Below are positions 1 through 64,000 of a stretch of 64,000 nucleotides of DNA, in pieces (position 1 is the first letter of the stretch; every line of letters begins with the position of its first letter). The notes beneath the pieces are model-generated. The model was not told the origin of the DNA. It saw only the letters and a list, made by a program, of their open reading frames with translations, and ran no database searches. The stretch is from Weissella fangxianensis (GTDB lineage: Bacteria; Bacillota; Bacilli; Lactobacillales; Lactobacillaceae), in the NCBI RefSeq assembly GCF_024718545.1, contig NZ_JAMXDB010000001.1, forward strand, positions 62,001 through 126,000, in the 5' to 3' direction. The translations under genes were made by a program, and so were the position numbers.

Positions 1-7
1 TAGTCAG

Positions 8-93
8 TAAAAACATTTATTAACAGGTTAGGTGATTGGGTCGTCTGAATTAGGGGATACTGATAGCTTAACTGCTTAGTAAATGTTTTTTTA
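8..93 (+). terminator. possible terminator of an upstream gene
   Basis: The arms AAAACATTTA and TAAATG, followed by a run of seven T, could close a long imperfect hairpin at the window edge, ending whatever transcript lies to the left. The loop is long and its internal pairing is uncertain. The rest of positions 1-302 holds no gene apart from the cspA leader. Confidence 0.35.
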
Positions 94-169
94 TTATCAA
101 TGTAATCGCCTGCTATAACTGGTATCATCGCTAATCATGCGATAATAATTTCGCTATCAGTTAAAATGT

Positions 170-201
170 TTGTATCATTAAGTAGGAACACGTGTTATAC
201 T
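170..201 (+). promoter_or_regulatory. candidate promoter of the cold-shock gene
   Basis: A good -10 box TATACT lies at 196-201, with a weak TTGTAT at 170-175 as a possible -35; the spacing of 20 is longer than ideal. A start just after it would give a leader of about 95 bases before the cold-shock start codon. Long 5' leaders are typical of temperature-regulated csp mRNAs. The leader's function is inferred only. Confidence 0.4.
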
Positions 202-302
202 TAAAACATAGTTTGAAAGATTTTGTTTTATGTTTCTCAGAAATAAGGGCATCTTCGTTTTGGATTATTAATTTTATGGCAGGATGCCAGGAGGTTTCAG
301 AC

Positions 303-503
303 ATGGAACAAGGAACAGTAAAGTGGTTTAACGCAGACAAGGGTTACGGATTTATCTCACGCGAATCAGGCGACGATGTATTCGTACACTTCTCAGCAAT
401 CCAATCTGATGGCTTCAAGTCATTAGAAGAAGGTCAAGCTGTATCATTTGAAGTACAACAAGGTGACCGTGGTTTGCAAGCTGCTAACGTTACAAAGTTG
501 TAA
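303..503 (+). CDS. cspA: cold-shock protein (CspA family)
   Basis: This 66-residue single-domain OB-fold protein binds single-stranded nucleic acid and acts as an RNA chaperone in the cytoplasm. It shows the aromatic RNP1 motif KGYGFIS (residues 13-19) and RNP2 VFVHF (26-30), and the length is the family norm. The frame is open further upstream, but the ATG at 303 follows a strong AGGAGG about 10 bases ahead and gives the canonical MEQGTVKWF start, so the longer reading is rejected. It is monocistronic, with its own promoter, a long leader and a terminator. Confidence 0.96.
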
Positions 504-523
504 TCGTTAATCAGCTTAAAAAA

Positions 524-557
524 TAAAAGAGCCTGGGAATTTTCCTAGGCTCTTTTA
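524..557 (+). terminator. rho-independent terminator after cspA
   Basis: A near-perfect hairpin with arms AAAGAGCCTGGG and CCTAGGCTCTTT is followed by T-rich sequence, 20 bases after the cspA stop. Confidence 0.9.
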
Positions 558-598
558 TTGTGGTAATAGTGACGCATTATTTCTATGGAGAGTGTGCA

Positions 599-1492
599 AT
601 GGTAGGGTGGACAAAGCAAATCGAGTTGCCAACGGATCAGCCGGCAGTCTCAATTAAAGAGCAACTGACCATGTGGCATGTGCCACGACGGATACGAGGC
701 AATTTTCGAATCGCACGTCGTATTTATTTGAATGGTGAGTATCAACCGACTTCAACTATTTTAAAACCACATGATGTGTTGTTATTGCACTGGTTACCGA
801 CTGACTTTATAACGCCGGATTCACATTATGTCCCTGATGATTCACAATCCTTACAAATCCTATATGAAAACGACGAGTTATTAGTTGTTAATAAAATCAA
901 AGGTGTTAAAACGCATCCCAATTCTCCTGGTGAAGATGGTACGATGATGAACTTTGCCCAAGCATACTTGATCAAGCAGGGTAAACGGGCATACATGGTT
1001 CATCGTTTGGATGGTCAAACGACTGGGGCCTTGATTATTGCAAAAGTACCATACGTGGTACCAATGTTGAATCAACTGTTACATGATAAGACCATCAAAC
1101 GTACTTATTTGGCTTGGGTCGACGGCCACCTGACACAGCCAACAGGGACGATTAACCTACCAATTGGTGAACATCCAACTAATAGTCGTTTGCGTCAGAT
1201 CAATGGTATCAATGCGAAACCCGCAGTGACTCACTGGACAAAAATTAAAACGGTCTATCAACAGACGCTAGTACGTTTACAGTTAGAAACGGGGCGAACT
1301 CATCAAATTCGCTTACATATGGCAGCAATCGGGCACCCACTGGTAGGAGATGACTTGTATAATCAACAATCTAATTATGAAGGTGGTTTATTGTTACATT
1401 CTGCTAGTGTGCAATTACCGATTCCGTTTTCAAATGACATCAAGTCGATTGGGGCACCGTTACCGTCTAGTTTCCCAGTAAATCTTAAGTAA
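599..1492 (+). CDS. RluA-family RNA pseudouridine synthase
   Basis: This enzyme isomerises uridine to pseudouridine in rRNA or tRNA. The catalytic signature HRLDGQTTG is at about residues 135-143, with the active-site aspartate at 138. The family motif GRTHQIRLH and a following HPLVGD block lie in the C-terminal third. The N-terminal ~80 residues do not clearly form an S4 domain. The frame opens at a GTG at 560 inside the preceding terminator. The ATG at 599 is preferred because GGAGAG lies six bases before it, giving 297 residues. The exact target site (RluD-, RluC- or YhcT-like) cannot be assigned from sequence. Confidence 0.9.
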   Translation: MVGWTKQIELPTDQPAVSIKEQLTMWHVPRRIRGNFRIARRIYLNGEYQPTSTILKPHDVLLLHWLPTDFITPDSHYVPDDSQSLQILYENDELLVVNKIKGVKTHPNSPGEDGTMMNFAQAYLIKQGKRAYMVHRLDGQTTGALIIAKVPYVVPMLNQLLHDKTIKRTYLAWVDGHLTQPTGTINLPIGEHPTNSRLRQINGINAKPAVTHWTKIKTVYQQTLVRLQLETGRTHQIRLHMAAIGHPLVGDDLYNQQSNYEGGLLLHSASVQLPIPFSNDIKSIGAPLPSSFPVNLK

Positions 1493-1637
1493 TTACCCGA
1501 ACTTATTAAGAAATTTCAAAATTTTCCTTTAAAATGTAATGATTTTGTTAAGAACTTCTGTTATTATTAAAAAATGTTGTATTAAACAAAAATTAAATAC
1601 GCATAAACGCGTAACGAATTAAGGGGAAACTTCTTCA

Positions 1638-2795
1638 ATGGAAATCAAGTCACACAAGAAAATGTATAAGGCAGGTAAGCAATGGGTATCAGTTGCAGTA
1701 GCAACTACTGCAGCGGGTGTCGCTTTTGTTGGTGCTAATGAGTCTGCTTCTGCAGATGTATGGCAAGCTAACACTGTTGATCAAGTTGCATCACAAATTT
1801 CAGCAAATGGTGGTGTTAACGATTACCAAATCCAAAACGGTGATACGGTTTGGGCATTAGCCATGGCCACAAATGATTCAGTTGATCATTTTGCGACAAC
1901 TAATGGGATTATTAACCCTGATTTGATTGTTGCTGGTCAATCATTTAATGGGGCAACTGCAGCAACCGCTCAGTCAGCAACTCCACAATCAGCTGCTGCG
2001 CCAGCCCAAACTGCTTATACATCAGCACCAGCAGCCAATGAAGCATCATCAGTTGCACCAGCAGATGATACAGCAGCTAGCCAAGCTGCTGCAGACTCTG
2101 CTGCTGCTGAATCAGAGGCCGCTGCTATCCAAGCCGCAGCTTCATCGCAAGCTGCTTCTGAAGCCTATGCTGCATCAGTTGCTGCCAGTGTTGCTTCATC
2201 ACAAGCTGAGGCTGCCTCAATGGCTGCTGCTGAGTCAGACGCAACAGCAGCTAGTGAAGCTGCCGCCAAAGCCGCTCAATCAGAGGCAATGGCTGCAACT
2301 GCTAAGTCAAGTGCTGCTGCGCAATCAGCTGCTTCAGTCTCATCATCAGCCGCTGCTGACAGTGCTGCTAAGGCTGCTGCTTCATCACTAGCCGCTGCTA
2401 AGCAAGCAACTGATAATCAACAAGCGACTGAAAAGTCAACAACAGCATCTTCATCAACTGCTGGTAACGTTGATAATGCCACATTTGATGCCTTAAAGTC
2501 TAAGCGTAGTGGAATGACGACTGAATGGTCATCTGACTTAGCTGCCAAAGCACAAGCACGTGCCCAACAAATTGCTAACAATGGTGGTTCAATTCCCAAT
2601 GAACACTGGAGCAATGGTAACGAAGTCATTTCAATTGGTTTTGGTGCTGGCTCATCAGTTGTTGATGCTTGGTATAACGAAACAAATATGACGACTGCAT
2701 CAGGAACTGGTCACCGTGACTGGGAGATGCGTGCAAGTTCAACTCACTTTGGCTTTGCACAAGTTGGTGACGTCATTGTTGGTGTTTCTAACTAA
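1638..2795 (+). CDS. secreted LysM and CAP-domain wall protein
   Basis: This 385-residue exported protein starts with a KxYKxGKxW-type signal peptide (K-M-Y-K-A-G-K-Q-W near residues 9-17, then a hydrophobic stretch and an ASA cleavage region near residue 39). A LysM-like peptidoglycan-binding domain occupies about 60-103. A long Ala/Ser-rich low-complexity linker spans about 105-270. A CAP/SCP-like domain ends the protein, with the EHWSNGNEV and GHRDWEM blocks recognisable. CAP domains are common in lactobacillal wall proteins, and their biochemical role is not settled. The linker is built of repetitive GCT/GCA/TCA codons and probably varies in length between strains. AAGGGG precedes the ATG. 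Confidence 0.85.
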   Translation: MEIKSHKKMYKAGKQWVSVAVATTAAGVAFVGANESASADVWQANTVDQVASQISANGGVNDYQIQNGDTVWALAMATNDSVDHFATTNGIINPDLIVAGQSFNGATAATAQSATPQSAAAPAQTAYTSAPAANEASSVAPADDTAASQAAADSAAAESEAAAIQAAASSQAASEAYAASVAASVASSQAEAASMAAAESDATAASEAAAKAAQSEAMAATAKSSAAAQSAASVSSSAAADSAAKAAASSLAAAKQATDNQQATEKSTTASSSTAGNVDNATFDALKSKRSGMTTEWSSDLAAKAQARAQQIANNGGSIPNEHWSNGNEVISIGFGAGSSVVDAWYNETNMTTASGTGHRDWEMRASSTHFGFAQVGDVIVGVSN

Positions 2796-2810
2796 TTAAA
2801 TATTGCAATT

Positions 2811-2850
2811 AAAAACGAGGTTTGGATGTCAAAGTCCAAACCTCGTTTTC
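2811..2850. terminator. bidirectional terminator between the CAP gene and the aminopeptidase
   Basis: The hairpin AAAACGAGGTTTGGA / TCCAAACCTCGTTTT is flanked by A and T runs on both sides, so it can end both the plus-strand CAP gene and the convergent minus-strand aminopeptidase. Confidence 0.92.
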
Positions 2851-2868
2851 ATTATTAGATGTTTTTTG

Positions 2869-2884
2869 TCACACTCTGTCTTAA
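2869..2884 (-). repeat. terminal fragment of the ~134-bp structured repeat
   Basis: On the minus strand this reads TAAGACAGAGTGTGAC, matching the outer end (AGACAGAGCGTGACGAAA) of the repeat units at 4171-4590 and in the same orientation. It overlaps the stop codon of the aminopeptidase, so that gene has repeat ends on both sides. Confidence 0.6.
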
Positions 2885-4119
2885 GCCCAATTACCTTGGC
2901 GGAAAACAGGGACTAGTTGGCCATCTTGAGTGATACCGTCAATGTCCATGTCGGCGGAACCAATCATAAAGTCAACGTGTACGATTGAATCGTTTTGGCC
3001 CTTTGCTTGACGATCAGTAACTGATAGTTGGGTACCGTTCTTAATGTTTGAAGGGTAGGCAGCACCAAGTGCTAGGTGATCAGAGGCATTTTCATCAATT
3101 AAAGTCGTATAGAAAACAATGTCCGAGTTAGAGATTGGCGAATCATCTGGTACTAATGAAACTTCACCCAATGATGCAGCGCCTGCATCTGTTTGAATTA
3201 ATTGTTGTAATACGTCTTGACCAGTCGTTGCTTCAGCAGCCACGACCTTGCCATCGGCAAATGTTAATTTAATATCTGTAATTAAGACACCTGAATATGA
3301 TAAAGGCTTCGTTGATTGTACTGTACCGTCAATATGGCGATAGTCAGGTGACGTAAAGACTTCTTCAGTTGGCATATTTGGTACAAAACGGTTACCAGCT
3401 TTGTTGAATGATTCAGCAGCTTCCCAGACATGGTCTTCAGCTAAGCCAACAGTTAATGATGTTTTTTCAAAATGGTATTGAAGTGCCTTGAAATTTTGTT
3501 GGTTCAACCAGGCCGCTTTTTCGTTGAGCGTCTCGATATGTTCTTGCCAATCAGCAATGACATCATTATCTTCTGAAATGCGGTTGATCTTGAAAATTTC
3601 TTGCCATAATTTATCTTGCGCTTCATCAGCTACTACATCTGGAAATACTTTTTGTGACCATTCCTTACCAGCAGCAGACACAACTAGCCAGGCCACGTCA
3701 TTATTCATTGTGGCTTGACGAACGGCCGTATTAGCTCTTTGATAGGCTTGTTCATAAAGTGAGACTCGATCACTAGGAACATCGCTAAAGCCATCAGGAT
3801 CATTTGAAACAATGGAAATTCGTGAGGTTTGGTTAGCCATTAGAGATTCGGCACGGACAGAAACCCAAGCAGGAATATTTGTTAAGGTTGCTTCGCTGGC
3901 ATGTGTCAAAAATTCGCGTTGCAAAATGGTATCTTTCCATTCAACAATGACTTGATTAGCACCTAATGCATAAGCGGCATGCATAATCCGGTGAACGAGG
4001 TCAGCTTGGTCAATCTCGGCATAGATAATGACATCTTGGCCAGGCTTCACATTAATACCAACACGGGTAATTAAATCGGCATATTTATCTAATAACTGAT
4101 CGAAATGTTTAATTGTCAT
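2881..4119 (-). CDS. pepS: M29-family aminopeptidase (PepS/AmpS-like)
   Basis: This is a cytoplasmic metallo-aminopeptidase of the thermophilic-aminopeptidase family (M29), which trims N-terminal residues from peptides in lactic acid bacteria. The 412-residue length fits the family (~410). Recognisable C-terminal blocks are the MPTEEVFTSP segment, GEVSLVPDDSPI and DHLALG, which carry the acidic and histidine residues expected of the two-metal site. The frame continues upstream to 4179, but the ATG at 4119 is preceded by GGAG at good spacing and starts with the family-like MTIKHFDQLL. The gene stands alone on the minus strand, with the structured repeat array just upstream of it. Confidence 0.88.
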   Translation of the reverse strand: MTIKHFDQLLDKYADLITRVGINVKPGQDVIIYAEIDQADLVHRIMHAAYALGANQVIVEWKDTILQREFLTHASEATLTNIPAWVSVRAESLMANQTSRISIVSNDPDGFSDVPSDRVSLYEQAYQRANTAVRQATMNNDVAWLVVSAAGKEWSQKVFPDVVADEAQDKLWQEIFKINRISEDNDVIADWQEHIETLNEKAAWLNQQNFKALQYHFEKTSLTVGLAEDHVWEAAESFNKAGNRFVPNMPTEEVFTSPDYRHIDGTVQSTKPLSYSGVLITDIKLTFADGKVVAAEATTGQDVLQQLIQTDAGAASLGEVSLVPDDSPISNSDIVFYTTLIDENASDHLALGAAYPSNIKNGTQLSVTDRQAKGQNDSIVHVDFMIGSADMDIDGITQDGQLVPVFRQGNWA

Positions 4120-4170
4120 GATTTTTTCTCCATTTTTTAAGATAACTATCATTTTACAGGTATAGTAGGG

Positions 4171-4590
4171 TTTCGTCACGCTCTGTCTAAACGCGTTCCA
4201 AAAGTCTGAAGCCTTAATGTAACGACAATGGCATAATTTCGTCTCTTCGCTGCGCTTCGAGCCAAAATGACACCACCATCGTTACAACTGTCTTCAAAGC
4301 AACTTTTGTCTCGCTCTTCTTAAACGCGTTCCAAAAAATTGAAATCTCAATGTAATGCAGTTTACGCCATTCCTGTCCTCCGCTTTGCTTCGGCCAAAAA
4401 TGACGCAAACAACATTACACAACGACTTCAAACCATTTTTCGTCACGCTCTGTCTAAACGCGCTCCAAAAGTCTGAAGATTCAATGTAAGAACAGAGACC
4501 TTATTCCGTCTCTTCGCTGCACTACGAGTCAAAATAAGGTCCCCATTCTTACACACCAGCTTCAAAACGACTTTTGTCACGCTCTGTCTT
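4171..4590 (-). repeat. tandem array of three structured ~134-bp repeats
   Basis: Three head-to-tail units lie at about 4188-4320, 4321-4454 and 4455-4590, plus an extra outer end at 4171-4187. Each unit, read on the minus strand, has an outer stem (CAAAAGTC with GACTTTTG, GAAG with CTTC) and a long inner stem starting TGTAA and ending TTACA, capped by a GAAGC-rich loop. The arms differ between copies but remain complementary. Wobble pairs form only on the minus-strand RNA, where the plus strand would have A-C mismatches. No gene was found in this interval; a 64-codon minus-strand reading frame here is an accident of the repeats. Confidence 0.85.
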
Positions 4591-4593
4591 GAA

Positions 4594-4623
4594 TTGTTGG
4601 TTAGTTGCAAATCGTGATATAAT
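4594..4623 (+). promoter_or_regulatory. sigma-A promoter of the membrane-anchored gene
   Basis: TTGTTG at 4594-4599 and a perfect TATAAT at 4618-4623 are separated by 18 bases, starting immediately beyond the repeat array and about 30 bases before the start codon at 4653. Confidence 0.65.
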
Positions 4624-4652
4624 GCAACAAATACTTATTGAAGGAGCATAGC

Positions 4653-5318
4653 ATGAGTCGAAAGAAGATTATGTTATCGGTACTCGGACTCGTTGTGGTC
4701 ATTGTGGCTGGTTATGGTGCCATCATATGGTTTAGTGATGATCGGACGTATACGAGAGAATTAAATAAAGCCCGTGATGCCGTCGCGGTTCAGGACTGGC
4801 AGACTGCCAAGAAACATTATCAGGCGTCACGGCAGGTACGTGTTTCTGTTGAGAACCGGACCGCCAGTGAACAATTGAATGATTTAGAGCGAGCAGATGC
4901 AGCGATTAAGAAACAAAATTGGGAATCAGCCCAAAGTTTGTATCAGCGCGCGATTGATACTGATGGTGGGGTGGACTTACTAAAAAAGGCCGCTACAACA
5001 AATCAACGTTTTGTAACAGCTAAGAAGGATACTGGTAAATACCAATCATCAGCTTCGTCGTTACAAAAATCAGTGGATAAGAAAGACAGTGAGCTCAAAG
5101 ACTTAAAGAAGCAAATGAGCGAGTCGACAGCTGCAGCTCAAGCGGCTCAAAGTTCAGCTGATAAGGCCTTGGCAGATGCGAAAGCAAATGCGGACGATGC
5201 TAATAAACAAGCCGCGTCAGCTGCATCAGCTTCGCAAAAAGCAGCAGATGATGCTAAGAAGGCATCAGAATCAAGTAGTAAAGATGATGATGACAAAGAT
5301 AAAGACGATAAAGATTAA
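4653..5318 (+). CDS. membrane-anchored coiled-coil protein of unknown function
   Basis: This 221-residue protein was not recognised. One N-terminal membrane segment (about residues 5-27) is followed by an extracytoplasmic region. Two TPR-like helical stretches follow (about 35-60 and 70-95, each with a W-x-x-A-x-x-x-Y/H pattern). After these come an Ala/Ser/Lys/Asp-rich coiled coil from about 125 and a highly charged D/K tail. The start at the ATG at 4653 is set by AAGGAG at 4641-4646; an in-frame TTG at 4638 lies before this site. A wall-facing structural or scaffolding role is only a guess. Confidence 0.75.
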   Translation: MSRKKIMLSVLGLVVVIVAGYGAIIWFSDDRTYTRELNKARDAVAVQDWQTAKKHYQASRQVRVSVENRTASEQLNDLERADAAIKKQNWESAQSLYQRAIDTDGGVDLLKKAATTNQRFVTAKKDTGKYQSSASSLQKSVDKKDSELKDLKKQMSESTAAAQAAQSSADKALADAKANADDANKQAASAASASQKAADDAKKASESSSKDDDDKDKDDKD

Positions 5319-5363
5319 AAAAGTAGGTTAACGGTGTATCCTATTAATTAGGGGGTATGATTA

Positions 5364-5909
5364 ATGACAAAGCAAACAGCTATTTTTGCAGGTGGATGTT
5401 TTTGGTGTATGGTCGAACCGTTCGAAACCTTACCAGGAATTGAAAAAGTACGATCAGGCTATACCGGTGGTACGATGGTTGATCCAACGTATGACGAGGT
5501 AGCTGCTCATATTACTGGCCATACAGAAGCAGTTAAGATTTGGTTCGATGACGACATTGTGTCATATGAGTCTTTGGTCGAACTTTATTGGCAACTGGCT
5601 GATCCAACTGATGCCATGGGACAATTTGCGGATCGTGGTGACACTTATCGACCAGTTATCTTTGTTAAGGATGACACACAACGTCAAATCGCTGAATCTT
5701 CTAAGCAGGCATTAGATTCATCCGGGCGTTTTGATCAGCCGATTGTAACAACGATCGAAGATGCTAAACCATTTTACGATGCTGAAGAAGAACATCAACA
5801 GTTTTATAAGAAAAATCCATTGCGTGAAATGATGATGATGATGCCAAGAAAGAGGTATCAGCACAAGTATTGGTCAGATAAGGAGGATGCAAATAATGGC
5901 AAAGCCTAA
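5364..5909 (+). CDS. msrA: peptide methionine (S)-S-oxide reductase MsrA
   Basis: MsrA reduces the S-epimer of methionine sulfoxide in oxidised proteins using thioredoxin. The family motif GGCFWC is at residues 10-15, with Cys12 the expected nucleophile. GYTGG and the downstream HxEAVK block are intact, and the length of 181 is normal. AGGGGG precedes the ATG. The 3' end overlaps msrB by 14 bases, so the two are translationally coupled and cover both sulfoxide epimers. The SD of msrB lies inside this coding sequence. Confidence 0.96.
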
Positions 5910-6339
5910 TGAAGCAGATTTACGTGAGCAATTAACACCAGAACAATATGCTGTCACCCAAGAGGCGGCAACTGAAGCGCCATTCAATAATAAATATGAT
6001 GCCTGGTTTGATGAAGGTATTTATGTTGATGTTGTGAGTGGTGAACCATTGTTTAGTTCTTTGGATAAATACGATGCTGGTTGTGGATGGCCATCATTTA
6101 CAAAGCCAATCGAGAAAAAATCAGTAAAGCGCCATCTTGATACATCACGTGGGATGTATCGAACAGAAGTTAAGTCACAAAATGCTGAATCACATTTGGG
6201 TCATGTATTTACTGATGGTCCAATCGCACAGGGTGGGTTACGCTATTGTATTAATTCAGCTGCGCTAAAATTTGTGCCGGTCGCTGAATTAGCGGATCAA
6301 GGATATAGTGAGTATGAGTCACAATTTAATAAAGAATAG
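5896..6339 (+). CDS. msrB: peptide methionine (R)-S-oxide reductase MsrB
   Basis: MsrB reduces the R-epimer of methionine sulfoxide. GCGWPSF, HLGHVF and the catalytic RYCINS block (Cys near residue 118) are all present in 147 residues. The zinc-binding CxxC pairs of some MsrB proteins are absent: the first site reads SGEPLF, as in many lactic acid bacteria. The start at 5896 is fixed by AGGAGG at 5881-5886; the frame is open from 5887, but ATG 5896 has ideal spacing. It forms an operon with msrA and is closed by a terminator. Confidence 0.96.
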
Positions 6340-6370
6340 ATATTCACTTAAGCGGCGATAAGCTGTTTTC

Positions 6371-6407
6371 AAGCCACTTTCATGGAGTTGTCATGAAGGT
6401 GGCTTTT
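6371..6407 (+). terminator. terminator of msrA-msrB
   Basis: The stem AAGCCACTTTCATG / CATGAAGGTGGCTT has a short loop and ends in TTTT. Confidence 0.88.
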
Positions 6408-6557
6408 GACTAGGGATTAGTTTAGAAATTGGTGGACTTAACTAAAAGGTATTTATATCGACTATATTTTTTTCATCGGGTAAAAAATTAGCGAAATTAA
6501 ATTGATAAATAAAGTTATGATGGCTTTATGACTAATCAAATGGAGAGAGTGGACACA

Positions 6558-8024
6558 ATGAATTGGTTACTTTCAAAGAAAGATGAGCATCGATTGGCAC
6601 TACATCAGTACTTAATCACTCATCATAGTAAAAGCTTTTTAATTAAAGATTTGATGGCAGCGATGGGCTGGTCTCGGTACCTGACACTACAAGCTGCGCA
6701 ACAGTTAAACATTGACTGTCAGGCAATTACCCAGTCATCACAAGACTTCATTATTCTGTCTGATGCTAATCGGACAATAACCTTGCATGATTTACAGTTA
6801 ATTAGTAGTGCTGCCTTGAAAGGGTATTATTTACGACAATCACTAAAATTTGACCTCCTGTTGGATGTTTTTCTGGAAGGCGTCCATTCTAATGAAGTGA
6901 TTGCTTTTCGTCATTCCTCTAGTACAACCGTGGTTCGGTTGGTAAAAGAAGAAGTACGTGAACAATTGTTGCAACAGGGTATTCGGATTGCGGATAATTA
7001 TCAATTATTGGGTGATGAGCGCCAAATTCGGACGATGATGATTGAGCAAATCTACCTAGCTTTTGCTAATTCGCCGTTACCGTTTAGTCAAGAGACGCAA
7101 CAATATGTGAAACAGGTTCAAAATGATGTGGTCCCTTTATTGACGAAGCGGGCAACGATTAAGCGTGTACTAGAAATTACGATTGGTGTCTGGCATACAC
7201 GCGTGATGAACGGTCATCATATTCAATCAACGGATGAAGATTTGCTTAAACCAACCGAAGAGTTGCAATTTTCTGCCAAACAACTAATGGGACAGTTTGC
7301 CTCATATCTAAGACTACGGTTAGATCCTGAAGATACTTGGGTGGACGATGAGCTCCGTTATGGTTTGTCGGTATGTTATGCGTTGGGTATTGGGCAAACG
7401 ACCGATTATTTATCGGATTTAACAGCTGATAATCAAGCAACTGTTACTTGGGTCGTTGAACGAATTGGTCGCGCTTACTGGCATTATTTTATGAAAGAAC
7501 TGCCTGAAGAACAAAAACAAGCCATCAAAGCATTGATTGGGCCAGTTTTGATTCGTTTATGTTATTTCCCACCATATGATATTCAACCTTTGCCAGATGT
7601 TGATTTTCAAATGCAAACTTATCCAATTCACACGGCTTTTACGAAGCAGGTCATTCATATGTTTACGCATCGGTTTGATTATAGTGAGGAACAATTGATG
7701 GGGATGCTGTTCAATCCGTTACTAAGCACTTTTATTAAAGTGTTTACGGTGGCGGATATTTTCCCGATGATTACAGTGACGATTGATTTGATTGACATGC
7801 CCGCGTTAGAGAATTATTTAACACAAATGGTTAGTCAATGGGATACATTAAATATAAAAATCACCAATGAGTTGACCGAAGATACGGACTTTTATCTATC
7901 TAATGTGATGATTAGTCAACAAATACCCGGTTTTGCCTGGCAGACTATTCCAGAGTGGTCAGAACGTTTAGCATTACGACAAAAGATGATTGATTTGACA
8001 ATGCGTCGTTTTTATAAATTGTAA
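6558..8024 (+). CDS. large helix-turn-helix regulator, Mga-like
   Basis: This probable cytoplasmic transcription regulator has 488 residues. The N-terminal ~60 residues fit a helix-turn-helix (IKDLMAAMGWSRYLTLQAA region), and a long helical C-terminal part follows, the overall build of Mga/PRD-type stand-alone regulators of Gram-positives. No kinase, receiver or PRD histidine pattern was recognised. Two starts are possible: ATG at 6528 without a clear SD, or ATG at 6558 preceded by GGAGAGAG, which is preferred. The gene is alone between two terminated transcripts, so its targets cannot be inferred; the membrane-anchored gene at 8143 is the closest candidate. Confidence 0.65.
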   Translation: MNWLLSKKDEHRLALHQYLITHHSKSFLIKDLMAAMGWSRYLTLQAAQQLNIDCQAITQSSQDFIILSDANRTITLHDLQLISSAALKGYYLRQSLKFDLLLDVFLEGVHSNEVIAFRHSSSTTVVRLVKEEVREQLLQQGIRIADNYQLLGDERQIRTMMIEQIYLAFANSPLPFSQETQQYVKQVQNDVVPLLTKRATIKRVLEITIGVWHTRVMNGHHIQSTDEDLLKPTEELQFSAKQLMGQFASYLRLRLDPEDTWVDDELRYGLSVCYALGIGQTTDYLSDLTADNQATVTWVVERIGRAYWHYFMKELPEEQKQAIKALIGPVLIRLCYFPPYDIQPLPDVDFQMQTYPIHTAFTKQVIHMFTHRFDYSEEQLMGMLFNPLLSTFIKVFTVADIFPMITVTIDLIDMPALENYLTQMVSQWDTLNIKITNELTEDTDFYLSNVMISQQIPGFAWQTIPEWSERLALRQKMIDLTMRRFYKL

Positions 8025-8142
8025 TACATAAGTATTAGAATTGGTGATTAATCAACGCTTTTGCTACAATTGCAATGGAGTATCATAACTAAAAAGAAAT
8101 GTGGGCGATGATTTCATCAGAGTAGTTGTAAAGGGGATTATT

Positions 8143-9093
8143 ATGAATAAAACAGCTGTTGTCAGTACTACTGTTGTGGTGATTGCGTTAGTTGTAGGTG
8201 GCGGAACCTATGCTGTCTTGCATACACCAAAGCGACAGTTTGCGTCTAACTTAGTCAAGATGACCAAAAGTAATGATAATATTGCAAATTTTCACGTAAA
8301 GGCCAATGGTACTGGTAATGATATGGGGAGTGTCAGCGGTACGCTTAAAGCAGATTCACAGAATGAAAATAAATTAGCCGTACATTTAAAAGTAACTGAT
8401 AAAAATACACCAGAAGCCATGAATATTAAAATGGATAAAAAACACATTTATGTGTCTGCGGATATGCTGACAAGTTCAGTGAAAGGATATGGCTTAAAAG
8501 GTCTAACTAAAGTAACCAAATCACTGGATAAATATTGGCTTGATTCGTCTCAAAGTGAGTCGTTAAAAGATTCGTACAGCTCTATTGATACGAAAGAAGT
8601 CCGTTCAGACGCGACCGCCGTTACAGAATGGTTTAAAGATTTAGACAGTCATAAGTTCAAGAAAGTGTCTAATGGCTACAGAGTTAACTTGAATAAAGCA
8701 GATATGAAAAGTTTGATGACGAAGATTTCAAAAACAAAATCAGGTAAGGAAATCCCGAAGTCTGAATGGCAAGAGGCCAAATCAGATCTTGATCCAGTCA
8801 AAAACTTCATGCTCAAGTTAACTGTTGGTGATAAAGGAAACTCATTTGCAATTGATTTTTCGGGAAAAGAAAATAATCACAAGGAACAATTAACCGCTAA
8901 AATCAATACAAAACGAGATAATAAGTTAAAGGTAAAGATGCCTGCTAAGTCATTGATCAAGACTGAGTCACAGTTATCAGAATTACTAGAAGAAAAGATG
9001 TTAGCTTACTATAGTGATCAAATCGGCTCATCAATTGATGAATTTAATTCATCAGTTAGTTCGTCAACAGACGACGATGTTTTGGATGCGTAG
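8143..9093 (+). CDS. membrane-anchored extracellular protein of unknown function
   Basis: This 316-residue protein was not recognised. An N-terminal membrane segment (about residues 5-27) has no lipobox cysteine, so it is a signal anchor rather than a lipoprotein. The exterior part is Lys/Asp/Ser-rich, with repeated beta-like stretches resembling outer-surface lipid-binding or LppX-like folds in flavour only. The C-terminal tail is Ser/Asp-rich. The frame is open from a GTG at 8101, but AAGGGG at 8131-8136 selects the ATG at 8143. It is followed after 37 bases by the YbjQ-like gene, possibly in one transcript. Confidence 0.72.
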   Translation: MNKTAVVSTTVVVIALVVGGGTYAVLHTPKRQFASNLVKMTKSNDNIANFHVKANGTGNDMGSVSGTLKADSQNENKLAVHLKVTDKNTPEAMNIKMDKKHIYVSADMLTSSVKGYGLKGLTKVTKSLDKYWLDSSQSESLKDSYSSIDTKEVRSDATAVTEWFKDLDSHKFKKVSNGYRVNLNKADMKSLMTKISKTKSGKEIPKSEWQEAKSDLDPVKNFMLKLTVGDKGNSFAIDFSGKENNHKEQLTAKINTKRDNKLKVKMPAKSLIKTESQLSELLEEKMLAYYSDQIGSSIDEFNSSVSSSTDDDVLDA

Positions 9094-9130
9094 TTGGTAG
9101 TAAATAAGCGATAAATAAGGAGAAATATGT

Positions 9131-9466
9131 ATGTCTGAAAGAGTGTTGGTAACAACCACCGAAGCAATTGCAGGTTACCATGTTGTTGAAACGATGGGTG
9201 AAGTGTTTGGTTTAACAACCCGTTCACGAAATGTGGTGTCATCATTTGCTCAATCAATGAAAGCGATTGTTGGTGGTGAAATCAAAGGTTATACAAAGTT
9301 GCAAGATGCCGCCCGTAACGATGCCATTGATCGGTTGAAAACTGCTGCTGCTGAACTAGATGCCAATGCCGTTGTAATGATGCGCTTTGACTCGTCATCA
9401 GGAGCAATTGGTGATTCAGTGACAGCTTATGGGACTGCTGTAAAGATTGAGAAGGATATTGATTAA
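9131..9466 (+). CDS. YbjQ/UPF0145 family protein
   Basis: This small cytoplasmic protein of the YbjQ-like (DUF74, UPF0145) family has 111 residues. Family features are the start with a threonine run and YHVVETMGEVFG, the central MKAIVGGEIKGYT block, the RNDAIDRL helix, and the ANAVVMMRFDSS strand. The family forms pentamers and has been called heavy-metal-binding, but its function is not established. AAGGAG precedes the ATG. Immediately downstream, on the same strand, are a structured repeat and then a strong terminator, so the repeat is probably transcribed as part of this mRNA. Confidence 0.9.
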   Translation: MSERVLVTTTEAIAGYHVVETMGEVFGLTTRSRNVVSSFAQSMKAIVGGEIKGYTKLQDAARNDAIDRLKTAAAELDANAVVMMRFDSSSGAIGDSVTAYGTAVKIEKDID

Positions 9467-9468
9467 AT

Positions 9469-9589
9469 AGAGCGAGACAAAAGTCGTTTTGAATCCGGTG
9501 TGTCATATGTTTTGTCGAAGCAAAGCGAAGGGCAGGAATGGCGTAAATTTTGTTACATTGAGGATTCAGACTTTTGGAATGCGTTTTTA
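9469..9589 (+). repeat. single copy of the structured repeat, opposite orientation
   Basis: This copy is homologous to the units at 4171-4590 but reads in the RNA-sense direction on the plus strand (AGAGCGAGACAAAAGTCG at the left end, CTTTTGGAATGCG at the right). Part of the 5' inner arm seems deleted compared with the tandem copies, so the long inner stem is weakened. It lies between the YbjQ-like stop codon and the terminator. Confidence 0.8.
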
Positions 9590-9598
9590 ATATAAATT

Positions 9599-9633
9599 AA
9601 AGCGTTAGTGGATTGTTGCACTAACGCTTTTTT
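9599..9633 (+). terminator. terminator after the YbjQ-like gene and repeat
   Basis: The perfect stem AAAGCGTTAGTG / CACTAACGCTTT is followed by six T. Confidence 0.93.
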
Positions 9634-9819
9634 GCTGGAAAATTCAAGTGAAACCGCCAGTTTCAGGCATTGTCACTTGGTTGTGTATAGAAAGAAATTG
9701 AGATAAACTTAGAACGTTAGTAGTAATTTTTTACATACTTATAAAAAATTTTGAGATTATAGCAATAATTCATGTTGATGGGCATTACAATGAGTTAGCG
9801 AAAAGATTGGGGTATTGGA

Positions 9820-10653
9820 ATGGGTGAACAATTAAAATATTTAACTGTACCTGAGGTGCAGAAAATCATGTTGGCTATTCTAGCTGACATGATTAAATAT
9901 TTTAATGAACATAATTACCATTATGTCTTAACGGGTGGCAGTGCCTTAGGGGCGGTCCGTCATCAAGGATTTATTCCTTGGGATGATGACGCCGATGTGG
10001 CATTGCCGAGAGATGAATACGAACAGTTTATTCGTGACTATCGACCATATAATTCACAGTATGAATTGTTGACTCCGTACAATACTGAGAATTGGCTATA
10101 TGCGTATGCGCGTGTGAGTGATACGCAAACGCAAGCAGACGGTAAATGGGCATTGGTTCATAATGGTGTTTATGTGGATGTTTTTCCGATTGATGCGGTA
10201 CCAAAATCCAAAGTCGGTCAAAAGATAGCGTATTATCAGATGAAATATCTCGATGTAATGCGGAATTCTACCCGGCGGATTGCTATTTCAAAACAGGAAC
10301 CCGGCTGGTGGTTGAAACCACTGCTTATTAAATATGCGCAACGGCATCCGACGGGGTGGTGGGTGCAACGCATGGATAAGTTAGCGCAAAAGATGAATCA
10401 ACGCCATGTTGCGCGTTCAGATATCTATAGTTTGTACATTGTCCAGGGATTGAATAAAACAAGGGAAAATTTTCCACTAGCTGTTTATCAACAACGACAG
10501 TCAGTCCCGTTTGAAGATTTAACTGTTTATATACCGGCAGATAGCCAATCTTACCTCACCCAGATGTATGGTGATTGGCGAGCTTTGCCACCGAAAAAGA
10601 AACAAAAAACGCATGCCCGTTTTTATAATAAAGGAGTAGAAGTACATGATTAG
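9820..10653 (+). CDS. LicD-family phosphotransferase
   Basis: LicD proteins transfer phosphocholine or similar phospho-substituents onto teichoic acids or surface glycans. The family core GGSALGAVRHQGFIPWDDD is at about residues 39-57, with the metal-binding acidic cluster D55-D57 and D59, and KKKQKTH near the C-terminus; 277 residues is normal. It is probably the first gene of the teichoic-acid operon and overlaps the next gene by eight bases. No choline uptake or CDP-choline genes (licA-C) are in the window, so the donor is unknown; a decorating role on the TagF-made polymer is inferred from context. Confidence 0.9.
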   Translation: MGEQLKYLTVPEVQKIMLAILADMIKYFNEHNYHYVLTGGSALGAVRHQGFIPWDDDADVALPRDEYEQFIRDYRPYNSQYELLTPYNTENWLYAYARVSDTQTQADGKWALVHNGVYVDVFPIDAVPKSKVGQKIAYYQMKYLDVMRNSTRRIAISKQEPGWWLKPLLIKYAQRHPTGWWVQRMDKLAQKMNQRHVARSDIYSLYIVQGLNKTRENFPLAVYQQRQSVPFEDLTVYIPADSQSYLTQMYGDWRALPPKKKQKTHARFYNKGVEVHD

Positions 10654-11503
10654 TTTATACATACTACTCATCGCTAGTGTTGTCGCCATTTTTGGGTTGT
10701 TTGTGACTATTTTTGCCCGCGTTAAGAAGATTGATCGTTCTAAGAGAATGGGGCATTTTTTCCTGACATTTGGGATAATCGTTGCCTTATTTGCCGGCTT
10801 TTCAATTAATAAAGAAAAAGAGGCACATCAAGCAGCCCAAGATCACCAAAAGAAAGTTCAAGCAGAACAAATTTATGATGCCGAACTGGTTCATTTGAGT
10901 GATAAAAAAGTGAAAATCAAAGATGGTAAAGCCAAGGTGACGATTCACGTGTCTAAGAATACAGCCGTGAAAGTATCTAGTAATCATGAACAGCTCCATG
11001 ATTTAAACTACAAACCTAATAAAAGTAAAAAAGATATCAAGGTGACTTTTGTGATGCCGGGTAAGTATACGGTTAAGGCAACACGTGGTCAAAACAAAAT
11101 CACGAAGCATATTACGGTTCAAAAGGATGACCAAAAAAATGTCAGTGAATCAACGAGTACTTCGACTAGTGAAGAAGCAATTGTTGAGCCATCCAGTGAA
11201 GTTGTTGAAGAACCAGCTGTGACTGAAGAAACGAGTACTGAAGAGGCAATTGATCCAGGATTGACTGAAGATAGTGCAGAAACTGATACTGCCGAAGCTG
11301 AAGTGGCACCATCTTATGATGAGACACCAAACTATACGCCAACTTGGACGCCGGATACTCCTGCAGATACGCCGGCTAGTGACACTGGTGGGGCGGCAAC
11401 CGATACAGGTGCCGCTGATACTGGTACACAAGGTAGTGAAGCATCAGATGATGCGGCCGGTACAGAAGACTCAGTTGTTGATGATGGTAGCGCAGTACAA
11501 TGA
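10646..11503 (+). CDS. membrane protein with Ig-like region and acidic Ser/Thr tail, unknown
   Basis: This 285-residue protein was not recognised. There are two N-terminal membrane segments (about residues 3-25 and 36-54). A Lys-rich beta-sandwich-like extracellular region follows (about 75-160, ending in a MPGKYTVKAT block like small Ig-like modules), then a ~120-residue Ser/Thr/Glu/Asp/Ala-rich tail. The start codon overlaps the LicD 3' end and has AAGGAG at 10631-10636. Its place between licD and tagH suggests an accessory part of teichoic-acid assembly or export at the membrane, but nothing in the sequence proves it. Confidence 0.72.
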   Translation: MISLYILLIASVVAIFGLFVTIFARVKKIDRSKRMGHFFLTFGIIVALFAGFSINKEKEAHQAAQDHQKKVQAEQIYDAELVHLSDKKVKIKDGKAKVTIHVSKNTAVKVSSNHEQLHDLNYKPNKSKKDIKVTFVMPGKYTVKATRGQNKITKHITVQKDDQKNVSESTSTSTSEEAIVEPSSEVVEEPAVTEETSTEEAIDPGLTEDSAETDTAEAEVAPSYDETPNYTPTWTPDTPADTPASDTGGAATDTGAADTGTQGSEASDDAAGTEDSVVDDGSAVQ

Positions 11504-11518
11504 AGATAGGTTAGAAAA

Positions 11519-12799
11519 ATGGTTGAAAAAAAAGTAACCGTTGCAGCAAATCATGTGACGAAGCGATTTGATTTAGCTGAACGACAATCAGATAAAGTAA
11601 AAGCTGTCTTCAAATTTTGGGGTAAAGGTATTCCTAACTTTTGGGCAGTCAAAGGTGTGTCCTTTGAAGCACATGCAGGTGAAACCATTGGGGTGATTGG
11701 GACCAATGGATCAGGTAAATCAACCTTACTAGAAATGGTAGCGGGATTGACCCAACCAACCAGTGGACAAATGACGATTAATGGGTCAACTTCAATTATT
11801 GCGATTGGGGCGGGGATGCGACCAAAATTAACTGGACGCGCCAATATTCGTTTAAAGGCCTTGATGCAAGGAATGACGGAAAAAGAAATTGAAGCCAAGA
11901 TGGATGACATCATCGAGTTTTCTGAACTAGGTGACTTTATTGACCAACCGGTTAAATCATATTCATCTGGTATGAAATCCAAGCTAGGCTTTGCTATTTC
12001 AGTCTATTCCGATGCTGATATCGTCATTATTGACGAGGCCCTCTCTGTGGGTGATCCGACATTTACGCAAAAATCAATGGAACGTACAAAACGCTTTAAA
12101 GAAGAGGGTAAAACCATCTTTTTCGTGTCGCATTCCGCAGCGCAAATGCGTCAAATGGCGGACCGCGTGATTTGGATGCACTATGGTGATATCCGGATGG
12201 ATGGTCCAATTGATGAAGTGATGCCGGAATATGATCGTTTCTTAAAGCATTTCAATCGTTTTTCAGAAAATGAGCGATTGGCCTATCAGAAGCGGTATAA
12301 GGAAGCACAAAAAACATTTACGCTAGGACATTTAAAGCAATTGGAACGTAATCGACAAATGTTATTGGATCCATCAACGGCTTTGAAACGACAAAAAGAA
12401 GATGAACACTCCTTTACTGAGGGCAGCGAGAAAATGGGATGGTTCACTCGTGTCTTTTTGATTGTCATTACAATATTGACGGTGGGGTTGATGAATAAGC
12501 AATTGTTAAACATGTCATGGGCCAATGTGGCAGCGCACCCGACCCATTTGATTACAAATTTTGCACCATCAAAGTTGGCTCAGTTAAACCAGCGCCATGG
12601 ACGTATCGGTACCACTAATCCTGCTGAAACACCTGTTTACTCGGCAACGCAAAATACGTATACGGTAAAAGATGGTGAAACATTGGTCGGAATTGCTGAA
12701 AAAGCAAACATTTCGGTCACTGCCATTATGGAAGCTAATCAGATGATGGACCAAGTGGTTAATCCTGGGCAAGAAATTATTTTGCCGGTTGAGAGGTAG
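11519..12799 (+). CDS. tagH: teichoic-acid ABC exporter ATPase with C-terminal LysM (TagH-like)
   Basis: This is the ATP-binding subunit of the wall teichoic acid exporter. Walker A GTNGSGKS is at 61-68, the ABC signature YSSGMKSKL near 148-156, and Walker B DIVIIDEA from 167. After the ATPase come a linker, one membrane segment near 308-330, and a LysM domain at about 380-424 (YTVKDGETLVGIAE to NPGQEIILP). In B. subtilis TagH also carries an extracytoplasmic tail; here the tail ends in a peptidoglycan-binding LysM, which could hold the exporter at the wall. It is followed by tagG after a 5-base gap. Confidence 0.93.
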   Translation: MVEKKVTVAANHVTKRFDLAERQSDKVKAVFKFWGKGIPNFWAVKGVSFEAHAGETIGVIGTNGSGKSTLLEMVAGLTQPTSGQMTINGSTSIIAIGAGMRPKLTGRANIRLKALMQGMTEKEIEAKMDDIIEFSELGDFIDQPVKSYSSGMKSKLGFAISVYSDADIVIIDEALSVGDPTFTQKSMERTKRFKEEGKTIFFVSHSAAQMRQMADRVIWMHYGDIRMDGPIDEVMPEYDRFLKHFNRFSENERLAYQKRYKEAQKTFTLGHLKQLERNRQMLLDPSTALKRQKEDEHSFTEGSEKMGWFTRVFLIVITILTVGLMNKQLLNMSWANVAAHPTHLITNFAPSKLAQLNQRHGRIGTTNPAETPVYSATQNTYTVKDGETLVGIAEKANISVTAIMEANQMMDQVVNPGQEIILPVER

Positions 12800-12804
12800 T
12801 TATT

Positions 12805-13629
12805 GTGAAAGATATTTTGAAAATTTTTAAGGAATTAGTAAAGAGTTGGCCAGTGGTGCAACGAATTGCTCGTTACAATAATGATCAAACTTACCGGGAA
12901 AATTATTTGGGTGATTTTTGGCATTTTGCAGACCCAGCATTGCAAATTGGTATCATGATTTTGATGTTTGCGGTTCGTAATGGTAGTGACAATGGTAATC
13001 CTCACGCTACTGGTTTAGCAGGGTATATTGCTTGGATTGCCTTAGGAATGGTCACTTACTTCTTTATGCAAGCGGCTATGCAAAAGTCGGCAAAGAGTAT
13101 TCAATCACAAATTAATATGTTATCTCGTATGAAATTTTCTTTGTCCGCTATTCCAATGACGGAAATTATTACCGAGTTACGGCGTTACTTTGTCATGCTA
13201 GGTATGGCATTTTTCGCCATCTTGTTTATGAATGTTAAACCATCGATTTATTGGTTACAATTCTTTTATTACTTTTTTGCGATGATGATTTTCTTGTATG
13301 CATTATCGTTAGTGACTTCAACAATTACCGTGTTAGTACCAGACTTTTATAATGCCTATACAGCAGTCTTACGTGTAGGAATGTGGGTTTCGGGTGTGAT
13401 TATTCCAGTGGATAGTCCCAAGTTCCCACTGTTGTTGTCAAATATATTGAAATTAAATCCATTGTATTACATTATTCAAGGATTTAGAGAAACGCTTTTG
13501 GAGAACCCGGTCTGGTTTTGGCATAACATAACAGCGAATCTGTTGTTCTGGGGGATTGTGATTATTCTCCTCACGGTCGGTGCACATATCCATATGCGTT
13601 TCCGTAATCGTTTCATGGACTTTGTATAA
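12805..13629 (+). CDS. tagG: teichoic-acid ABC exporter permease (TagG-like)
   Basis: This ABC-2 type integral membrane permease has 274 residues and about six hydrophobic segments (from ~40, 75, 130, 160, 190 and 245). It starts with the family-typical cytoplasmic amphipathic stretch ending NYLGDFWHFADP. With TagH it flips undecaprenyl-linked teichoic acid to the outside. The start is a GTG at 12805 with GAGAGG upstream inside the end of tagH, so the two are translationally coupled. Confidence 0.93.
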   Translation: MKDILKIFKELVKSWPVVQRIARYNNDQTYRENYLGDFWHFADPALQIGIMILMFAVRNGSDNGNPHATGLAGYIAWIALGMVTYFFMQAAMQKSAKSIQSQINMLSRMKFSLSAIPMTEIITELRRYFVMLGMAFFAILFMNVKPSIYWLQFFYYFFAMMIFLYALSLVTSTITVLVPDFYNAYTAVLRVGMWVSGVIIPVDSPKFPLLLSNILKLNPLYYIIQGFRETLLENPVWFWHNITANLLFWGIVIILLTVGAHIHMRFRNRFMDFV

Positions 13630-13640
13630 AGGAAGAAATA

Positions 13641-14030
13641 ATGAAAAAGACACTAGGAATCATTCAAGTATTAGCAATTTTGGTTATTGGTATCATGATT
13701 GGGGCTTTTGCCGAACGCAGTCATGCGTTTGGTTATGCGGACAACACACCAATTATTCCCAATGGTACTTATAAAACATCAAATGCGAATAAGTGGCAAA
13801 CAATGAAAGTTTCAGGCTCTGAAGTCAAAGATGCAAAAGGTAAGCATCTAGTAGTTGTGGACAATCGCTTTACTAATCGTACCCGTGGTCGGTTGGTCTT
13901 GGCCAGTCCTGATAAGGGTAATCGTTCATGGTCATACTATATTGCTAAGGTCAAAGAAGGTTGGCGAGTAAGTCCAATTATTAATGGTGAACCTGACCAT
14001 GATTCGGACTTCATTGTTTACGTCAATTAA
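13641..14030 (+). CDS. small exported protein of unknown function
   Basis: This 129-residue protein was not recognised. A hydrophobic N-terminus (about residues 5-24) followed by SHAFGYA looks like a signal peptide or anchor. The remaining ~100 residues are polar and beta-rich, without cysteines. It starts 11 bases after tagG with AAAGGAAG ahead, and is therefore probably co-expressed with the exporter. A role at the outer face during polymer attachment or modification is conjecture. Confidence 0.72.
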   Translation: MKKTLGIIQVLAILVIGIMIGAFAERSHAFGYADNTPIIPNGTYKTSNANKWQTMKVSGSEVKDAKGKHLVVVDNRFTNRTRGRLVLASPDKGNRSWSYYIAKVKEGWRVSPIINGEPDHDSDFIVYVN

Positions 14031-14096
14031 TGTATAAGGAATTCTCATACCAGGATTAGCTCCTGGATACATATAAAAAATTAGAGGGACATTCAT

Positions 14097-14834
14097 ATGA
14101 GTAATCAAGTAAAAATCATTATCGATAAGTTAGGCACTGCTGAAGTGACAACGATTAAACATTACATGACTAATTTACGTCAGCTTATTGGCTCTGATTT
14201 CACGTTGACGATTTTAGATCCACGGTATAAAGGTGACTATAACCAGTTGATTAATGAGTATGAAAAGCTTTCGGGCGAATTCCCTAACATAAAGATTGAA
14301 AGTTTCTACGTGTCACAGTATTTGAAGAGCAATCAACGTGATAATGTCAACCAATTTACACAGGACTATATTGGTAATCAAAAGTTTACTGTTAAAAAGA
14401 AAGATGGCCAACGTCTTTTTATGCAAGATGGTGAAGTGCGAATTGCTATTATCAACAACAAAGCTGGCAAAGTAACTGCAGTTGATTTTGCTAAGCCAGG
14501 TCAAAAGAAACCACATCAACGTGTCTCGGTGAATACCTCTGGTAACATTCAGGTGTTGCGTCATTTTGATGATAAAACTCATTTGCCAGTCGTTGATGAA
14601 TATTTGGATACAGACTTAAATACACAGCTAGTTGTTCACTTTGATGAACGTGGTTTACGAGCAGATTACCAACTAGTTGGGTGGAATGAACCAGTTGTAT
14701 ATAGTGAGGTTGATTTATATGAACAATGGTTTGGTCGTGTGATTGCACCAGACAATTATGTAATTAATATGAATCGCCACTATGATGTGTTATTTGAACA
14801 TCAGCATGACGTGACTAAAGTTTTTCTAATGTAA
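14097..14834 (+). CDS. stand-alone N-terminal-domain-like protein of TagE/Gtf-type transferases
   Basis: This 245-residue soluble protein has no signal peptide and no GT4 catalytic motifs. The pattern of short beta-hairpins (residues ~100-200, alternating charged/hydrophobic strands with HFDDKT and HFDERG turns) and the final WFGRVIAPDNYVIN block look like the N-terminal beta-domain that precedes the catalytic part in poly-glycerol-phosphate glucosyltransferases and adhesin-modifying Gtf proteins. It ends where catalysis would begin, and the next gene is a GT4 fusion, so it may be a non-catalytic partner. Homology is inferred by eye. GAGGG precedes the ATG. Confidence 0.55.
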   Translation: MSNQVKIIIDKLGTAEVTTIKHYMTNLRQLIGSDFTLTILDPRYKGDYNQLINEYEKLSGEFPNIKIESFYVSQYLKSNQRDNVNQFTQDYIGNQKFTVKKKDGQRLFMQDGEVRIAIINNKAGKVTAVDFAKPGQKKPHQRVSVNTSGNIQVLRHFDDKTHLPVVDEYLDTDLNTQLVVHFDERGLRADYQLVGWNEPVVYSEVDLYEQWFGRVIAPDNYVINMNRHYDVLFEHQHDVTKVFLM

Positions 14835-14853
14835 TGATTGGGTGGCATTTGAG

Positions 14854-17800
14854 ATGGATTTGAAAAAAAAAGCAAAACGTGTAGCACATATTTCAGAAGT
14901 CGCCATGACCTATCGATACTCTGATTTGAAAAAAACACGTGAATATTATATACGTCATTATGATCAGGCAATGGTTGATGAACAGGTTGTTCTGTACGAG
15001 ACTCGTGATGGGCAATCAATGACGGATTCACCGCTAGCAATTTTTCGTTATTTGAGTTCCCATGCGCAATATCAATATCTGCAACATGTGTGGGTGGTAA
15101 CAGATGATAGTCAAGAAAATCTAGCAAAAATGGTTGCAAATATACCGACTGATATGCAGTCGCAGATTATTTGGGTTAAGCGTAATACCATAGCATATGC
15201 TAAATGGTTATTAAAGGCTAAGTTTCTTGTGACCAATTCAACGTTCCAGTCATTCTGGCATAAGAAACCAGAGCAAGTCTATTTAAATACATGGCATGGT
15301 ACGCCATTGAAATATATGGGTTATGATATTCCCGGTTCAAAGACATCCTTAAAAAATGTGCAACGTAATTTATTAATGGCTGACTATATTATTTCACCAA
15401 ACGCGCATACATCACATGTGTTTTTAGACCGTTATAAGTTAAATGGCTTGTACCAAGGTGAAGTTCTTGAAGGTGGTTATCCGCGCATTGACTTAACCTA
15501 TGCTCACGAGCAAAAAAATACCTTGGCATACTTACAGCAAAGTGGTGTGCAACTAGACTTAACGCAGCCAATCGTTATGTACACACCAACTTGGAAGGGG
15601 ACATCGATTACCAACCCTTCAGGTAGTATTAACCAAATTTATGAAGAGATTAAGCGATTAAAACAGTTAAACCCTGATAAAAATATCCTGGTTAAAGTAC
15701 ATCCATACGCTTATCCGTTGGCCAAACGTCATGAAGGTTTACGTCCATATTTAGTTTCTGATGAAGTGGATGCTAACTTGATTTTAGGGATTACGGATAT
15801 CTTAATTACTGATTATTCAAGTATTTTCTTTGACTATTTAGTAACCAATAAACCAGTTATTTTTTATGCTTGGGATCATGAACTATACAGTAGTTATCGT
15901 GGTATGTATTTTGATGATAATGAGTTACCTGGTCCAATTTTAGATGATATTGAAACCGTGGGTCATGCATTACAGCATACTGACCAAATTAGTGAACGGT
16001 ATCATGGTAAATATCAGCAACTTAAAGAAAAGATTGTGTCTTATGATGACGGTCAAGTCACTGCCCGTATCGTTCAAACAGTCTTTAATCAGCAATCAGT
16101 ACCAGGCATAAAGCATGTCCAAGCGAGTGGTTTGAATAAGACAAAATTGCTGATTTATCCTGGCGGTATGGGAAATAATGGGATTACGACCAGTGCCATC
16201 AACTTAAGCCAAAATATTGATTATGATAAATATGATGTGACGTATTTATTGTGGGATAACGATAACGAAGAAATTATTAATAATGTCGCGCAATTAGATG
16301 AGCATGTACGTGTTATGTATCGCTTTGGTGTTACTGCCTTAACCCGTCCAGAACACCGACAAGATCGCTATATTAGTGAACATGGTATCAAACAGTGGTC
16401 TGATACCAATATTCCGAAAGCTGGGTACAAACGTGAAGCAGATCGATTATTTAATAGTGTGCAATTTGATACATTAATTGATTTTTCTGGCTACTCATTT
16501 AATGGTTTGAAGTTGTTTGTGGTGATGTCCAGAAAACAACTAGTTGTTTATCAACATAATGATTTGTATGTTGATTCGCAAAAGGTGATTAACGGTAAGC
16601 AAGTTCATGCTAAGAAGTTGGGGGCATTGTTCACGCTCTATCAAGTTTTCGATAAAATTGTTTCTGTTTCGGAAACCTTAAAGCAAATTAATGAGAAAAA
16701 GTTATCAAAATACGTCCGTCCAGAACAAATGGCAGCTGTCCCAAACTCATTGACATTACCTACGGCAGCCGATGAACAAATGCATGATTTGCCTGTGATT
16801 GAAGATTACCAAGCAGCTGCAAACATGCGTGTACAAGATACTGAGATGTATATGTCTTTGGCAGATATCGCGCAGGATAATCACATTATTAAAACAGTGA
16901 ATGATGACGATCATATTCGTATTCTTGGTCGTGCCCGCATTAATCAGCGGACATTTTATAAGCTTGCAATTAATGATTTGCCAAGTGGTTGGGTCACTGC
17001 AAAGGCGATTGATGTTCATGAAGTCAATGAATTATTGTACCAAGAACCAGTACATCAAATTGGCTGGGTGTACAACAATAAACGACGTCTGTTCCAAACA
17101 CCTTATTTAAAGGGGAATGACGCGAATGATGTGATTGGTCAGGCAAAATGGTTAAACCATACTTTTGTAAAAATTGTTGCGCAAGCTGAAACAGGGGACG
17201 GTCGTTATTATCAGGTACAGTTACCAAAAAATCAGCAATTAGCTTGGTTAAAGGCATCAAGTATCTTGCCAATGCAGTATTCATCACGTTTTGCCTTTTA
17301 TCAATGGTTATGGAATCGTCTATCTAATAAAGTTACTGAACAAGTATATAATGTTGGTGTCAAACAGCTATTTACGATTGATCATGAAGTTATCTTGACT
17401 AACCAACCCTTAGGATTGAGCAAACGTGGTATTAAACAAAGACCATTGAAGACAGTCAATAAACTTTATTTAGCAACTGCGTTTGCGAAAACAATGACGG
17501 GTAATTATTTCAGAGTAAAAGTTGGTCAAAAACAGTGGTGGATCGCTGAACAGGATATGAATAAACAGTCTATTGATATGTTACTGACGAACAACTATCA
17601 CGTCAGTTTGAATGACTATCTAGATGTACCTGTTAACCGAGCATTAATCTTTAACCATACTAGTGAGCAAATGATTCGTTCACAGTTTAATGCATTACCA
17701 AATGATTTGGTAATTACTGATGGTTATCGAACTGTTCAGTTAGTGAATAATCAACCAGTTTATCAATTATATTCTGAAAAATTTGATGAATCGGTGATGG

Positions 17801-18843
17801 TACCAGTAAATGAAGTATTTGTACTAGACACGACGCACTTTGACGAGGTTTATACGGTCAGCCATGACACTATTGTTGATTATCAAGTGATGCTTCTAAG
17901 TCAGGAGTTGCAAAAGTTAGCAGTAAAAGACCACATTGTTGAATTAGCGCGGGTATGGAATTGGCAAACTGAATCATTTGTGATTTATGGCCAGTTTGAT
18001 AATCAGTATGGTTGGTTTGATGAATCGGTATTAACCAATGAATATGTGGCACCACTGTCTGTACAAGAAAAGTTGCTACCTGATGAACAATCTGGCGTTA
18101 AGTTAGTGGCAGATGTGTTGCCGGTTGATGAGATTCAACCAGTTGATCAGATTAATAAACCATGGATTACAAGAAAAATTTCTGTATGGGATGGTGATAA
18201 ACATTACACACAGTTGACTCGACAAAATGGACAAACTATTTTGCTAGCCGATACAGGTGATGCAATATTAGCTGCGGATGCACAACATGCATTTTCAGAC
18301 TCTTTGTTGTACCAAAATGGTCGTCAGTGGGCAACTTATAATCATTTCGTTTTTGTCGCTGTTGGCCGTTTATCACCTGAAAAAAACCAAACGATGCTAT
18401 TAGATGCTTTTGCAAAGATTTATGCCAAACATCCGGAAGCCGAATTAATCATTATTGGTGATGGTGTTAGTCGTAACGAATTAGAAAATAAAGCTGTAGA
18501 ACTGGGCATTGCCAATGTTGTCCTATTTACTGGTCAAATTGATAATCCTGCGGATTATTTGGCACTGGCCGATGTTTTCGTACATCCGTCACTGTATGAG
18601 GGTCAGCCGATGGTCTTGTTGGAAGCCTTAATGCAGCAACGGTTAATTGTGGCAACTAATATTGCTGCGAATGTGGGTGTGATAGGTAACCAAAAATACG
18701 GTTTGGTAACGCAGGATGTGGCCGCAACCTCATTTGCGCAATTAATGTTGTTTACTATGGAAGAACAAACTAAATTAGAAAAATTTGATATTAACAGTTA
18801 CCAAGAGCAAGCGCGCCAAGCGTTTAATGCTATACTTAAATAA
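14854..18843 (+). CDS. TagF-type polymerase fused to a GT4 glycosyltransferase split by SH3b/GW-like modules
   Basis: This 1329-residue protein has no signal peptide. Residues ~30-410 are a CDP-glycerol glycerophosphotransferase with WHGTP at 147-151 and DYSS at 320-323. From ~430 (LLIYPGGMGNNG) a GT4 N-terminal Rossmann half begins, reaching ~635. Residues ~640-1160 are a beta-rich insertion of several SH3b/GW-like modules (GWVTAKAI, AWLKASSI, WWIAEQDM, GWFDESVL). The GT4 C-terminal half resumes with VGRLSPEKN at ~1167 and the EX7E pair E1249/E1257. It probably extends and glycosylates the polymer in the cytoplasm. The start is uncertain: GTG 14842 is in frame, but ATG 14854 has GGGTGG at better spacing. 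TagD follows. Confidence 0.85.
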   Translation: MDLKKKAKRVAHISEVAMTYRYSDLKKTREYYIRHYDQAMVDEQVVLYETRDGQSMTDSPLAIFRYLSSHAQYQYLQHVWVVTDDSQENLAKMVANIPTDMQSQIIWVKRNTIAYAKWLLKAKFLVTNSTFQSFWHKKPEQVYLNTWHGTPLKYMGYDIPGSKTSLKNVQRNLLMADYIISPNAHTSHVFLDRYKLNGLYQGEVLEGGYPRIDLTYAHEQKNTLAYLQQSGVQLDLTQPIVMYTPTWKGTSITNPSGSINQIYEEIKRLKQLNPDKNILVKVHPYAYPLAKRHEGLRPYLVSDEVDANLILGITDILITDYSSIFFDYLVTNKPVIFYAWDHELYSSYRGMYFDDNELPGPILDDIETVGHALQHTDQISERYHGKYQQLKEKIVSYDDGQVTARIVQTVFNQQSVPGIKHVQASGLNKTKLLIYPGGMGNNGITTSAINLSQNIDYDKYDVTYLLWDNDNEEIINNVAQLDEHVRVMYRFGVTALTRPEHRQDRYISEHGIKQWSDTNIPKAGYKREADRLFNSVQFDTLIDFSGYSFNGLKLFVVMSRKQLVVYQHNDLYVDSQKVINGKQVHAKKLGALFTLYQVFDKIVSVSETLKQINEKKLSKYVRPEQMAAVPNSLTLPTAADEQMHDLPVIEDYQAAANMRVQDTEMYMSLADIAQDNHIIKTVNDDDHIRILGRARINQRTFYKLAINDLPSGWVTAKAIDVHEVNELLYQEPVHQIGWVYNNKRRLFQTPYLKGNDANDVIGQAKWLNHTFVKIVAQAETGDGRYYQVQLPKNQQLAWLKASSILPMQYSSRFAFYQWLWNRLSNKVTEQVYNVGVKQLFTIDHEVILTNQPLGLSKRGIKQRPLKTVNKLYLATAFAKTMTGNYFRVKVGQKQWWIAEQDMNKQSIDMLLTNNYHVSLNDYLDVPVNRALIFNHTSEQMIRSQFNALPNDLVITDGYRTVQLVNNQPVYQLYSEKFDESVMVPVNEVFVLDTTHFDEVYTVSHDTIVDYQVMLLSQELQKLAVKDHIVELARVWNWQTESFVIYGQFDNQYGWFDESVLTNEYVAPLSVQEKLLPDEQSGVKLVADVLPVDEIQPVDQINKPWITRKISVWDGDKHYTQLTRQNGQTILLADTGDAILAADAQHAFSDSLLYQNGRQWATYNHFVFVAVGRLSPEKNQTMLLDAFAKIYAKHPEAELIIIGDGVSRNELENKAVELGIANVVLFTGQIDNPADYLALADVFVHPSLYEGQPMVLLEALMQQRLIVATNIAANVGVIGNQKYGLVTQDVAATSFAQLMLFTMEEQTKLEKFDINSYQEQARQAFNAILK

Positions 18844-18868
18844 TGAATACTAAGAGGAGTTAGGAACT

Positions 18869-19315
18869 ATGAAGAGAATTATTACTTACGGAACATTTGA
18901 CATGTTGCACTACGGTCACATCAATCTATTGCGTCGGGCAAAGCAATTAGGTGACTATTTAATTGTTGTGCTGTCATCAGATGAATTTAATTGGGATTCA
19001 AAGCAAAAGAAAACGTATTTTTCTTACGAAAAGCGTAAGCAATTACTAGAGGCTATTCGCTATGTTGACCTGGTCATTCCTGAGAATAGTTGGGATCAAA
19101 AAGTTTCTGATATGAAAGAATATCATGTCGATACGTTGGTTATGGGGGATGACTGGGCAGGTAAATTTGATTTTATTGAAGAACAAACAGATACAGAAGT
19201 TGTGTACTTACCACGTACCCCAGAAATTTCAACGTCACAGATTAAGAATGATTTAAACAAGAAAAAATTAGCAACAAGTGTTGATACATCATTGATTGAT
19301 GTATCGGGGAACTAG
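18869..19315 (+). CDS. tagD: glycerol-3-phosphate cytidylyltransferase
   Basis: TagD makes CDP-glycerol from CTP and glycerol-3-phosphate, the donor for all TagB/TagF-type enzymes in this window. GTFDMLHYGH at 8-17 carries the HxGH nucleotide-binding site (H14, H17), and RTPEISTSQI is the second family signature. The length of 148 is slightly longer than the Bacillus enzyme. AGAGGAG precedes the ATG, 25 bases after the fused polymerase gene, which fits one operon. Confidence 0.97.
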   Translation: MKRIITYGTFDMLHYGHINLLRRAKQLGDYLIVVLSSDEFNWDSKQKKTYFSYEKRKQLLEAIRYVDLVIPENSWDQKVSDMKEYHVDTLVMGDDWAGKFDFIEEQTDTEVVYLPRTPEISTSQIKNDLNKKKLATSVDTSLIDVSGN

Positions 19316-19350
19316 TCTCTAAGTAACCAGTAGTAGGGAAGATAACTCGT

Positions 19351-20571
19351 ATGGCAGTTAACAGCAAAGTAAAACGGTTTTTGAAGTATTTCCATATTGG
19401 GAAGTCAACTAATGACTGGAAGAATAAAAGTATCATTGTTTTTGGCGACAGTATTGTTGCCGGTCAAGAGTTAGTACGTGAAGAAACACCATATCGTGAT
19501 GCGGTATACGCGAAACTGGCATCATATTATTTGCATGCACATAAGTTAGAAAATTTTGCTGAAACTGGTACGGGACAGTTTAAAGGTCAACATAATTTAG
19601 ATCAATTGGCTGGATGGATGCACAGTTTTGAAGGTAGTATTCAACATTATTGCCAAGAAATTCGCCAGGCTGATGTGGTACTGATTGCTTATGGAAACAA
19701 TGACTGGAAACAACCTAATCCGGATGGCTCATTACATACGTTAGATGAAGTTAAAGTGAAATTGCGTGAGAATATACAACGGATTAGACGAATTAACCAT
19801 CATATTCAATTAGTTGGTGTTTTAGAAACGTTGGCATTTCGTAAGCACAAGCCTGCCTGGCATTTAGAAGGGCCAAATGGCTTTACTTATGAAGAGATGT
19901 TATCAGCATTTATTGAAATTTACCAAGAATGTCAGGTGCCGATATTTGATATTCGTGATTATCACTTAGGCAATCATATTGACGAGTATGTTGATGATCG
20001 AGATCATTTTACACTAGCAGTGCATAAACAAATTGCTAAGTGTTTGGCGGATTTCGTAAGGCATGGTTATCAATCCCCAACACAACGTTTTGGGGAAACC
20101 GTGAAGTTTGTCTTTACAGATGATTTGTTTGAAGATTCACAAATGCGACAAGAATTATTTAAACAAGTTAGAAATCAGGCTAAGCAAGGAAAATGTTCCG
20201 AAGTATTATGGTTTGGATTAGTGGCAAATTATCAAACACAATTGGATAATTTATTTGCGGAAAATGAATTACCGGCTGATTTGAAAATAACTAATATTTA
20301 TCAGTACTATGCGGCACCCTTACGTTATAACGGTGAGTTAGATGAACTATCTTTGAAGGAGTCGGAGCTCTTTAACTCAAATGATATATCGTTTATACAT
20401 TTTGATGGAGAAAATAAAATTTCTTTATTAAACATTGATAATACATGGTCTGATGAAGTGACTAGCCATCAATTTAATGAATCTTGGTTAGAACATTATA
20501 TTTCTCTTAAAGATCAAGTTTATTTATGGCATGATAATCAATTTGTACAAGTGAATCCGATAGAGATTTAA
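19351..20571 (+). CDS. SGNH/GDSL hydrolase with extra C-terminal domain
   Basis: Residues ~25-235 form an SGNH hydrolase: FGDS with Ser34 as nucleophile, GNND near 115-118 supplying the oxyanion residues, and DRDH with D216/H219 completing the triad. Such enzymes in surface-polymer loci act as O-acyl esterases or transferases. A further ~170 residues (240-406) form a separate, unrecognised domain. No signal peptide is visible, so a cytoplasmic action on the polymer or its precursor is likely. Base composition changes within the 3' part of this gene (near 20.3 kb) to the AT-rich style of the following genes, hinting at a recombination junction. Confidence 0.85.
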   Translation: MAVNSKVKRFLKYFHIGKSTNDWKNKSIIVFGDSIVAGQELVREETPYRDAVYAKLASYYLHAHKLENFAETGTGQFKGQHNLDQLAGWMHSFEGSIQHYCQEIRQADVVLIAYGNNDWKQPNPDGSLHTLDEVKVKLRENIQRIRRINHHIQLVGVLETLAFRKHKPAWHLEGPNGFTYEEMLSAFIEIYQECQVPIFDIRDYHLGNHIDEYVDDRDHFTLAVHKQIAKCLADFVRHGYQSPTQRFGETVKFVFTDDLFEDSQMRQELFKQVRNQAKQGKCSEVLWFGLVANYQTQLDNLFAENELPADLKITNIYQYYAAPLRYNGELDELSLKESELFNSNDISFIHFDGENKISLLNIDNTWSDEVTSHQFNESWLEHYISLKDQVYLWHDNQFVQVNPIEI

Positions 20572-20593
20572 ACTAAAAATGGAGTTTTGTGGG

Positions 20594-21028
20594 ATGAAAT
20601 TTTTGAATGAACAAGGGCAAGAAATTTCGCTTAAGCGAGCAGAAAATTTGCCAGGTTATGAAGTGACATTAGCAGAAGATACTGTTATTGATTCAGCAGT
20701 AAATAATCCTTTTTTTAAAGGTATTAATGTTTTACAGTTACCAAAAAAGTTAAAAGGATTTAGGGATAACTCAGAGTTGAAAACATTATTAGCTCCGCAA
20801 AAATTAAACTCTGGATTGAAAATTATTTTAAAAGAAGATGAATGTGCAATTTTTGAACCTGCTAAAGATTTGTCTCTTAATAAGCGACTGATTTTAGTTG
20901 ACCGTATTTTTGGTGGGAACCAAGTTGTTCAGCCAATGTTTATAAATTTTGGACTTAAAAATATAAAGATGAGTTCAGGTACAGTCATTGGGACTATTCT
21001 AATCCAAAAAAATAATATTGAATTGTAA
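20594..21028 (+). CDS. small protein of unknown function
   Basis: This 144-residue soluble protein was not recognised. It is mostly beta-strand-like, with a repeated LPK/LKG turn pattern in the middle, and has no membrane segment or cysteine motif. The ATG at 20594 is preferred over 20579 because GGAG lies nine bases before it. It sits between the SGNH hydrolase and a glycosyltransferase and belongs to the AT-rich segment. Its first 60 residues pair DNS- and FKG-like motifs as in leucine-rich or cupin-like folds, but no assignment is made. Confidence 0.65.
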   Translation: MKFLNEQGQEISLKRAENLPGYEVTLAEDTVIDSAVNNPFFKGINVLQLPKKLKGFRDNSELKTLLAPQKLNSGLKIILKEDECAIFEPAKDLSLNKRLILVDRIFGGNQVVQPMFINFGLKNIKMSSGTVIGTILIQKNNIEL

Positions 21029-21050
21029 TATTAGAAAGCGGAGTAAAGTG

Positions 21051-23495
21051 ATGAAAGTTGAACAAATTAAAAAAATGGTACCTAAGCCAATAAAAAAAGT
21101 TATTAAGGGTACATTAAAAAAAGAAAACTTAACTGTCGATAATGAAAAAAATTTGTCTGTAGTAAATGATAGTGTTAATGCTAAAAACTTAGATAGTACA
21201 GAGACGGAATACAAGAAACTTGTAGAAGAGAAAAAAAGTAAGCGAAAAAACAATAAAAATTTCGATATTAGGGCTACATATGTTGAGTATTTTAGAAAGC
21301 CTTTAAAAAATCAGATTATTGTTATTGGAAGTAATGGAGGGAGCTTCTCTGGAACAGTAATATCTAAATTTGCAGAAATTATTAATAGTCAGGAAATGGA
21401 TGTTTTCGTTGCTTTAGATAAATTGACTGATCCATTTCCATATAAGAAAGTAAAAACAGTAAAAAAATACAGTGTTGATTTTGTAAAAGTATTAGCACAA
21501 TCTAAAGTGATTTTGACTCAGGGTACATTACCATACTATTTTCAAAAACGTGAAGGACAAGATGTTGTTAATACTCTGGATGAGATTACTGAACAAATTG
21601 AAAGTGTGTCATGGCCATTAGATATATCAGGTGTTAGACTACAACATTCAGTTCTTCAATCAACTGAATTAATAGCCCTACCAGGTGTTGATGTCAGGGA
21701 GATACTTCGTGTTCTTGGTATAGAAAGAATATATCAAGGAAACGTAGTTGAAAACTATAATATGAAGAAACATTTTGAGAATAATATTCAAAAGAAAAGT
21801 GAAAAATTCCCTTTAAAGGTTCCGTATGCTATAAAGAAATATAAAAAAAGTAATTCTACCTTAAGTATTATTCTGGTTCATTTGGAAAAGCTGGAAAGCT
21901 TAGATATAGTTAATACTCTAAAAAATATTATTGGTCAAAAAGAAAATAATCAAACTAATAACTTAATTTTAGTAGATGTCGCGCCTTATATTCATAAGCA
22001 GTTGTATAAGGACGAATTCCTGCAAGAATATATGATTGGTATAAATAGAAACATAGAACCATATATGGGAAATGTTACAGAGTTATATACAGATAGTTTA
22101 GAGTACTCTAGCTTTTTTACTAATATCAAAGTAAACCTATTAAATCATGTGCAGGATGAATCTTATTCAATAACTCCCTCTGAGCCTCTTAAAATTATAG
22201 AAAAAAGTTTTAATATTACCAATGATAGACAAAATATTTTAATGTACGGTGGAGGATTTTATAACAATGGTATTACGTCATCTGTCTTGAATTTATCGAA
22301 TTATATAGATTATCAAAAATATAATTTGATTATAATTGAAAAGGGTGAATTTAAAGGTTCAGATTATGATAATATACAAAGATTAAGTCCTATGACAACA
22401 GTGATCCAGCGTTTTGGAGTAAGTGTATTTGATGAAAAAGAGCAAGCGCTTCACGAATTAATTACGTTAAAATCTGGTTATGAAAATTGGATGAAAAAAT
22501 TGAACCCGTTTAACCAATATAGTAGAGAAGTCAAGAGAATGACAGGAATGAATGATTTTGATTATGCTATTGATTTTGGTGGTTATAGTAGTTATTATGA
22601 AGCACTTATTTTGTCTGTGAAAGCAAGAAAACATTCTATTTTCTTGCATAATGATATGTGGGAAGAAACAAAAAGGTTCGTTGACGGTAAGTTTATAATG
22701 CATGACACACTTATACGAATCTTTAAACTATATCAATTTTTTGATCGATATGTAAGCGTATCTGAAGAGGTAATGAAGCAAAATCAAGAAAAACTTGTTG
22801 AATATACCAATAGTGGGAATTTTTTTACAGTTAATAACTTGATTAATAAAACAGATATTCAAATAAAACAATCTGCTGATAATATTGAAGCAGTTCAAAT
22901 TTGGAAAGAAAATTATTATATAATACGGGATACTGAAAATAGTAAAAGTATTGAATCAGGCACATTTTTAGCTCCATCTAATCAAAAATTTACTTTTGTT
23001 ATGGCGGGGAGATTATCCCCTGAAAAGGGTCATAAAAAAATGATAGACGCGGTCAAGTATGTAAAACAACATACTGGTGCGAATTTTGAAATATTAATTT
23101 TAGGTGAAGGACCATTAAAAGATGAGTTAAATAAGTACCGATTGATACAAGGAGTAGGAGAAATTGTTAAATTTGTGGGACAAGTACCTAATCCGTACTA
23201 TTATTTTAAGCATGCAGATGCATTTTTAATGACTTCAGATCATGAGGGACAACCTATGGTGCTTCTCGAAGCTGCTTCGATGGGGGTACCAATACTTGCT
23301 ACTGATATACCTGGGAATAGGAGTGTGGTTTCGAAGGTTGGTGGTAAGTTAGTGGATAATACTGTAGAAGAACTACAAGAAGCGATGAAGACCACTATTG
23401 AACATCCACTACAATTACAAAAACCAGAATTTAATATTGATAGTTATAATGAATTAGTGTACCACGTGCTTGAAAAAACAGTTCTAGGGGAGTAA
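21051..23495 (+). CDS. GT4 glycosyltransferase with degenerate TagF-like N-terminal domain
   Basis: This 814-residue protein is a relative of the fused polymerase at 14854. The C-terminal half is an uninterrupted GT4 enzyme from LMYGGGFYNNG (~395) through AGRLSPEKG (~653) to the EX7E pair E732/E740. The N-terminal ~90-270 resembles the first domain of a TagF transferase (VILTQGTLPYYFQKREGQ matches the usual lead-in to the active site), but the WHGTP and DYSS motifs are missing, so it cannot be a working glycerophosphotransferase. The start at 21051 follows GCGGAG; the frame is open from 21018. It is probably a teichoic-acid glycosyltransferase. Confidence 0.8.
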   Translation: MKVEQIKKMVPKPIKKVIKGTLKKENLTVDNEKNLSVVNDSVNAKNLDSTETEYKKLVEEKKSKRKNNKNFDIRATYVEYFRKPLKNQIIVIGSNGGSFSGTVISKFAEIINSQEMDVFVALDKLTDPFPYKKVKTVKKYSVDFVKVLAQSKVILTQGTLPYYFQKREGQDVVNTLDEITEQIESVSWPLDISGVRLQHSVLQSTELIALPGVDVREILRVLGIERIYQGNVVENYNMKKHFENNIQKKSEKFPLKVPYAIKKYKKSNSTLSIILVHLEKLESLDIVNTLKNIIGQKENNQTNNLILVDVAPYIHKQLYKDEFLQEYMIGINRNIEPYMGNVTELYTDSLEYSSFFTNIKVNLLNHVQDESYSITPSEPLKIIEKSFNITNDRQNILMYGGGFYNNGITSSVLNLSNYIDYQKYNLIIIEKGEFKGSDYDNIQRLSPMTTVIQRFGVSVFDEKEQALHELITLKSGYENWMKKLNPFNQYSREVKRMTGMNDFDYAIDFGGYSSYYEALILSVKARKHSIFLHNDMWEETKRFVDGKFIMHDTLIRIFKLYQFFDRYVSVSEEVMKQNQEKLVEYTNSGNFFTVNNLINKTDIQIKQSADNIEAVQIWKENYYIIRDTENSKSIESGTFLAPSNQKFTFVMAGRLSPEKGHKKMIDAVKYVKQHTGANFEILILGEGPLKDELNKYRLIQGVGEIVKFVGQVPNPYYYFKHADAFLMTSDHEGQPMVLLEAASMGVPILATDIPGNRSVVSKVGGKLVDNTVEELQEAMKTTIEHPLQLQKPEFNIDSYNELVYHVLEKTVLGE

Positions 23496-23498
23496 TAA

Positions 23499-25718
23499 AT
23501 GAGTGTTTTAGACAATTTTAATATAGAGTTAAGAAAACAATTTATACAAGCACATCAAATAGAAATTGAAAAAAGGGCTAAATCTAATAAAAATTATAGA
23601 AGAATAAATGAATATAGTGAATATATATTCAGTAAAAGTCATCCTATCAAACAAAACGTTATAATGTATGATTCCTTTTTAGGTAAAAGTATGACTGATA
23701 ACCCATATGCAATTTTTTTAGAGATTTTAAAAAGAGATACGGAGCATAAGTATCATCATGTCTGGATTTTAGAAAATCCAGATAATTTTCAATCAAGGAG
23801 ATTTGCAGATCTAGATAATGTAGAATTTATTAGGCCATATACAAAAAAACACTTACAATACTTGGCTATAGCAAAATACTTGGTAATTAATACCTCAATG
23901 CCATATTATTTTGTGAAACGACCAGGGCAAATTATGATAAATATGTGGCATGGGACTCCTATTAAAGGTATGGGAAAGTACATGGGTGGAAGATTTGGTC
24001 AGTGGGCTAACGTTCAACGGCAGTTTTTAATGACAGACTATATGGTTCATCCTAATGTTTACACTCAAAATATTATGAATGATAGTTATGACTTAAATAA
24101 AATATATGAAGGTGTTCAACTAACTGTTGGGTATCCTAGAGTTGACTTAATTCAAAGTACTGATGTGTCAGTTTTCTCGAAATTTTTAAATACAGTTGTA
24201 CCAATTGACCCTAATAAAAAAATAGTGTTGTATGCACCTACTTGGCGAGGAAATCAAGAAAGTGTTGCGAATATGACGGAAGAATTTGTTCAAAATTCTT
24301 TAGCCATTCAAAGGTCTTTGCCAGAAGGTTATCAGTTGCTAGTTAAGGCGCACCAAATTGCTTATGATAAGGCTAAGTCAGATAATAGAATTAAAAATAT
24401 TTTAGTTCCAAATGATATAGATACGTCAGAATTATTGAGCATAACGGATGTTTTAATTTCAGACTATTCAAGTATTTTTTTTGATTTTCTTATAACTGGG
24501 AAACCAGTTTTCTTATACGCATATGACTTAGATTCATATATGGCCGACAGAGGGCTATTATTAGATATTAATTCCGTTCCAGGAAATGTTGTACTGACTA
24601 TAGAACAACTGTCGGAATCATTAAATAATTTAGATAATTATAAGATGAATAATAGTGAAAATGTTCATGATTATGTAGCATGGCAGAATGGTAAAGCGGC
24701 ATCATATATTATTGATGAATTGTTTGATGTGACAGAAAAAATAACAAATGAATATGAAGTGAAAATAGATAATGGTAAGAGTAACATTGTCATATATTTA
24801 GATGGATTTGAGGATGATGACTATTATTCTAAGGTTCAGTTCATAAATTCTTTAGTTGAAAATAATGATAATAATATTGTATTACTAACCAAAGACCATT
24901 TTAATGATGAGGAGCTATTGCAACTATCACAAATAAGAATCGCATATAGTCATATTTTTAGGTTAGGGCAGGTTAACTATTCAATTGATAACTATGTACC
25001 TTATTCTTTAGCTAATCAGGGTGATATGTCAATGTATGAGAAAGGTAGCGTTCAAAAAATATTTGAGGAAGAAATTCACAGAGTAGTACCGTTAGAAAAA
25101 ATTGATCAATTTATTTATCTAGGAAAAATGATGAATGTTTTTGAAAATAATTTATTTGCATTCGGTATGCATGCCAAAAAGAAAACATATGTTAAAACAA
25201 CTTCATTCTATAGTGATCAAAAAACACGTTTAGGTATATCTAAGAATGAATATATTAAAAAACATATTTTCCCGCAGTATTCCGAAGTTATCGATTTAAC
25301 TTCTATAAATAGTGAACCAATTTTAATTGGGGAAAATTTTTATTTACCGCTTGTGTTTAATAATGAATATGTGAGCGCTGTTAAAATAGAAAATGGAAAT
25401 AAATTATGTGTAATAGCGAATAATTTCCTAGATTTTGATGAAACATTTGGTATTTATAACTTACAACGTTTAGTTAATGAAAATTCATATGACGCGATTT
25501 ATATATATGGTGATGAAGAAAAGTTCAAAGATTATTTTGACGTAGAGAAAAATATATATTTGATTGATTCGAAAAAGACCAATTTAAAAAATATTTTGCC
25601 GCTTGTCTTAAATTGTTCAGAGTTAATGCTTGATGTGAAAACAATTAATAAAAACAATAAGTCATTTTATTCATATATAATAGAGAAAACAATAAATATT
25701 ACAGATATGAATGCTTAA
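23499..25718 (+). CDS. CDP-glycerol glycerophosphotransferase (TagF-type)
   Basis: This transferase adds glycerol-phosphate units from CDP-glycerol to a lipid-linked acceptor at the inner membrane face. WHGTP at 150-154, the APTWRG block near 247, LVKAH near 284 and DYSSIFFDF at 322-330 are the family's active-site motifs, all intact. Residues beyond ~430 form an additional ~300-residue domain, very AT-rich in codon use, which was not recognised. Its start lies three bases after the preceding stop. It lies in the AT-rich segment and is distinct from the polymerase domain of the 14854 fusion. Confidence 0.9.
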   Translation: MSVLDNFNIELRKQFIQAHQIEIEKRAKSNKNYRRINEYSEYIFSKSHPIKQNVIMYDSFLGKSMTDNPYAIFLEILKRDTEHKYHHVWILENPDNFQSRRFADLDNVEFIRPYTKKHLQYLAIAKYLVINTSMPYYFVKRPGQIMINMWHGTPIKGMGKYMGGRFGQWANVQRQFLMTDYMVHPNVYTQNIMNDSYDLNKIYEGVQLTVGYPRVDLIQSTDVSVFSKFLNTVVPIDPNKKIVLYAPTWRGNQESVANMTEEFVQNSLAIQRSLPEGYQLLVKAHQIAYDKAKSDNRIKNILVPNDIDTSELLSITDVLISDYSSIFFDFLITGKPVFLYAYDLDSYMADRGLLLDINSVPGNVVLTIEQLSESLNNLDNYKMNNSENVHDYVAWQNGKAASYIIDELFDVTEKITNEYEVKIDNGKSNIVIYLDGFEDDDYYSKVQFINSLVENNDNNIVLLTKDHFNDEELLQLSQIRIAYSHIFRLGQVNYSIDNYVPYSLANQGDMSMYEKGSVQKIFEEEIHRVVPLEKIDQFIYLGKMMNVFENNLFAFGMHAKKKTYVKTTSFYSDQKTRLGISKNEYIKKHIFPQYSEVIDLTSINSEPILIGENFYLPLVFNNEYVSAVKIENGNKLCVIANNFLDFDETFGIYNLQRLVNENSYDAIYIYGDEEKFKDYFDVEKNIYLIDSKKTNLKNILPLVLNCSELMLDVKTINKNNKSFYSYIIEKTINITDMNA

Positions 25719-25787
25719 TAATACTAACTTTAATCAAAATAAATCAGATATAGGTTATTTATTAACTTTCTCTAGAAAGGGCTTCTA

Positions 25788-28106
25788 ATGAAAAAATATT
25801 TTTTAACATCGACTGTTGAAAATTATAGAGACATGTCTATTCTTCGTGATAATAATTCAGAAGATTATATTGTGTTGCTGGATTATACGGAAGATACGTT
25901 TTCGATCCAACAGTTATTTAATGATTTTCATGACAATCATGCTCTACATATAATGGGCTGGTTAGCAGAAAATGGTGATTTCTTAGAAAAACAGTATATT
26001 GATGATTTTGATCAACAGTTCACAAAAGAAGATGGATCTGTTATTCAGAATTATGACAATGAACAGCATAAATCAGATTATTTTTATCACGATAGAATTT
26101 TACGGTTAATTGTTTTACGTGATGAAAATGAAAAAGAAAGTGAACGATTGTATCTAAATAAGCATGGAAATATTATTCTTAAGACTAAGGTTCACTGGGA
26201 TAATTTTAGTAAGAAATACTTAACCGATTCCTTTGAATTTAAGTTTAATGGCCAATTGGAACAATTAGGTATGGAATCTGAGTTTATTCATTTTTTCTTG
26301 AATCATTTTTTACAATCAGATAATGACAGTTTAATTATTGACGGTAATCAGTATACGGAGACTTTAATAAATTATGAAACAAATTTACAAAAGTTTTTTT
26401 ATATTAACCAAATGAATAAAAACAATCTTTTAATGATTTATGAATATGCCCATAGTGGAATAACAATATTAGTTAATTCAGATAGGGAAAAATCAAATCT
26501 TATACAACAATTTTCTTTTCCTGTGAATTCTATTATTACTTATCATGAGTTGATAAATAAAAAATATTCTATGATAAAACGTTCCTCACGCAAAGTTGTA
26601 GGTGTATTAACAGGTGGTGTTTCGCCAAAAGCAGGCGGGTTAACAGGGGCATTGTATAAACGAATAAAGTTCTTAAAAGAAATGGGCTATCAACCTTTGT
26701 TGTTAACTTTTGCGAATCAGGACTCTGTAAAATTATATGAAGACTCGGTAAAAGTAGGACGAGCTGTAAAAAATCCAGTTTATAATTTATGGTCTTTTTT
26801 AAGATCTCGGACTGTTTTTTTTGAGTCAGAACGAATGAATCCAGAGATGTTAGCAATGTTTAATCAGGAAATGTTGCGTGGTATCACTAATATATCGATT
26901 GTCGAAAAAGATAATGATATAAATGTTAAATTTTCATATATTAAAGGTAAAATTTATAGATTTAATGGCTTTTCCGATAGTAGTATCTTTTTGAAGGAAA
27001 CTTTTGAAAATAACATTTTGAAGAAAAGAGAATATTATAATAAATATGGAATAAAGGTTCGGCAAACAACGCTTTTGAACGGTAAAGTTGAAAATACAGA
27101 GTCATTTTATTATGAAGGAAAGCTTTTCTTAACTACTGGCCGCATATTCAATAATGTAAGAAAGAAATATTTTACAACTTGGTATGAAATTCCAGTGATA
27201 GATGGGAAAAGAAGATTTAATGCATATTATGAGTTGCAAATTTACTTTATGTCTAGGCACTTTGCTTATGCAAATGCATTGTTATTTGTTGAACATCCTA
27301 CAATATATACTGCTGTTTCAAAGTGGCAAACTAGGCACTATATTAATGTTGTTTTTCATAGTACTCATCTAACATATGGAACTAATAAATTAAAGGGTGC
27401 TTATGATAGGGTTGTTGATCAATTAAACAGAAATATTAATCAAATAATTGTACTTACTAAATCAGCTAAATCCGATTTAGATGCTAGAGTAAGTGATTCA
27501 ATTAAACAAAATATAATTGTTGAACCACATACAATTGAGAAAAAGGATATCTTAGTTCCTTTTGAGAAACGACCTGATTACACAGCAATTAGTCTTGGAC
27601 GTCTAGATAAGGATAAGCGTGTAAATGATGTGATTCAAGCATTTGGATCGGTTGTTAAACATTTTCCACAGGCTGAATTATTTATTTATGGTGAAGGTCC
27701 TGAAAAGAATAATTTAATTGAGCTAGTAGAAGAGTTAGGTATACAGGGTAGTGTTAAGTTTATGGGATTTACTCATGAAACAGATAATGCCTTTCAACAT
27801 GCCACTGTTCATTTGTTTACTTCTAAGTTTGAAGGATTTGGATTGACGTTATTAGAAAGCTTAGCGAACGGGACGCCTAATATTTCTTATGCGGTTGATT
27901 ACGGCCCACGTGAATTCGTTAATTCTGAAAGTTTAGTTTCGGATGGTGATGTAAATGAATTTAGTAATAAAATTATGGAAATTTTTAACCACCCAGAAAA
28001 TAAAGTTAAACGTTCAGAAAGAGCTATAAATTTTAGTGGGAAGTATACTGATAAGGATTATTATAATCAGCTTATGCTTATTGTTGAAAAGGGTTTCGAA
28101 TCTTAA
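25788..28106 (+). CDS. GT4 poly-glycerol-phosphate glucosyltransferase-like (TagE type)
   Basis: Residues 1-~265 are a beta-rich N-terminal domain and ~265-772 a GT4 fold. GVLTGGVSPKAGGLTGALY near 273 is the nucleotide-sugar loop. VVFHSTHLT lies near 522, LGRLDKDKRV near 603, and the catalytic EX7E pair is E682/E690 (FEGFGLTLLE). The architecture is that of TagE-like enzymes that glucosylate glycerol-phosphate teichoic acids. AAAGGGC precedes the ATG. A 69-base gap separates it from the upstream transferase. The sugar donor (probably a UDP-sugar) cannot be read from sequence. Confidence 0.85.
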   Translation: MKKYFLTSTVENYRDMSILRDNNSEDYIVLLDYTEDTFSIQQLFNDFHDNHALHIMGWLAENGDFLEKQYIDDFDQQFTKEDGSVIQNYDNEQHKSDYFYHDRILRLIVLRDENEKESERLYLNKHGNIILKTKVHWDNFSKKYLTDSFEFKFNGQLEQLGMESEFIHFFLNHFLQSDNDSLIIDGNQYTETLINYETNLQKFFYINQMNKNNLLMIYEYAHSGITILVNSDREKSNLIQQFSFPVNSIITYHELINKKYSMIKRSSRKVVGVLTGGVSPKAGGLTGALYKRIKFLKEMGYQPLLLTFANQDSVKLYEDSVKVGRAVKNPVYNLWSFLRSRTVFFESERMNPEMLAMFNQEMLRGITNISIVEKDNDINVKFSYIKGKIYRFNGFSDSSIFLKETFENNILKKREYYNKYGIKVRQTTLLNGKVENTESFYYEGKLFLTTGRIFNNVRKKYFTTWYEIPVIDGKRRFNAYYELQIYFMSRHFAYANALLFVEHPTIYTAVSKWQTRHYINVVFHSTHLTYGTNKLKGAYDRVVDQLNRNINQIIVLTKSAKSDLDARVSDSIKQNIIVEPHTIEKKDILVPFEKRPDYTAISLGRLDKDKRVNDVIQAFGSVVKHFPQAELFIYGEGPEKNNLIELVEELGIQGSVKFMGFTHETDNAFQHATVHLFTSKFEGFGLTLLESLANGTPNISYAVDYGPREFVNSESLVSDGDVNEFSNKIMEIFNHPENKVKRSERAINFSGKYTDKDYYNQLMLIVEKGFES

Positions 28107-28342
28107 TTTTTAAATCTGCATTGGTGTCGAAGGAAATTTCATGAATAATAATAAACTTAGCTTTTTGTGGAGTAACGAAGCAACTTAGACATTACTAGTA
28201 TTATCTGAATAAAAATATAACAAGAGAGTGAGCAAGTATATTGTGGGTAATTTATTGGAACTAATACTAATGTTGGGTAATAGTGTATAGTTTTATGAAT
28301 AACACAACAATAGGTTACAGTTTATAAATAGTAGAGGAATAT

Positions 28343-29242
28343 ATGGTTAAAAATATTGCGGTTATGGGTTCTTGTTTAACAAGAGATAATTTTAATTCTA
28401 AATTTAATAGAAATTATAAATTATTCTTCAAGGTTGTGGCAGGAACACATCAGACTTCTATGTTGAGTTTGATGTCAGATCCCATAAATTTTTTAGAGAA
28501 TGAAAACTTAGAGACGTTTCGTGATTTTGATAAGTGGCAATTACGTCAAGAGTTGAATAAAGAGTTTTTGTCATTACTTACAACTCAAGATGTGGATTAT
28601 TTAATTTTAGATTCATGGGTAGAATTATATTACAATGTTATTAAATTGGGCGATGATAATTTTATATCAAATAATCCAAAATTTAAAGATTTAAAATTTT
28701 TCAAAGATAAACAATCAAAAATAAGCATGGTACAAGATACAGATGAATATTTAAATTTGTGGAAAAAAAAGGTGGATTTATTTTTTAAATATTTACAAGA
28801 GTATGCCCCAAATATTCAAGTAATACTTAATCAGTCAAGGTTTAGTGATACCATGGAAGATGGCACGACTATGACGGATTATCGTAAGATTCGGAAATTT
28901 ATGACAGTTGATGTAAATAAGTTAAATTCATTATGGGACATGTTAGATGATTATATTATAAATAACTATGATGTGTTAGTTATAAATATGAAAGAAAAGG
29001 AATATTTTTTAGATAGGCATCATCCTTGGGGACCGTTTTATGTGCATTATACAAAGCCGTTTTATGACGATTTTCTTCATCAATTAATAAAAATTGATGA
29101 GAAACAGACATTATCAAAAATTACGGAATTAAGAAATAGGGTTATAGGATTGGAAAAAAATATCTCGAGCCTAGAATATCAATTAGAGAATGCACAACAT
29201 AGCAATATCTTTACAAGAATGAAAAGGCATAAAAAATCTTAA
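28343..29242 (+). CDS. SGNH-like protein of the DUF6270 type
   Basis: This 299-residue cytoplasmic protein begins VMGSCLTRDNFN, the nucleophile block of the DUF6270/SGNH-like group found in polysaccharide loci. A LILDSW strand near 97 and the HHPWGPFYVHY block near 226-236 supply the likely histidine end of the active site. A short coiled coil and basic tail end the protein. It may acylate or deacylate a surface polymer. It has AGAGGA ahead of the ATG and is the last gene before the decayed insertion sequence. The 236 bases upstream hold no gene. Confidence 0.7.
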   Translation: MVKNIAVMGSCLTRDNFNSKFNRNYKLFFKVVAGTHQTSMLSLMSDPINFLENENLETFRDFDKWQLRQELNKEFLSLLTTQDVDYLILDSWVELYYNVIKLGDDNFISNNPKFKDLKFFKDKQSKISMVQDTDEYLNLWKKKVDLFFKYLQEYAPNIQVILNQSRFSDTMEDGTTMTDYRKIRKFMTVDVNKLNSLWDMLDDYIINNYDVLVINMKEKEYFLDRHHPWGPFYVHYTKPFYDDFLHQLIKIDEKQTLSKITELRNRVIGLEKNISSLEYQLENAQHSNIFTRMKRHKKS

Positions 29243-29549
29243 TCCTAAAGCTATATTGTATTTAACTATAAGTTATATATGAAAAACTACCATAAGGTGC
29301 TATAAGTAATCAGAATACACATTATAAAGATAATATTAAATTTAATAATAGATATTTTTATTTTTGTAAATTGGTTATTCCTTAAATAGTATTGATGAAA
29401 AAATTAATTAATTGAATGGCTTAAACACCAATTAGCTGGATTCTTTATGAGTTTGTCTGTTTTTTGTGAGTAGAAACTCTCTTTACAAGCGATTAATATG
29501 GACTAAATCCCAAAAATTAGAGGGAAGTTTAGACCACTAACTTATTGGA

Positions 29550-30830
29550 AAGATTGGCTCTGTGTCAGATAACCTGAAAAATGGTAAAATCGACTAATTA
29601 GGTTCTTGTATTAATAAATTCATGAAATTTGCTTTAACTTGGTGACGATTAAATAAGTGTAGACGAATTATGAAAAAGTAATTATATTGGTTACCATATC
29701 CGTAGGCCGTCCGGCCAATTTGTTTAATACGAGATTTGCTCCTTCAATACGTTCATTGGAAGAAAGAGTTGAAAAGGCATTTTTAATACCTTTGGGATGT
29801 TAATATTGCTTGATAAACTTTATAAGCTTGCTTAAAGTGGAGCGATAAAACAAGCACTAGTTGTAAAGCATCCTGAGGGTACATGTATTCATTAATTACT
29901 TTGAACCAACGATTTTGGTTTAAATCCAGTTTGGTAAGGTTGGTAATGAAGAACTGCCAATTAGATTTCAGTAATTTATAAATACGACTGTGTTTATTGT
30001 TAATGGTCTGTTGAATAGTGATTCATGTAAGTTGGATAGCTTTTCATTGCCAGTTGAATAATATGGCAACAATAAATAATTATTTTGGCATTGGGAAACA
30101 TCTGTCTTAGAGGAGTACTATATTTAGCATTCATGTCTGTGATAATACACTCTACTCGTTGCCGATTAGTTAAAGCGTAATTAGACAAATGCTTTCGAAT
30201 ATTTGTACTGGTCCGATTTTTAAAAAGTTCAATTAAGTCACTAGTACGTCCATCAATCATTTCAAAACTATATTGATGTTTAGCGTAATGAAACTCATCA
30301 AGACAAATAACCGTTGGTAATTTTTAGAGTGTAATTTGTTTGGTAGGTCTTAGCTGCGTGATGCATTAACTGATTTACTTTACTCGTTGATAGATGCAAA
30401 GTATAGGCAGTATTTTTTCTGAAATATCACGTTTAGCCAAATCGATGATTTGTTGTAGTAAAGATCGTGAGGTTGATGACCTTTCCACAAAGTCTGGTGA
30501 TTGTGCAACAAAGGTACTCCAGTAACGACGACATTGGTAATGTTGTTTCGTTAAATATAGAATTTGTTGATAACCATTAGTGGTAGGCAATTTATACTTA
30601 TCGATATCAGCACCTGATAAATATAAATAACCAGTTAAATCAAAACCGCATTGTGGGCAGTGTTCAGGGGGCGTGACTAGACTGGCTTTATTATAGTTAT
30701 AGTAAAACTAAATGATGATAATGCCCGTAAGGGACTAACTCATTGAAATTACCATCTTCAGAAATTATAAATTTAATATTTTTGTCTGTTGAACCAACTG
30801 AATTTAGGATAGAATCATTAATGGACATCA
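29550..30830 (-). mobile_element. remnant of an ISL3-type insertion sequence
   Basis: The element carries the broken transposase above. GGCTCTGTGTCAG at about 29564-29576 resembles the GGCTCTTTTGTCA-like ends of this IS family and is a candidate outer end. No matching inverted end or target duplication could be found on the other side, so the right boundary is unknown. The rest of 29243-31149 holds no gene. Confidence 0.6.
29593..30828 (-). pseudogene. decayed ISL3-family transposase
   Basis: Read on the minus strand, fragments in several frames line up with an ISL3-type transposase. There is an N-terminal start at 30828 (MSINDSILNS), a zinc-finger piece CPQCGFDLTGY near 30660-30630, and a central DDE-region piece around 30260-30000 (VECIITDMNAKY, RQMFPNAKIII). 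The C-terminal signature RIKQIGRTAYGYGN is near 29730-29690, and the frame ends at a TAG at 29593. Internal stops and frameshifts break it throughout, so it is inactive. The span of ~412 codons matches the family length. Confidence 0.85.
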
Positions 30831-31149
30831 ATAAATATCTCGTATCTGTTTTTTTCGTCGATTACATTTTGCGCTGGTATCTTATTGGTGTCTTTTTGTT
30901 TGTGAAAAAGGCAAAATAAAAAACGCGAAATTTTTAGTTTCATGTTAAAAGATAGAGTGCTAGAAGAAAAGCATGTGATTTTAACTTTTATCATATGGTA
31001 TATGCTATACCAATTTAGACCAAAGTATGATAAAAACAAATATATATGATTGACCAGTTGTTAATAAAGCGAGATAATTTACTTTGTGAATATAGAAACA
31101 AAAAATTAAATATATACCATTTAATTTTTAAAGTAAAAAGGGGTAACTT

Positions 31150-32967
31150 ATGTTTTGTGGAATTGTTGGATTTACGGGAAATAATTACCAATCAGCACCT
31201 ATTCTATTAAAGGGATTACAAAAGTTAGAATATCGTGGCTATGATTCTGCTGGGTTATATGTGGCAGATCAGGCTGATGGCACGGATCAACTTGTGAAAG
31301 AGAATGGTCGTGTTTCAGAATTAGTAAAATTGGTTTCAGAAAAAAACGTCAAGGGAACTGCTGGAATTGCCCATACTCGTTGGGCAACCCATGGTAGTCC
31401 CTCGGTTGCCAATGCTCATCCACACGTTTCTGCAGACGGTCGCTTTTACTTAGTCCATAATGGTGTGATTGAAAATTATCTTGAATTAAAAGATGACTAT
31501 CTAGACAACGTGACTTTCCAATCAGATACGGATACTGAGGTAGCTGTCCAATTGATTGATAAGTTTGTTAAGGAAGGGGCAACCACTTTTGAAGCTTTGA
31601 AAAAGTTGATTGCTTTGTTAGATAGTAATTCTGCTTATGGTTTCCTATTGATGGATCGTGAAGAGCCTGAGCGGATGTACGTTGCTAAGCAAAAGTCACC
31701 TTTGTTGATTGGTATTGGGGCTGATTTTAATGTCGTGACGTCCGATGCTGTAGCGATGCTTGACCAAACCCATGACTTTATTGAATTACATGACGGGGAA
31801 GTGGCTATCGTTGATCCAGATAATGTGCAATTATTTAGTGCTGCTGGTGAAACGATGGATCGTGAACCCTTCCATTTGGATATTGATGCAACCGAGACTG
31901 ATAAGGGCGCTTATCCATTCTATATGTTAAAGGAAATCGATGAACAACCAGTGGTGATTCGTCACTTGATTTCACGTTACTTACCTAAGGATGGTCAGCC
32001 ACAGATTGGTGAAGGTATTGTGAAGGATATGCGGGCTGCCGATCGCATTTATATTGTGGCTGCTGGTACGTCTTATCATGCTGGCTTAGTAGGTGCGCGT
32101 CTCTTCGAACGTTGGTCAGGTATTCCAACTGAAGTACATGTGTCATCAGAATTTGCCTATGAGCAACCATTATTATCAGAAAAGCCATTCTTTATTTTCT
32201 TATCACAATCGGGTGAAACTGCCGATTCACGTGAGGTTTTGCAAAACATCAATGCCCAAGGCTTTAAGTCATTGACCTTAACGAACGTTGAAAAGTCAAC
32301 GCTTTGGCGCGAAGCAACGTATGCGTTACCTTTGATTGCTGGTCCCGAAATTGCGGTGGCTTCAACGAAGGCCTATGTTGCGCAAGTAACGGTCGAAGCT
32401 ATTTTGGCCTATGCTTTGGCTGATCGTGAGCAATTAGATGTTGATTTAGAACAAGAATTATCAAAGATTGCGATTGCCATCCAAGGGATCATTGATGACA
32501 AAGAGCAAATTCAAGCAGTTGCTGAAGAGATGTTGGTGCCAGCACATCACGCCTTCTATATTGGCCGTGGGGTTGATTCAGCCGTCGTCCTAGAAGCTGC
32601 TTTGAAATTAAAAGAAATTTCATATGTTCAAACGGAAGGTTTCGCTGCTGGTGAGTTGAAGCACGGCACATTGGCTTTGATAGAGAAAGATACACCCGTG
32701 ATTGCGATGATGACGCAACCCCGCTTGGCTGGTTTGGTTCGTGGTAACTTAGCTGAAACGCAAGCACGTGGCGCCAAGACTTATACAATTGTGACCCAAG
32801 CAGTCGCTAAGCCTGAAGATGACTTGGTTTTGCCAGATATCAATGAATTATTGACACCATTGGTTAGTGTTGTGCCAACACAATTATTGGCGTACTATAC
32901 ATCACTAGGCCGTGGCTTGGATGTTGATCATCCACGTAATTTGGCTAAGTCAGTTACTGTTCAATAG
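31150..32967 (+). CDS. glmS: glutamine-fructose-6-phosphate aminotransferase (GlmS)
   Basis: GlmS makes glucosamine-6-phosphate from fructose-6-phosphate and glutamine, the first step to UDP-GlcNAc for wall polymers. The glutaminase domain (CGIVGFTG, LEYRGYDSAG, HTRWATHG, HNGVIENY) is followed by two SIS isomerase domains (SYHAG and SQSGETADS near 345; a second near 480) and the terminal DHPRNLAKSVTV. Oddly, the sequence begins Met-Phe-Cys, whereas the family begins Met-Cys with Cys as the N-terminal nucleophile after Met removal. No other start gives Cys second. AAGGGG precedes the ATG. No glmS ribozyme is visible upstream. Confidence 0.96.
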   Translation: MFCGIVGFTGNNYQSAPILLKGLQKLEYRGYDSAGLYVADQADGTDQLVKENGRVSELVKLVSEKNVKGTAGIAHTRWATHGSPSVANAHPHVSADGRFYLVHNGVIENYLELKDDYLDNVTFQSDTDTEVAVQLIDKFVKEGATTFEALKKLIALLDSNSAYGFLLMDREEPERMYVAKQKSPLLIGIGADFNVVTSDAVAMLDQTHDFIELHDGEVAIVDPDNVQLFSAAGETMDREPFHLDIDATETDKGAYPFYMLKEIDEQPVVIRHLISRYLPKDGQPQIGEGIVKDMRAADRIYIVAAGTSYHAGLVGARLFERWSGIPTEVHVSSEFAYEQPLLSEKPFFIFLSQSGETADSREVLQNINAQGFKSLTLTNVEKSTLWREATYALPLIAGPEIAVASTKAYVAQVTVEAILAYALADREQLDVDLEQELSKIAIAIQGIIDDKEQIQAVAEEMLVPAHHAFYIGRGVDSAVVLEAALKLKEISYVQTEGFAAGELKHGTLALIEKDTPVIAMMTQPRLAGLVRGNLAETQARGAKTYTIVTQAVAKPEDDLVLPDINELLTPLVSVVPTQLLAYYTSLGRGLDVDHPRNLAKSVTVQ

Positions 32968-33010
32968 AACATTAAAAATAGTTTTAAAGCGTAATTTATG
33001 GTACTATCAT

Positions 33011-33112
33011 GTAGTACTGGTTTTATTGATAATTAACTTATCAAAGGTAGAGGGGACTTTACCATATTGAAGCACCATTCAGGGACAATAGTTCTTTGTT
33101 TGGTGCTTTTTT
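33011..33112 (+). ncRNA. candidate structured small RNA downstream of glmS
   Basis: Three consecutive hairpins fill about 100 bases. The first is TTGATAA/TTATCAA (33026-33044). The second is a 7-bp stem GGTAGAG/CTTTACC closed by a GGGA (GNRA-type) tetraloop (33046-33063). The third is a terminator AAGCACCA/TGGTGCTT (33070-33108) with a second small stem in its loop and a T tail. A promoter-like TGGTACTAT at 32999-33007 (extended -10) lies just upstream with TTTAAA about 17 bases before it. It may be an independent sRNA or a structured glmS 3' UTR. No known family was recognised. Confidence 0.5.
33070..33112 (+). terminator. terminator of glmS and the candidate small RNA
   Basis: The stem AAGCACCA / TGGTGCTT is followed by T residues; an inner stem GGGAC/GTTCT sits in its loop. 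Confidence 0.85.
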
Positions 33113-33265
33113 GTTGAATTGCATGAAATATTGTATATGAATAATTGCTTTTATAAAACTAGTGTTATATAAAGTAATATTACGGGTAAAACTCAACTAA
33201 ACATACTGACTTAACATATATTTACGTATATAATTAAATCAGTAATATTGAATGGATGAGGTAAT

Positions 33266-33913
33266 ATGAAGCGAACATACACATTATGGAAACGAGTTAA
33301 ACATGAGCTCATCTGGCTTTTAGTGGGGCTAGCTCTTGGTGCTATTGTGGTTGGGGGTGTTGTTTGGCAAATAAATAGACACGATAGTAACTCACATACG
33401 CCAGCTGCTCAAACAGTCAAAAAAGATCAAGAAACGTTAACCATTAAATCATTAACTAAAGAGAAACAAGTTGTGTTAGTTAATTTAGGCATGTCTGAGG
33501 TCTTTAATGAGGAAAAGTCGTCACAATTGTTTGGTAAAAACATTGTGGGAACCAATAGAAAGAAATTCATGCAAGCCACTTTTGATGCGAAATTAGGTAT
33601 CAATGGTAAAGACGTTGATATAGAATCTAATGGCAAGAACTCATATGTCATTACAGTGCCTAAGTTTATCTTCATTGGCTATAATAATCCTAATTTCAAA
33701 TTGTTAGATGAACATAATGGTGTCTTTAGTTCATTCACGTCAGATATTAGTGAAACTGATATGATTAATAAGGTATTGAATGACAAGTCAAAACAAAAAT
33801 ATGTAGAAAAATACGATGGCCTATTAAAGCAATCAACCAAAGATTTCTATCGGGAACTTGCTCATAGTATTGATCCTGATGCTAAGTTGTCATTCAAGTT
33901 TTCCAATGAGTAA
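33266..33913 (+). CDS. membrane-anchored protein, possibly DUF4230-like
   Basis: This 215-residue protein has one N-terminal membrane segment (about residues 14-35) and an extracytoplasmic domain. The order of a beta-strand (TLTIKSLTKEKQV), an ATFDAKLGIN-G-KDVDIE hairpin and an ITVPKFIF strand, with a helical C-terminal part, recalls DUF4230-type proteins; the match is tentative. The function is unknown. GATGAGG precedes the ATG. It stands between the glmS terminator and the esterase gene, 44 bases ahead of it, probably on the same mRNA. Confidence 0.7.
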   Translation: MKRTYTLWKRVKHELIWLLVGLALGAIVVGGVVWQINRHDSNSHTPAAQTVKKDQETLTIKSLTKEKQVVLVNLGMSEVFNEEKSSQLFGKNIVGTNRKKFMQATFDAKLGINGKDVDIESNGKNSYVITVPKFIFIGYNNPNFKLLDEHNGVFSSFTSDISETDMINKVLNDKSKQKYVEKYDGLLKQSTKDFYRELAHSIDPDAKLSFKFSNE

Positions 33914-33957
33914 GGTTATATAATAGATTAGAAAAATTAGGACTAAGGGGAGACATT

Positions 33958-34743
33958 ATGGCTCATTTAGAGGTAGACTACTATTCACAAGTTCTGGGCA
34001 TGGACCGTACGATGAACGTGATTTTACCAGAATTATCAGATCATAATCCAACTTGGACTAATGAAACGTTGCAAGATATACCAGTATTATATTTATTAAA
34101 TGGGATGTCTAATAACCAAACAACTTGGCAACGTCGAACTGATATTGAACGCCTAGTAAGGCAAACACCAATTGCAATTGTGATGCCTTCGACCGATTTA
34201 GCATGGTACACTAATACCAAGTATGGTCTAAATTATTTTGATGCCATAGCGCAGGAACTACCTGAGAAAGTAGCTAGTTTTTTTCCACAATTATCAACGA
34301 AAAGGTCAAAGAACTTTGTGGTCGGTTTGTCGATGGGTGGCTATGGGGCTTTCAAACTAGCCTTAGCAACTGATAAGTTCAGCTATGCGGCATCACTTTC
34401 TGGCGCACTTATTGGTGACACAGAGCCACTATTAGATTTAGAATCTTTGACTTATTGGCAAGGAATTTTTGGTGATTTGGACCAATTTAGTGGTTCGGAA
34501 AACGATATTCTAACTTTGGCAGAAAACTGCCAGAATCGGCCAAGACTGTACGACTGGGTAGGCGAACAAGACGAATTTAAGCAGATTAACGATACGGCGG
34601 TTGCGAAGTTAAAGCAATTATCATACGACGTAACCTATGAAACAGCACCAGGACGTCATGAATGGTATTACTGGGACAAGCAGATTGAACGCGTCTTGGA
34701 ATGGTTACCGATTGATTATGTGCGAGAAGAACGTTTGTCTTAA
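33958..34743 (+). CDS. estA: EstA-type esterase (tributyrin esterase family)
   Basis: This alpha/beta-hydrolase of the esterase D/S-formylglutathione-hydrolase-like group hydrolyses short-chain esters in lactic acid bacteria. The nucleophile elbow GLSMGG has Ser125, and the catalytic histidine is in GRHEW (H234), with the Asp just upstream in the GEQDEF segment. The NGMSNNQTTW block corresponds to the oxyanion-hole region. There is no signal peptide, so it is cytoplasmic. Its length of 261 is normal. A paralogue lies at 36996, with the LtaS-like gene between them. Confidence 0.9.
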   Translation: MAHLEVDYYSQVLGMDRTMNVILPELSDHNPTWTNETLQDIPVLYLLNGMSNNQTTWQRRTDIERLVRQTPIAIVMPSTDLAWYTNTKYGLNYFDAIAQELPEKVASFFPQLSTKRSKNFVVGLSMGGYGAFKLALATDKFSYAASLSGALIGDTEPLLDLESLTYWQGIFGDLDQFSGSENDILTLAENCQNRPRLYDWVGEQDEFKQINDTAVAKLKQLSYDVTYETAPGRHEWYYWDKQIERVLEWLPIDYVREERLS

Positions 34744-34811
34744 AAAATAGAAAATAATTAATTGCATTCATGATTTATGTTGTTTGATAAGAGATGACAA
34801 TACAAATTAAG

Positions 34812-34846
34812 CAAAAGAGCTAGACGTTCTATCTGGCTCTTTTTTA
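34812..34846 (+). terminator. terminator after the first esterase gene
   Basis: The stem AAAAGAGCTAGA / TCTGGCTCTTTT ends in a T run. Confidence 0.85.
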
Positions 34847-34889
34847 GGGAATACATATGATTGAATAATTGGTTTAAGAGTGGAGTAAG

Positions 34890-36875
34890 ATGAAAAAATT
34901 TTTGAGTAGAGAAAAGTTTGTGGGACCGTCTTTTAATAGTGTCATGAAGCTATTAACTGTAGGCTTAATTTTTAGTTTTTTGACAACATTACTATTGCAA
35001 TTTGCGATGCATTTTCAAGTTTGGGGGCGTTTAAATGCGCAATCGACTGACATGCATGTGGCATTACACTATGTCTTTCAATTCTTGACGCGACCACAAA
35101 TGGTCTATTCGGTGTTGGCATGCTTATTGCTATTCATATTCATCGTTGTGTTAGTCAATAAATTATTTATTGGAACTGCAATTTATTCTATATTGGCGAT
35201 TATTGCCATTGTTGCTGAATATATGAAAATGAGTACACGTAATGAGCCAATCATTCTCAGCGACATGGCTGAGTTAACAGCTGTGAGTGGCTTAACGAAG
35301 ATGATTGATAAGGACTTGCTGGTCGGGGCGATTATTGCTATCGCAATTTTATTGGTTGGTGCAACGTTAATCGAAATATATTTACGTCGTAAGCGAGCCG
35401 GCGTATTCGCAAAATCGGTCCACAATATGATGTTTCTCCAATCTGGTAGTAGATTAGGTGTACTATTAATTTCTTTTGGTTTATTAGCCACACCTTTTGT
35501 GGTGAATGCTGATCAAAATAAGGCTATCTTGTACCACTTTGGTTATCAGCAACAAAATAATATTATGGTTGATGATGCGATGGTTAATGGACCAATCATG
35601 ACATTTGTTTCGAATATTTCAAGTGTGATTATGCGTGAGCCTAATGAGTATTCGGCTAAGGAAATGACCCGAATACAGAAAAAGTACACGAATTATGCTA
35701 GTGAATTGAATAAAACGCGTCAAGATAACCTAAAAGGTCAGACCGTTATTTCTATTTTGAGTGAATCATTAACGAATCCGAATGAAGTACCAAAACTGAA
35801 GTATGAAGGTCCAGATGTTTACAAGAATATTAATCAAATCAAAAAAGATGCGGTGCTATCTGGTACCATGCTGTCTTCTGGTTATGGTGGTGGAACGGCA
35901 AATATTGAATATATGACAATTGCTGGTTTCCCTTTGGCGACATTTGCGCCAGAAATGGTTGTTCCCTATACGCAATTAGTACCATATGCGAATGAGGTAC
36001 CAACGTTGCCGAACTTATTTGATCAACGTGAAGTCCTCCATCCATATCCGGGTATGTTTTATAACCGTCGTGATGCTTATAAGGATATCGGTATTCAGAA
36101 ATTCTATACAACCGATGGTTTGAAGAATAAGTATCCGGACAAGTATACGGGTAAGCTATCGTCGAAAACTGATTATCCAGCTGATAAGAATGCTTACCGT
36201 TTCTTGTTAGACAAAATTGATGATACGCAAAGTAAAAAATCACAATTCTTGCAGTTAATGACTATGCAAAATCATTTGATGTATAAGGCGAATGAATATC
36301 CTGGTAGTCCATACAAGGTATTGGAACCAGCAGTTTCGAAGAACACAAAAGATCAAGTAGAAACATATATTACTGGGGTTCACGAAACCGATATAGCAAC
36401 TAAAAAGATGATTGATAAGGTTGAGAACCTTGATCGTCCAGTGACGTTGGTTTTCTATGGTGATCATTGGCCAGTTGTATTTACGTTTATTGATCAAGAA
36501 GCGCAGATGAAAACTAGTCATGAAACTGACTACTTTATTTATCAAAATAAAGCGGCTCGTGATAATAGTAAAAAGTCAACTTTGCGTCAAGATGAACGTC
36601 CTTATGCATCACCAAGCGATTTCCCAGCACTATTATTGCAGGCAACGAATAGCAAGGTGACACCTTTCTTTGCCTTACAAACAAAGGTTGTTGATAAATT
36701 GCCGGTATTCGTTAATTATGCACGTGATACTTTTGTAGATAACAATGGTAAAGAGTTAAAAACAAAAGACTTATCATCGAAGCAAAAAGAATTACTACAC
36801 GACTTAAAACTAGTCCAGTACGACTTAAGTGCGGGTGAGCATTATTTGAGTGGTGACTTTACACACAAAAAGTAA
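34890..36875 (+). CDS. LtaS-like phosphoglycerol transferase (sulfatase fold)
   Basis: This 661-residue protein has about five N-terminal membrane segments (to ~residue 205) and an extracellular sulfatase-fold domain from ~275. GGGTANIEY carries the candidate nucleophile T336, and FYGDHWP (D525, H526) is a metal-binding block. It belongs to the LTA-synthase/phosphoglycerol-transferase superfamily, which moves glycerol-phosphate from phosphatidylglycerol to a surface acceptor. The motif set is closer to the glycan-decorating branch than to canonical polymerising LtaS, so it may modify another polymer. GTGGAG precedes the ATG and a terminator follows. Confidence 0.87.
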   Translation: MKKFLSREKFVGPSFNSVMKLLTVGLIFSFLTTLLLQFAMHFQVWGRLNAQSTDMHVALHYVFQFLTRPQMVYSVLACLLLFIFIVVLVNKLFIGTAIYSILAIIAIVAEYMKMSTRNEPIILSDMAELTAVSGLTKMIDKDLLVGAIIAIAILLVGATLIEIYLRRKRAGVFAKSVHNMMFLQSGSRLGVLLISFGLLATPFVVNADQNKAILYHFGYQQQNNIMVDDAMVNGPIMTFVSNISSVIMREPNEYSAKEMTRIQKKYTNYASELNKTRQDNLKGQTVISILSESLTNPNEVPKLKYEGPDVYKNINQIKKDAVLSGTMLSSGYGGGTANIEYMTIAGFPLATFAPEMVVPYTQLVPYANEVPTLPNLFDQREVLHPYPGMFYNRRDAYKDIGIQKFYTTDGLKNKYPDKYTGKLSSKTDYPADKNAYRFLLDKIDDTQSKKSQFLQLMTMQNHLMYKANEYPGSPYKVLEPAVSKNTKDQVETYITGVHETDIATKKMIDKVENLDRPVTLVFYGDHWPVVFTFIDQEAQMKTSHETDYFIYQNKAARDNSKKSTLRQDERPYASPSDFPALLLQATNSKVTPFFALQTKVVDKLPVFVNYARDTFVDNNGKELKTKDLSSKQKELLHDLKLVQYDLSAGEHYLSGDFTHKK

Positions 36876-36881
36876 ACTATT

Positions 36882-36918
36882 AAGCAACCGAGTTATGGTA
36901 GAATTCGGTTGCTTTTTT
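36882..36918 (+). terminator. terminator after the LtaS-like gene
   Basis: The stem AAGCAACCGA / TCGGTTGCTT is followed by a T run. Confidence 0.92.
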
Positions 36919-36995
36919 AGAAGGTTAGGGATAAAAAATGGTATAAATGGTTATATAGACAAAGTGATTTTAGGAGAATAACAGGGGGATATATT

Positions 36996-37748
36996 ATGGC
37001 AGTCAGTCGCATGTCGTTTTATTCGGAAAAGTTAGAAATGAGTACGAGTATCAATGTTATTTTGCCGGAACATCCAACTGAATCTGGTAAGACATTATTG
37101 TTGCTGCATGGTATGGGAGAAGATGAGAACGCATGGCTAAATCAGTCGCGTCTGACGGATTATGCCAGCCAAACAGACATCACGATTATTATGCCACGCG
37201 TGGATCGTAGCTATTACACCAGTCGGGTGGGTGAAAGCCAGTATTTTGAGTATATCAGTGAGGAAGTTTTGCAACGTTGTCGAGTGTGGTTTCATTTATC
37301 AAATAAACGTGAACGGACATTCATCGCAGGGACTTCAATGGGTGGCTTTGGTGCTTTAAAGACAGGGTTAACCCATCCTGACCAATTTCAAGGTATCTTT
37401 CCATTGTCAGCAATGCCTGATATTGAACGAAAATGGCGTGAAAATCCAGAACGCGATGCTTGGTATCGTAGTTTGTTTGGCTCACCAGAGCAAGTTAGGC
37501 ATTCCATTAATGATATTGCATATCTGATTACTCAGCAGTCGAAACAAGCACCGTTTATTTGGCAGTTTTGTGGTGATAAGGATCCTTTTTATGATATGAA
37601 TTTGACGTTGAGTGATCAGATTGAACAGCAAGGGCTGCAACATAAATTTGTGCAAGCTGCTGGTGGGCATGAATGGCGTTTGTGGGATGGAGCTATTCAG
37701 CAGGTGATTAAGATAATTGATGAGAAACAGCCTTTTACTATACGATAA
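36996..37748 (+). CDS. second EstA-type esterase
   Basis: This 250-residue paralogue of the esterase at 33958 has GTSMGGFG with Ser114, GDKDPF with the probable Asp, and GGHEWRLWD with His225. The LLLHGMGEDENAW block replaces the LNGMSNNQTTW of the paralogue. It is cytoplasmic, with no signal peptide. AGGGGG precedes the ATG. The pair has diverged considerably, so the duplication is old rather than a recent tandem copy. Substrate preference cannot be told apart. Confidence 0.9.
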   Translation: MAVSRMSFYSEKLEMSTSINVILPEHPTESGKTLLLLHGMGEDENAWLNQSRLTDYASQTDITIIMPRVDRSYYTSRVGESQYFEYISEEVLQRCRVWFHLSNKRERTFIAGTSMGGFGALKTGLTHPDQFQGIFPLSAMPDIERKWRENPERDAWYRSLFGSPEQVRHSINDIAYLITQQSKQAPFIWQFCGDKDPFYDMNLTLSDQIEQQGLQHKFVQAAGGHEWRLWDGAIQQVIKIIDEKQPFTIR

Positions 37749-37840
37749 TCTGTATTTTTACCTATTGATTGTTATCTATATATATGAATTTCTCCAAGCA
37801 AAACATATTTTATGCTATACTAAAAGTAAGTGGGGGTTCT

Positions 37841-38173
37841 ATGCAGAAAGATGACAAAAAAATAAAAATAAAATTAACCGAACAATTTGAACAATCAGCA
37901 CTGGTTGGTGGTACACTATGGTCAATCGGATTTTTGGGTAGGCGGATTATTAGTCAACAAAAGTACCGACAACTAAGGGTAAATGATATTTTTACAGTTG
38001 GTAAAGATATTAAAATAAGTGCTGATAGAGTGCTGCAGTCGCGGGTCAATTATCTGGTATGTGATGTTGATCGAACAACAGTAACGTTGATGAAACTAGA
38101 TCATGCAGATTACCAACGATTTGTGGTAACGAAAAAATCAATTAAACGCACGTTAATTCGAAAGGATTGGTGA
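37841..38173 (+). CDS. small protein of unknown function
   Basis: This 110-residue protein was not recognised. It is basic, with beta-rich character and a possible single hydrophobic turn (VGGTLWSIGFLG, residues ~23-34) that is too short for a convincing membrane span. A -10 box TATACT at 37816-37821 precedes it with a TG extension, and GGGGG at 37832-37836 selects the ATG at 37841 rather than 37769. It ends six bases before the start of the SDR gene, so the two form an operon. Confidence 0.65.
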   Translation: MQKDDKKIKIKLTEQFEQSALVGGTLWSIGFLGRRIISQQKYRQLRVNDIFTVGKDIKISADRVLQSRVNYLVCDVDRTTVTLMKLDHADYQRFVVTKKSIKRTLIRKDW

Positions 38174-38178
38174 GCTAT

Positions 38179-39021
38179 ATGATAAAGAAAAATGTGATTA
38201 TTACAGGTGCATCTGATGGTATTGGCGCAGCAGCTGCGCGGGGATTAAATCAAGCAGAGTACAATCTCTACTTAGTTGGTCGTAATAAAGCGAAGACAGC
38301 TAAGGTGGCTAATGGAGTCGATGCCCCATATTTCACTGCTGATTTTTCACAACTTGATCAGGTTCGTCATTTAGCAGAATTATTGCAACGGACTTTAGGT
38401 GATCAAAAAATTGATATTTTAGTTAATAATGCCGGTGGACTGTTTGGGACACATGCATTAACAAATGATGGCTTTGAGCGAACTGTCCAGGTGGATTACT
38501 TGGCGCCATTTTTGCTCACCCAATTATTGATGCCCAATTTTAATCCAGACCAGGCAGTCGTGATTAATACTTCAAGTATTGCTCATCAACTCTTTGGTCA
38601 TATTAATTTAAATGATTTGAATAATAGTCATAAGAAATATAAAGGAACGAAAGCATATGGCGATGCCAAACTAGCAAATATTCTGTTTGCCAATGAATTG
38701 GATCGACGTTTCCATAAAAATGGTTTATCAGCCGTTTCGTTCCATCCTGGTATGATTCGCACAAACTTTGCTAATGATAAAAAGAGTTGGATGTATCGCA
38801 TTTATCATACAATGTTGAATAAGGTTGTCATGCAAAGTGCACAAGAAGGTGGCGACACGTTGCGTTTCTTTATTGAAGGCACACCTGGCGAAACTTGGGA
38901 GTCAGGGGCTTATTACAATAAACGTGCAAAAGCGAAGAAAGTTAACCCACAAGTCAATGATTTGACCTTGCAACAGCAATTATGGGATAAGACGCAAAAG
39001 CTTTTACAGGATTATCTTTAA
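38179..39021 (+). CDS. short-chain dehydrogenase/reductase
   Basis: This NAD(P)-dependent oxidoreductase of the SDR family has 280 residues. The cofactor motif TGASDGIG is at residues ~8-15, NNAGG near 80, the catalytic serine in NTSSIAHQ, and YGDAK with the active-site Tyr and Lys near 156-160. It resembles the retinol-dehydrogenase/WW-oxidoreductase-like branch. The substrate is unknown. The start is uncertain: GTG 38170 and TTG 38167 are also in frame, and ATG 38179 is chosen for its MIKKNVIITGAS beginning. Confidence 0.9.
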   Translation: MIKKNVIITGASDGIGAAAARGLNQAEYNLYLVGRNKAKTAKVANGVDAPYFTADFSQLDQVRHLAELLQRTLGDQKIDILVNNAGGLFGTHALTNDGFERTVQVDYLAPFLLTQLLMPNFNPDQAVVINTSSIAHQLFGHINLNDLNNSHKKYKGTKAYGDAKLANILFANELDRRFHKNGLSAVSFHPGMIRTNFANDKKSWMYRIYHTMLNKVVMQSAQEGGDTLRFFIEGTPGETWESGAYYNKRAKAKKVNPQVNDLTLQQQLWDKTQKLLQDYL

Positions 39022-39035
39022 TAAATATTTTTTAC

Positions 39036-39073
39036 AAGTAGTTGAGACATTCGGTGTCTTAACTACTTTTTTT
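39036..39073 (+). terminator. terminator after the SDR gene
   Basis: The perfect stem AAGTAGTTGAGACA / TGTCTTAACTACTT has a five-base loop and a T run. Confidence 0.94.
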
Positions 39074-39157
39074 ATGCCAACACGACGACGGACAGTTTAT
39101 TATGATAAAATGAAGAGATATTTTTGTAACAGAAGTTTGTGAGGTGATTGGGTAAGT

Positions 39158-40645
39158 ATGAAATATTTAAAAACATTGGTGGCCTTTAGTACGTTCTTTC
39201 TGCTGGCATTTTGTATACCTAATCACGCCATTTATGGGCAAACTAACAACACAGTTGTAAGCATGGATTTGAAACAGAATATTCAGTTACAAACTGGCAG
39301 TGATCAAATTAAAGGGACGATTTATGATGACAATGAGAAGGGGGCGGTTGCCTACACACTTGTTGTGAAGAATCAAAAAGATACTTTATTAAAGAAGACC
39401 GTTATTTTAAATCAAGCTTTTACGGCAAAACTATCACGTTCTTTACGCAAAAATGATCAAGTCACAGTAAGTTTACAAGATAAGTCAGGTCATGCTGTGG
39501 CGAATACAAAGTGGATGAAACAAGCTCAGTGGCAAGTTTTAAGTAAGCCGAAGGAAAAAATCAAGACTAGTAACTGGTCGAATGTTTTCAAAAATAGTCG
39601 AACTGCACCTAAAAAGTATCGGGTTGTACAGGCACCTGATACCGGCATGTCCTATTTAAAAAAGCCAAAGTATACTGCGGCTAAAAGTAAGTTTTCTACT
39701 CTACAAGCAAATGACCGCTCAGTATCACCTATTAAAGGTTATCAGACAGCCTTATTGTTACCGACCGTGTCAACAAAGTTAGTTAATTGGCAATTACCAC
39801 AGGGGAGTGTCATGCACGGACGTTATCTGTACGTGATGTATGAGTCAGAGAAGCGAAAAAATTATGGTCGCATAGTCCGGTATGATATCCAACAATTGCA
39901 AGCGCTTGGTGTCTGGCAAACTGGTCAGGCAGATCGCCTTAGAAGCCTAGAGAAGCGAATCAATCAAAACCGTTTTGCGACAACAAATGATGATCGTTTG
40001 ATTCAGGCAATTAAGGTTGGACCAGAATTTCATATGGGCCATGGTCAGGCGGTTGCCTATAATGCGAAAGATAATCACCTTTGGTTGATAACCTTAGCTA
40101 AAAAGTCACGCCAACAACGTCTTGTCAGAATTAAATTAGATACGCTATATCCGAGTGATCAGCACAAATTTACTTTCCGCGACCCTAAAAATCATCAATC
40201 ATTTCATGGTGAACAAACATTCAGTATGGATGATGATGGTAATGTGGCGATGGTTAGCATGATTTCAAATAAGACGAAGAAGCAGTTAGCTGCTAAGAAC
40301 ATTAAGGCTGGAGATTTAATGTTGTACCGTGGTAACGTACAGCATGGTAAGTTGCAATTGCATATGTCACGAACGGTTGTCAGAAACAAGCCAGGTTACT
40401 TTGGCCAATTCCTATCCGTCAATAATCGGACGGATCAGTTATTTTATCTAACTGATGGCGCTTATTATGCCATACCTGCTTCGAAGTGGGCACGGGGTGC
40501 ATTGAATAAGTCAGATATTAAAAGTGGTGTCTATGTATCGCCAAAACAAGCGACTAGAGAATTTGAATCACAGGTCTGGGACCAAAATGGTCGTTCTTAT
40601 TTAATTGTTAATCGTGGTGCGGAAATAATGCATGAAATCCGTTAA
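39158..40645 (+). CDS. secreted protein of unknown function, possibly beta-propeller
   Basis: This 495-residue exported protein was not recognised. A signal peptide occupies about residues 1-27 (ending near HAIYG). A Bacterial-Ig-like region follows to ~130. The large C-terminal part has repeated strand blocks (SVMHGRYLYVMYE, QAVAYNAKDNHLWLITL, EQTFSMDDDGNVAMVSM, FLSVNNRTDQLFYLTDG) typical of beta-propellers. No wall-anchor motif is visible. It lies upstream of a TagB/TagF-like gene with its own promoter, so a direct link with teichoic acid is uncertain. GAGGTGAT precedes the ATG. Confidence 0.72.
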   Translation: MKYLKTLVAFSTFFLLAFCIPNHAIYGQTNNTVVSMDLKQNIQLQTGSDQIKGTIYDDNEKGAVAYTLVVKNQKDTLLKKTVILNQAFTAKLSRSLRKNDQVTVSLQDKSGHAVANTKWMKQAQWQVLSKPKEKIKTSNWSNVFKNSRTAPKKYRVVQAPDTGMSYLKKPKYTAAKSKFSTLQANDRSVSPIKGYQTALLLPTVSTKLVNWQLPQGSVMHGRYLYVMYESEKRKNYGRIVRYDIQQLQALGVWQTGQADRLRSLEKRINQNRFATTNDDRLIQAIKVGPEFHMGHGQAVAYNAKDNHLWLITLAKKSRQQRLVRIKLDTLYPSDQHKFTFRDPKNHQSFHGEQTFSMDDDGNVAMVSMISNKTKKQLAAKNIKAGDLMLYRGNVQHGKLQLHMSRTVVRNKPGYFGQFLSVNNRTDQLFYLTDGAYYAIPASKWARGALNKSDIKSGVYVSPKQATREFESQVWDQNGRSYLIVNRGAEIMHEIR

Positions 40646-40693
40646 TTTCATCAGAATTTACATGATTACGCTTCGCCAATAACATATTTTTGT

Positions 40694-40699
40694 TATACT
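40694..40699 (+). promoter_or_regulatory. candidate -10 box upstream of the TagB/TagF-like gene
   Basis: TATACT lies here in the context AACATATTTTTGTTATACT; the promoter before 37841 has almost the same string (AACATATTTTATGCTATACT). Only a weak -35 is visible, so an A/T-rich upstream element may substitute. Confidence 0.45.
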
Positions 40700-40737
40700 T
40701 GAAATATTAAACTTAGGGCAGAGGGCAATGGTGTAAT

Positions 40738-41883
40738 ATGGGTCGAGCACAAAAAATTAAAAATCGTATCAAAAATTCATCCTTTTTTGGAGGTGCGTAC
40801 CTGATTACTGTCGGGGCTTTCGTTAAAATTCTACAATTATTTATTAGACCGAACGAAAAACAAATCTTGTTTATCTCTTATAGTGGTCGTCAATATTCAG
40901 ATACACCAAAAGAAGCCTATAATATGCTACGCAATGATCCGGCATTTAAGGACTATGAACTTGTCTGGGCAATGAATAAGCCAAAAATTTATGTGCAACC
41001 GGAACTAGGACGTAAAGTTTCATCTAATTCACCGACTTTTTTCTACCATTTGTTAAGGTCTAAATATTGGGTGGCGAATTCTAGTATTGATCGTTTAATT
41101 CCATTTAGTCATAAACGAAACATTTATATTCAATTTTGGCATGGTGTACCACTGAAAAGTTTAGGCCATGCCGAAATTGGATTATCTCGATTAGTGCAAT
41201 ATTGGTATGATCATGTACAATTTGATTTTATGTTTACATATGGTGACTATGACCTAGAAAAATTCAAAGAGGTCTTTCCAAAAACAAAAAGATTTGTGGA
41301 GCATGGTCAGTTACGTAAAAATATTGTGACGCGCTATCGAGAAAACATTACACCAGAACGTGTAAAATATCAGCTGGGTATTAAATCAGATAAACCAATC
41401 TTGCTTTATGTGCCAACTTTTAGAGGTTATCAAGCACGTGAACAGACGACATTAACACAAGCAACTTTAGAAAAATTATCTGAAACCTATACGGTAATTT
41501 ATCGGGGTCATTATTTTTCAGAGGCTGTTAAAAAAGGCAAAATCATTACGGCAGATAATTATTCATTGTATAAGTTATTTATGATTACTGATGTGTTGAT
41601 TACTGATTTTTCAAGTGTGTTCTTTGATTTTGCTGTCTATGGCAAGAAAATTTTTCTCTTTCAACCGGACTTTAATGAATATCATGTCCGACGAGGTGTT
41701 TATTTAGACGCCCAAGAAGATTTAGGATTACCTGTTGCATATTCTGAGTCAGAATTGATGAACCTATTACAAGCAGATGAGTATGATTATCAAGTGCTAG
41801 CAGATATCAGCCAACAGTATAATTCACATAGTGGTGAAGAAGCAGCAACTGCATTAAAGAGTATTTTGATGCATTTATCGTGA
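40738..41883 (+). CDS. CDP-glycerol glycerophosphotransferase family protein (TagB/TagF-like)
   Basis: This 381-residue single-domain enzyme matches the size of TagB-type primases rather than long TagF polymerases. It has FWHGVPLKSLG (W134, H135), YVPTFRGY near 221, RGHYF near 258 and DFSSVFFDF at 290-298. It would transfer one or more glycerol-phosphate units from CDP-glycerol at the inner face of the membrane. The linkage-unit gene tagA (a WecG-type transferase) was not found in the window. The SD is weak (GAGGG 12 bases before the ATG), which may limit expression. Confidence 0.88.
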   Translation: MGRAQKIKNRIKNSSFFGGAYLITVGAFVKILQLFIRPNEKQILFISYSGRQYSDTPKEAYNMLRNDPAFKDYELVWAMNKPKIYVQPELGRKVSSNSPTFFYHLLRSKYWVANSSIDRLIPFSHKRNIYIQFWHGVPLKSLGHAEIGLSRLVQYWYDHVQFDFMFTYGDYDLEKFKEVFPKTKRFVEHGQLRKNIVTRYRENITPERVKYQLGIKSDKPILLYVPTFRGYQAREQTTLTQATLEKLSETYTVIYRGHYFSEAVKKGKIITADNYSLYKLFMITDVLITDFSSVFFDFAVYGKKIFLFQPDFNEYHVRRGVYLDAQEDLGLPVAYSESELMNLLQADEYDYQVLADISQQYNSHSGEEAATALKSILMHLS

Positions 41884-41892
41884 TACAATGAC

Positions 41893-41935
41893 AAGGACGC
41901 TATCAAACTGTTGAAGTTAATAGCGCCCTTTAATT
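41893..41935 (+). terminator. weak hairpin after the TagB/TagF-like gene
   Basis: The arms AGGACGCTAT and ATAGCGCCCT form an interrupted stem with a long loop, followed by a short T-rich stretch. Confidence 0.5.
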
Positions 41936-41972
41936 TGAAATAAAAACCAGAGAATGATTAAGGAGTAAAAAA

Positions 41973-43712
41973 ATGCATGCTAGTGCAATAAAGAAGGGAT
42001 GTTATTACCTTATTCCAGGCTTAGTTTTCGCAATTATTTTAGCCTATGTTGGCCGGTTTGGCTTTTTATATGCAGGAGCGGATTTACAATTCCATGCCAG
42101 TCGTATATTTGAATTTTATCAACATATTAAAAATGGTAATTTGATACCAGTTATCTCAACATTTTCTGCTAATCAAATTGGTAGTATCGTACCAACTATG
42201 TATCCGTCATTCCCAGTTTATATCGGGGCGGTATTGCAGTTTATTTTTCCACCAGTCACAGCAATGTATGTGTTGATGTGGGTGCAACTAATGACCCAGT
42301 TCAGTATTGCTAAATGGGTCAGTAAAGAATTAGGACTGTCATTAACAGAAAGCACTATTGCAGCGTTCATCTATACCATGGCGACGCCAACATTATCTCA
42401 AGTTATTCAACAATGGTTATTTGGTGAAGTTTGGGCGATGTCATTTATGCCATTAGTGTTACTGGGATTAATCAGATTGGCCAAGACAACGACCGACAAT
42501 GTGGTTAAGTTAGACAAAAAAACTATTTCATTGTTAGTCATTGGTTTTACTTTGGTTATCTTATCTCACGTGCTATCATTTGCGATCGTTGCTGGCTATA
42601 CAGCGATTTTTACGTTGTTTTTATTGATTTTCCGAAAAAATCGTTGGAATGTATTGGCTAATTTGTCAGTTGCTGCTGTGATTACGATTCTATTATCACT
42701 GGTATTCCTAATGCCGTTCATTATCGCTATGTTAGGAAATACACTGGCGACTCCAGCAGCAACAGAGTTAACTATCTGGGCAGCACCAGATTGGCATGAG
42801 TTCGTGAAAGCAACCTTTACCATTGCCGCTGATGCTCGTTTTAAAACCAACACAGTTGGGATTATCGCTTTCCTAGCCATCTTCGGTGTGGTATTAACTT
42901 GGCTTAAGCAGGATCGTTTTACAAAAATTGCGACATTAGTATCAGTCGCTGTCATTTTTAGTGGTTCAAGTTATGTTTGGAATTATTTATATGATACGAA
43001 GCTAGGTGTCATTCAATTCCCACATCGTGTCTTCATTATTGCTATCTTTTTGCTGAGTGTTAGCGCAATTTTGGCGATTCGCAATGTCATTAATAAAAAG
43101 TGGTTACAACAAACGATATATATCGGATTAGCACTATTTTCATTTGCCTTTGCCGTATTTAACATTAAATATGGCTTTGTCGATCGGGTCAATGCCTTGG
43201 CTGTGCAAACTGATTATAAATCAACAGCGAAGCATCCAGTCAGTTATGCACCCATGGCGAACTTTAAAGTAAACAATGATGACTTTGAAAATTTGATGGG
43301 TTATTGGGATACTTATGGTGCGTTTGACTACCTGCCTGAGAATGTCGATTTTAATAAATCATTACAGAAAAAGGCAATCGTTCAGAATCATGAGTTACTA
43401 CAGACCAAAGCAACCTCTGAACCTAATGGCCTGACGTATCAGGCAAAGTTAGCTAAGAATACAAAAACGATCATTCCGATGGTTGGCTATCAGAGTCTAA
43501 ACTATGAAATTACTGACCAAAATAATCATCAGTATCAATATAAGATAAACAAGAATAAGCAGCTGGTTATTAAGACAACGAATCGTCCAGTTAGTGAGTT
43601 GACTGTTCATGCAAAAACACCAGTAACGACGTATGTTGCTTGGGTAATTAGTTTAGCAACCGGTGCTGGATTGATCATTTATATTATCTGGGATAAACGT
43701 CGTAAAGCATAA
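41973..43712 (+). CDS. large polytopic membrane protein, GT-C-like
   Basis: This 579-residue protein has about eleven hydrophobic segments up to ~residue 395, then an extracytoplasmic region (~400-545) and a final membrane segment near 552-572. The first outside loop has GADLQFHASRI, reminiscent of the acidic catalytic site of GT-C glycosyltransferases and YfhO-like proteins, which use polyprenyl-phosphate sugars to decorate polymers outside the cell. Assignment to a family is tentative. Close to the TagB-like and LtaS-like genes, it could add a sugar to a teichoic acid. AAGGAG precedes the ATG. Confidence 0.72.
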   Translation: MHASAIKKGCYYLIPGLVFAIILAYVGRFGFLYAGADLQFHASRIFEFYQHIKNGNLIPVISTFSANQIGSIVPTMYPSFPVYIGAVLQFIFPPVTAMYVLMWVQLMTQFSIAKWVSKELGLSLTESTIAAFIYTMATPTLSQVIQQWLFGEVWAMSFMPLVLLGLIRLAKTTTDNVVKLDKKTISLLVIGFTLVILSHVLSFAIVAGYTAIFTLFLLIFRKNRWNVLANLSVAAVITILLSLVFLMPFIIAMLGNTLATPAATELTIWAAPDWHEFVKATFTIAADARFKTNTVGIIAFLAIFGVVLTWLKQDRFTKIATLVSVAVIFSGSSYVWNYLYDTKLGVIQFPHRVFIIAIFLLSVSAILAIRNVINKKWLQQTIYIGLALFSFAFAVFNIKYGFVDRVNALAVQTDYKSTAKHPVSYAPMANFKVNNDDFENLMGYWDTYGAFDYLPENVDFNKSLQKKAIVQNHELLQTKATSEPNGLTYQAKLAKNTKTIIPMVGYQSLNYEITDQNNHQYQYKINKNKQLVIKTTNRPVSELTVHAKTPVTTYVAWVISLATGAGLIIYIIWDKRRKA

Positions 43713-43731
43713 ACATAGTATTTTTAATATA

Positions 43732-43767
43732 AGCAAGAAAGAATTTTTCTCTTTCTTGCTTTTTTCC
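43732..43767 (+). terminator. terminator after the GT-C-like gene
   Basis: The stem AAGCAAGAAAGA / TCTTTCTTGCTT is followed by TTTT. Confidence 0.93.
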
Positions 43768-43844
43768 TTGCTAGCGCAAGTTTTGTCAGACTAGAAGTGG
43801 TGAAGTATAGATATAATTTACAAAAAATTAAGGGAGTAACGGGC

Positions 43845-45464
43845 ATGGAAAATCATAATAATTTGTACCGAACGATGCTATTCGGACTAAGTATATTAGC
43901 AGGTGGACAACTGGGTTATGCCACAATTTCTGCTGATGATACGTCATCATCGCAGGTAACAACTAGTGAGCAGGTAACGACTAGTGAAGTGAGTACCGAA
44001 TCGTCGGAACAAGCAAGTCAAAGTATTCCTGAAACGACGGCACCAGTAAGTCAAAGTACGCCGACTGTTAGTTCTAGTCAGGTAGACGAAGCGGAACCGT
44101 CTTCAAGTGAAACTGAGTCGACAGAGGAACAAGGCGGTTTAAGTGGGCGTCGTGCAACCACATCATCGACGAAAGTTGACCACAGGTCAGGTTATGTCTA
44201 TGCACCGGAAGTTTCTCAAGCTAATGGTGGTTGGAACTGGTTAGAAGATGGCCAGCCATATACAGGCTTTAGAAAATATCAAGGTGCCTATTACTGGTTC
44301 CAAAATGGTGTTCGTCAGAATAACCAATGGGAAACAGCTTGGGGTCACAAATATTACGTTGGTGCGAATGGCCGAGCTGTGCAAGGTACGCAGTGGATCA
44401 ATGGTAAGCGATATAACTTTGGAACTAATGGGACATTTTATTTACGAAACGATGATGTCTCAGGATATATTAACGTACCCGGTGTTGGTTGGCGTTGGCT
44501 AGAAAAGGGCCAACTTTACTCAGGATTCCGTTATTATATGGGAGCCTATTACTGGTTCCAAAACGGTGTTCGACAGAATAACCAATGGGAAACTGCCTGG
44601 GGCAATAAATACTATGTTGGTGCTGACGGTCGGGCTGTGCAAGGGTTGCGGGTTATTAATAATCAGATTTATAATTTTGGAACCAATAAGACATTTTATA
44701 AGCGAGCATTACCTTCTGGCTACGTCAATGTTTCTGGATTAGGTTGGCGTTGGATCGAAAATGAACAACTATTCACCGGATTCCGTCACTACAAAGGTTC
44801 ATACTACTGGTTTGAAAATGGTGTTCGGCAGAATAATCAATGGGAGACTGCCTGGGGGAACAAATACTACGTTGGTGCTGATGGTCGCGCTGTCCAAGGT
44901 ATTGTGACCATTAATGGTGTGAAGCATAATTTTGGTACCAACGGGACCTTTTATGAACGAGACATGCCTAAAAAAGTGGCAAAACCATATTATTATTCAC
45001 AGTGGGATAAACGATGGTCAAATACTTGGTTAAGTGGTGGTACTTTCGGCGCAACTGGGTGTGTGCCAACTAGTGTAGCCATGGTCCTAAAGGGTTCATA
45101 TGGTGTTAATGTGACGCCACGTCAAGTTGGAAATCAAGTGAGTCAGTTTCACGAGTCGTATGGTGCTTCGGGACTCGATCTAAAAACAATGGTTAATGCG
45201 TATGGGCATCAAGCACAAAGTTTAAGTACAGCTAATGCTGTGAAATCAGCCTTGAAACAAGGTAAACCAGTTATTTTCTTCGTGAACGTTGGAATTGGGC
45301 ATGCTGTTGTAGGTTATGGTTACAATCAAGGAAATACGGAGATTTTTGATCCATATAATCACCAATTCTATAGTGGTTGGAATAGTGTTGATGGCATTTT
45401 GAGTAAATTATCAAAGGACTCACAGGATTGGGATGCAGGAACTCCTGCATTCGCGATTAATTAG
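43845..45464 (+). CDS. secreted C39-type peptidase with three wall-binding repeats
   Basis: This 539-residue exported protein has an N-terminal hydrophobic signal (about residues 8-30), a Ser/Thr/Glu-rich linker to ~105, and three ~85-residue repeats (about 110-375), each with the W-Y/F-E-G-x-Y-T-G-F-R and YYWFxNGVRQ core. A C-terminal papain-like C39 peptidase domain follows: GATGCVPTS with Cys406, GIGHAVVGYG with His486 and DPYN near 502. It likely cleaves a peptide or muropeptide at the wall. The ATG at 43845 is chosen because GGGAG lies ten bases ahead. A small gene follows 11 bases downstream. Confidence 0.86.
   Translation: MENHNNLYRTMLFGLSILAGGQLGYATISADDTSSSQVTTSEQVTTSEVSTESSEQASQSIPETTAPVSQSTPTVSSSQVDEAEPSSSETESTEEQGGLSGRRATTSSTKVDHRSGYVYAPEVSQANGGWNWLEDGQPYTGFRKYQGAYYWFQNGVRQNNQWETAWGHKYYVGANGRAVQGTQWINGKRYNFGTNGTFYLRNDDVSGYINVPGVGWRWLEKGQLYSGFRYYMGAYYWFQNGVRQNNQWETAWGNKYYVGADGRAVQGLRVINNQIYNFGTNKTFYKRALPSGYVNVSGLGWRWIENEQLFTGFRHYKGSYYWFENGVRQNNQWETAWGNKYYVGADGRAVQGIVTINGVKHNFGTNGTFYERDMPKKVAKPYYYSQWDKRWSNTWLSGGTFGATGCVPTSVAMVLKGSYGVNVTPRQVGNQVSQFHESYGASGLDLKTMVNAYGHQAQSLSTANAVKSALKQGKPVIFFVNVGIGHAVVGYGYNQGNTEIFDPYNHQFYSGWNSVDGILSKLSKDSQDWDAGTPAFAIN
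44200..44960 (+). repeat. three intragenic wall-binding repeats
   Basis: Near-identical ~250-base modules begin at about 44200, 44453 and 44707. Each encodes YYWF-NGVRQNNQWETAWG followed by YYVGA-GRAVQG. Two further copies of the module occur in the GH25 gene at 46840-47370. Confidence 0.85.
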
Positions 45465-45475
45465 GGGTGATCAAT

Positions 45476-45898
45476 ATGAAACGTAAACAGGTTATTTGGA
45501 TCGTAACAATCGTCATTATTGTGATTGCCATTTTTGCAATGTACTTTATGTTTAACCAATCAGCGGATGAGCATACACAAGATAATGGTGCTTCTTCAAA
45601 TACTTCAAGTGTAAAATCTTCTAGTCAGTCACAAGGATCAAGTGTTAGTAGTACATCGTTGTCAGGGGATGAAAGCCTGACGTTAGAGACTAGTTCAGAG
45701 ACAACCAACGGTACTGATGATGAGCAATCAACGGATGATTCTCAAGTCGTAAATGTTCGCGAAGCTCGTATTAAGCTTTATGAGGCGGGAATAGATTCTT
45801 CAAGCCTCGATGATGCGACGATTACTCAGTATTGGCAAGCAGCCAAGGAACAACAGACTGATTTCCCAACATATGTTAAAAATCAGTTGAAACAGTAA
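45476..45898 (+). CDS. small membrane-anchored Ser-rich protein of unknown function
   Basis: This 140-residue protein has one N-terminal membrane segment (about residues 7-27), a Ser/Thr/Asp-rich linker to ~90, and a short helical C-terminus (VREARIKLYEAG, then YWQAAKEQQ). It was not recognised. AGGGGTGAT selects the ATG at 45476, and it starts 11 bases after the C39 peptidase stop, so the two are one transcript. It could act as a surface partner or immunity-like anchor for the peptidase, but there is no direct evidence. Confidence 0.7.
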   Translation: MKRKQVIWIVTIVIIVIAIFAMYFMFNQSADEHTQDNGASSNTSSVKSSSQSQGSSVSSTSLSGDESLTLETSSETTNGTDDEQSTDDSQVVNVREARIKLYEAGIDSSSLDDATITQYWQAAKEQQTDFPTYVKNQLKQ

Positions 45899-46015
45899 GC
45901 GGACTATTTTTTTAATACATGTAAAATAACTGGTCTTATTTAGATTACCAAATATTGTAATATGATTAGGCACTTACAAAAGGTGTAATTATACAAAATA
46001 TGAGGTAATTTTTTG

Positions 46016-47371
46016 ATGCACTATTTTAAACAACTGATACTAGTTCTAATAATTAGTATCCTCGGTATTGCGGTTTTAGTACATCATGTCTATGTGAATG
46101 GTGTACCAGGCATTACAGCTGGTCAAGCAGGGACACCACGGATGGACTTTGTGGATGTGTCATCATGGAATGGTCGTTTAACAACAGCAGATTTTGACAA
46201 GATGAAACAGCACGGTGTCAAAGGAGTCGTTGTTAAATTGACGGAAGGCACTTACTATGTGAATCCAAGTGCCCGGGCCCAAATTGCGAGTGCTCAAGCA
46301 GCTGGGTTGCGCATTGCGGTTTATCATTATTCTAAGTATCGAACACCGGCTAGTGCAGTTAGTGAGGCTGATTACTTTACGACACAGGTCAAAAATTATC
46401 AGCTACCAAATCATACAGTGTTAGTTGATGACTTAGAGGATGTTGCCACTCGGCAAAGGGATGTGACGCAAAATGTACGATCATTTCGTGACCGTTTAGC
46501 GGCTAATGGGTATCCACGCTATATGTTGTATACCTCGCCCAGTTATATTGCAGAAACACAATTAAAGCCTTATCAGTTTGGCTTGCGAAACATTTGGATG
46601 GCATCATATCCATATCAACCAACGGCTAATAACCTTTGGCATACGCAGTACGGTGCGTGGCAATGGAATTCAAAAACAAGTTTTCCTGGTGTCGTGGGAT
46701 TGTTTGATGTAAGCGTTGATTATGGGTCACCAATTTTACAACAAGATACCAGTGTAACAACGAATAGTAAGCAAACAGTAAATAATATTTTCTATTCATC
46801 AGGTAAACCAGCAAAGGGTTATTTAAATGATGGTACAGGTTGGTATTGGTTTGAAGGTGGTAAACGTTATACGGGCTTCCGTTACTATAAGGGAACTTAT
46901 TACTGGTTTAATAAGGGCGTAAGGCAGGGCAACCAATGGCAAACGGCCTGGGGCAAGCGCTATTACGTTGGTGCTGATGGCCGAGCAGTACAAGGTATTC
47001 GTCAAATTGGTGAGTATAAGTATTACTTTGGTAATAATGGCACGCACTTTTTACGCACGAACCAGCAGGTTAAGTTAGGTAAGCAAACGTATTATGCTAA
47101 TGCGCAAGGCCAACTGACACCTTGGCAAGGTTATGTCCAGTTTAATCGTGGCTGGCAATGGTTTGAAAAAGGGCTACCATACACTGGCTTCCGTTTTTAC
47201 ATGGGCACATATTACTGGTTTACGCATGGTTTCCGTCAACATAACCAATGGCACACGGCTTGGGGCCATCGGTACTATGTTGGTGTTGATGGTCGAGCAG
47301 TGCAAGGACATCAGAAGATAAATAATCGTGACTATTATTTTGGTAATGATGGGACCTTTTATCTGCGATAA
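46016..47371 (+). CDS. secreted GH25 muramidase with wall-binding repeats
   Basis: This 451-residue exported protein has a signal anchor (residues ~8-28) and then a GH25 lysozyme domain (~45-245) with DVSSWNG (D47) and DDLED (D138, D139, E141), the expected acidic catalytic set of this family; it would cut peptidoglycan between MurNAc and GlcNAc. Two wall-binding repeats follow (~275-345 and 375-450), of the same type as in the C39 gene upstream. The ATG at 46016 follows TGAGG by ten bases. Its function may be turnover or competition; an autolysin role is inferred. Confidence 0.9.
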   Translation: MHYFKQLILVLIISILGIAVLVHHVYVNGVPGITAGQAGTPRMDFVDVSSWNGRLTTADFDKMKQHGVKGVVVKLTEGTYYVNPSARAQIASAQAAGLRIAVYHYSKYRTPASAVSEADYFTTQVKNYQLPNHTVLVDDLEDVATRQRDVTQNVRSFRDRLAANGYPRYMLYTSPSYIAETQLKPYQFGLRNIWMASYPYQPTANNLWHTQYGAWQWNSKTSFPGVVGLFDVSVDYGSPILQQDTSVTTNSKQTVNNIFYSSGKPAKGYLNDGTGWYWFEGGKRYTGFRYYKGTYYWFNKGVRQGNQWQTAWGKRYYVGADGRAVQGIRQIGEYKYYFGNNGTHFLRTNQQVKLGKQTYYANAQGQLTPWQGYVQFNRGWQWFEKGLPYTGFRFYMGTYYWFTHGFRQHNQWHTAWGHRYYVGVDGRAVQGHQKINNRDYYFGNDGTFYLR

Positions 47372-47381
47372 AATAACTGAT

Positions 47382-47420
47382 AATGGCTATTTTCAGAAGT
47401 TTTGAAAATAGCCATTTATT
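47382..47420 (+). terminator. terminator after the GH25 gene
   Basis: The stem AATGGCTATTTTCA / TGAAAATAGCCATT is followed by a short T-rich tail. Confidence 0.85.
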
Positions 47421-47512
47421 TATTGATAATAAGAAAAGTTCGCAAGAATTGTTAAAGTAAGCGTATAATGTTACTAGTTAAACTGAATTTAGAAAAGCAG
47501 GTTAGAATATAA

Positions 47513-48295
47513 ATGATTACAATTAAGTCACAACGTGAAATAGATGGCATGAAAAAATCCGGTGAAATTATAGCCGGTATGCATAAAGGACTTCGTGAAT
47601 TAATCAAACCAGGACTTTCAACTTGGGAAATTGAAAAATTTAGTCGTCACTATATTGAAAGCCACGGTGGTCGTGCAGCTCAAATCGGTTTTGAAGGCTT
47701 TGAGTATGCGACAACTGTTTCGGTGAATAATGAAGTGGCCCACGCTTTTCCACGTAAAAAATTAATTTTAAAAGAAGGTGACATCGTTAAAGTTGATACG
47801 GTTGTCGATTTAGACGGTTACTACTCTGACTCTGCATGGTCATACGCTGTTGGTAATGTATCAGATGAAGTAAAGCGCCTAATGGCTGTTACTAAAAAAG
47901 CTCTCTACCTAGGTATTGATCAAGCACAAGTGGGGAACCGTATCGGTGATATCGGTGCAGCTATTGATAAATATGTTACTGATGAAAATGGTTATGGTAA
48001 TGTCCGTGAGTATATCGGACATGGTATTCAACCAACTATGCATGAAGAACCAGCTGTACCTCATTATGGAACAGCCGGTCATGGTTTGCGTTTAAAGCCA
48101 GGTATGACCATAACGATTGAACCAATGGTCAATCTTGGTGGTTGGAAAGTAGAAACCTCTAAGGAAGATGGTTGGACTGTTACGACTGAGGATGGTTCTT
48201 GGTCAGCACAATATGAACATGTTGTTGCGATAACCAATGATGGACCAAAGATTTTGACGTCACAAGACCCTGAATATGACGCAAAATATCTATAA
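47513..48295 (+). CDS. map: type I methionine aminopeptidase
   Basis: This enzyme removes the initiator methionine from nascent proteins. Its 260 residues cover the pita-bread fold. The metal ligands are the two aspartates in the VDTVVDLDGYYSDSAW region, the histidine of GHGIQPTMHEEP, the glutamate of TIEPM and the glutamate of QYEHVV. AGCAGG precedes the ATG. Its location at the head of the exopolysaccharide locus is unexpected for a housekeeping gene; it may be co-transcribed with the priming transferase, which begins 30 bases after its stop. Confidence 0.96.
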   Translation: MITIKSQREIDGMKKSGEIIAGMHKGLRELIKPGLSTWEIEKFSRHYIESHGGRAAQIGFEGFEYATTVSVNNEVAHAFPRKKLILKEGDIVKVDTVVDLDGYYSDSAWSYAVGNVSDEVKRLMAVTKKALYLGIDQAQVGNRIGDIGAAIDKYVTDENGYGNVREYIGHGIQPTMHEEPAVPHYGTAGHGLRLKPGMTITIEPMVNLGGWKVETSKEDGWTVTTEDGSWSAQYEHVVAITNDGPKILTSQDPEYDAKYL

Positions 48296-48325
48296 AGCAT
48301 TAGCAAACAAGAAGGAGGTTTCGCT

Positions 48326-48949
48326 GTGTCAGAAACCGGATACTTATTTACCAAACGATTTTTAGATATTTCTGTTTCACTATTCGCATTAATTATTTTA
48401 TCGCCAATTTTTTTGGTAGTATCAATATTCTATTTTTTTGGTGAGAATCGTGGACCTATTTTCTATCAACAAAAGCGAATTGGACAGAATCATCATGAGT
48501 TTGGTATTTATAAATTTCGCTCAATGGTAGTGGGAGCTGAGGAAAAGCTGTATGCCAACAAAGAACTTTATGAGAAATTTGTTGAAAATGGCTATAAATT
48601 ACCAACAGAAGAGGATCCTAGAATCACTAAATTTGGTGCATTTCTACGTAAAACTTCCATTGATGAATTACCCCAGTTTATAAACATTTTGAAGGGTGAA
48701 ATGAGTATTGTGGGACCACGTCCCGTGGTTGCTAAAGAATTGGTAGAATATGGTCAAGATGTTGACAAATTTTTATCAGTCAAACCAGGTGCAATGGGAC
48801 TTTGGCAAGCAAGTGGTCGAAGTGAAATTCAATATCCAGAACGCGCGCAACTAGAAATTGGCTATGTTGATCAAGCCGATTTGTGGTTCGATTTCAAAAT
48901 TTTATTTATGACAGTCATTGCGGTCTTTAGGGGAAAAGGCGCAATGTAA
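48326..48949 (+). CDS. priming sugar transferase (undecaprenyl-phosphate sugar phosphotransferase)
   Basis: This enzyme starts exopolysaccharide synthesis by moving a hexose-phosphate onto undecaprenyl-phosphate. The 207-residue length fits the EpsE/CpsE catalytic core with one N-terminal membrane segment (about 13-35). KRIGQNHHEFGIYKFRSM, DELPQFINILKGEMSIVGPRP and the closing GLWQASGRS block are family hallmarks. The start is a GTG at 48326, supported by AAGGAGGT. A terminator separates it from the chain-length gene. The sugar is probably galactose or glucose, but the sequence does not settle it. Confidence 0.92.
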   Translation: MSETGYLFTKRFLDISVSLFALIILSPIFLVVSIFYFFGENRGPIFYQQKRIGQNHHEFGIYKFRSMVVGAEEKLYANKELYEKFVENGYKLPTEEDPRITKFGAFLRKTSIDELPQFINILKGEMSIVGPRPVVAKELVEYGQDVDKFLSVKPGAMGLWQASGRSEIQYPERAQLEIGYVDQADLWFDFKILFMTVIAVFRGKGAM

Positions 48950-48976
48950 ATTTTAAGAATTTATGATAAAACTATA

Positions 48977-49018
48977 AAACTCGCTACATCTCCTGTATAC
49001 TGAAACGTAGCGAGTTTT
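48977..49018 (+). terminator. terminator between the priming transferase and the rest of the locus
   Basis: The stem AAACTCGCTAC / GTAGCGAGTTT has a long AT-rich loop and is followed by TTCG, a weak T tail; it may be partial. Confidence 0.7.
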
Positions 49019-49075
49019 CGCATTTAACTGATTATAATTTAAGTCAGAAATTTTATACTAAGAGGAAATAGTGAA

Positions 49076-49708
49076 ATGGACAATCAATTTACTATAACTG
49101 ATTTGATCAAGCATTTATTACGCAACGCCTGGTGGATTATTGTATTAGGTATTATTTGTGGTGGTGTGATGTATGCTATGAACAAACAGCCAGCTGTGAC
49201 GAGTGTTAGTGCTTCACGGGATATGTACGTTGGTAAGGATGATAGCAATGCTAAGGATCCAAATTCACGTGTCATGGGAAATTCTTGGATGCTAAAAACG
49301 TATCGTTCTATCGGTAAGGATCAGCAAATTATTGATCCCGCTGTGAAACAGTTAAAAAAGCAACATGTTAAAATTACTGCTGGCGAGTTACGTCAAGCAG
49401 TGACATTATCAACGCCTGATAGCACATTGTTAATCAAGGCAGAAGTACGCGGTGTTAAAAAGGGCAATCAAGCAGTGAAAATGGTGAATGCCTATACGGA
49501 TTCATATGCTGCTAACGCGCCTAAGCTAATTTCAACTATGCCACAACCAGAATTGATGTCAGCACCTAAGAAAGCTCATGTTGATTCGATTGTGTCAGGA
49601 TCACCTAAAAAGTCAGCTGTCTTTGGTTTGGCTGCTGGTCTGGCAGTAGGAATTGTATTAGCTTTCTTCACGGGTATTTTCAAAAATTTTAAAGCAACCA
49701 AAGCTTAA
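49076..49708 (+). CDS. Wzz/CapA-type chain-length regulator
   Basis: This 210-residue protein has two membrane segments (about 18-36 and 182-200) flanking an extracellular region, the layout of Gram-positive Wzz/CpsC/YveK proteins that set polymer length with a partner tyrosine kinase. No tyrosine kinase or phosphatase gene (CpsD/CpsB type) follows, so either it acts without one or the kinase is elsewhere. AGAGGA precedes the ATG. The polymerase gene follows 13 bases downstream. Confidence 0.85.
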   Translation: MDNQFTITDLIKHLLRNAWWIIVLGIICGGVMYAMNKQPAVTSVSASRDMYVGKDDSNAKDPNSRVMGNSWMLKTYRSIGKDQQIIDPAVKQLKKQHVKITAGELRQAVTLSTPDSTLLIKAEVRGVKKGNQAVKMVNAYTDSYAANAPKLISTMPQPELMSAPKKAHVDSIVSGSPKKSAVFGLAAGLAVGIVLAFFTGIFKNFKATKA

Positions 49709-49721
49709 AAAGGGGTGAAAT

Positions 49722-51104
49722 ATGGTTAGTTGGTTAATGCCTTTTGCGATTTTGCCAAAAACATATACATTCTTTTTCTTTGATTTATTTTCTCAAATTG
49801 CTGTTGTTGTATTTGGTCTGTTTATATTAGTTAAACTATACTTACAGCCTGCACGTTTAGAGGATGTTTTACCGAAAACGACCACTTTACGTATTTGGGG
49901 TGTGTTTATTGTTGCCCAACTAATTTTAATGACCTATCAATCATTTGCAGTAGGGTCGACGACACGCATATATGGCTTACTACATGGATTAATGATGTTT
50001 ATCCAGGTCATTTTGTCAATTTGGATTGCGTATACGGTTCAAAAAATGCTCATTCGTAGCTATGCAGATGCAGTAAAATTTATGAAATCGGTCATCATTA
50101 CAGTAGCCGTTTATCTTGGTTTAATTGTTTTACCACAGATTCTCTATCTGTTTGGGATGACATCATTATCGCACTGGGTCAATCCAATTGCGCATCTGTT
50201 TGAGCGTCATTGGGCAAATCGCGATTTTTATGACAATGGTAGTTATGTCGCAACTTCAATGCGTGTCAATGGTTTTGAGCCAGAGGCGGCCTATTTAGCA
50301 TTGTTGGTGGGGATTGCATTTAGTCCGTTCTTACTGATGTTGATACAAGAACCATTAAAAGCATTTAAAAATCGTTGGATTTACTGGACAGCACTGATAT
50401 TAGGCGCTGCCAGTTTAGGTGTATTGTTGTTAGCAAAGACAACTACGGGTTTCTTGTTAATTGGTATTCTAGCGTTAGTATACTGGTTAGCGGCACCCAA
50501 AAAACAAAAGATCAGTTTATTTTTCCTAGGAATAATTGCGCTATTAGGCGTAGCGGTTGCATATGTTGCTGTACCAAGTATCCGTAGTTTGCTGAATACT
50601 TGGATTTTCCAAAAGGGTGGTACGGATAACCGTCTTGGTGGAACAATTGCTTTGATTAAAACATGGCTACAGCATCCATTATTTGGTGTTGGTTATGGCT
50701 ATGAAGGACAATATATTGTAGATAACTTACCAGAGTGGTCAAAAAACAATTTTGAGTATATGCAAGTTTATCGCAAGCAAGCTTATCCAATTTTGAATGA
50801 TCTTTTCGGTTGGCTAGCAAGATATGGTCTTGTCTTCTGCTTAACTTTTGCTTGGCTATTGTTTAGTCTAATTAAGCGTTCCTTAGTTATTTTGAAAGAA
50901 ATAGCCGGTCAATTTGACGAGCGTAGCATGTTCTACCGTATTTCAATTAAGGCATTTTATATGACTGTGGTTGTGGTTGTGGTAGTTAGTGCAGTCACAC
51001 CATCAAATGTGATGTCATGGCCGATTTTGTTAATGTTGTTCTTTTACTGGCGGGTGGTTCATATCGCTGAGAATGATGTGTTTGCAAAGGAGTCAGAAGA
51101 ATGA
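49722..51104 (+). CDS. O-antigen-ligase/Wzy-type polysaccharide polymerase
   Basis: This 460-residue protein has about eleven hydrophobic segments. The large outside loop between ~residues 310 and 370 has the HPLFGVGYG motif typical of O-antigen polymerase/ligase (WzyC) proteins. It joins lipid-linked repeat units into the exopolysaccharide. AAAGGGG precedes the ATG, and its stop overlaps the DUF4422 start by four bases (ATGA), so the two are translationally coupled. Confidence 0.87.
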   Translation: MVSWLMPFAILPKTYTFFFFDLFSQIAVVVFGLFILVKLYLQPARLEDVLPKTTTLRIWGVFIVAQLILMTYQSFAVGSTTRIYGLLHGLMMFIQVILSIWIAYTVQKMLIRSYADAVKFMKSVIITVAVYLGLIVLPQILYLFGMTSLSHWVNPIAHLFERHWANRDFYDNGSYVATSMRVNGFEPEAAYLALLVGIAFSPFLLMLIQEPLKAFKNRWIYWTALILGAASLGVLLLAKTTTGFLLIGILALVYWLAAPKKQKISLFFLGIIALLGVAVAYVAVPSIRSLLNTWIFQKGGTDNRLGGTIALIKTWLQHPLFGVGYGYEGQYIVDNLPEWSKNNFEYMQVYRKQAYPILNDLFGWLARYGLVFCLTFAWLLFSLIKRSLVILKEIAGQFDERSMFYRISIKAFYMTVVVVVVVSAVTPSNVMSWPILLMLFFYWRVVHIAENDVFAKESEE

Positions 51105-51874
51105 AGATTTTAATTGCAACCCATAAACCATATCAAATTCCTGAAGTTGCAGGATATCAACCGATTATGGTTGGGTCGGCTTTACGTGATGAAGTGCCAA
51201 CAGGGTATTTACGTGATGATCAAGGTGAGAATATTTCAGAGTTAAATCCATTTTTTAATGAATTAACCGCATTATATTGGGCAAAGTATAACTTGCAGCA
51301 CGAAGATGTTGTTGGCCTAGCACATTATCGGCGGTATTTTGGTACAAAATCTGGTCATGATTTAGCTGATATTCTGGATCAAGAACAAATATATGCTGCA
51401 TTAGAACAAGCCGATGTCTTGTTACCAAAACAACGTGATTACTACATTGAATCACAAGAAAAGCATTATTTAAATGCTCATAAAAATGAGCCTTATTTTG
51501 CCATGCAGGATGTCATTAAGGAGCAATTCCCTGAATATCTACCTGCTTTTCAACAAATGGGACAGAGTAAGAAGGCGCATCTATTTAACATGGCTATTAT
51601 GAAACAGGCTGATTTTCAGTCATATACGGATTTTATGTTTGGCGTGTTAGATCAAGTTGCCCGACGGATTCCTTATGAATCATATGAGGGTCAGGACCGG
51701 CGAGTGTTCGGCTTCTTGTCAGAACGTTTGATGGATACTTGGTTATATACAAATAAAAAAACGTTCCGTGAGTTCCCGTTGGTAACAACGGAAAAGACGA
51801 ATTGGATCGATAAAGGGACCCAATTTTTAAAGCGTAAGTTTTTTAAAGATACAAATAAGAAGGTTCACTTTTAA
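51101..51874 (+). CDS. DUF4422 glycosyltransferase
   Basis: This 257-residue soluble protein has the DUF4422 hallmarks: an N-terminal KILIATHKPY, NPFFNELTALYWAKYN, and VGLAHYRRYF at ~71-80. The family includes capsular and exopolysaccharide galactosyl- and related transferases. Coupled by overlap to the polymerase gene and followed by a terminator, it makes one of the inner linkages of the repeat unit; the sugar is not predictable. The C-terminal tail is Lys-rich. Confidence 0.88.
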   Translation: MKILIATHKPYQIPEVAGYQPIMVGSALRDEVPTGYLRDDQGENISELNPFFNELTALYWAKYNLQHEDVVGLAHYRRYFGTKSGHDLADILDQEQIYAALEQADVLLPKQRDYYIESQEKHYLNAHKNEPYFAMQDVIKEQFPEYLPAFQQMGQSKKAHLFNMAIMKQADFQSYTDFMFGVLDQVARRIPYESYEGQDRRVFGFLSERLMDTWLYTNKKTFREFPLVTTEKTNWIDKGTQFLKRKFFKDTNKKVHF

Positions 51875-51879
51875 AACAC

Positions 51880-51921
51880 AATATCCTGGATTTATGGTAA
51901 AGTAAGTTCAGGATATTTTTT
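51880..51921 (+). terminator. terminator before glf
   Basis: The arms AATATCCTG and CAGGATATT, with an AT-rich loop, are followed by a T run. Confidence 0.8.
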
Positions 51922-51946
51922 ATAGATATGTAGAGGAAACGAATAA

Positions 51947-53125
51947 ATGACTTTAAATGATAAAAATTATGATTACTTAGTTGTTGGAGCCGGTCCGTTT
52001 GGAGCAATCTTTGCTTACGAGGCTGCGAAACGTGGTAAGCGTTCACTTATCATCGAAAAGCGCTCACACATCGCCGGAAACACTTATACACATACTGATC
52101 ATGGGATTACTGTCCACGATTTCGGTGCTCATATTTTCCACACGGATAATAAAGAGGTTTGGGAGTACATCAATCAGTTTGCTGAATTCAATGGTTACCA
52201 AAACCAAGTGGTGGCTAACTATAAAGGTGAACTTTATAACTTGCCATTTAACATGAACACCTTCTATGAAATGTGGGGAACGAAGACACCCGCTGAAGCT
52301 AAGGCTAAGATTGAAGAACAAAAACAAGCTGCTTTAGCTGAATTAGGTGACCGCGAGCCACGTAATTTAGAAGAACAAGCCATTTCATTAATTGGTACAG
52401 ATATTTACCAAAAACTAGTGAAGGGTTATACAGAAAAGCAATGGGGACGTAAAGCAACAGAACTGCCTGCATTCATCATTAAGCGTTTGCCTGTTCGTTT
52501 TATCTACGACAATAACTACTTCAACCATCGTTACCAAGGAATTCCAGTAGGTGGGTATACACAAATCTTTGAAAAGATGTTGGACAACGATTTGATCGAT
52601 GTTCGTGTCAATGAAGATTTCTTTGATCACAAAGACGAATATATTGCTGAGTTCCCTCGTATCGTTTATACAGGTATGATTGATCAATTCTTTGATTACA
52701 AGTTTGGTGAGTTGGAATACCGTTCAGTTCGCTTTGAATCTGAACTAAAACAAACAGATAACTACCAAGGTAATTCGGTGATCAACTATACAGATGCAGA
52801 AACTCCGTATACACGTGTAATGGAGTGGAAGCACTTTGATGGTTTGTCAGATGATGGGGTGACAATCATTACCAAGGAGTACCCACAAGAATGGGATCGT
52901 TCTAAGGAAGCTTATTACCCTGTTAACGATGAAAAGAATACAAATCTGTATAAGGAATATGCAAAGGAAGCACGTCAGCATAAGGAACAATTTATTTTTG
53001 GTGGTCGCTTAGGCCAATATCGTTATTACGATATGGATCAAGTATTCAATGCTGCCTTCAATACAGTACGTAAAGAGTTTGATATTCCATCAGATTTTAA
53101 CTTCGCACATGATGAAGAACATTAA
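51947..53125 (+). CDS. glf: UDP-galactopyranose mutase
   Basis: Glf isomerises UDP-galactopyranose to UDP-galactofuranose with FAD. The FAD-binding VVGAGPFGA is at 12-20, and HIAGNTYTH and the GAHIFHTD loop follow. The YTEKQWGRKATELPAFIIKRLPVR block and the final GRLGQYRYYDMDQV are diagnostic; 392 residues is normal. AGAGGA precedes the ATG. The codons here are noticeably more optimised than in neighbouring genes. It implies that the exopolysaccharide repeat contains galactofuranose, added by one of the GT2 enzymes downstream. Confidence 0.97.
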   Translation: MTLNDKNYDYLVVGAGPFGAIFAYEAAKRGKRSLIIEKRSHIAGNTYTHTDHGITVHDFGAHIFHTDNKEVWEYINQFAEFNGYQNQVVANYKGELYNLPFNMNTFYEMWGTKTPAEAKAKIEEQKQAALAELGDREPRNLEEQAISLIGTDIYQKLVKGYTEKQWGRKATELPAFIIKRLPVRFIYDNNYFNHRYQGIPVGGYTQIFEKMLDNDLIDVRVNEDFFDHKDEYIAEFPRIVYTGMIDQFFDYKFGELEYRSVRFESELKQTDNYQGNSVINYTDAETPYTRVMEWKHFDGLSDDGVTIITKEYPQEWDRSKEAYYPVNDEKNTNLYKEYAKEARQHKEQFIFGGRLGQYRYYDMDQVFNAAFNTVRKEFDIPSDFNFAHDEEH

Positions 53126-53148
53126 TTTTTGATAGATTAATAGATAAT

Positions 53149-53187
53149 CAAGGCGCAATCACTCTCAGTGTATTGTGCCTTGTTTTA
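53149..53187 (+). terminator. terminator after glf
   Basis: The stem CAAGGCGCAATCAC / GTGTATTGTGCCTTG is followed by TTTT. Confidence 0.9.
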
Positions 53188-53222
53188 TTTATAATAGTTT
53201 GATATACAATGACGGGAGTGAC

Positions 53223-54281
53223 ATGGAAAAGCCAGTTAACGTAAGTAAACAGCATTATTATTATTTGGACATTTTAAATATTGTCGCAACATTTGCAGTG
53301 GTATGGTTGCATACGTCGGGTTACGCTTTTAATTTTTCACCAAGTGATCCAAAATGGTATCTTAGTGTATTCATTCAGGTACTATTTATTTGGGCTGTGC
53401 CGATATTCTTTATGATATCAGGAGCTAATCTACTAAATTATCGTGAAAGATATGATACCAAGACGTTTTTGAAGAAAAGGGCTTGGCGAGTATTATTGCC
53501 ATTTATTATCTGGTCCGTTATTTGGTATGCTTGGAATCATTTTATAATGGGGAATCCCGATTGGTCATTTAAGGGGCTGATTAATGGCATCGAACAGGAT
53601 CAGATTCAGCCTATTTTTTGGTTCTTTTACTATATTATTCCAGTGTATATCGCTATGCCGTTTCTATCACTTTTGGCAACGAAAGCTAATAAAAAAGTCG
53701 TTGAATATATTATCTGGCTGTATATAATTGGAACTGGCATCATCAACTATGGGTATAGTTTGATACATCGGCCATTTAGTCAACTTGTATCAAATATTCC
53801 TTTAGCGTTGAGTATGGGAATTGGTATCTTTTTCGTTGGTTGGTATCTGCATAATTTTAAGACATCAGATAAACAACGGCGGATAATATACGGTCTATCT
53901 TGCCTGAGTGTGCTATTTATGTTCTTATTGACAGTTTTCCTTTCAATCAGTCATGGCGAAACTGCCCGTGAAGTGTATAACATCTTTTCAATTGGTGGTT
54001 TTATCTTGCCATTAGGAATCTGGTTATTTTTCCAACACCATTTTCCAATGACGTGGCAACCAAATCCTAGAATAGGTTTGTGGTTGAAACGACTTTCTGG
54101 GGCTTCGCTCGGCGTATATGTTGTTCACGAATTTATCATTCAAATAATGACGCATGTGCTACATATTAGTCCGGAGTCATTATTTCACTTACTCGGATTA
54201 CCACTGATTGTCTGGATTATTTGTCTCATTATTATACTTATATTTAAAAAGATACCAGTCTTAAATAAAATTATTCCGTAA
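53223..54281 (+). CDS. membrane acyltransferase of the acyltransferase-3 family
   Basis: This 352-residue protein has about ten membrane segments. The first, with LNIVATFAVVWLHTSGYAF, carries the family histidine, and VPIFFMISG marks the third segment. Enzymes of this type O-acetylate exopolysaccharides or peptidoglycan. There is no SGNH partner domain fused here, unlike OatA, but a secreted SGNH hydrolase gene is at 57882. GGGAG sets the ATG at 53223 instead of the upstream frame start at 53175, which overlaps the terminator. Confidence 0.88.
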   Translation: MEKPVNVSKQHYYYLDILNIVATFAVVWLHTSGYAFNFSPSDPKWYLSVFIQVLFIWAVPIFFMISGANLLNYRERYDTKTFLKKRAWRVLLPFIIWSVIWYAWNHFIMGNPDWSFKGLINGIEQDQIQPIFWFFYYIIPVYIAMPFLSLLATKANKKVVEYIIWLYIIGTGIINYGYSLIHRPFSQLVSNIPLALSMGIGIFFVGWYLHNFKTSDKQRRIIYGLSCLSVLFMFLLTVFLSISHGETAREVYNIFSIGGFILPLGIWLFFQHHFPMTWQPNPRIGLWLKRLSGASLGVYVVHEFIIQIMTHVLHISPESLFHLLGLPLIVWIICLIIILIFKKIPVLNKIIP

Positions 54282-54315
54282 TCAAAAGAAATGATTACAA
54301 ACAGAGGATGGAACC

Positions 54316-55776
54316 ATGCAAGTCGCTAAAAATTATTTATATAATGTGTTTTATCAGCTGCTAGTTGTTTTAGCGCCCTTAATCACGATGACCTATCTGT
54401 CGCACGTATTGGGTGCCGAAGGGATGGGGGTCCAAGCCTGGACTAACTCAATCGTCAGCTATTTTCTGTTGTTTGCGACTTTAGGGATTACACTCTATGG
54501 TCAACGCGAAATTGCTTATGTGCGCGATGACATTGACTTGCGTAACAAACGTTTTTGGGAAATTCAATTGTTGCACACCTGTGTTAGTTTGATTGCGATT
54601 ATTGCTTATATTGTGTTTGTGTTTTCAATGCGCCATGTTTCGGGTGAATTTAGTCAGAATACCCATCAACTTTATTTACAAACTTGGGTCATTGTTTCTG
54701 GTTTATTAGATATCTCATGGTACTTCATGGGGTTAGAAGATTTTAGAAAAACGGTTATTCGTAATTCTTTGGTTAAAATTGCGATGGTTATTCTAATCTT
54801 TTTGGTTGTTAAATCACCTGACGATGTGAATAACTACATTTTGCTATTGGCGCTGACTCAGGTGGCTGGTAACATTACCATGTGGTTTTATATTCCGGGC
54901 CAAGTTAAATTCCCTAAGTTTAAAACATTAGAATTTAAGCGGCATATGTTGCCAACTTTGGGTTTGTTTATGCCGACAATTGCCACGCAGATTTATTTAC
55001 AATTAAACAAAACCATGTTGCCATTATTCCAACCAGACTCAATCGGATTATCGGCATTCTATGAAAATGCGGATAAGATTATTAAAGTTTCGTTGGCACT
55101 GGTAACAGCGTTAGGAACGGTTATGCTGCCACGAGTAGCCAATTACTTTTCAAAGGGTAATCTTGCAGCAGTGAATAAAGCCATCTATAAGTCGATGGAC
55201 TTTGTCACCGCGTTATCGGTACCGTTAATGTTTGGTATGATGGCTTTAGGTCCTAAAATGACCATTTGGTATATGGGACCATCTTTCCTACCAGCTGGTT
55301 GGACAATTTCGATTTTGTCACCGATTATTGTCCTAATTGCCTGGAGTAACGTTTTAGGAACCCAATATTTAATGCCGATTAGTCGAACAAAAGATTTTAC
55401 AATGTCAGTGACGATTGGTGCATTAGTAAATATTTTGCTTAATTTTGTGACTATTCCACTTTGGAGTTTGTATGGTGCTGCGGTTGCAACTGTTTTGTCA
55501 GAAGGTGTCGTGACCTTATATCAGCTGATAGTCGTTCGTCATGACTTATCGATTAGCATGTTATTCTCCGGAACATGGAAGTATTTGGTTGCTGGAGCGA
55601 TTATGTTTGCCGTTATTGTACCGATGACAATAAGGTTACAAGCAAATCCAACTGGTACGGTAGTATGTATAGTGGTTGGTGCAATTATTTATTTTGCCAT
55701 CATTTTCATATTACGTGCCAAACTCGTTACGGAAAGTGTTGGTTTTGTTAAAAAATTTATAAAAGATAGGAAATAA
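54316..55776 (+). CDS. Wzx-type polysaccharide flippase
   Basis: This 486-residue protein of the MATE/MVF-like oligosaccharide flippase superfamily has about twelve to fourteen hydrophobic segments and starts with the typical VAKNYLYNVFYQLL-VLAPLITMTYLSHVLG segment. It moves lipid-linked repeat units across the membrane for the polymerase. AGAGGAT precedes the ATG. It lies 34 bases after the acyltransferase stop, in the same direction, and completes the Wzx/Wzy set of this locus. Confidence 0.92.
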   Translation: MQVAKNYLYNVFYQLLVVLAPLITMTYLSHVLGAEGMGVQAWTNSIVSYFLLFATLGITLYGQREIAYVRDDIDLRNKRFWEIQLLHTCVSLIAIIAYIVFVFSMRHVSGEFSQNTHQLYLQTWVIVSGLLDISWYFMGLEDFRKTVIRNSLVKIAMVILIFLVVKSPDDVNNYILLLALTQVAGNITMWFYIPGQVKFPKFKTLEFKRHMLPTLGLFMPTIATQIYLQLNKTMLPLFQPDSIGLSAFYENADKIIKVSLALVTALGTVMLPRVANYFSKGNLAAVNKAIYKSMDFVTALSVPLMFGMMALGPKMTIWYMGPSFLPAGWTISILSPIIVLIAWSNVLGTQYLMPISRTKDFTMSVTIGALVNILLNFVTIPLWSLYGAAVATVLSEGVVTLYQLIVVRHDLSISMLFSGTWKYLVAGAIMFAVIVPMTIRLQANPTGTVVCIVVGAIIYFAIIFILRAKLVTESVGFVKKFIKDRK

Positions 55777-55826
55777 GCGGAATTTTGCTATAATAGAATG
55801 CAGTAAGATTTCGAAAAGGGGAAGAA

Positions 55827-56756
55827 ATGGCTAAATTATCTTTGATTGTACCGGTCTTTAATGAACAAGACACAGTAAAATTATTTTATGATGCAATAGA
55901 AGAGGAACATAAGAATTTTGCCGATTATGAATTAGAATATTGGTTCATTGATGACGGATCTACGGATAACACAATGGACGCTGTGGACAATTTGATTGCA
56001 GCAGATAGTCATGTTCACACAGTATCGTTTTCCCGTAATTTCGGTAAAGAATCAGCTTTGTACGCTGGCCTTGAACATGCAACTGGTGAATATGTTGCTG
56101 TGATGGATGTTGATTTGCAAGATCCACCATCAATGTTACCGGAAATGTTAGCTGGGGTTTCATCTGGCGAATGGGATGCAGTTGGTGCCCGTCGTACAAG
56201 TCGCGAAGGGGAACCAGTGGTTCGTTCGTGGTTCTCAAATCTGTTTTATAAATTGATCAACTCAATGTCTGATACCCATATTGTTGAAGGCGCTCGTGAC
56301 TTCCGTGTCATGGGTCGACCAATGGTAGATGCTATTTTGAGCATGCAAGAGTACAATCGTTTTTCAAAGGGAATCTTCTCATGGGTTGGTTTTAAGCAAA
56401 AGTATTTGAATTATGAAAACCAAGACCGTGTTGCCGGTAAGACTTCTTGGTCTTTCTGGGGACTATTTAGATATTCTATTGAAGGATTTATTGACTTTTC
56501 ACGGGCACCATTGCTGCTTGTGTCTGTGCTAGGTGGTATTGCTTTCGTTTTGGCATTGCTTGGCGCAATCCTTGTTTTCATTCGTGCACTACTATATCCT
56601 GATACGTCAGTCTTTGGTTGGCCATCAATGGTTGTTATTATCTTAGCCTTGGGTGGTATCCAACTATTGAGTCTTGGTATTGTTGGTCGGTATATTTCAA
56701 ATATTTATTTAGAAGTGAAGAAGCGCCCAATCTATGTTGCTAGAAAAGTAAAGTAA
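55827..56756 (+). CDS. GT2 enzyme of the GtrB/bactoprenol-phosphate glycosyltransferase type
   Basis: This 309-residue GT2 protein has its catalytic domain at ~1-225 (IVPVFNEQDT, DDGSTDN near 43-49, DVDLQDPPS near 94-102) followed by two C-terminal membrane segments (~228-250 and 262-285), the GtrB/CsbB build. Such enzymes load glucose or a related sugar on undecaprenyl-phosphate for side-chain transfer outside the cell; the GT-C-like protein at 41973 would be a fitting user. Direct incorporation into the repeat unit is an alternative. AAAAGGGG precedes the ATG. Confidence 0.9.
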   Translation: MAKLSLIVPVFNEQDTVKLFYDAIEEEHKNFADYELEYWFIDDGSTDNTMDAVDNLIAADSHVHTVSFSRNFGKESALYAGLEHATGEYVAVMDVDLQDPPSMLPEMLAGVSSGEWDAVGARRTSREGEPVVRSWFSNLFYKLINSMSDTHIVEGARDFRVMGRPMVDAILSMQEYNRFSKGIFSWVGFKQKYLNYENQDRVAGKTSWSFWGLFRYSIEGFIDFSRAPLLLVSVLGGIAFVLALLGAILVFIRALLYPDTSVFGWPSMVVIILALGGIQLLSLGIVGRYISNIYLEVKKRPIYVARKVK

Positions 56757-56853
56757 TCTAAGCATATTTTTAGGTCGCAAATGTATAAATGTAATGGAGC
56801 TTTTAAAAGAGGTTCTTTTATAAAAATAGTTAATAGTTGGGAGACTATCTGAT

Positions 56854-57756
56854 ATGACTGTGAGTGCGGTTGTGGTAACGTATAATCGGCTACCAATGTT
56901 AAAAGAGGTCATTGAAGCCTTACAAAATTCTGAGACGAAGGTAGATAATATCATCGTCGTTGATAACAATAGTAAAGAAGATACGCAAGAGTATCTAACC
57001 AGTTTGGGCGATGCTATTCGGTATGTCCGCCTAAAAGAAAATATCGGTGGATCCGGTGGCTTTAATAAAGGTATTCGTTACTTTATGGAAGAAACAACGG
57101 ATGATTATGTCTGGTTGATGGATGATGACACAGTGCCAACACCAACAGCCCTGACTGAATTGGTCAATGCAGCTAAGAAGATTAACAACCAATTTGGTTT
57201 CTTAGCTTCTGATGTTCGTTGGACAGATAATTCACGTGCGTTGATGAACTTACCATCACCTAAGAAACGTTTCCATAAAATTTCATTACATGCAACTGAA
57301 CTAGAGCCACTACGAAACGCAACCTTTGTGTCAGTGATGTTCAGCCGTGAAATGGTTGCAAATATTGGCTTGCCAATTACGGAGTTCTTTATTTGGGGTG
57401 ACGACATTGAGTATACTGAGCGTTCAGCGCGTGTATTGCCTGGATATATGGTGCCAACTTCACGTGTCATCCATAAGATGGCAAATAACATTGCCTCAAA
57501 TGTTTCATTAGACACAATCAATCGTGTTCCCCGTTATTTCTATGCATTTAGAAATCAAATGTATTTTAGTCGCCAACGTGGCTTCTTATTGTATATGAGA
57601 ACACATCTAAAAGTCTTATATGAAATTTTTAGAGTATTTCTTAACCACAAGCCAAATATGCGTTTGCGTTTGAAAATGATTGTTAAGGGTACCGTTACGG
57701 GCTGGGTCTTCCGTCCAAAGGTTGAATTTGCTAAAAATAAAAAAGTTAATCATTAA
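56854..57756 (+). CDS. GT2 glycosyltransferase, possibly galactofuranosyltransferase
   Basis: This 300-residue soluble GT2 enzyme has VVVTYNRLPML, DNNSKEDT near 34-41, a GGSGGFNKGI block near 67-76, and the WLMDDDTVP metal-binding strand near 87-95. This pattern (DNNS, GGSGGF, DDDT) is that of GlfT2-like and rhamnosyl/galactofuranosyl transferases. The glf gene 4 kb upstream supports a galactofuranose donor, but this is inference. GGGAG precedes the ATG. It is the last gene of the locus before a strong terminator. Confidence 0.87.
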   Translation: MTVSAVVVTYNRLPMLKEVIEALQNSETKVDNIIVVDNNSKEDTQEYLTSLGDAIRYVRLKENIGGSGGFNKGIRYFMEETTDDYVWLMDDDTVPTPTALTELVNAAKKINNQFGFLASDVRWTDNSRALMNLPSPKKRFHKISLHATELEPLRNATFVSVMFSREMVANIGLPITEFFIWGDDIEYTERSARVLPGYMVPTSRVIHKMANNIASNVSLDTINRVPRYFYAFRNQMYFSRQRGFLLYMRTHLKVLYEIFRVFLNHKPNMRLRLKMIVKGTVTGWVFRPKVEFAKNKKVNH

Positions 57757-57761
57757 TTAGT

Positions 57762-57806
57762 TACAGTAGTTAACGCCGTATTTTGACGTTAACTACTGTT
57801 TTTTTA
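57762..57806 (+). terminator. terminator of the exopolysaccharide locus
   Basis: The perfect stem ACAGTAGTTAACG / CGTTAACTACTGT is followed by seven T. Confidence 0.95.
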
Positions 57807-57881
57807 ACGCTTAATTTTACTGATAAAAAGGCCAATAATATCCATTAGTATAGAAATAATGAATATCATGAGGTATTTACA

Positions 57882-58817
57882 ATGTTAGGAATAAAAACAA
57901 TTTTAGCGATTGTCGTATGTTTATTAGGAATCAATCATGGACATAACGTGATGGCACACGCGTTGTCTTTTCATACTGGCCATCCAAAACAATATCGTGT
58001 ATTGACTGCTGTGCGAAAAAAGGATGAACAGTCGAATTTGCCACAATTACTTTATTTTCAGAATAAAAAAATTTGGATAGTTGGTGACTCGTTGATGGTC
58101 GGGCGGGATGGCACAAAGTTATTAAAAGAGAATTGCCCGAAATTTATTTCCCAAGTCAGCCACGCAAGAGTTAATAATGACTACTCTTTTTCTGGTGCGC
58201 AAATTAGTGGTAATCAACAGATGCGTACATTCGATCTAACCAATAACGTTTCGAAAATTATTCTGGATCCACAATTCCAGTCTGCAGATATTCTATTGTT
58301 GTCGTTAGGTGTTAATGATTTAAATTACAGTGATAATAATATTGGTTATGTGCAGCAACGACTGCAAACGAATATTATGCGATTACATTCAGCTAATTTA
58401 AATGTAAAAATTATGGGTTTATTGCCGTTTGAATCATATATGAAAGATAAAAGAAGTTATTATAGATTAGCAGAACTACGAATGGCTCTGACAGAAGTTT
58501 ACCAATCTTTTGGCATACCGGTCTTGAATTGGCGACAGGCAGGATTTTCGTATGACTATTTTTCTATCAAAGATGGTGTTCATCCAAATAGTATGACTTA
58601 CAAACTAATGAGCACTACTATTGTAAATTTTATGGTTTTAAACAGATCTGTCATGCCGCTGGATATATCAAATCAGTCATTATTTGTTTCGAATGGTTGG
58701 CAAACGAATGAACAAGGACAGCGACAGTATGCCAAAAACAATATTCTGTTGACCGATTGGCAAATAATCGATCAGACTGCTTACTATTTTGATCCAATTA
58801 CTAAAGCGCTGAAATAA
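57882..58817 (+). CDS. secreted SGNH/GDSL hydrolase
   Basis: This 311-residue protein has a signal peptide (about 1-26, ending near MAHA). The SGNH domain shows VGDSLMVG with nucleophile Ser70, LGVNDLN with the oxyanion Asn, and DGVHPN carrying the Asp-His pair. The last ~45 residues (NGWQTNEQGQRQYAKNN, then YYFDPITKALK) form one half-repeat of the choline/glucan-binding type, suggesting wall association. It probably removes or transfers O-acyl groups on a surface polymer, a possible partner of the acyltransferase at 53223. GAGG precedes the ATG. Confidence 0.86.
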   Translation: MLGIKTILAIVVCLLGINHGHNVMAHALSFHTGHPKQYRVLTAVRKKDEQSNLPQLLYFQNKKIWIVGDSLMVGRDGTKLLKENCPKFISQVSHARVNNDYSFSGAQISGNQQMRTFDLTNNVSKIILDPQFQSADILLLSLGVNDLNYSDNNIGYVQQRLQTNIMRLHSANLNVKIMGLLPFESYMKDKRSYYRLAELRMALTEVYQSFGIPVLNWRQAGFSYDYFSIKDGVHPNSMTYKLMSTTIVNFMVLNRSVMPLDISNQSLFVSNGWQTNEQGQRQYAKNNILLTDWQIIDQTAYYFDPITKALK

Positions 58818-58918
58818 AAAATGGACAGATGGTGACAATCAACGTCTTTGTATAGGCACTGACAAAGTAGTAATAAGGCAACGGATACGCAAGATTTTGC
58901 GTAGTTCATTTTCTACAA

Positions 58919-58945
58919 TTAGCACTTAATAATAAAGAGTGCTAA
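58919..58945 (+). promoter_or_regulatory. CIRCE operator 1 (HrcA binding site)
   Basis: The inverted repeat has left half TTAGCACTT and right half GAGTGCTAA separated by the nine-base spacer AATAATAAA; one base of the left half departs from the consensus TTAGCACTC. It lies upstream of the -35 box of the hrcA promoter. Confidence 0.93.
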
Positions 58946-58951
58946 AAGGTG

Positions 58952-58980
58952 TTGACAAGTTAATATAAGGCGTGTACTAT
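58952..58980 (+). promoter_or_regulatory. sigma-A promoter of the hrcA operon
   Basis: A perfect -35 TTGACA at 58952-58957 and TACTAT at 58975-58980 are separated by 17 bases (an overlapping TATAAT lies at 58978-58983). The promoter is bracketed by the two CIRCE operators. Confidence 0.88.
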
Positions 58981-58988
58981 AATAACTG

Positions 58989-59015
58989 TTAGCACGAAGT
59001 AGTTGAGAGTGCTAA
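58989..59015 (+). promoter_or_regulatory. CIRCE operator 2 (HrcA binding site)
   Basis: The left half TTAGCACGA and right half GAGTGCTAA are separated by the nine bases AGTAGTTGA. It sits just after the promoter, at the likely transcription start and 14 bases before the hrcA ATG, so it overlaps the leader and lies next to the SD. Confidence 0.95.
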
Positions 59016-59029
59016 GAAAGGTGACGCGT

Positions 59030-60055
59030 ATGTTAACGGAGAGACAGCGGCTAATATTAGCCACAATAATTCGCGATTACGCAAAAACCGGCAAAGCTGT
59101 TGGATCTAAAACACTGTTAAGTGAATTAGATCTAGCAGTCAGCTCAGCAACTGTGCGAAATGAAATGGCACTACTAGAGGAATTGGGATTGCTACAAAAA
59201 GAGCACACTTCATCGGGTCGCGTGCCTTCACAACGGGGCTACCGCTATTATGTTGATGAATTAATGCATCAACATCATCTATCAAGAGTTGTTCAAAAAT
59301 CATTAGAACGTGTATTTAATCGAAATTTCGAAGAGATTGACGATTTGATGCAGACGATGGTAGATGAGTTAGCGAGTCTGACAGGCTATACGGTTGTTGC
59401 CCTTAAACCTGAATCAGTTGATATTCGGCTTTCAGGGTTCCGCTTAGTACCCATAAATGGCCAGCAAATCATGGCTATTATTGTTACTAATGATGGACAA
59501 GTTACGAGTCAAAGTTTTAGATTACCAGAGGGGATGTCTATTAGAAATCTTGACGATATGGTTGATTATATTAATCGAACGTTAGTTAATCAGCCCATTG
59601 TCGAAGTATTAAGGACATTAACTGGTGATTTACCTTGGCAAATGGAACGAGTTATTCGTACACCAGTTGCATTTTTACAATTGTTTGGTGACGTATTAGC
59701 ACGATCGATTCATGATAACGTGTTTATCGGTGGTTATTTAAATGTTCTTGACTTCACCGTTGATTCAAGCTTGCAAGATGTTAAGCAACTATACCAGTTG
59801 CTTGATTCGGCGCAAGATATGAGACGGGTTGTTGGAACGGCTAATGATGGGGTGATCGTACAAATTGGTGATGAAAATGGTAATAATTTATTATCACCAT
59901 ATAGTCTTGTGTCAGCCACATATCGTGTTGCACAGTATGGTGTTGGTGCCATTGCTATTTTAGGGCCAACATCGATGCGCTATGCTGACATGGTTAGTTT
60001 GGTTGATGCGTTCCGCAGTGCTTTATCGCAACAGTTATTAGAATATTATCGTTAG
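59030..60055 (+). CDS. hrcA: heat-inducible transcription repressor HrcA
   Basis: HrcA binds CIRCE operators and represses heat-shock chaperone operons. Its 341 residues include the N-terminal winged helix (MLTERQRLILATIIRDY to SGRVPSQRGYRYYVDELM) and the C-terminal GAF-like/insert domain ending GAIAILGPTSMRY. AAAGGTGA precedes ATG 59030; the frame is open from 59003, inside the operator, which would be a non-coding leader. It is the first gene of the operon with grpE, dnaK and dnaJ and represses itself through both CIRCE sites. Confidence 0.97.
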   Translation: MLTERQRLILATIIRDYAKTGKAVGSKTLLSELDLAVSSATVRNEMALLEELGLLQKEHTSSGRVPSQRGYRYYVDELMHQHHLSRVVQKSLERVFNRNFEEIDDLMQTMVDELASLTGYTVVALKPESVDIRLSGFRLVPINGQQIMAIIVTNDGQVTSQSFRLPEGMSIRNLDDMVDYINRTLVNQPIVEVLRTLTGDLPWQMERVIRTPVAFLQLFGDVLARSIHDNVFIGGYLNVLDFTVDSSLQDVKQLYQLLDSAQDMRRVVGTANDGVIVQIGDENGNNLLSPYSLVSATYRVAQYGVGAIAILGPTSMRYADMVSLVDAFRSALSQQLLEYYR

Positions 60056-60074
60056 TTAGAAAAGAGGTGTTGAC

Positions 60075-60635
60075 ATGTCAGAAGAAAAGAAGACTCCTGA
60101 AGAAGAAGTTGAGGTCGTCAATGAAGAAGCGGATGTTGACACTGAAGCTAAAGCTACTGAGGCTGAAGAGCCAAAGACAGAGGCAGACCAAATTTCTGAA
60201 CTAGAGACAAAGGTTGCCGAAGCCGAAGACAGGTATCTACGTGCAGAAGCTGAGATGCGAAACATGCAATCTCGTTATGCGAAGGAACAAACACAAGCGG
60301 TTAAGTTTGCAAATCAAAAGTTAGCTGCTTCAGTTTTGCCAGCTGTAGATAACTTGGAGCGTGCGCTACAAGTTGAAGTCGAAGATGGTGCAGCTAAGCA
60401 AATTAAGGATGGGGTTGAGATGGTTTACAAAACGCTAATCTCAGCACTTGAAGAACATGATGTTAAGGCAGTTGGTGAAACTGGTGAAGCATTTGATCCG
60501 AACTTCCACCAAGCAATTCAATCAGTACCTGCAGATGATGATCATCCTGCCGATACAATTGCGACGGTTCTTCAAAAGGGTTATGTTTTAGCTGATCGAG
60601 TAATTCGACCAGCAATGGTAGCTGTTTATAATTAA
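60075..60635 (+). CDS. grpE: nucleotide exchange factor GrpE
   Basis: GrpE promotes ADP release from DnaK. The protein has 186 residues with a very acidic N-terminal arm (~1-45), a long coiled coil (~45-100, with NMQSRYAKE), and the C-terminal beta-wing (FDPNFHQAIQ, TIATVLQKGYVLADRVIRPAMV). It lies 19 bases after hrcA and 55 before dnaK. AAGAGGT lies ahead of the ATG. Confidence 0.97.
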   Translation: MSEEKKTPEEEVEVVNEEADVDTEAKATEAEEPKTEADQISELETKVAEAEDRYLRAEAEMRNMQSRYAKEQTQAVKFANQKLAASVLPAVDNLERALQVEVEDGAAKQIKDGVEMVYKTLISALEEHDVKAVGETGEAFDPNFHQAIQSVPADDDHPADTIATVLQKGYVLADRVIRPAMVAVYN

Positions 60636-60690
60636 ACAACTAGTTATTAATTAATATATAAAAAATCTGATCAATAAGAGGTAAATTATT

Positions 60691-62526
60691 ATGTCAAAGA
60701 TCATTGGAATTGATTTAGGAACTACAAATTCTGCTGTTGCTGTTATGGAAGGTGGATCTCCAAAGATTATCACTAACCCAAACGGTGGTCGTACAACACC
60801 ATCAGCTGTTTCATTTAAGAACGGTGAGACACAAGTTGGTGACACTGCTAAGCGTCAAGCAATTACCAACCCAGATACTGTGTTGTCAATCAAGTCACAC
60901 ATGGGTGAAGCTGGTTACAAGGTAACGATTGATGGTAAGGATTACACACCACAAGAAATTTCAGCAATGATTCTACAATACATCAAGAAGTATGCTGAAG
61001 ATTACTTAGGTGAGACAGTTGATAAGGCTGTTATTACTGTACCTGCATACTTTAACGATGCCCAACGTCAAGCTACTAAGGATGCTGGTAAGATTGCTGG
61101 TTTGCAAGTTGAGCGTATCGTTAACGAGCCAACTGCTTCATCATTGGCATATGGTCTAGATAAGCTTGACCAAGACCAAAAGATTTTGGTTTATGATTTG
61201 GGTGGAGGAACATTTGATGTTTCTGTTCTTGAATTAGGTGATGGTGTGTTCGAAGTACTATCAACTAATGGTGATACACACCTTGGTGGTGACAACTTTG
61301 ACCAAAAGGTTATTGATTGGTTAGCCGATGGCTTTAAGAAAGAAAACGGCATTGACTTAAAGAATGATAAATTAGCATTACAACGTTTGAAGGATGCTGC
61401 TGAAACTGCAAAGAAGACTTTGTCATCAGCTACTGAAGCTCAAATTGATTTGCCATTTATTACAGCTACTAACGAAGGTCCATTGCACTTGCAAACAACT
61501 TTGTCACGTGCGCAATTCAATCAATTGACAGCTGACTTGGTAAAGCGTGCCGAAGCACCTGTTCGTAGCGCTTTGAAGGATGCTGGTCTTTCAATGGGTG
61601 ACATTGATAAGGTTATCCTAAACGGTGGTTCAACTCGTATTCCAGCCGTTCAAGAGTCAGTTAAGGAATTGACTGGTAAGGAACCAGATCACTCAATCAA
61701 CCCTGATGAAGCTGTTGCTCTTGGTGCAGCTGTTCAAGGTGGTGTGATTACTGGTGACGTTAAGGACGTTGTTTTGCTCGATGTTACGCCATTATCATTG
61801 GGTATTGAAACAATGGGTGGTGTCTTCACAAAGTTGATTGACCGTAACACAACGATCCCAACATCAAAGTCACAAACATTCTCAACTGCTGCTGATAACC
61901 AACCAGCCGTTGATATCCATGTTTTGCAAGGTGAGCGTTCAATGGCTGCCGATAACAAGACATTGGGTCGTTTCCAATTAGCTGATATTCCTGCAGCTCC
62001 TCGTGGTGTACCACAGATCGAAGTTAAGTTCGATATTGACCGTAACGGTATTGTATCTGTTTCTGCTAAGGATTTGGGTACCAACAAGGAACAAAAGATT
62101 ACCATCCAAAGTTCAGGTTCATTGTCAGAAGATGAAATTGAGCGTATGATGAATGACGCAAAGGCCAACGAAGAAGCTGACCAAAAGCGTAAGGAAGAAG
62201 CTGACTTGCGTAACGAAGTTGACCAATTGATTTTCCAATCAGAAAAGACATTGGAAGAAGCAGGCGACAAGTTGTCAGATGATGATAAGAAGCCAGTTGA
62301 AGACGGTGTTGCTGATTTGAAGGCAGCCAAGGAAGCTGACGACTTAGAAGATATGAAGGCAAAGAAGGAAGCTTTGGAGAAGGTTTCTCAAGAATTAGCC
62401 GTTAAGTTGTATCAACAAGCACAACCAGAAGGAGGCAATGACGGAGCCGCACAAGACGGTCAATCAGGTAATGATGACACTGTTGATGGTGACTTTGAAG
62501 ATGTCTCAGATGATGACAAAAAGTAA
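60691..62526 (+). CDS. dnaK: chaperone DnaK (Hsp70)
   Basis: DnaK is the ATP-driven chaperone binding exposed hydrophobic segments. [20 protein letters not shown] and the GSTRIP-VQ block are the nucleotide-domain signatures, [11 protein letters not shown] marks the linker region, and the C-terminal lid ends in an acidic DDDKK tail. It has 611 residues with heavily optimised codons, as expected for a high-level protein. AGAGGTAAATTATT precedes the ATG. Confidence 0.99.
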
Positions 62527-62534
62527 AAATTAAC

Positions 62535-62600
62535 GATCTGATCTGAACAACCCTACGTTACAGATCATACGCCCTTGTGAGAATAGCAGCTCACGGGGCG
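62535..62600 (+). promoter_or_regulatory. two hairpins between dnaK and dnaJ
   Basis: The first hairpin pairs GATCTG with CAGATC (62535-62566). The second pairs CGCCC/TTGTGAG with CTCACG/GGGCG (62570-62600). No T run follows, so they are not classic terminators; they could be an mRNA processing or stabilising element that sets the dnaK to dnaJ ratio. Its exact role is unknown. Confidence 0.55.
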
Positions 62601-62633
62601 ATACATATTTAAATTTTTAGGAGGACTTGCCTC

Positions 62634-63560
62634 ATGAATAATACTGAATTATATGAGCGTTTAGGTATTGATAAAAATGCCTCACAAGATGAAATTAAGA
62701 AAGCTTACCGTAAGTTATCTAAGAAATATCACCCCGATATTAACCATGAGGCAGGTGCCGAGGAAAAATATAAGGAAGTTCAAGAAGCTTATGAGACGCT
62801 AGGTGATGAGCAAAAACGTGCCATGTACGACCAATATGGTGCTACTGACGGCCAACCTGGTGGCGGTCAAGGTGGTTTCGGCGGCTTTGGCGGTTTCGGT
62901 GGCGGCGGTGCCCAATATGGTGACTTCTCTGACCTTGGTGATATCTTTAGCCAAATGTTTGGTGGTGGCTTCCAAGATCCAAATCGCCCTCGTAAAGGAC
63001 AAGATTTACAATATCGTATGAACTTGACGTTCGAAGAGGCGGTCTTTGGTAAAGATACGACAATTTCGTACACTCGTTCTACTGATGATGGTAAGCAAGA
63101 AAGTAAAGAACTGAAGGTCACTGTGCCAGCAGGAGTTGAAAATGGTCAACAAATGCGCTTATCTGGTCAAGGTGAAGCTGGCTTTAACGGCGGACCTTAT
63201 GGTGATTTGTTTGTTGTATTCCATGTTGCACCATCTAAGGATGGTTTCGAGCGTGAAGGTGCTACGGTTTATTCACGAATGGGTGTTGACTTTGCTACTG
63301 CAACATTGGGTGGTGAAATTTCCGTTAAAACAGTAAACGGTGAGGTTAAACTTAAGGTACCAGCTGGAACAGCAACGGAGACTAATTTCCGATTGCGTGG
63401 TAAGGGTGCTCCTCACATGCGTAATAACAACAACAATGGTGATCACATCGTGACATTATATGTTGAAGTGCCAAAGAAATTGAACAAGGAGCAAAAGAAG
63501 GCCCTTGAAGCTTTCCGTGAGACAATGACTGGCGAGCATAAAAAAGGATTTTTCGGTTAA
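62634..63560 (+). CDS. dnaJ: DnaJ-type co-chaperone lacking the zinc-finger domain
   Basis: DnaJ stimulates the DnaK ATPase. The J domain has HPD at 33-35, followed by a Gly/Phe-rich linker (~72-95) and the C-terminal substrate-binding domains (~120-300). The central CxxCxGxG zinc-finger repeats of canonical DnaJ are absent: the protein has no cysteine. At 308 residues it is ~70 shorter than usual and is built like CbpA-type (class B) J proteins. It nevertheless sits in the standard dnaJ position of the operon. AGGAGG precedes the ATG. Confidence 0.94.
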
Positions 63561-63568
63561 TAAATAAC

Positions 63569-63604
63569 CACAAGTGACCTTTGTTTAAGGTTGCTTGTTT
63601 TTTT
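63569..63604 (+). terminator. terminator of the hrcA-dnaJ operon
   Basis: The stem ACAAGTGACC / GGTTGCTTGT (with G-T pairs) is followed by seven T. Confidence 0.85.
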
Positions 63605-63641
63605 ATATGTCATAATATACTGATGGATAGGGGTGTGCGAC

Positions 63642-63917
63642 TTGCAATTAGGGGAATTAAAAGTATCAGTAAATGGTATGTCTTTAAGTCGTCCAATTGC
63701 AACCCGCCTATTTGTCCCTAATTTTGAATCAATTAGAATCGTTGGCAAAGATGGGCACTATTTGATTTTAGAAATAGATAAGAATCAAGTAACAACAGTC
63801 AGTGATTTACAGCAGTATCAAGATGATAACTTAGAAATAGTTGTTCGTGATCGTGATCAAGTGTTACACAAAATTTACGGCTACCGCATTATTCAAGATG
63901 TTATTGTGTTGGGCTGA
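63642..63917 (+). CDS. small beta-rich protein of unknown function
   Basis: This 91-residue protein was not recognised. It starts at a TTG at 63642, because AGGGG at 63629-63633 lies eight bases before it; the GTG at 63633 is too close to this site. It is mostly short beta-strands (LKVSVNG, FESIRIVGKDGHYLILEID, LEIVVRD), with no membrane segment. A TATACT-like box lies near 63615. It is followed after 15 bases by the membrane-anchored gene at the window end, so they may be co-transcribed. Confidence 0.6.
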   Translation: MQLGELKVSVNGMSLSRPIATRLFVPNFESIRIVGKDGHYLILEIDKNQVTTVSDLQQYQDDNLEIVVRDRDQVLHKIYGYRIIQDVIVLG

Positions 63918-63932
63918 TTGAGGAAGGAAAGT

Positions 63933-64000
63933 ATGCAAAGACGAATCGGATGGCTTTTAGCAACAATTATCGGCATCGTTGCCATTATTGTTGTCTTAGT
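63933..64000 (+). CDS. N-terminus of a membrane-anchored or exported protein (partial)
   Basis: Only 22 codons are in the window. The start ATG at 63933 has AGGAAGGAAA ahead of it. The sequence is MQRRIGWLLATIIGIVAIIV, a basic tip and a hydrophobic stretch, so a signal peptide or membrane anchor. The function cannot be told from this piece. Confidence 0.7.
   Translation, partial: MQRRIGWLLATIIGIVAIIVVL

Follow-up and report, generated by a model that had tools for sequence, protein, structure and literature searches.

The window analysed here, a stretch of 64,000 nucleotides of the Weissella fangxianensis genome, carries on its forward strand a gene for a TagF-GT4 fusion protein with a GW insert, together with genes for a TagGH-type exporter, a LicD-family protein, TagD and a paralogue of the fusion. 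The features, with the residue numbers of the fusion, are:

9820..10653, + strand: LicD-family phosphotransferase (PF04991, 1.5e-39), kept in the five closest relatives
11519..12799, + strand: TagH-type teichoic acid export ATPase with a C-terminal LysM (PRK13545, 1.1e-94, and PRK13546, 5e-79, both scores under their cut-offs; LysM, 4.1e-11)
12805..13629, + strand: TagG-type export permease, adjoining TagH (PF01061, 3.4e-13)
14097..14834, + strand: 245-residue protein directly upstream of the fusion, conserved with it in five relatives (74-92%)
14842..18843, + strand: TagF-GT4 fusion with GW insert (open reading frame, domain matches; relatives 88-67% over the full length)
14959..16089, + strand: TagF-like CDP-glycerol glycerophosphotransferase domain, residues 40-416 (PF04464, 1.8e-85)
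16138..16746, + strand: GT4 N-terminal Rossmann half, residues ~433-635 (8qoy alignment to chain residue 939)
16750..18342, + strand: insert, residues 637-1167 (531 residues)
16846..17004, + strand: GW module 1, residues 669-721 (HMM 2e-14; hhalign to module 2 93%; A4 profile to 5jqc)
17041..17265, + strand: GW module 2, Pfam span 734-808 (Pfam GW PF13457, 1.2e-8; HMM 2e-16)
17275..17349, + strand: stretch of basic and aromatic character following module 2, residues ~812-836 (charge comparison)
17401..17550, + strand: GW module 3, residues 854-903 (HMM 5e-13; hhalign to module 2 82%)
17647..18321, + strand: insert portion left unclassified, residues 936-1160 (GW probability <=19%; dN/dS 0.14-0.34)
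18343..18840, + strand: GT4 C-terminal half, residues 1168-1333 (PF00534, 3e-31, span 1169-1321)
18869..19315, + strand: tagD, glycerol-3-phosphate cytidylyltransferase, which makes CDP-glycerol (TIGR01518, 4.8e-63, 210.8 bits against a cut-off of 165.4)
21018..23495, + strand: paralogue, GT4 without the insert (~50-residue gap; open reading frame of 825 residues, GT4 matches)

The open reading frame of the fusion (14842-18843) starts with GTG and encodes 1333 residues; an in-frame ATG at 14854 (M5) gives a 1329-residue version, and the residue numbers of the first-pass annotation equal our GTG-based ones minus 4. The closest solved enzyme is Cps3D of Actinobacillus pleuropneumoniae (PDB 8qoy, 3.1e-105), which likewise places a TagF-like domain before GT4 in the identical order and shares the catalytic residues; fusion residues 33-625 align with chain residues 372-939, and 1162-1332 with 971-1139. 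Cps3D has been described as processive, its product being a type-II-like glycosylglycerol phosphate polymer (PMC11666461). At its C-terminus the fusion has a GT4 domain of the retaining GT-B kind in which EX7E and R/K are present. In our alignment of 37 proteins, the window protein included, H152 and H287 of the TagF domain as well as R1176, K1181 and the EX7E pair E1253/E1261 of GT4 are invariant (37/37); of the five motifs named in the paper on the Cps3D-type family, residues from some were compared. P155 is also conserved and aligns with TagF P447, a position reported to keep proline in glycerol-phosphate transferases and glycine in ribitol enzymes (PMC10299916). A polymerase function of the fusion is thus supported by homology, namely by the Cps3D match, the invariant catalytic residues and P155, and additionally by the adjoining tagD and TagGH genes. 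Cps3D differs in its N-terminal TPR domain, in lacking the GW insert and in serving a Gram-negative capsule pathway; the 1333 residues of the Weissella fusion gave no TPR match. A TPR domain is not a defining feature of every Cps3D-type member.

The insert comes after the invariant N635, where one GT4 half gives way to the other. Its size was read correctly in the first-pass annotation: about 530 residues of the fusion have no counterpart in 8qoy, and the 531 residues compare with 23-63 between the same landmarks in uninserted relatives. The gap of 50-60 residues proposed for the paralogue was likewise recovered, its GT4 matches stopping at 607 and restarting at 658. Chain residues 939-971 of 8qoy correspond to 936-968 in the numbering of the Cps3D paper (the chain runs 3 ahead, as judged from R982/K987), and the point at which the two Rossmann halves meet, reported at 947/948 in that numbering (PMC11666461), falls within this interval. 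Therefore, the earlier claim of a position within a catalytic fold can be refined: neither Rossmann half has to be interrupted by the insert.

Three GW/SH3b modules are well supported (669-721, 749-806 and 854-903). In a sliding hhalign test they reached 98-99%, while 54 windows outside the insert gave 2.3% at most. Module 2 is the single stretch found by Pfam, at 36 bits versus a curated cut-off of 21 bits. The insert profile matches the GW structures of Lmo1076 (4e-24) and InlB (3.9e-12), and the InlB match extends into the part of the profile that corresponds to module 3. Six GW repeats had been read by eye; the profile test left three, one marginal (residues ~1030-1063, hhalign probability 19%) and two unsupported, with no GW signal at 936-1020 and 1070-1165. 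Thus, the GW-profile search proposed earlier bears out a GW-like block, yet not one confirmed over the whole insert: half of it, with its last ~230 residues and one marginal module, is unclassified, which we count against our preferred reading. AlphaFold2 models of residues 420-1333 (6 alignment rows, mean pLDDT 35.7, above 70 only in parts of the GT4 C half) and of 936-1165 (3 alignment rows, mean pLDDT 37.4) were poor, probably because so few alignment rows were supplied, and the SH3 fold of the modules accordingly rests on sequence profiles.

Is the GW insert a common element of TagF-GT4 fusions? The first-pass annotation suggested a survey of the architecture. Of the 37 aligned proteins, the window protein among them, 28 have an insert at the same site, and a GW pair was present in 28/28 inserted and 0/9 uninserted proteins, the latter having 23-63 residues and no GW at the site. 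All 27 inserts scanned with Pfam gave a GW match at E <=0.1. Weissella, Enterococcus and Peribacillus are the carriers named among the matches listed; Peribacillus WP_201253995.1 has four Pfam GW stretches, whereas a relative from Staphylococcus nepalensis has a short linker in place of the insert. Since five congeners (88-67% identity over the full length) have the same insert, an assembly error is unlikely. Among held-out proteins, which had not entered the HMM, GW was found in 5/5 fusions with open reading frames of >=1178 residues and in 0/15 others (10 full-length fusions of 771-870 residues and 5 distant proteins of 911-1021).

All genome counts are lower bounds, as few candidates were scored per genome. 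In a class-wide draw, at least 10 of at least 16 fusion genomes had no insert (9 of these 10 from one genus); therefore, the modules are dispensable for the fused polymerase as such, a point that counts against the favoured interpretation. Genome G404 combines an inserted fusion with a second copy of 830 residues, too short for the insert. Our insert profile A2 found only the organism's own genome among the 398 genomes of the class draw, which is a lower bound: G404, G411, G417 and G424 gave no A2 match, yet their inserts were shown via the TagF-GT4N profile, so that A2 is too narrow and its counts are minimum values. In the order draw, 14 of at least 28 genomes with an A2 match had it in non-fusion proteins, 13 of them from one genus (open reading frames of 637-812 residues) and one with a protein of 446 residues. 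A core tree of 42 chosen rows, some of them long-branched, requires at least 5 gain or loss changes of the insert, of which starred branches force 2. A single origin was set aside as a claim; losses or several gains may have shaped the history of the insert.

The insert could also be a tolerated, mostly neutral insertion in a permissive hinge loop; in favour of this are its higher rate of evolution compared with the core and the common occurrence of uninserted forms. We consider this improbable, as the GW part is under purifying selection (dN/dS 0.09-0.12), weaker in the remaining insert (0.14-0.34), dS being close to saturated for several of the comparisons, and as the GW pair occupies the identical place in Weissella, Enterococcaceae, Bacillaceae and further families. 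Still less credible is a ruler in which module number sets the chain length. Carriers have two, three or four recognizable modules, but these counts are uncertain because the modules are divergent, and uninserted relatives exist. Of the intracellular device for holding the polymer or measuring its length that had been proposed initially, length measurement found no support, while holding gains plausibility from a strong parallel with Bcs3, discussed below.

The gene neighbourhood bears on the identity of the polymer. Of the 25 insert-bearing loci fetched besides the window, 16 have a TagG, TagH or TagD homologue; the other nine, among them each of the three named loci from Enterococcus and Peribacillus, have none nearby and count against our interpretation. 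In Peribacillus the fusion gene is flanked by galU and galE, which we count in favour of our interpretation. The Weissella genome itself gave no match to TagA and none of TagO type, its sole PF00953 protein resembling MraY; the start and anchor of the polymer are thus probably non-standard, and this, too, we count against the preferred reading. The LicD-family protein is a candidate priming or transition enzyme, and the 245-residue protein upstream had no Pfam match above cut-off. The lack of TagA and TagO-type matches, the LicD-family gene in the cluster and two PF02397 enzymes in the genome would all fit a gene that serves a different phosphopolymer, be it capsule-like or lipid-anchored, in place of wall teichoic acid. 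We regard this as rather unlikely given that the TagGH-type exporter adjoins the gene, that the Enterococcus gallinarum pair has next to it a TagA-family enzyme along with two more CDP-glycerol transferases, and that the genome holds two LytR-CpsA-Psr proteins.

What could GW modules do in a probably cytosolic enzyme? By Pfam GW and by profile matches to 1m9s and 5jqc, they belong to the same family as the modules of Listeria InlB and Lmo1076. The Listeria proteins are surface-located, whereas the Weissella modules lie inside a biosynthetic enzyme in which, by Kyte-Doolittle means over 19-residue windows, neither a signal peptide nor a membrane segment is evident (maximum 1.28 over the entire protein and -0.21 within residues 1-60), in agreement with the first reading of the locus. 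GW modules are described as the units through which wall proteins bind teichoic acid (PMC7155027, PMC4944223), and galactosylated wall teichoic acid as retaining InlB on Listeria (PMC7155027). A polymerase with a comparable combination is Bcs3 of Haemophilus influenzae type b, which likewise unites a TagF-like domain with SH3b. Its SH3b domain was reported to bind a capsule dimer at a distance of 20-40 A from the active sites, and activity was lost in constructs whose SH3b domain had been disrupted (PMC10299916); Gram-positive Bcs3 homologues are compiled in Supplementary Data 1 of the same paper. In contrast to the Weissella fusion, which consists of TagF, GW and GT4 only, Bcs3 has a single SH3b near its C-terminus, a PRPP-dependent ribosyltransferase and a phosphatase, has no GT4 and makes use of ribitol phosphate. 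Homology between the GW modules and the Bcs3 SH3b was not borne out, as the GW module profile found no Bcs3 chain among PDB sequences; the parallel is therefore functional, which counts against our reading, and by this analogy the Weissella fusion may work like Bcs3 without being Bcs3-type.

Based on the Cps3D homology, the gene neighbourhood, the GW pair of all inserted proteins, the InlB and Lmo1076 matches and the Bcs3 parallel, we think it probable, with moderate confidence, that the fusion polymerizes a glycosylglycerol-phosphate teichoic acid in the cytosol and that its GW modules keep hold of the growing chain. It would be a two-site enzyme building a type II-like backbone in which glycerol phosphate alternates with an alpha-linked sugar: the TagF domain would extend the chain end with glycerol-3-phosphate from CDP-glycerol, and GT4 would add the presumed sugar, with retention, to the newly added glycerol. 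We speculate that the GW modules, placed at the hinge of GT4, keep the finished, glycosylated portion of the chain close to both active sites; the chain end would then shuttle between the two, making elongation processive.

A different role to be weighed is assembly or docking without polymer binding, i.e. a part in oligomerization or in contacts to TagGH, the membrane or another cytosolic protein. TarS of Staphylococcus aureus is likewise a teichoic-acid glycosyltransferase with added modules of carbohydrate-binding type; to our knowledge it has no TagF domain. Unlike the Weissella fusion, it decorates poly-ribitol phosphate, and its modules trimerize the enzyme through a domain described as stacked carbohydrate-binding modules (PMC5156392). 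The TPR domains of Cps3D were seemingly important for the dimer, although truncated forms still dimerized (PMC11666461). Docking would also suit the basic stretch C-terminal of module 2: the 55 residues after this module have a median charge of +5 in 28 proteins versus -0.94 in control windows, 14 of the 28 falling below the 5% level of their own controls. A conserved amphipathic membrane helix at this place was dismissed, the hydrophobic moment being extreme in some proteins and ordinary in others. The known teichoic acid binding of GW modules speaks against docking, and so does the insert length of 220-566 residues among carriers, since so wide a range makes a flexible tether likelier than a fixed interface. 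We therefore hold docking to be unlikely, if slightly less so than a different polymer. For the tethering polymerase, the basic stretch is a lead: it may guide the negatively charged chain, or lie against the membrane close to the TagGH exporter.

In summary, the interest of the GW-bearing fusions lies in a gap named in two papers: the 2024 Cps3D paper (PMC11666461) gives wall teichoic acid pathways of types II-IV as uncharacterized, and the 2023 Bcs3 paper (PMC10299916) gives polymerases for complex wall teichoic acids as not identified. We tentatively suggest, as a possibility well short of an even chance, that these fusions are the missing Gram-positive polymerases of type II-like wall teichoic acids, equipped with a cytosolic GW processivity clamp that recognizes its own polymer. 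If so, module number and sequence would track the polymer of each species, and GW modules, which so far were known for anchoring secreted proteins, would become a 'nascent-chain clamp'. Enterococcus, Peribacillus and Weissella provide named candidates in which the product and a GW-dependent processivity are testable, and the GW modules could yield specific binders for such polymers.

Our ORF call agrees with the first-pass annotation, whose start at 14854 is an in-frame ATG, and the encoded polymerase comprises the following features:

14842-18843, + strand: TagF-GT4 fusion ORF, 1333 aa, GTG start
residues 40-416, + strand: TagF-like domain PF04464 (Pfam, 1.8e-85)
residues 734-808, + strand: GW domain PF13457, between the TagF-like domain and the GT4 C half (Pfam, 1.2e-8), the single GW domain above the Pfam cut-off
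residues 1169-1321, + strand: GT4 glycosyltransferase C half PF00534 (Pfam, 3e-31)

The nearest solved protein is the Actinobacillus pleuropneumoniae capsule polymerase Cps3D (PDB 8qoy, 3.1e-105). As only polymerase residues 33-625 and 1162-1332 align with it (chain 372-939 and 971-1139, respectively), about 530 residues have no Cps3D counterpart. Based on the GT4 halves reported for Cps3D (747-947 and 948-1119; PMC11666461) and a chain numbering that R982 and K987 place at the paper's +3, the insert (residues 637-1167) is placed by alignment at the junction of the two GT4 Rossmann halves, directly after the invariant N635.

Comparison with relatives shows that the insert is a true, nested insertion of variable length. 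Among 37 aligned proteins, the window's included, 28 carry 220-566 residues at the insertion site and 9 carry 23-63; a module HMM refined on these same proteins found a GW pair in the same place in 28/28 inserted and 0/9 uninserted ones. This HMM also placed a third module in the window protein at 854-903 and four modules each in Peribacillus and in Enterococcus lactis. On proteins outside its training, it detected GW in five of five long fusions and in none of 15 further proteins, of which 10 were full-length fusions (771-870 aa) and 5 were more distantly related (911-1021 aa). A Pfam GW match (E up to 0.1) was obtained in all 27 scanned inserts, the insert of genome G686 being outside the scan set, and the insert profile matches the GW structures of Lmo1076 (5jqc, 4e-24) and internalin B (1m9s, 3.9e-12).

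How much of the insert do GW modules occupy? Profile comparison within the family related module 1 (669-721) to module 2 (749-806) at 93%, and module 2 to module 3 at 82%. In a sliding comparison, modules 1-3 reached 98-99% against a profile that includes the window protein's own modules 1-3, ~1030-1063 reached 19%, 54 control windows outside the insert reached at most 2.3%, and residues 936-1020 and 1070-1165 gave no GW match. On this basis, the GW-like block of ~500 residues proposed earlier is borne out for residues ~655-910 only. Two AlphaFold2 models were too poor for reading the insert.

The insert is under selection, yet evolves faster than the enzyme core. In comparisons with Weissella thailandensis, W. 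sagaensis and two other congeners, dN/dS was 0.09-0.12 for the GW part, 0.14-0.34 for the unclassified part and 0.03-0.09 for the catalytic parts, values that are rough since dS is near saturation in several pairs. Positive charge marks the 55 residues that follow module 2 (median +5 versus -0.94 in control windows), a stretch that is strongly amphipathic in some proteins.

TagF residues H152 and H287 and GT4 residues R1176, K1181, E1253 and E1261, with roles as described for Cps3D (PMC11666461), are invariant in 37/37 proteins. P155 corresponds to TagF P447, which is tied to glycerol-phosphate, not ribitol-phosphate, transfer in the paper on Bcs3, the Haemophilus influenzae type b polymerase (PMC10299916). 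TagGH-type exporter genes precede the polymerase gene and a glycerol-3-phosphate cytidylyltransferase gene (TIGR01518 above cut-off) follows it. By homology, we conclude that the polymerase is a predicted cytosolic enzyme making a glycosylglycerol phosphate polymer. Of the 25 insert-bearing loci retrieved besides the window, 16 have TagG, TagH or TagD homologues nearby in a BLASTP screen (E up to 1e-10, 55% query coverage), whose ABC ATPase matches may include some other transporters; none was found near the other 9, which include the three named Enterococcus and Peribacillus loci. The E. gallinarum pair sits behind a TagA-family enzyme and two more CDP-glycerol transferases, and the Peribacillus gene is flanked by galU and galE.

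Several neighbours in the window deserve mention. The TagH-type export ATPase (11519-12799) ends in a LysM domain (residues 381-423). A 245-aa protein (14097-14834) without a Pfam match above cut-off is encoded directly upstream of the polymerase. It is retained together with the polymerase, at 74-92% in five congeners and at 40% in one more distantly related genome. Further TagF-like proteins are encoded at 23499-25718 (739 aa, C-terminal part without a Pfam name) and 40738-41883 (381 aa, a TarF-size enzyme).

Judged from gene content, the start of the teichoic-acid-like polymer looks non-standard, an observation that involves three window genes:

9820-10653
10646-11503
48326-48949

A TagA-family search of the organism's own genome found nothing at E up to 0.01. 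The genome's sole PF00953 protein looks like MraY, because the ORF before its gene resembles a penicillin-binding protein on visual reading. Either initiation does not take the standard TagO/TagA route, or such genes are missing from the assembly, whose completeness is given as 99.94%. Candidate starter enzymes are a LicD-family enzyme and two PF02397 enzymes, one of the latter inside the window. The genome also holds a TagGH-type exporter, tagD and two LytR-CpsA-Psr proteins.

Is the inserted form common? At least 10 of 397 genomes drawn from the family carry it, and 395 genomes of the order added 13 carriers in two other families. Among 398 genomes of the class, 16 matched TagF-GT4N over its full length (E up to 1e-180). 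Judged by best match, 6 of these (own included) are inserted and 10 uninserted, 9 of the latter from one genus. Named carriers are W. thailandensis (88% relative), W. sagaensis (78% relative), E. gallinarum (two in tandem), E. lactis and Peribacillus sp. R9-11; in public databases the proteins of Enterococcus and Peribacillus are annotated only as 'CDP-glycerol glycerophosphotransferase family protein'. The fusion of Staphylococcus nepalensis lacks the insert, and carrier G404 has a second copy of 830 aa. On the core tree (42 rows) insert presence requires at least 5 changes, and the insert appears old, gained or lost more than once. Three loci, in G466, G533 and E. gallinarum (L112, L104 and L118), hold two insert-bearing fusions each; such pairs would suit a two-sugar polymer. 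Three uninserted relatives (L034 13170-17009, L041 7160-11449, L040 5886-10256) bear N-terminal extensions of ~450-640 residues that gave no Pfam match at E up to 0.01 and are possibly another chain-handling module.

What could GW modules do inside a polymerase? In Bcs3, as described in PMC10299916, an SH3b domain binds the capsule dimer at a distance of 20-40 A from the active sites, disrupting this domain abolishes activity, and a tether is proposed by the authors; in Cps3D the TPR domain is reported to serve processivity and acceptor use (PMC11666461); and for internalin B, which the GW profile matches, retention by galactosylated wall teichoic acid is reported (PMC7155027). Taken together, these parallels are read most simply as chain holding by the GW pair, although many fusions are uninserted, half of the insert is unclassified and the GW profile revealed no relationship to the SH3b domain of Bcs3 among the PDB sequences. 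The main rival, an insert that serves docking or assembly, finds a parallel in the stacked modules described for TarS (PMC5156392), while we consider it very improbable that the module array acts as a ruler of chain length. If the GW pair is a chain holder, it would retain the glycosylated chain while the growing end shuttles from the TagF site to the GT4 site and back. Each part is known separately, namely TagF/GT-B polymerases, polymerase tethering by SH3b and the GW modules of wall proteins, and among the matches listed our literature search turned up no publication that describes GW modules within a teichoic-acid polymerase.
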